This document shows, piece by piece, positions 1 to 13,863 of a DNA stretch of 13,863 nt. Under the pieces are notes generated by a model, which had not been told where the DNA came from, ran no database searches, and saw only the letters and a list, made by a program, of their open reading frames with translations. Both the position numbers and the translations under genes were made by a program. Position 1 is the first letter of the stretch, and each line of letters begins with the position of its first letter. The DNA comes from Oscillospiraceae bacterium (GTDB lineage: Bacteria; Bacillota_A; Clostridia; Oscillospirales; Oscillospiraceae): positions 1 through 13,863 of the forward strand of contig JAFQDR010000064.1 of NCBI GenBank assembly GCA_017415945.1, read 5' to 3'.

Positions 1-1
1 G

Positions 2-115
2 AAAAACGGCGATATATCCGGCAGATGTGCTGCTAAAATGCTGGGAGTTTCCCACACGGCATTCAGAAATTGGGCAATGGAAGATAACAGCGAAGAATGG
101 GCTGCAAATTTATAA
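2..115 (+). CDS. C-terminal 37 codons of a helix-turn-helix protein, possibly a site-specific recombinase (5' end outside window)
   Basis: An open frame enters from the left edge and stops at TAA 113-115. The visible peptide contains GRCAAKMLGVSHTAFRNWA, which has the spacing of a helix-turn-helix: Ala-Ala-x-x-Leu-Gly-Val-Ser in the first helix and turn, then a recognition helix ending in Trp-Ala. C-terminal HTH tails of this kind are common in serine resolvases and invertases (family knowledge), but also in phage-type and transposase-related DNA-binding proteins. With no catalytic domain visible, the recombinase reading is an inference, made more interesting by the inverted repeats just downstream. 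No terminator hairpin follows the stop codon, so read-through toward the kinase gene at 312 is possible. Confidence 0.45.
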   Translation, partial: KNGDISGRCAAKMLGVSHTAFRNWAMEDNSEEWAANL

Positions 116-139
116 TTTGTTGAGAAATTGTTAAAATTC

Positions 140-155
140 GTAGACTTTACTTTCC
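140..155 (+). repeat. Left arm of a perfect 16-bp inverted repeat (IR-L)
   Basis: GTAGACTTTACTTTCC is the exact reverse complement of GGAAAGTAAAGTCTAC at 258-273. The two arms enclose 102 bp that contain the minus-strand promoter. Bases outside the 16 bp do not continue the match. The arrangement resembles the ends of a short invertible DNA segment, although a pair of operator half-sites is an alternative. Confidence 0.8.
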
Positions 156-219
156 GCTGTGATTTTTATTCCGTGACATGCAAAGAAATACCAAAAATCA
201 CCTAAATTATACATAATAT

Positions 220-248
220 ATTATACCAACAATACTATCTAAAGTCAA
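220..248 (-). promoter_or_regulatory. Sigma-A-type promoter on the minus strand inside the inverted-repeat segment
   Basis: Reading the minus strand, TTGACT (248 to 243) is followed by exactly 17 bases and then the consensus TATAAT (225 to 220). This is the best promoter match I found in the gap between the upstream gene and the kinase at 312. It points leftward, antisense to the partial HTH gene, and no minus-strand gene is visible in the 140 bases it would transcribe. I found no comparable plus-strand promoter between 116 and 311. If the segment were flipped, the boxes would map to 165-170 and 188-193 and fire toward the kinase with a leader of about 110 nt. Orientation and function are inferred. 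Confidence 0.6.
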
Positions 249-257
249 GATTCAGGT

Positions 258-283
258 GGAAAGTAAAGTCTACTTTAGTTTCC
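258..283 (+). repeat. Right inverted-repeat arm (258-273) embedded in a 26-bp imperfect palindrome
   Basis: Positions 258-273 are the inverted copy of 140-155. In addition 258-283 is itself a near-perfect palindrome: 11 of 12 base pairs form between 258-269 and 272-283, with one G:G mismatch (263/278) and a two-base core CT at 270-271. A 26-bp site with 12-bp arms and a 2-bp core is the geometry of serine DNA-invertase crossover sites (hix/gix type, family knowledge). It could equally be a dimeric repressor operator. It lies 28 bp upstream of the start codon of the first kinase and would also fold into a hairpin in an mRNA leader. Confidence 0.7.
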
Positions 284-311
284 AGTCAGACCAGAATTAC
301 TGGAGTGCAGT

Positions 312-2015
312 ATGGAACTTTATGCAATAGATCAGTCAACAATTCTGAATAACAGATATGAAATTCTGTCACTTATTGGTACAGGAGGTTTTTCTATCAT
401 ATATAAAGCATATGATCATGAATTGAATTCCATTGTAGCAATCAAGGAATATTTTCCTAATAATATTGCAGAGCGGATTCCATACCATAAAGAAGTTTTA
501 ACGCGCAATCACGAATCCGAAGTACGATTTCGGCAGGGACTGCAGTCTTTCTGCGAGGAAGCACGCAGAATGGCTGAACTGAACGGTCTTCATAATACAG
601 TCAACGTGCTGGGAACCTTTGATGAAAACAACACGAGCTATATAGTTATGGAATTGCTGGAGGGGACTTCCCTCCTTGCTTATCTGAAGACTCTGCCTGA
701 TAACCGCTTTGCAGATGCGGATGATGCAAAACAAATAATCTATTCGGTGGCAGAAGCATTGCAGTATGCCCATTCAAAAAAGATTCTGCACAGAGATGTA
801 TCTCCGGATAATATCTTTCTGTGTAATGATGGAAAGGTCAAACTGATCGATTTCGGGGCTGCAAGAGAAATCACAGAAGATGGCGAATTATCTGTTGTTG
901 TAAAAACAGGCTGTACTCCTCCGGAACAATACCGAAAGAATGGAAAACAGGGACCTTGGACGGATCTGTATGCTCTTGGAGCAACATTTTACAGAATGTT
1001 GACCGGTATATATCCGGAAGCTGCACCGGATCGGGAGGAACATCATGAATGTCCCCCTCCTTCGGAAATAAATCCGGAAGTTCCGGAATATATCGACGCA
1101 TTGATCCTGCGCTGTCTGGCATACGATCATACGTTACGTATTGCAAAAGCATCTGAAGTAATGGATGTTCTGCACAGAGAAACAGTCATTCCGCTGCCGG
1201 GAGCAATTCAGGCGAAGAACAGACTTCTCAAGACGATTTCGTATGGTATACTTACGGCCTGTCTGATTCTTTTTGTGGTCATCAGTCTGATTGTCCTGAA
1301 GAAGTCAGAAACACTGTATACGATTCCTATTGATGCGTGTGATATCCGGATTGAAGTTCCAGTGAATTTTTCGTCGGAAAGCGGTTTGGCAGCAGTCAAG
1401 GCCGATTTTCAAACCATGTATGATCAGATTGGTATTGAGTTTATTACCGGCGGAACGGATGCCGGAGTTTCAGATGTGTTTGTTTATACAGAAGATGATG
1501 CGGAATGTGCCTGCCTCGAAGATATCCAAAAGGTAGACGAATCCGCAGATACTTATTATGCAGTCATTGCTTATGATACCGAATTGATCTATTGGAATGT
1601 CGAAAAAGCATTCCGCAATGGGATTGATATGAACAATATTCATTCTGCTGAGGACATTTTACCGGAGTATTATACAGGCAGTTATGAGGAGTTTCTGATC
1701 GATACCAATGGTTTATGTGCTTATCAGGGGAGTATTGATCTGTACAGAAATATCCAGCAGGAGCTTCCCGGGATGTATAAGATTTATCCGACAGAAACAG
1801 AAATGACCCCTGTTCGGTTTTCGGTAGCTTCGGGATTGGAGAAAAATCAGAAGAATGCCGCCATGCGGTTTTTACTGTACCTGATGAGTGAACGTGCGCA
1901 GGAAATTCTCTTCATCAATCATGAGGGAGTGATTCCCGCAGAAGGAAATCAGTATGATCATTTTTTTGAGGTGTACAGTGAGCTTGTATTTCTCGAACAT
2001 ACTGCAATGAAATAA
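312..2015 (+). CDS. Transmembrane Ser/Thr protein kinase with a solute-binding-protein-like ectodomain
   Basis: The protein has 567 residues; ATG 312 is preceded by GGAG at 302-305. The kinase domain spans about residues 16-290: Gly-rich loop GTGGFS (23-28, last Gly replaced by Ser), VAIK lysine K45, alpha-C glutamate near E82/E83, HRD at 160-162, N167 and DFG at 180-182. The catalytic loop reads HRDVSPDN, with Ser where most Ser/Thr kinases have Lys. The activation segment ends in TPPEQY and is followed by GPWTDLYALGA. A single membrane helix lies at about 308-329. The outer domain (about 333-560) resembles a type 1 ABC solute-binding protein: YYAVIAYDTELIYWN, then AAMRFLLYLMSERAQEIL and GVIPAEGNQY near the end, like the AxxFLxFLxSxxAQ...IPA region of sugar-binding proteins. 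Unlike the other two kinases it has no N-terminal zinc ribbon. It probably senses a ligand outside and phosphorylates cytosolic partners such as the FHA proteins downstream. Kinase assignment is firm; the ectodomain call is by pattern only. Confidence 0.93.
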   Translation: MELYAIDQSTILNNRYEILSLIGTGGFSIIYKAYDHELNSIVAIKEYFPNNIAERIPYHKEVLTRNHESEVRFRQGLQSFCEEARRMAELNGLHNTVNVLGTFDENNTSYIVMELLEGTSLLAYLKTLPDNRFADADDAKQIIYSVAEALQYAHSKKILHRDVSPDNIFLCNDGKVKLIDFGAAREITEDGELSVVVKTGCTPPEQYRKNGKQGPWTDLYALGATFYRMLTGIYPEAAPDREEHHECPPPSEINPEVPEYIDALILRCLAYDHTLRIAKASEVMDVLHRETVIPLPGAIQAKNRLLKTISYGILTACLILFVVISLIVLKKSETLYTIPIDACDIRIEVPVNFSSESGLAAVKADFQTMYDQIGIEFITGGTDAGVSDVFVYTEDDAECACLEDIQKVDESADTYYAVIAYDTELIYWNVEKAFRNGIDMNNIHSAEDILPEYYTGSYEEFLIDTNGLCAYQGSIDLYRNIQQELPGMYKIYPTETEMTPVRFSVASGLEKNQKNAAMRFLLYLMSERAQEILFINHEGVIPAEGNQYDHFFEVYSELVFLEHTAMK

Positions 2016-2045
2016 TTGAAATTAAGTATGTTTATGGGAGGTAAG

Positions 2046-2143
2046 TGTAATATTTAATCCTTGTAATGTAATATCAGCGTCTATCCATTATTAAGGCAAG
2101 AAAGTATAATAATATCAGAATAACAAATACATACACGAAAGGA
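2046..2143 (+). promoter_or_regulatory. Upstream regulatory module, copy 1 (ahead of the lipoprotein-kinase operon)
   Basis: TGTAATATTTAA (2046-2057), four bases, then TGTAATGT (2062-2069) recur with identical spacing at 8662-8685. Downstream similarity includes a TATAAT at 2105-2110, a tail resembling AAATACA..AC, and CGAAAGGA (2136-2143), which supplies the ribosome binding site. The -35 region opposite the TATAAT is poor (TATCCA at 17 bp), suggesting an activator-dependent promoter. A 9-bp direct repeat TAATATCAG occurs at 2069-2077 and 2110-2118. The distance from the first motif to the start codon is 106 bp here and 104 bp in the second copy. Confidence 0.5.
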
Positions 2144-2151
2144 AAACTATA

Positions 2152-3771
2152 ATGCGGCATTGTTTTCGTTTTTTAGTTGTTATTATGATTGGGTCATTGC
2201 TTGTCGGTTGTACAGACAATTTACCTGAGATGAATTTTTGGGATGAAATCAGTATTTGGGAAGATTTCAGCCTGACCGATAATAAGAATTCCTCTCAGGA
2301 AGATCGTTTTAATATTTTTGACTTTTTAAATAACAGGATAAGTAATATTGAAAAAAAAGAAGAGGATACATCATCACAGGATAATCTATCCTCCGGCAGC
2401 GATTTTATTGGAAAATTATTTGCGCTTTTAAGAAGAAACAATAATGAAGCTGTAACAAATACGACGGAAGATGAGGAGTCATTAATTGAAAGCGAGCGTG
2501 TTATCGAAGAAATATTAAATATTGAATCAAAAGTGGACAAGCTGTATGATGTTGAGGAAGCAACCGACTTTTCTGATGGAAGAGCATGGGTAAAAATGAG
2601 GAATTCTTCGAACAGCAGTATGTATTGGATTTGTATTGATGAATCAGGCGAAGCTGTTTTTCAATTTAAGGCACTTCCAAATGAAAATGTGGCAATAACA
2701 CAATATAAAAACGGATATTCGTATGTGATATATGATAGTGGTATCGTCTATGTTCTTGATAAGAATGGCAATGTAAAAAGTAAATATACACCAGAAGAAA
2801 ACGGCAACGTCCTTGCATATGGTGAAGGATATGTATTTACTTCTTTGAATGTATCAGACTTTGACAATAACTACGATGTTTACACTATATATAATGCTGA
2901 TGGTAAAGTTCTCTATGATTTTTCTGTATATATTGAAGGTAAGAAAACAACCGGTCAAGTAGGTGCAGTTAACTATTGTGGTGATGGTATCTTTGGGATA
3001 GGTATTCGTTCTGCGTGGACATGGCCTTCATGGTATTACTGCGCTGAAACAGATAAATTTATCGAGGACATTCAAGGTACTATTAACAATAGAAGCAGTG
3101 ATGGTTTTCTTTGCGTTGATATCCAATATCACGACGATGTAGGTTATAGAGGAAGTATTATATTATTAACATCAGAAGGAAGTGTTTCCACTGTACCTAT
3201 TGAAACTGATGGCTGGAATTGGTCGGCAGACATTAGCATAAATGAAAATTCTCTACTGCTGTATTGGCCGTTCGAACATGGCGAAATGACTCGTTATGAT
3301 ATCAAGAAGAATGTATTTATTTCTTTAGATGAATATTATTGCGAAAAAATAGATTGGGATAATTATAAGATAGATACTACGTTTGTGGACGAAAAGGTTG
3401 CATTACCCTTGACAGGTTCAGATGGAAGTCCTTACGTAGCATTATTTGACTTGAACTGGAATACGGTCATAGATCCTATAAAATGTGACAAACTAATTGG
3501 TTTGTCTGGAGACAGGCTTGTATTGACTCATACTCATGATCATGTTAGTGAATATATTGTTTATGATGATAATGGCAAGATAGTATTTGATTTATCTTCA
3601 ATTGGATATACAACTATGTCTGCTTATTCAGAAGGATTTGCAATTGTTGGAAATGGTAGAGATAGGAATGATAATGTTATAGGACATGATAGAAGATATA
3701 TTGATAAGAATGGGAATATTTTGTTTGATTATATTTTATTGAACGAAGATAAAACTATAGAATTTGATTAA
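2152..3771 (+). CDS. Secreted lipoprotein with WG/beta-propeller-like repeats
   Basis: The protein has 539 residues, starting at ATG 2152 after AAAGGA at 2138-2143. A short positively charged start and hydrophobic stretch (residues 5-18) end in the lipobox L17-V-G-C20, so the mature protein should be lipidated at Cys20 and held on the outer face of the membrane. Residues 21-135 are an acidic, low-complexity tether with a likely helical part around 107-135. From about residue 138 the chain has repeats of the type 'FSDGRAWVK...WICIDESGEAVFQF' and 'YSEGFAIV...RYIDKNGNILFDY' (492-526), typical of WG-repeat beta-propeller-like proteins, with intermediate units ending VLDKNGNVK, IYNADGKVL and VYDDNGKIV. 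No catalytic residues are recognised. The stop is only 16 bp before the giant kinase, so the two are probably co-transcribed, and the lipoprotein may be a partner or sensor for its ectodomain. The gene looks AT-richer than its neighbours (15 G+C of 60 at 3541-3600). Confidence 0.85.
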   Translation: MRHCFRFLVVIMIGSLLVGCTDNLPEMNFWDEISIWEDFSLTDNKNSSQEDRFNIFDFLNNRISNIEKKEEDTSSQDNLSSGSDFIGKLFALLRRNNNEAVTNTTEDEESLIESERVIEEILNIESKVDKLYDVEEATDFSDGRAWVKMRNSSNSSMYWICIDESGEAVFQFKALPNENVAITQYKNGYSYVIYDSGIVYVLDKNGNVKSKYTPEENGNVLAYGEGYVFTSLNVSDFDNNYDVYTIYNADGKVLYDFSVYIEGKKTTGQVGAVNYCGDGIFGIGIRSAWTWPSWYYCAETDKFIEDIQGTINNRSSDGFLCVDIQYHDDVGYRGSIILLTSEGSVSTVPIETDGWNWSADISINENSLLLYWPFEHGEMTRYDIKKNVFISLDEYYCEKIDWDNYKIDTTFVDEKVALPLTGSDGSPYVALFDLNWNTVIDPIKCDKLIGLSGDRLVLTHTHDHVSEYIVYDDNGKIVFDLSSIGYTTMSAYSEGFAIVGNGRDRNDNVIGHDRRYIDKNGNILFDYILLNEDKTIEFD

Positions 3772-3787
3772 TAAGGAGTTATAAATC

Positions 3788-6700
3788 ATGAAGTGCATGA
3801 ACTGTATGGAGGAAATATCCGACATACAACCTTGTCCGCATTGCGGTTACAGGTATGGAACAGAGCCGGAAAATAAGCAGTATCTTATCCCGGGAACAAA
3901 ACTGGGCGGTATTTATACGGTAGGTACCGTGATCGGTGCCGGCGGCTTCGGTGTTACTTATATTGGATGGGATGAATCATTGAATCGCAAGGTAGCGATC
4001 AAAGAATACTTCCCCAGCAGCCTTTCTACCCGTATTCCCGGTCAGACTGCTATTTCCGCATTCAGCGGTGAAAAGCAACAGATATTCAATCACGGAAAAG
4101 AACGCTTTATAGAAGAAGCGCGTTTGCTGATGCAGTTCACCGGCGAGGAAGGAATCGTTTCCGTATACAATGTTCTGGAAGCCAATGGGACTGTGTATAT
4201 GGTGATGGAATATGTAGAAGGGATCACACTCAAGCAGAACATTGAGCAGTTCGGTACCATACCGGAACAACAGCTTCTCGGATTTATCGTTCCGATGCTA
4301 CTTTCCCTGAAGTATGTACATAATGCAGGCTTTACACACCGTGATATATCTCCGGATAACATTATGTGTCAGCCGGACGGCAATGTAAAACTGCTGGACT
4401 TCGGTGCTGCCAGATATTCGGTGATGGAAGAATCGAAAAGTCTGTCTGTTATTGTAAAACAGGGATTCACACCGATTGAACAGTATCAGTCTCATGGAAA
4501 ACAGGGACCCTGGACTGACCTGTATGCCGTTGGTGCGACCATGTACAAGGCACTGACCGGGATTACACCAGATGAATCCCTGGAACGAATGGCGAAAGAA
4601 ACATTGAAAAAGCCTTCTCAGTGCGGTGCAGAGGTATCGGAGAATACAGAAAATGCCATTATGGCAGCTCTGAATATCCGGGCTGAGCACAGACCGCAGG
4701 ATGTAGATGAATTTCTTGCGATTCTTACAGGCGAGCAGAAAGGCGGGCTGATCGGCGGTAAACGTCCTAAGAAAGGAATTATCGTTGCTGTGGCCGCTGC
4801 GCTGGCAGTTGCTCTTGGCGGGGGTGCCTTGCTCTGGAGTTTCTTGAAACCGCAGATACTTACACCTCCAGATGAGATATCCCCGCCTCCTGGTATAAAT
4901 GTTCCGGATGCCATTAACAAAACGGATACAGAGGCCGAAGTGTTATTTACTGAGAATCAACTGAATATGATTGTTACCGGCGGTAAGCTGTATGATGCTG
5001 AAATGATCGAACAGGGATACATCGCCGAAAATCTTGTAGTTGAACAGGAACCGTTTGCCGGAACATTGGTTGATCCTGAAAGTACAGTCGGAGTCGTGCT
5101 GAGCAAGGGTAAGGAAAAAGAATATGTTCCTTCCGTAACGGACAAACTCGTTGAAAATGCATTACACGATTTTGAAAAATACGGTTTCGACGATACCTTT
5201 GAGATCGAACTGGAAGAAGAATACAGTGACACCAACATGGCTGGTACGGTTATCTCCCAGAGCCTGCCTGAAGATGCAGCAGTAGACTTTGACGGCAAGA
5301 TCACGCTGACTATTTCTCTCGGACGAAAAGACCCGCTGGCTTCCGTAACAACTGTAACAGTAGATGACTACACAGGAAAAGACTTTGATACGCTGAAACA
5401 GGAACTCCTGAAGGATAATATCTATCTTGTCAAGTCTGCTTCTATATATTCCAATGAATATCCTTACGGAGCGATCATTTCGCAGGCTCCGGAAAACGGC
5501 AGTGAGATTCAGAGCGGCGGTGCCGTATATGTAATCACCAGCCTTGGTTACGAAATGGCTCGTGTGCCGGATGTCCGGTATCTGAAGCTGGATGAAGCGA
5601 AAACAGCGCTCATGGAAAGCGGACTCAGCTGGAAGATCAAGTATGTCGTTGATCCGGAAGTTTCGTATGGTCTTGTAGCGGAACAGAAGACGGCTCCCGG
5701 CATTAAGACTCCTTTCGGAACAGAGATCGAACTGCTTGTCAGCGCGGAAACAGAAGACAGTGAAAACAAGAATTCCGTAGCAATTGAAATCACTCCGGAT
5801 GTTTTTGAGCTTTCTGTAAACGAAACAGAATCGTTGATCTGCTCCTATACAGGAGATGGAGATATCATCTGGGCAATCTCAAATCCCTATATTGCTGAAG
5901 TAGACAACAATGGTGTTGTGACGGCAAAGAACTTTGGTTCGACCACGATTTCTGCTGCCGTTGACGGAAATATAGCGACCTCTATGGTAACTGTTACCGA
6001 TGAATCGATCATTACGGAAGTCGATGATTATGTGCTTGTGATCGGCGAAACGGTTTCTCTTGCTTCTGCAGTTCCGGAATCCATTCTTGACGATGTCGTA
6101 TGGCGGTCTTCCTATCCTACAGTTGCTGCTGTCGATGAAAAAGGAACTGTAACAGCGGTTGGTGAGGGATATACAAGCATTTCTGCGACCTATAAGGAAC
6201 GTACAACGGAATGTGGAATTATCGTCAATAAAAAAGTCGAGTATATAAAAATCCTCAAGGATGTTCTGCTCAGTAATCTTGAAACAGCAAAACAGGCTCT
6301 GAAATCCAATAATATTGAATATGAGGTTGTGGATGAATACCACGATACCATTGTTCAGGGCAATGTCACGAAAATTAAGTATACCGGTCACAGTGATAAT
6401 GACAGTTTCTATATTGCCGAAGAATCCAAAGTGACTCTGCTGCACAGTTTGGGGAAAAATACGGTACAGTCGATTACAGTAAAGACACTTCCTCAGAAAA
6501 CTACTTATCTGCTTGGTGAAAAACCGGATTATAAGGGCATGGTTATCACCGCAAAGTATAAAGATGGAACAACAAAGGATGTAAGCAAAGGTTATTCCGC
6601 TTCATCGGCCGCTTTGGAAACATTGGGAACTCAAAAGATAACGATCACCTATGAGAAACAAAGTACCACTATTGATTTTAAGGTTGATCCGATTGAAGTT

Positions 6701-8653
6701 TCCTCTGTAAGTGTAAATCCTGAAACTCTCACTCTCATTGCAGGAGAAACGAAAAAATTATCTGCCGGTATTGCTCCTTCCAATGCTACGGATAAAAAAG
6801 TTTCTGTGACCAGCAGTGACAGTTCTGTTGTAAAAGCGGAAGGGCTTACACTGACTGCATTTAATGCCGGTACCGCAAAGATTACTGTGAAAGCACACAA
6901 CGGAAAATCCGCTGTATGTACTGTTACGGTAGTTCTTCCGGAGGTTTCCTCCGTTTCCCTGTCCTCTTCGGACATGTATCTGACTGCCGGGGAATCCAGA
7001 AAATTGACAGCAGCTGTTCTTCCGCAGAATGCCGGTAATAAAGCGGTTACATGGACTTCCTCAAATACCAATGTCGCATCGGTTGATAGTTCCGGAAATG
7101 TAACTGCAATAGCAACGGGAAATGCAGTAATTACAGTAAAAACAGGAAATGGAAAAACTGCCTCCTGTACAGTGTATGTGTCTGTTCCTGTAACCGGCGT
7201 GACAATCCCAGCCCAGATTTCTATGAAATCCGGTGAGACACAACAGCTGAAAGCCACCGTTTCCCCTGCAAATGCCAGCGATCAAACCCTGACCTGGACA
7301 TCCTCTAATGCAAAAGCTGCGACCGTGGATACTTCCGGCAAGGTTACGGCAATTGAATCCGGTACGGCTGTGATTACAGTGAAAACGAATAACGGAAAAA
7401 CGGCAGCCTGCACAGTGACTGTTACTACACCGTTAGAAAGCATTTCCCTTCCGGAAGATGAATTTACAGGTCAGGTAGGAAAAACATATTCGATTACTCC
7501 AACATTTGTTCCCAGCAATGCGGACGACCGTTCCTTTACTGTGAAGGTCAGTGATTCGACTGTTCTTTCCGTCAAGGATAATAAGTTTACTGCATTGAAA
7601 GCAGGAACAGCCACCCTCACGGTAACAACGCCCAACGGCAAATCGGATTCCTGCAAGGTGACAATCCTTGGCGAAGCTGAACTTACGTTGATAAAGAAGC
7701 CGTCTAAAACGACTTATTATATCGGCGATTCTCTCGACACAAGCGGATTGAAGCTCGGATATACGGATACCGCAGGTAATTATACCGAACTGACAAAGGG
7801 ATTCACAATTTCCGGTGGAGATACCTCCAGCAGCGGAACACAGACCGTAAAAGTCAAGTATAATGATCTTTCCGTGAAATTTGATATTACCGTAAAAACA
7901 CCCAGTATTACGATCAATAAACTTCCGATTGAAGGTACTGTATTGCTGGCTGTTCAGACGGAGCCGGAAGATCAGAAGTTTGATATATGGAGTTCAGATC
8001 CGGATGTGTTTGTAGTTGCTTCTTATCTGGGGGCATCGCATATTGTACAGCCTACTGGGGAAGGAACCGCAGAAGCCTGTGCCTCAATGGTATATAACGG
8101 TATTGAATATACGGATTATGTTTCTATAACGTCGATTGCTCAGAATTATGACTTTGAATTATGGGCTGATGATTGTGGCGACGGTGAATGGGTATGTGGT
8201 ATTGAAACAAATATTCCCGGATTCGATATCAGAAATGTCAAGTGGTCAACCAATGCGGCAGAACACTGGACAGATGATAATGGTTGGCTTAGAGTCTGGA
8301 GTAAAGAAACAATCAATGTAACGGCATCGTATGTACATAATGGAAGAGAGTATTCAGATAACTGCACTATTAAGATAGTAGTAAAAGAATACAGTTTCCA
8401 GATTGTTCGCAGTACGAACAGCATTCCCGGAGATAGAGGTATCTATTACATAACAACAGATATTCCTGATTTTGATGCAGGAAATGTTGAGTGGAGTATT
8501 GTTGCCGATGGTTGGGGTGGCTGGGTTGAAGAAGACTATTATGTCGTCGATGAGAACAGTATGGAATCTGGAGATTCCTATATTGTTTATGCCACCTATA
8601 CTTATCAGGGTGCCACCGGTACTTCGTCCTTTACATTCTCGCTGCGTTCATAA
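3788..8653 (+). CDS. Giant transmembrane Ser/Thr kinase: zinc ribbon, kinase, TM helix, PASTA and Big domains
   Basis: The protein has 1621 residues; ATG 3788 follows AAGGAG at 3773-3778. Order: Cys4 zinc ribbon (C3, C6, C16, C19); kinase about 40-315 with GAGGFG at 50-55, K72, E109/E110, HRD 184-186, N191, DFG 204-206; membrane helix about 330-352; Pro-rich exit (360-372). Outside lie at least three PASTA-like units (about 445-515, 520-590, 590-655), two Big2-type Ig-like units (664-740, 741-815), a further PASTA-like unit (820-890), a Big3-like unit (893-968), four tandem Big2 units (969-1295), another Big3-like unit (1296-1370) and three related C-terminal units (1372-1621). PASTA kinases such as PrkC/Stk1 normally have three to five PASTA units, about 600-700 residues in all, and detect muropeptides or lipid II; this ectodomain is several times longer and probably reaches through or beyond the wall. 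The catalytic loop HRDISPDN shares the Lys-to-Ser change with the other kinases. No sortase signal is visible, as expected for a type with an internal membrane anchor. Confidence 0.95.
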   Translation: MKCMNCMEEISDIQPCPHCGYRYGTEPENKQYLIPGTKLGGIYTVGTVIGAGGFGVTYIGWDESLNRKVAIKEYFPSSLSTRIPGQTAISAFSGEKQQIFNHGKERFIEEARLLMQFTGEEGIVSVYNVLEANGTVYMVMEYVEGITLKQNIEQFGTIPEQQLLGFIVPMLLSLKYVHNAGFTHRDISPDNIMCQPDGNVKLLDFGAARYSVMEESKSLSVIVKQGFTPIEQYQSHGKQGPWTDLYAVGATMYKALTGITPDESLERMAKETLKKPSQCGAEVSENTENAIMAALNIRAEHRPQDVDEFLAILTGEQKGGLIGGKRPKKGIIVAVAAALAVALGGGALLWSFLKPQILTPPDEISPPPGINVPDAINKTDTEAEVLFTENQLNMIVTGGKLYDAEMIEQGYIAENLVVEQEPFAGTLVDPESTVGVVLSKGKEKEYVPSVTDKLVENALHDFEKYGFDDTFEIELEEEYSDTNMAGTVISQSLPEDAAVDFDGKITLTISLGRKDPLASVTTVTVDDYTGKDFDTLKQELLKDNIYLVKSASIYSNEYPYGAIISQAPENGSEIQSGGAVYVITSLGYEMARVPDVRYLKLDEAKTALMESGLSWKIKYVVDPEVSYGLVAEQKTAPGIKTPFGTEIELLVSAETEDSENKNSVAIEITPDVFELSVNETESLICSYTGDGDIIWAISNPYIAEVDNNGVVTAKNFGSTTISAAVDGNIATSMVTVTDESIITEVDDYVLVIGETVSLASAVPESILDDVVWRSSYPTVAAVDEKGTVTAVGEGYTSISATYKERTTECGIIVNKKVEYIKILKDVLLSNLETAKQALKSNNIEYEVVDEYHDTIVQGNVTKIKYTGHSDNDSFYIAEESKVTLLHSLGKNTVQSITVKTLPQKTTYLLGEKPDYKGMVITAKYKDGTTKDVSKGYSASSAALETLGTQKITITYEKQSTTIDFKVDPIEVSSVSVNPETLTLIAGETKKLSAGIAPSNATDKKVSVTSSDSSVVKAEGLTLTAFNAGTAKITVKAHNGKSAVCTVTVVLPEVSSVSLSSSDMYLTAGESRKLTAAVLPQNAGNKAVTWTSSNTNVASVDSSGNVTAIATGNAVITVKTGNGKTASCTVYVSVPVTGVTIPAQISMKSGETQQLKATVSPANASDQTLTWTSSNAKAATVDTSGKVTAIESGTAVITVKTNNGKTAACTVTVTTPLESISLPEDEFTGQVGKTYSITPTFVPSNADDRSFTVKVSDSTVLSVKDNKFTALKAGTATLTVTTPNGKSDSCKVTILGEAELTLIKKPSKTTYYIGDSLDTSGLKLGYTDTAGNYTELTKGFTISGGDTSSSGTQTVKVKYNDLSVKFDITVKTPSITINKLPIEGTVLLAVQTEPEDQKFDIWSSDPDVFVVASYLGASHIVQPTGEGTAEACASMVYNGIEYTDYVSITSIAQNYDFELWADDCGDGEWVCGIETNIPGFDIRNVKWSTNAAEHWTDDNGWLRVWSKETINVTASYVHNGREYSDNCTIKIVVKEYSFQIVRSTNSIPGDRGIYYITTDIPDFDAGNVEWSIVADGWGGWVEEDYYVVDENSMESGDSYIVYATYTYQGATGTSSFTFSLRS
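5120..5752 (+). repeat. PASTA-like tandem units within the giant kinase (residues 445-655)
   Basis: Three consecutive units share the PASTA pattern: VP-x-V start, a helix rich in Ala/Leu, then GTVISQSLPEDA, GAIISQAPENGS or GLVAEQKTAPGI, and a closing strand ending in S-x-G or a variant of it. A region just before (about 387-442) looks like a more divergent unit, and a further one occurs at residues 820-890 after two Ig-like units. PASTA domains bind peptidoglycan fragments in PrkC-type kinases (family knowledge). Confidence 0.8.
6689..7672 (+). repeat. Four tandem Big2 (bacterial Ig-like) domains in the giant kinase (residues 968-1295)
   Basis: Each unit of about 82 residues shows a start such as VSSVSV, then GETKKLSAGIAPSNA-type, VTWTSSN-type and GTAKITVKAHNGKSAVCTVTV-type segments. 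The copies are similar in protein but clearly diverged in DNA, so this is an old duplication rather than a recently expanding repeat. Each repeat ends with a single Cys in the CTVTV-type strand. Confidence 0.85.
7901..8650 (+). repeat. Three related C-terminal ectodomain units of the giant kinase (residues 1372-1621)
   Basis: The last 250 residues contain three units with a shared pattern. Each has a strand with a conserved Trp (FDIWSSDPD, VKWSTNAAE, VEWSIVADG) and a late strand (YNGIEYTDYVSIT, HNGREYSDNCTIK, YQGATGTSSFTFS). Units two and three also share IPGFDIRNVKW / IPDFDAGNVEW. They look Ig-like but are not typical Big2 units. They form the tip of the ectodomain, so they are the best candidates for the ligand-binding head. 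Confidence 0.6.
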
Positions 8654-8661
8654 AGAAATGA

Positions 8662-8756
8662 TGTAATATTTAAGGTCTGTAATGTCATTTCTGGCTCTAC
8701 TATTTCCATCCATAATACAGTAAAATATAACTGTAAAAAATACAACATCGAAAGGA
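8662..8756 (+). promoter_or_regulatory. Upstream regulatory module, copy 2 (ahead of the DUF975-FHA gene)
   Basis: TGTAATATTTAA (8662-8673) and TGTAATGT (8678-8685) repeat the first module at 2046-2069 with the same 16-bp offset, and CGAAAGGA (8749-8756) repeats its ribosome-binding end. A TATAAC at 8726-8731 with a weak TTTCCA 17 bp upstream could be the promoter core. In this copy only, AGAAATGA (8654-8661) and TCATTTCT (8685-8692) form an inverted repeat around the motif pair. It lacks a following T-run, so it is not a convincing terminator for the giant kinase gene. Confidence 0.5.
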
Positions 8757-8765
8757 CCTGAAAAA

Positions 8766-9842
8766 ATGTTTGACCGTATTAAAGCAAAAGAAAAATCCAA
8801 AACCTTACTTAGAACGCGGAGTATTGCAGATGCTGTCGGGATGGCTGTAATCCTGACTACTCTTGCGGCATCTGCAATGTTATCAATCATTCCTTTGATT
8901 GGAATTGTAGCAATAGGTTTCTCTCTCCTGTTTCAGGCTGGTATGAACCGGGTAGCTCTGCGTATAAACCGCGGAGATAAGAATGTTCGTGTGCTTGACA
9001 TTATTTTTGCGGGCGATAGACTTGGCAGATATATAGCAATCACGCTGTGGCAGGCATTGTTCCTCTTCCTGTGGACACTTCCCTCTGTTGCTGTGATTAT
9101 CATTGCGGTTGTGATGTTAATCGCTGGAGGCGGCAGCAATGTTGCATCTGCATTTGCTGTGATTTTTATCATTGCTGCATGTATCTGGAGTATCTACATT
9201 ACACTCAATAAAATTTGCCAGTATTACTACGCTTACTGTGTAGCCGAAGACAATCGTGAACTGGCCGCATTGGACTGTATCCGCGAAAGCAGTAACCTCA
9301 TGGTTGACCATAAATGGGAACTGTTCGTAACCATGCTTTCCTTCTTGGGATGGGATATTATTGCAGCTACCTTTATTGGTAATGTGTTCGTTAGTCCCTA
9401 TAAATACCTGACTTATACTTCCATCTATGAACAGCTAATCGGTAATTTCAAGCCTGTCAGCCGCAATCATATGCAGTGGCTACATAATGTTCCGAAGCCG
9501 GAACCGGCAAATGAGGATATTGATCCTCGTGAACGGATTGTAGAGATCCTTTCCGGTGAATTTGCAGGAGCAAAACTGCCTGTAAATGCCGGTGAAGATA
9601 TTACAATCGGCAGAGATCCCAAACGTGCAAATGTTGTGACATCTCCTGCTAATACATCTATTTCCGGTCTGCACTGTAGAATCCGTTATGATGAACAGAA
9701 TGGCAAGTACATCGTGGTTGACCATTCTTCCAACGGTACTTATCTGAACAACGAAAAACTTATGCAGGAAAAAAGCACTTATGCAGCAAAAGGCTCTCTT
9801 GTGAAACTCGCTGACGGTGCAATGATTCTCAGACTTTCTTAA
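8766..9842 (+). CDS. DUF975 integral membrane protein with a C-terminal cytoplasmic FHA domain
   Basis: The protein has 358 residues; ATG 8766 follows AAAGGA at 8751-8756. The first 230 residues are a polytopic membrane region, with hydrophobic stretches near 22-57, 88-119, 129-149 and 186-210. It has the DUF975 signature: QYYYAYCVAEDN (152-163), then CIRESSNLMVDHKWELF and LSFLGWDII, ending with a PYKYLTYTSIYEQL segment. After a linker (about 230-255), residues 256-358 form an FHA phosphothreonine-binding domain: I281-G-R-D284, SISGLHCR with S300 and H303, and D319-HSSNGTY with N323 and G324. All FHA contact residues are present, so it should bind a phosphothreonine protein. Being downstream of three kinase-type functions, it probably recruits a phosphorylated partner or a kinase to the membrane. 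The function of DUF975 is not known to me. The next gene starts 19 bp after the stop. Confidence 0.88.
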   Translation: MFDRIKAKEKSKTLLRTRSIADAVGMAVILTTLAASAMLSIIPLIGIVAIGFSLLFQAGMNRVALRINRGDKNVRVLDIIFAGDRLGRYIAITLWQALFLFLWTLPSVAVIIIAVVMLIAGGGSNVASAFAVIFIIAACIWSIYITLNKICQYYYAYCVAEDNRELAALDCIRESSNLMVDHKWELFVTMLSFLGWDIIAATFIGNVFVSPYKYLTYTSIYEQLIGNFKPVSRNHMQWLHNVPKPEPANEDIDPRERIVEILSGEFAGAKLPVNAGEDITIGRDPKRANVVTSPANTSISGLHCRIRYDEQNGKYIVVDHSSNGTYLNNEKLMQEKSTYAAKGSLVKLADGAMILRLS

Positions 9843-9848
9843 AATATT

Positions 9849-9853
9849 GGAGG
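9849..9853 (+). promoter_or_regulatory. Ribosome binding site that fixes the start of the zinc-ribbon FHA gene
   Basis: GGAGG at 9849-9853 sits 8 bases before ATG 9862. An upstream in-frame TTG at 9847 would overlap this site and adds only five residues with no ribosome binding site of its own, so ATG 9862 is preferred. Confidence 0.85.
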
Positions 9854-9861
9854 AAAAATTT

Positions 9862-10404
9862 ATGGCTAACCTTACCAGATGTGCAAACGGACACTTTTAT
9901 GACGCAGATAAAAATCGCTCCTGCCCTTATTGTAATCAGGCAACGGCAGGTGGAGCTACTACACCGCTGAACCCTCCGCAGCCTCAGCCCCCGGTACGTC
10001 CTCCCGTGACTCCTGAAGATACCGGTGAAACCGTTGGTTTCTATAATGAAATGACAACCAAGCCCGTTGTCGGCTGGCTTGTATCCATTGAAGGTACCAC
10101 TGCCGGTAAGGACTTCCGTCTCTGCAGCGGCAGAAACTATATTGGACGCGGTAAGGACATGGATATCGTTCTGGAAGGTGATAATAAGGTCTCCCGGAAT
10201 AAGCACGCCATCGTTCTCTTTGATCCCAGATCGCAGAAGACGCTGTGTCAGGCAGGCGAATCCAGAGAACTGTTCTACCTGAATGACAATGTAGTCACCG
10301 GAACGGTTGAACTGAAACAGGGTGATGTCATTACAATCGGTGACACGCAGCTGATGTTTGTTCCTTTCTGTGGTGACCTGCATACCTGGAACACGGCGGA
10401 ATAA
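9862..10404 (+). CDS. Zinc-ribbon FHA phosphothreonine-binding protein
   Basis: A soluble 180-residue protein. The N-terminus has a zinc-ribbon-like set C7, C21 and C24 with H11 as a possible fourth ligand. A Pro-rich linker follows (37-52), then a short acidic segment DTGETVGFY (53-61). The FHA domain covers about 70-175: IGRG at 94-97, SRNKH with S111 and H115, and a divergent ligand loop RELFYLNDNVV in place of the usual SxNGT. It ends VPFCGDLHTW, a tail I associate with a Clostridia-type FHA family. The ETVG threonine (T57) sits where GarA/OdhI-type regulators carry their regulatory phosphothreonine ahead of the FHA domain, so this may be a kinase substrate that switches by intramolecular binding (inference). 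It is 19 bp from the DUF975-FHA gene and probably in the same operon, which ends at the terminator 12 bp downstream. Confidence 0.9.
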   Translation: MANLTRCANGHFYDADKNRSCPYCNQATAGGATTPLNPPQPQPPVRPPVTPEDTGETVGFYNEMTTKPVVGWLVSIEGTTAGKDFRLCSGRNYIGRGKDMDIVLEGDNKVSRNKHAIVLFDPRSQKTLCQAGESRELFYLNDNVVTGTVELKQGDVITIGDTQLMFVPFCGDLHTWNTAE

Positions 10405-10415
10405 ATAACATTGCG

Positions 10416-10460
10416 GCAGCAGGAGAGGTATGGATTCATTCTCTCTTGCTGCTCTTTTTT
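10416..10460 (+). terminator. Intrinsic terminator, possibly leaky or an attenuator
   Basis: GCAGCAGGAGAG (10416-10427) pairs with CTCTCTTGCTGC (10441-10452), a 12-bp stem with one G:T wobble and a 13-base loop, followed by TCTTTTTT (10453-10460). The next gene's ribosome binding site begins at 10461, the base after the T-run, so no promoter fits between this terminator and the LytTR gene. Confidence 0.85.
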
Positions 10461-10466
10461 GGGAGG
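10461..10466 (+). promoter_or_regulatory. Ribosome binding site that fixes the GTG start of the LytTR gene
   Basis: GGGAGG at 10461-10466 is 7 bases from GTG 10474. The longer open frame beginning at TTG 10411 would run through the terminator stem and has no ribosome binding site, so it is not used. Confidence 0.85.
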
Positions 10467-10473
10467 ATTTCTC

Positions 10474-11190
10474 GTGAATATTCTGATATGTTCACCTGTA
10501 CAGGGAGAGACATCATTCTTGTATGAGCACTTGCAGACGTTTTTTGAGGGACGTGGTATTGAACCGATTATTTTGTCTTTCCCGGATATTACCCTCATGA
10601 CAGAATATCTGTCGGTATCTCCGGATATACCGGATGCACTGTTTTTATCGTTTCCTGTTATCAATATGCAGATTCTGGATATGGTGCAGCAGTTTGCGGA
10701 AGGTATGCCGGACACACATATTGTTTTGATCGGTGATTCTCCTGTGGATGTAGAGCGGCTGTTCTCTATGGGGGTATTTTATTTCTTCTATCCCAACATA
10801 ACGCCGGAACATTTTCATTTTCTGGAACACAGAATGGCGAGAGCATGGTTCACGGAAATGGAAAAATACTTTATTCTGGAGAGTAAGAAGAATACGCTCA
10901 GGATTGCTTATTCCGATATTCTGTATGTTATGAGTGACAAACGAAAAGCAATCATTTACCAGCCGAATGGCAGGACGGATTCTCTGTACTGCAAGCTGGA
11001 TGAAATGGAACAGCAGCTTGATGATCGGTTTATCCGGTGTCATCAGAGCTATCTGATCAATGTACAGTATATCCGCGGAATCGATGTGGATGGATTTTTA
11101 ATGATCGACGATATCTTTATACCAATCAGTCAGAAGAAATACTGGGCATCCAAACGCCGGTACATACAATATATCAAGGAACAGGGGTGA
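10474..11190 (+). CDS. LytTR-family DNA-binding regulator with a degenerate receiver-like domain
   Basis: 238 residues from GTG. Residues 1-120 have the length and strand pattern of a response-regulator receiver (MNILICS, DALFLSF, THIVLIGDS, GVFYFFYPN), but the phosphorylation residues are gone. The usual acidic pair after strand 1 is Ser-Pro (S7-P8), the phospho-acceptor Asp after strand 3 is S59, the Ser/Thr after strand 4 is replaced in the IGDS segment, and the conserved Lys after strand 5 is Tyr (FFYPN). Residues 132-235 are a complete LytTR DNA-binding domain: DILYVMSDKRKAII (148-161), FIRCHQSYLINVQYI (186-200) and IPISQKKYW (216-224). It probably acts as a transcription regulator whose input is not His-Asp phosphotransfer; protein contact or Ser/Thr phosphorylation are options. 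The FHA gene follows after 4 bp. It heads the third transcription block, directly behind the terminator. Confidence 0.88.
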   Translation: MNILICSPVQGETSFLYEHLQTFFEGRGIEPIILSFPDITLMTEYLSVSPDIPDALFLSFPVINMQILDMVQQFAEGMPDTHIVLIGDSPVDVERLFSMGVFYFFYPNITPEHFHFLEHRMARAWFTEMEKYFILESKKNTLRIAYSDILYVMSDKRKAIIYQPNGRTDSLYCKLDEMEQQLDDRFIRCHQSYLINVQYIRGIDVDGFLMIDDIFIPISQKKYWASKRRYIQYIKEQG

Positions 11191-11194
11191 CGGC

Positions 11195-11596
11195 ATGAAA
11201 TATAGAAAAAACAAAAATGCACCGGATGAGATCATGATGACCATGAATACGACCGCTGCTTATGGAATGTCACCCTTCATCCGCTGTCTGGCCGGTGAAT
11301 ATGCCGGATATGATATTCCTGTGCTATCAACGGGTATCCTGATCGGAAGGGATACTTCTGCCTGTCACCTGATTTTCGGCAATACACCCGATGTCAGCAG
11401 ATACCACTGCAGAGTCAGCTACAGCAGCAAAACCGGATATTTTGTGATAACAGATCTGAACTCATTGAATGGAGTATACACTGAAAACGGTCAGCGGATT
11501 GCGGCAGGAGAAAAGCTTGTGCTTGGCCCGGGACAGCGTTTCAAGCTGTGTGGGGATCAGATCATTTTTGAAACCATGCTGCGGCAAACAGAATGA
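11195..11596 (+). CDS. Small FHA-domain protein
   Basis: 133 residues, ATG 11195, with AGGGG at 11183-11187 inside the end of the LytTR gene. A basic, Met/Thr-rich leader (1-26) is followed by an FHA domain over about 28-128: LIGRD (49-53), SRYHCRV with S68 and H71, and D87-LNSLNGVY with N92 and G93. The usual SxNGT is SLNGV, a mild variant. With almost nothing else in the protein, it is an adapter that should bind a phosphothreonine partner. T19/T20 in the leader are candidate kinase targets by analogy with GarA/OdhI. It lies between the regulator and the phosphatase with gaps of 4 and 12 bp, so co-expression is very likely. Confidence 0.88.
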   Translation: MKYRKNKNAPDEIMMTMNTTAAYGMSPFIRCLAGEYAGYDIPVLSTGILIGRDTSACHLIFGNTPDVSRYHCRVSYSSKTGYFVITDLNSLNGVYTENGQRIAAGEKLVLGPGQRFKLCGDQIIFETMLRQTE

Positions 11597-11608
11597 CGGA
11601 GTGTTGAT

Positions 11609-12811
11609 ATGAGAAATATTAGAAAGAAAAGATGTATAAGCTGTCTGCTGTTCCATTCTGTTAAGCTGCAGGAATGTCCCTATTGCGGCTACAGGACCGA
11701 CAGTGGTTTCATACAACCTTATCATGATGCGCTTCCGCTTTGCTCCGTAGTCGCTCACCTGCGGATCGGACGGGCAGTACAAACCGACAGAAACAGAATT
11801 ACTTACATAGGCATAGATACCGTTAAAAATAAGAGAATTCTGATAGATGAATTTTTTCCATACGGTTATGTTTATCGTCAGCAGGATGAATCTGTTCTTG
11901 CTGCGGATTCTTTGTATGCGGATATTGTCGAACAGGAGAAACTGGAATTTATAAAGAAAACCAAACAGGCGGTATCCGGTAATGGAACCGTTTACCGATA
12001 TCATCGTTTCAGACAAAAAAGAACTTTGAAAAAAGAAAAGAATTCGTCTCCGGATAATATCGCTCTCCGCAGCATTGTAGGAAGCCGTGCCAATCAGGAG
12101 GATTCAGCGGATTTCTGTAGGACCAAGCAAGGAATATGCGCCGTACTTTGTGATGGGATGGGTGGTATCAGAGGTGGTGAGACAGCAAGTTCGGAATGTG
12201 TGCGGATCATGCTGGAAACCTCGGATACTGTACAGCATTGTGATGAGGGCATTCTCCCTGCTGTACTGCAGCGTCAGGCAATCAAAGCGGATCAGTATAT
12301 TTCATCCTTACAGGATATGGAAGAACGGCGTCTGCAATGCGGTACCACACTGCTGTATGCCGTAATACGAAAAGACAGTATGTATTTTGTTTCTGCAGGG
12401 GACAGTCATATTTATCTGATCCGTAATGCCACAATACAGTTACTGACAGAGGAACATAATTATCTTGCGGATTTGATGCAGAAAGTAGAAAATGGTGAAA
12501 TGGAGTATGAAGATGCTGTGAGCCATCCCAAACGGGAAGCATTGACAAGTTACATCGGGATAGGCAATCTTCCGAGACTCCATGTTCTTTCCGTACCGAT
12601 TCCTCTGCAGGAAGGAGATCATATCCTTCTGTGTTCGGACGGGTTGTATCGTGCGCTCAGCGATGAGGATATATTGCAGATTATTACGGTAAATCCATCT
12701 GCTGAAGCAACTTCCGACGCACTGATTCAAGCTGTGGAAGAACGGAAGCTGCCGAAACAGGATAATACCACTTTGATACTATATAAACACACCGGAAGGA
12801 AAAGAAAATGA
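11609..12811 (+). CDS. PP2C-type Ser/Thr phosphatase with N-terminal zinc ribbon and vestigial kinase N-lobe
   Basis: 400 residues, ATG 11609 after CGGAG at 11597-11601. Residues 9-26 hold a Cys4 zinc ribbon (C9, C12, C23, C26). Residues about 45-133 align by eye with the N-lobe of the neighbouring kinases: IGRAVQTDRNRITYIGID against a Gly-loop region, ILIDEFFP against VAIKEYFP with the catalytic Lys replaced by D80, and LEFIKKTKQAV against the alpha-C segment. The Gly loop has lost its glycines and no C-lobe follows, so it cannot be an active kinase. Residues about 152-393 are a PP2C phosphatase with metal-binding motifs intact: RANQED (D165), CDGMGG (D182), GTTL, GDSH (262-267), LLCSDGL (D344) and QDNTT (D385). 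It should dephosphorylate Ser/Thr targets of the local kinases. The stop overlaps the next start as ATGA, so translation is probably coupled. Confidence 0.92.
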   Translation: MRNIRKKRCISCLLFHSVKLQECPYCGYRTDSGFIQPYHDALPLCSVVAHLRIGRAVQTDRNRITYIGIDTVKNKRILIDEFFPYGYVYRQQDESVLAADSLYADIVEQEKLEFIKKTKQAVSGNGTVYRYHRFRQKRTLKKEKNSSPDNIALRSIVGSRANQEDSADFCRTKQGICAVLCDGMGGIRGGETASSECVRIMLETSDTVQHCDEGILPAVLQRQAIKADQYISSLQDMEERRLQCGTTLLYAVIRKDSMYFVSAGDSHIYLIRNATIQLLTEEHNYLADLMQKVENGEMEYEDAVSHPKREALTSYIGIGNLPRLHVLSVPIPLQEGDHILLCSDGLYRALSDEDILQIITVNPSAEATSDALIQAVEERKLPKQDNTTLILYKHTGRKRK

Positions 12812-13863
12812 TTTGCTATAAATGTATGCGGGAATACTCCGGGCAATATTGTCCGCATTGCGGATTCAATCAGGAAACATACGAACCGGTCCCGACTGCT
12901 CTGATGCCGATGACTGTTCTTCATAATCAGTATATTATCGGAGCGGTACTCGGAAAAGGTGGATTTGGAATTACATATACGGGGTATGATAATCTGAATT
13001 ACAGAAAAGTTGCTGTGAAGGAGTTTTATCCCTCCTCTGTGGTGTACCGTGATGGGAGTCAGACAACAGAAATCACAGTTCCGTCCAATATGAAACAGAT
13101 TTACGAGAACGGTGTGAAAAAATTCTACAATGAAGCTGTTACATTGTCCAAACTGCAGGATATTCCTGCCATTGTCGATATATATGATTTTTTCTATGAA
13201 AACAATACTGCCTATATTGTTATGGAGTTTATTGACGGAACAGCAGTCGATCGGATTGTTTTGAATCAGGGTGGGTTGGATGTTGACATTACGCTGACAA
13301 TCTATTATCCTATCATACAGGCTTTGAAGAAAGTCCATGACGCCGGAATTCTGCATCGGGATATTTCACCGAGCAATGTGATGCTTGATGACAAATTCAG
13401 GGCACGGCTGATTGACTTTGGTTCATCAAGAGCTTATTCCCATGAAATGTCTACCGACCTTACTGTAATTCTGAAAAAAGGATTCGCACCGATAGAACAA
13501 TATTCCCGGAAAGGTAAGCATGGACCGGCTGAAGATGTATATGCGATCTGCGCTTCCATGTACTATACAATGACAGGAAAAGTTCCGCCTGCTGCACCGG
13601 ATCGGCGTGTCTTTGATACATTACAGCCAATCCATAATTATTCCACTGATATTCCGGCTAATATTGAAAGCATCATTATGAAGGGATTGTCCGTGCAGGC
13701 AGAGGATAGATATCCGGATATGGCAGCATTGGGGAAAGCTATCGACATGGCTGTGAGCGGGAAACAGGAACATTCTGTCGGAAAGCATACACATTCAAAA
13801 GAGGAAGCTGAACAGAACGGTAAAAAACGGAAGAATAAAAAGAGTACAGGGAATAATACAACA
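12808..13863 (+). CDS. Zinc-ribbon Ser/Thr protein kinase, 3' end outside window
   Basis: 352 codons are visible with no stop. ATG 12808 overlaps the phosphatase stop and follows GGAAGGA at 12794-12800. The N-terminus is a Cys4 zinc ribbon (C3, C6, C15, C18). The kinase domain spans about 40-316: LGKGGFG (48-54), VAVK with K71, E109 in alpha-C, HRD at 183-185, N190, DFG at 203-205, and APIEQY (227-232). The catalytic loop is HRDISPSN, again with Ser for Lys. Of the three kinases it has the most canonical Gly loop. After the domain comes a hydrophilic segment ending in a strongly basic run (about 339-345). In the giant kinase a basic stretch just precedes the membrane helix, so a helix and ectodomain may follow beyond the window. 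It is the closest full relative of the kinase-like remnant in the phosphatase next door (compare its VVYRDGSQ with YVYRQQDE). Confidence 0.93.
   Translation, partial: MICYKCMREYSGQYCPHCGFNQETYEPVPTALMPMTVLHNQYIIGAVLGKGGFGITYTGYDNLNYRKVAVKEFYPSSVVYRDGSQTTEITVPSNMKQIYENGVKKFYNEAVTLSKLQDIPAIVDIYDFFYENNTAYIVMEFIDGTAVDRIVLNQGGLDVDITLTIYYPIIQALKKVHDAGILHRDISPSNVMLDDKFRARLIDFGSSRAYSHEMSTDLTVILKKGFAPIEQYSRKGKHGPAEDVYAICASMYYTMTGKVPPAAPDRRVFDTLQPIHNYSTDIPANIESIIMKGLSVQAEDRYPDMAALGKAIDMAVSGKQEHSVGKHTHSKEEAEQNGKKRKNKKSTGNNTT

Follow-up and report, generated by a model that had tools for sequence, protein, structure and literature searches.

The proposed switch region and the kinase genes

The DNA analysed is a stretch of 13,863 nt, called here the window. 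It begins within a recombinase gene, continues with an inverted repeat enclosing a promoter-like sequence, and then carries signalling genes on the plus strand. Its features are as follows.

2-115, plus strand: 3' end of a predicted small serine recombinase gene (last 37 codons and the stop), with a C-terminal helix-turn-helix-like tail
109-137, plus strand: weak promoter-like site TTTATA-N17-TAAAAT with TG (9/12), outside the invertible segment and aimed at the kinase
130-155, no strand: predicted left recombination site, from palindrome score and site comparison (outer half 130-141, diverged; core AG 142-143; inner half 144-155)
140-155, plus strand: left arm of a perfect 16-bp inverted repeat, from the repeat search
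142-271, no strand: predicted invertible segment, from one core to the other, with a core distance of 128 bp (12.2 helical turns)
220-248, minus strand: sigma-70-type promoter TTGACT-N17-TATAAT with TG before the -10, pointing away from the kinase (OFF)
258-273, minus strand: right arm of the inverted repeat, from the repeat search
258-283, no strand: predicted right recombination site, 22/26 palindromic, core CT 270-271
302-305, plus strand: GGAG, likely ribosome-binding site of the kinase, by sequence reading
312-2015, plus strand: Ser/Thr (Hanks-type) kinase, the gene proposed to be switched (Pkinase E 5.9e-39)
2152-3771, plus strand: lipoprotein-like protein with a weak, below-cutoff WG-repeat profile match
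3788-8653, plus strand: 1,621-aa kinase with PASTA and bacterial Ig-like domains (domain match)
8766-9842, plus strand: DUF975 protein with an FHA domain (domain match)
9862-10404, plus strand: FHA protein (domain match)
10411-11190, plus strand: LytTR-type DNA-binding regulator (domain match)
11195-11596, plus strand: FHA protein (domain match)
11609-12811, plus strand: PP2C-type phosphatase (domain match)
12808-13863, plus strand: third Ser/Thr kinase, cut by the window end (domain match)

By reading, the first kinase has one transmembrane stretch and an external part, and its reading frame is intact. PADLOC defence-system matches in the operon were to kinase-domain models, in three of ten proteins.

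The original prediction had seen in the upstream gene a tail of the sort found in recombinases, and this is confirmed by its relatives. A search with the tail returned eight proteins (six of 206 aa, one of 211 aa, and one of 121 aa) with 94-97% identity across the matching stretch, and all eight carry the Resolvase domain PF00239. The 37-residue tail alone matched no Pfam family above its cutoff, and PHROG and PDB searches with it gave no convincing match, so that the gene's place among PF00239 small serine recombinases (~200 aa) comes through near-identical relatives, the window itself holding 37 residues. The resolvase catalytic domain that had been proposed as a check was found in the proteins matching the tail; in the full-length relative P0123 the Resolvase match (E 5.3e-30) makes the adjacent recombinase one of the serine type. 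The closest solved sequence to P0123 is Sin (E 1.5e-29); gamma-delta resolvase and two chains called DNA-invertase, which we take to be Gin, are also among the nearest solved ones. Against the Mpi master invertase family (NCBIfam NF009949) P0123 scored 56.9 bits, the cutoff being 272. Judging by these relatives, the cut-off upstream gene of the window is a small serine recombinase.

An inverted-repeat search of window positions 1-600 recovered the predicted perfect 16-bp repeat, with arms (140-155 and 258-273) that are 100% complementary and a 102-nt interior. Both sites are inverted within positions 1-600 rather than directly repeated as in Tn3/Sin systems, and the window has the trait of an inverton, inverted repeats around a promoter ahead of a gene. 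As anticipated, the right arm belongs to a 26-bp near-palindrome with a 2-bp core: positions 258-283 match their own reverse complement at 22 of 26 nucleotides, the highest value among the 13,838 positions of the window. The left site was rightly expected to be less palindromic, with 10 of 26 nucleotides matching. Its outer half agrees with that of the right site at only 5 of 12 positions, while the inner halves and cores are identical.

Since the left site is the least palindromic among 20 loci compared, it is possible that the window holds a former switch now locked OFF, with a decayed left site and a recombinase that no longer inverts the segment. Outer halves match equally poorly, however (5 or 6 of 12), in the related loci L118, L218, L210, and L213, and the identical inner halves and cores of the window, together with the intact kinase frame, also speak against a locked state, which we consider improbable.

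Could a chance repeat enclose a chance promoter? The region is A+T-rich, which raises the number of promoter-like matches. Still, a 16-bp inverted repeat within range occurred in none of 300 Markov-simulated windows and in none of 20,000 simulated 311-nt regions, and the layout recurs in relatives (see below). We reject pure chance on these two grounds and give it a negligible probability.

The minus-strand promoter lies where the original prediction had placed it, with TTGACT starting at 248, a spacer of 17 nt, and TATAAT ending at 220, and it points away from the kinase at 312. It is the sole match of at least 11/12 (spacer 16-18) in the window. When the segment is turned over in silico, the promoter comes to lie at 165-193 on the plus strand and faces the kinase with a leader of ~110 nt, again as predicted. 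The claim that no comparable plus-strand promoter is visible between 116 and 311 missed the 9/12 site at 109-137, which starts just before that interval. Sites of this quality are frequent by chance, as six are found in 700 nt against a shuffle mean of 2.3 (sd 1.7); this one may provide basal kinase expression. The further claim that the minus-strand promoter has nothing to express did not hold, because the 3' end of the recombinase gene (stop at 113-115) lies in its path and would be read antisense. The stretch from the recombinase stop to the kinase start showed no terminator-like site.

Recurrence of the layout beside related recombinases

Recombinase relatives were gathered from viral contigs, plasmids, phages, and genomes from the class to which the Oscillospiraceae assembly G001 belongs; in that class, 25 of 196 genomes had a recombinase match at E ≤ 1e-50. 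The hosts of the relatives include Clostridia genomes, viral contigs, and plasmids. Downstream of the relatives we often found a shared layout comprised of paired ~26-bp sites, often a promoter, and then a co-directional gene. An inverted repeat of at least 13 bp within 330 nt past the recombinase stop was present in 21 of 90 loci, compared to 7 of 754 control windows; the 90 loci include the window, three of the 21 represent one place, and L183 and L189 look like close hairpins. In a further set (132 loci, of which 5 were unusable, leaving 127, and 11 duplicates were dropped, leaving 116) a repeat of at least 12 bp was found in 28 of 116 loci and in 1 of 222 controls. The proposed order of recombinase, site, promoter, site, and gene therefore recurs far above control windows, although an exact downstream repeat at these thresholds is absent in 69 of the 90 and 88 of the 116 recombinase loci.

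Comparison of 20 site pairs (12 genome loci, seven others, and the window) upheld the guessed site geometry of 26 bp with a 2-bp core. Most sites are centred on GT-NN-AC. The core dinucleotides vary among the loci and agree within the pair in all 20, an agreement that is partly built in, as the exact arms contain the core. A promoter of at least 10/12 lies inside the segment in 10 of 19 loci of the first set and 10 of 24 of the further set; the shuffle means were 1.6 and 1.6, and the observed numbers were reached by 0 of 500 and 0 of 300 shuffled sets. For promoter and next-ORF counts in the further set, 24 of the 28 repeat loci were used. The next ORF is co-directional at 19 of 20 first-set loci, with no ORF at the remaining one, and among the further 24 loci it is co-directional at 17, opposite at four, and absent at three, both being plain counts with no control for co-direction. 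In the first set, 15 of the 19 ORFs start within 130 nt of the repeat and the others 255-1,126 nt away.

The downstream products, as assigned by Pfam, are diverse. They include VWA/SpaA or Ig-like surface proteins (L208, L219), an SLH protein (L217), cohesin and dockerin proteins (L118, L153), MBOAT acyltransferases (L210, L213), a condensation/AMP-binding enzyme (L122), and an isochorismatase-like enzyme (L214). In L212 the segment is followed by a PP2C phosphatase and then Tad-like secretion genes, and the congener L223 matches it through the switch. In both congeneric genomes (L212 6578-7531, and L223) the promoter faces the PP2C/Tad-like genes.

A weak tail match (E 4) led to the Enterococcus faecalis plasmid pGTC3. 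Its 200-aa recombinase is 57% identical to P0123 in the alignment, its right site is very like that of the window (GGAAATAAAAGTCTACTTTCTTTTCC in comparison with GGAAAGTAAAGTCTACTTTAGTTTCC), and the site pair comes with an 11/12 promoter pointing at an Rrf2 regulator. This locus stands outside the 21 repeat loci, as its repeat is mismatched (85% over 27 nt).

Of the 19 switch-labelled rows in a tree of 80 recombinases, 18 share with P0123 a group of 51 members (support 91/83). The switch label requires 14 changes on the tree, compared to a shuffled mean of 17.2, with 11 of 500 shuffles as low; hence either the presence of the switch or its detection is patchy.

Several other observations were made at these loci. 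P0123-like recombinases (E ≤ 1e-50) are present in 25 of 42 genomes from the G436 genus, with up to four copies per genome, and the cassette looks multi-copy there. By sequence reading, the left site in L210 (998-1130) and L216 (1112-1259) lies within a hairpin followed by a T-run, and in some relatives it may double as the terminator of the recombinase gene. L109 contains a second, more distant recombinase stretch (939-1232, ~38% to P0123) downstream of the switch. Inverted repeats are also seen upstream of the recombinase in L116 (2368-2383 and 2469-2484), L129 (1801-1976), and L130 (2696-2871).

Much of the kinase operon of the window is also present in G001. That genome has no close relatives of P0123 at E ≤ 1e-50, and ahead of its kinase there is no comparable repeat, just an 11-bp A+T-only repeat and a hairpin; by reading, the strand of the kinase itself carries an extended -10 promoter. 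The kinase relative L002 has no P0123-type recombinase nearby, and its sequence reads as having an extended -10 promoter in the direction of the kinase. A switchless kinase relative with a promoter on its own strand fits the view of the window as OFF. Among kinase loci at large, mostly of distant relatives, a repeat of at least 13 bp lies upstream in 1 of 77, that one in a repetitive stretch, and a P0123-like recombinase is near the kinase in 1 of 80, ~8 kb away. A general link between such kinase operons and switches was rejected on these two counts. Since the G001 kinase has neither recombinase nor repeat, and kinase loci at large are similar, the switch, as far as can be told from these comparisons, travels with the recombinase and not with the kinase family.

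Two further features of G001 concern gene content. It has no place for the WG-repeat-like gene that separates kinases 1 and 2 in the window (2152-3771), and the ORFs of these two kinases overlap there (L220 1-5381). After its kinase genes (L220 11581-14879) it encodes a second PP2C, a leucine-rich-repeat protein, and a radical SAM/SPASM protein.

Reversed segments, promoter orientation and site spacing

The comparison of orientation across assemblies that the original prediction had proposed was run on relatives, and two groups show a reversed segment beside a collinear recombinase. In total, 217 downstream regions were compared, yielding 120 same-strand and 32 reverse pairs, some of the best 30 reverse pairs being symmetric or short; none of the pairs involved the window. 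Eleven pairs were followed further, all of them comparisons between species and not of one strain in two states.

The first group centres on L243 and L244, from the genomes of two species. They are collinear through the recombinase (90.8%), after which 161 nt are reversed at 72.7%; over the inner 105 nt the inverted alignment scores 37 and the direct one -13, with a shuffled maximum of 1. Reverse alignment to L244 is also seen for L241, L242, L245, and L265. In L244 the best promoter-like site faces downstream, and in L241, L242, L243, L245, and L265 it faces the recombinase, all these sites being weak (in L243 and L244 8-9/12 before the TG bonus, the scoring adding one point for TG). Further downstream L243 and L244 are unrelated, and the pair therefore compares the cassette rather than one locus. 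In the second group, the middle part of the viral contig L109 is reversed relative to L251 (score 25 inverted, -14 direct) and to L254 (30 inverted, -9 direct). Both pairs are collinear at the recombinase and again beyond the reversed part, with 68.9% over 1,102 nt in L251 and 77.9% over 750 nt in L254, where L109 has ~485 nt extra. No clear promoter is seen in these segments. The pairs L222/L223 and L119/L121 are in the same orientation; the Tad-side flank is alike in L222 and L223.

The reversed segments bear on whether the paired sites might serve only for autoregulation of the recombinase or as binding sites of a mobile element, with no inversion. The nearest solved relative is the resolvase Sin and relatives are found on plasmids and viral contigs, as such a role would suggest, but the sites are inverted and not direct repeats, and reversed segments do occur in relatives. 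On the latter ground a purely operator role of the sites was rejected, and we regard it as highly improbable.

DNA searches at the genus level gave no reversed copy; counting the query genomes, matches were obtained in 1 of 3, 2 of 4, and 2 of 5 genomes. Another such search matched 24 of 42 genomes, mostly within the recombinase. The 16-mer of the repeat was found in 0 of 395 genomes of G001's family and once each in 11 viral-contig stretches, never as a pair. A scan of viral contigs for the full site or site pair yielded nothing, and phage and plasmid DNA searches with window positions 1-2200 gave no match. Thirteen of 391 genomes contain the site within three mismatches, one of them (G432) as an inverted pair. 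As a control pattern, the site read backward, matched 37 genomes, more than the 13 of the real site, single sites prove nothing.

Where one promoter of at least 10/12 is clearly better, it faces the recombinase rather than the gene at a ratio of 7:2 in the first set and 8:1 in the further set, one tie in each set not being counted. Together, 15 of 18 face the recombinase (two-sided p 0.0075; 0.004 without the window and L223). Because the better promoter mostly faces the recombinase, the assemblies, as read from promoter-like sequences, mostly show the OFF state. The same excess would suit a reading in which the present state of an inverting segment is itself functional, with antisense RNA against the recombinase lowering the rate of switching and the kinase expressed by read-through, which no terminator-like site would stop, or from the site at 109-137. 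However, sites of the latter type are common by chance, an excess of OFF among assemblies requires no antisense role, and the kinase relative L002 has, by reading, its own promoter. We consider a functional antisense state rather unlikely.

The distances between paired cores are phased with the DNA helix. They span 84-168 bp across loci and lie near 8, 9, 11, 12, 13, 14, 15, and 16 turns. In the first set, phasing at 10.5 bp had R 0.69 (n=19, p 1.3e-4). This set was picked by eye from the 90-locus scan: L183 and L189 (close hairpins with no GT-NN-AC core), L124 and L185 (11-bp repeats), L121 (a near copy of L119), and L171 and L176 (the same place as L199, read as L214) were left out, and L207 (11 bp) and L108 (12 bp) stayed in. 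For L108 the register was assigned manually; R was 0.67 without L108 and 0.64 with L108 as computed. The test was then written down before its use on the further loci, most of which were fetched afterwards and some before. Further loci with palindromic sites gave R 0.78 (n=22, p 1.4e-6), and all 28 further repeat loci R 0.69 (p 1.6e-6). The palindrome threshold of 28 left 22 of the 28 loci, and thresholds of 0, 28, 32, and 36 gave R 0.69-0.82. Without the four loci seen before the test was fixed (L223, L230, L236, L240), R was 0.75 (n=18, p 3.6e-5), and without the most sampled genus and L223 it was 0.69 (n=13, p 0.002). The rows are mutually related, which makes all these p values too small by an unknown amount. 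Over all 41 distances the best period is 10.45 bp, and none of 20,000 jittered sets reached the observed value. Distances of 150 and 155 are off-phase, and 134 and 139 less so. We read the phasing as a sign that the loop between the sites is short and stiff and that both would need to lie on one face of it.

Interpretation and relation to known systems

We think it likely that positions 130-283 constitute a recombinase-linked invertible promoter, assembled in the OFF state, that controls the kinase/FHA/PP2C/LytTR operon. The small serine recombinase encoded upstream would bind the two ~26-bp sites, cut at the 2-bp cores (142-143 and 270-271), and turn the segment over. At present the promoter would point back into the recombinase gene, with the kinase operon off or basal; once inverted, it would promote transcription of the kinase/FHA/LytTR/PP2C operon, giving a leader of ~110 nt. 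Inversion at the window locus, activity of the promoter, transcription of the operon as a single transcript, and population splitting are each inferred from these features. The interpretation put forward in the original prediction is supported at the level of sequence, its tested predictions being positive, and the window very probably holds a real, functional switch, a variant of a type already known.

Surface structures are the best-known targets of phase switches. Hin-type sites are 26 bp long with a 2-bp core, resolvases work on direct repeats and use accessory sites, and RecV is a tyrosine recombinase. The Hin-type invertases (Salmonella hin, phage gin) share serine chemistry and two-site inversion with the mechanism proposed here; Hin requires a Fis-bound 65-bp enhancer (PMC3798978), whereas the 84-168 bp between cores in the present family would leave little room for one. 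Mpi of Bacteroides fragilis, like the window, combines a small serine recombinase with invertible promoters, and it serves seven capsule promoters (PMC4747536); unlike Mpi, the recombinase of the window adjoins its own site pair. Switches of Clostridioides difficile (flagellar, pdcB/pdcC, and cmrRST) are also from Clostridia and place invertible promoters on regulatory or signalling genes (PMC11868660 and PMC7446863), and the flagellar one is inverted by RecV (PMC7446863), while the window has a serine-type enzyme whose gene adjoins the proposed switch. Group 139 of the hCom2 community invertons, likewise from Clostridia, is linked to a tyrosine-type recombinase, in contrast to the serine type here, and the word 'serine' has no occurrences in the main text (PMC11892184). 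Of the Sin/Tn3-type resolvases, Sin is the solved sequence closest to P0123, but the sites of the window are inverted. Searches of open-access papers by title, opening of the abstract, or passages turned up no account of this phased recombinase-linked family or of an inversion-controlled Hanks-kinase operon, and novelty is provisional.

A broader reading is offered more tentatively, and we would sooner doubt it than rely on it: the loci may represent an undescribed, widespread, Clostridia-centred class of cassettes, each comprised of one small serine recombinase and one very closely spaced site pair (8-16 turns) fixed on the helix, that have moved ahead of many unrelated operons. In the window, such a cassette would place the entire kinase/FHA/LytTR/phosphatase signalling network under stochastic on/off control, and antisense transcription into the recombinase while OFF would act as intrinsic feedback.

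For metagenome analysts, the place to look is directly downstream of P0123-type recombinases. The family provides a compact unit of recombinase and sites that can be studied, and its phasing leads to a sharp prediction on how sites only 84-168 bp apart can be brought together. If the proposed switch is real, turning a signalling operon with several kinases on and off would divide a clonal population by regulatory state.
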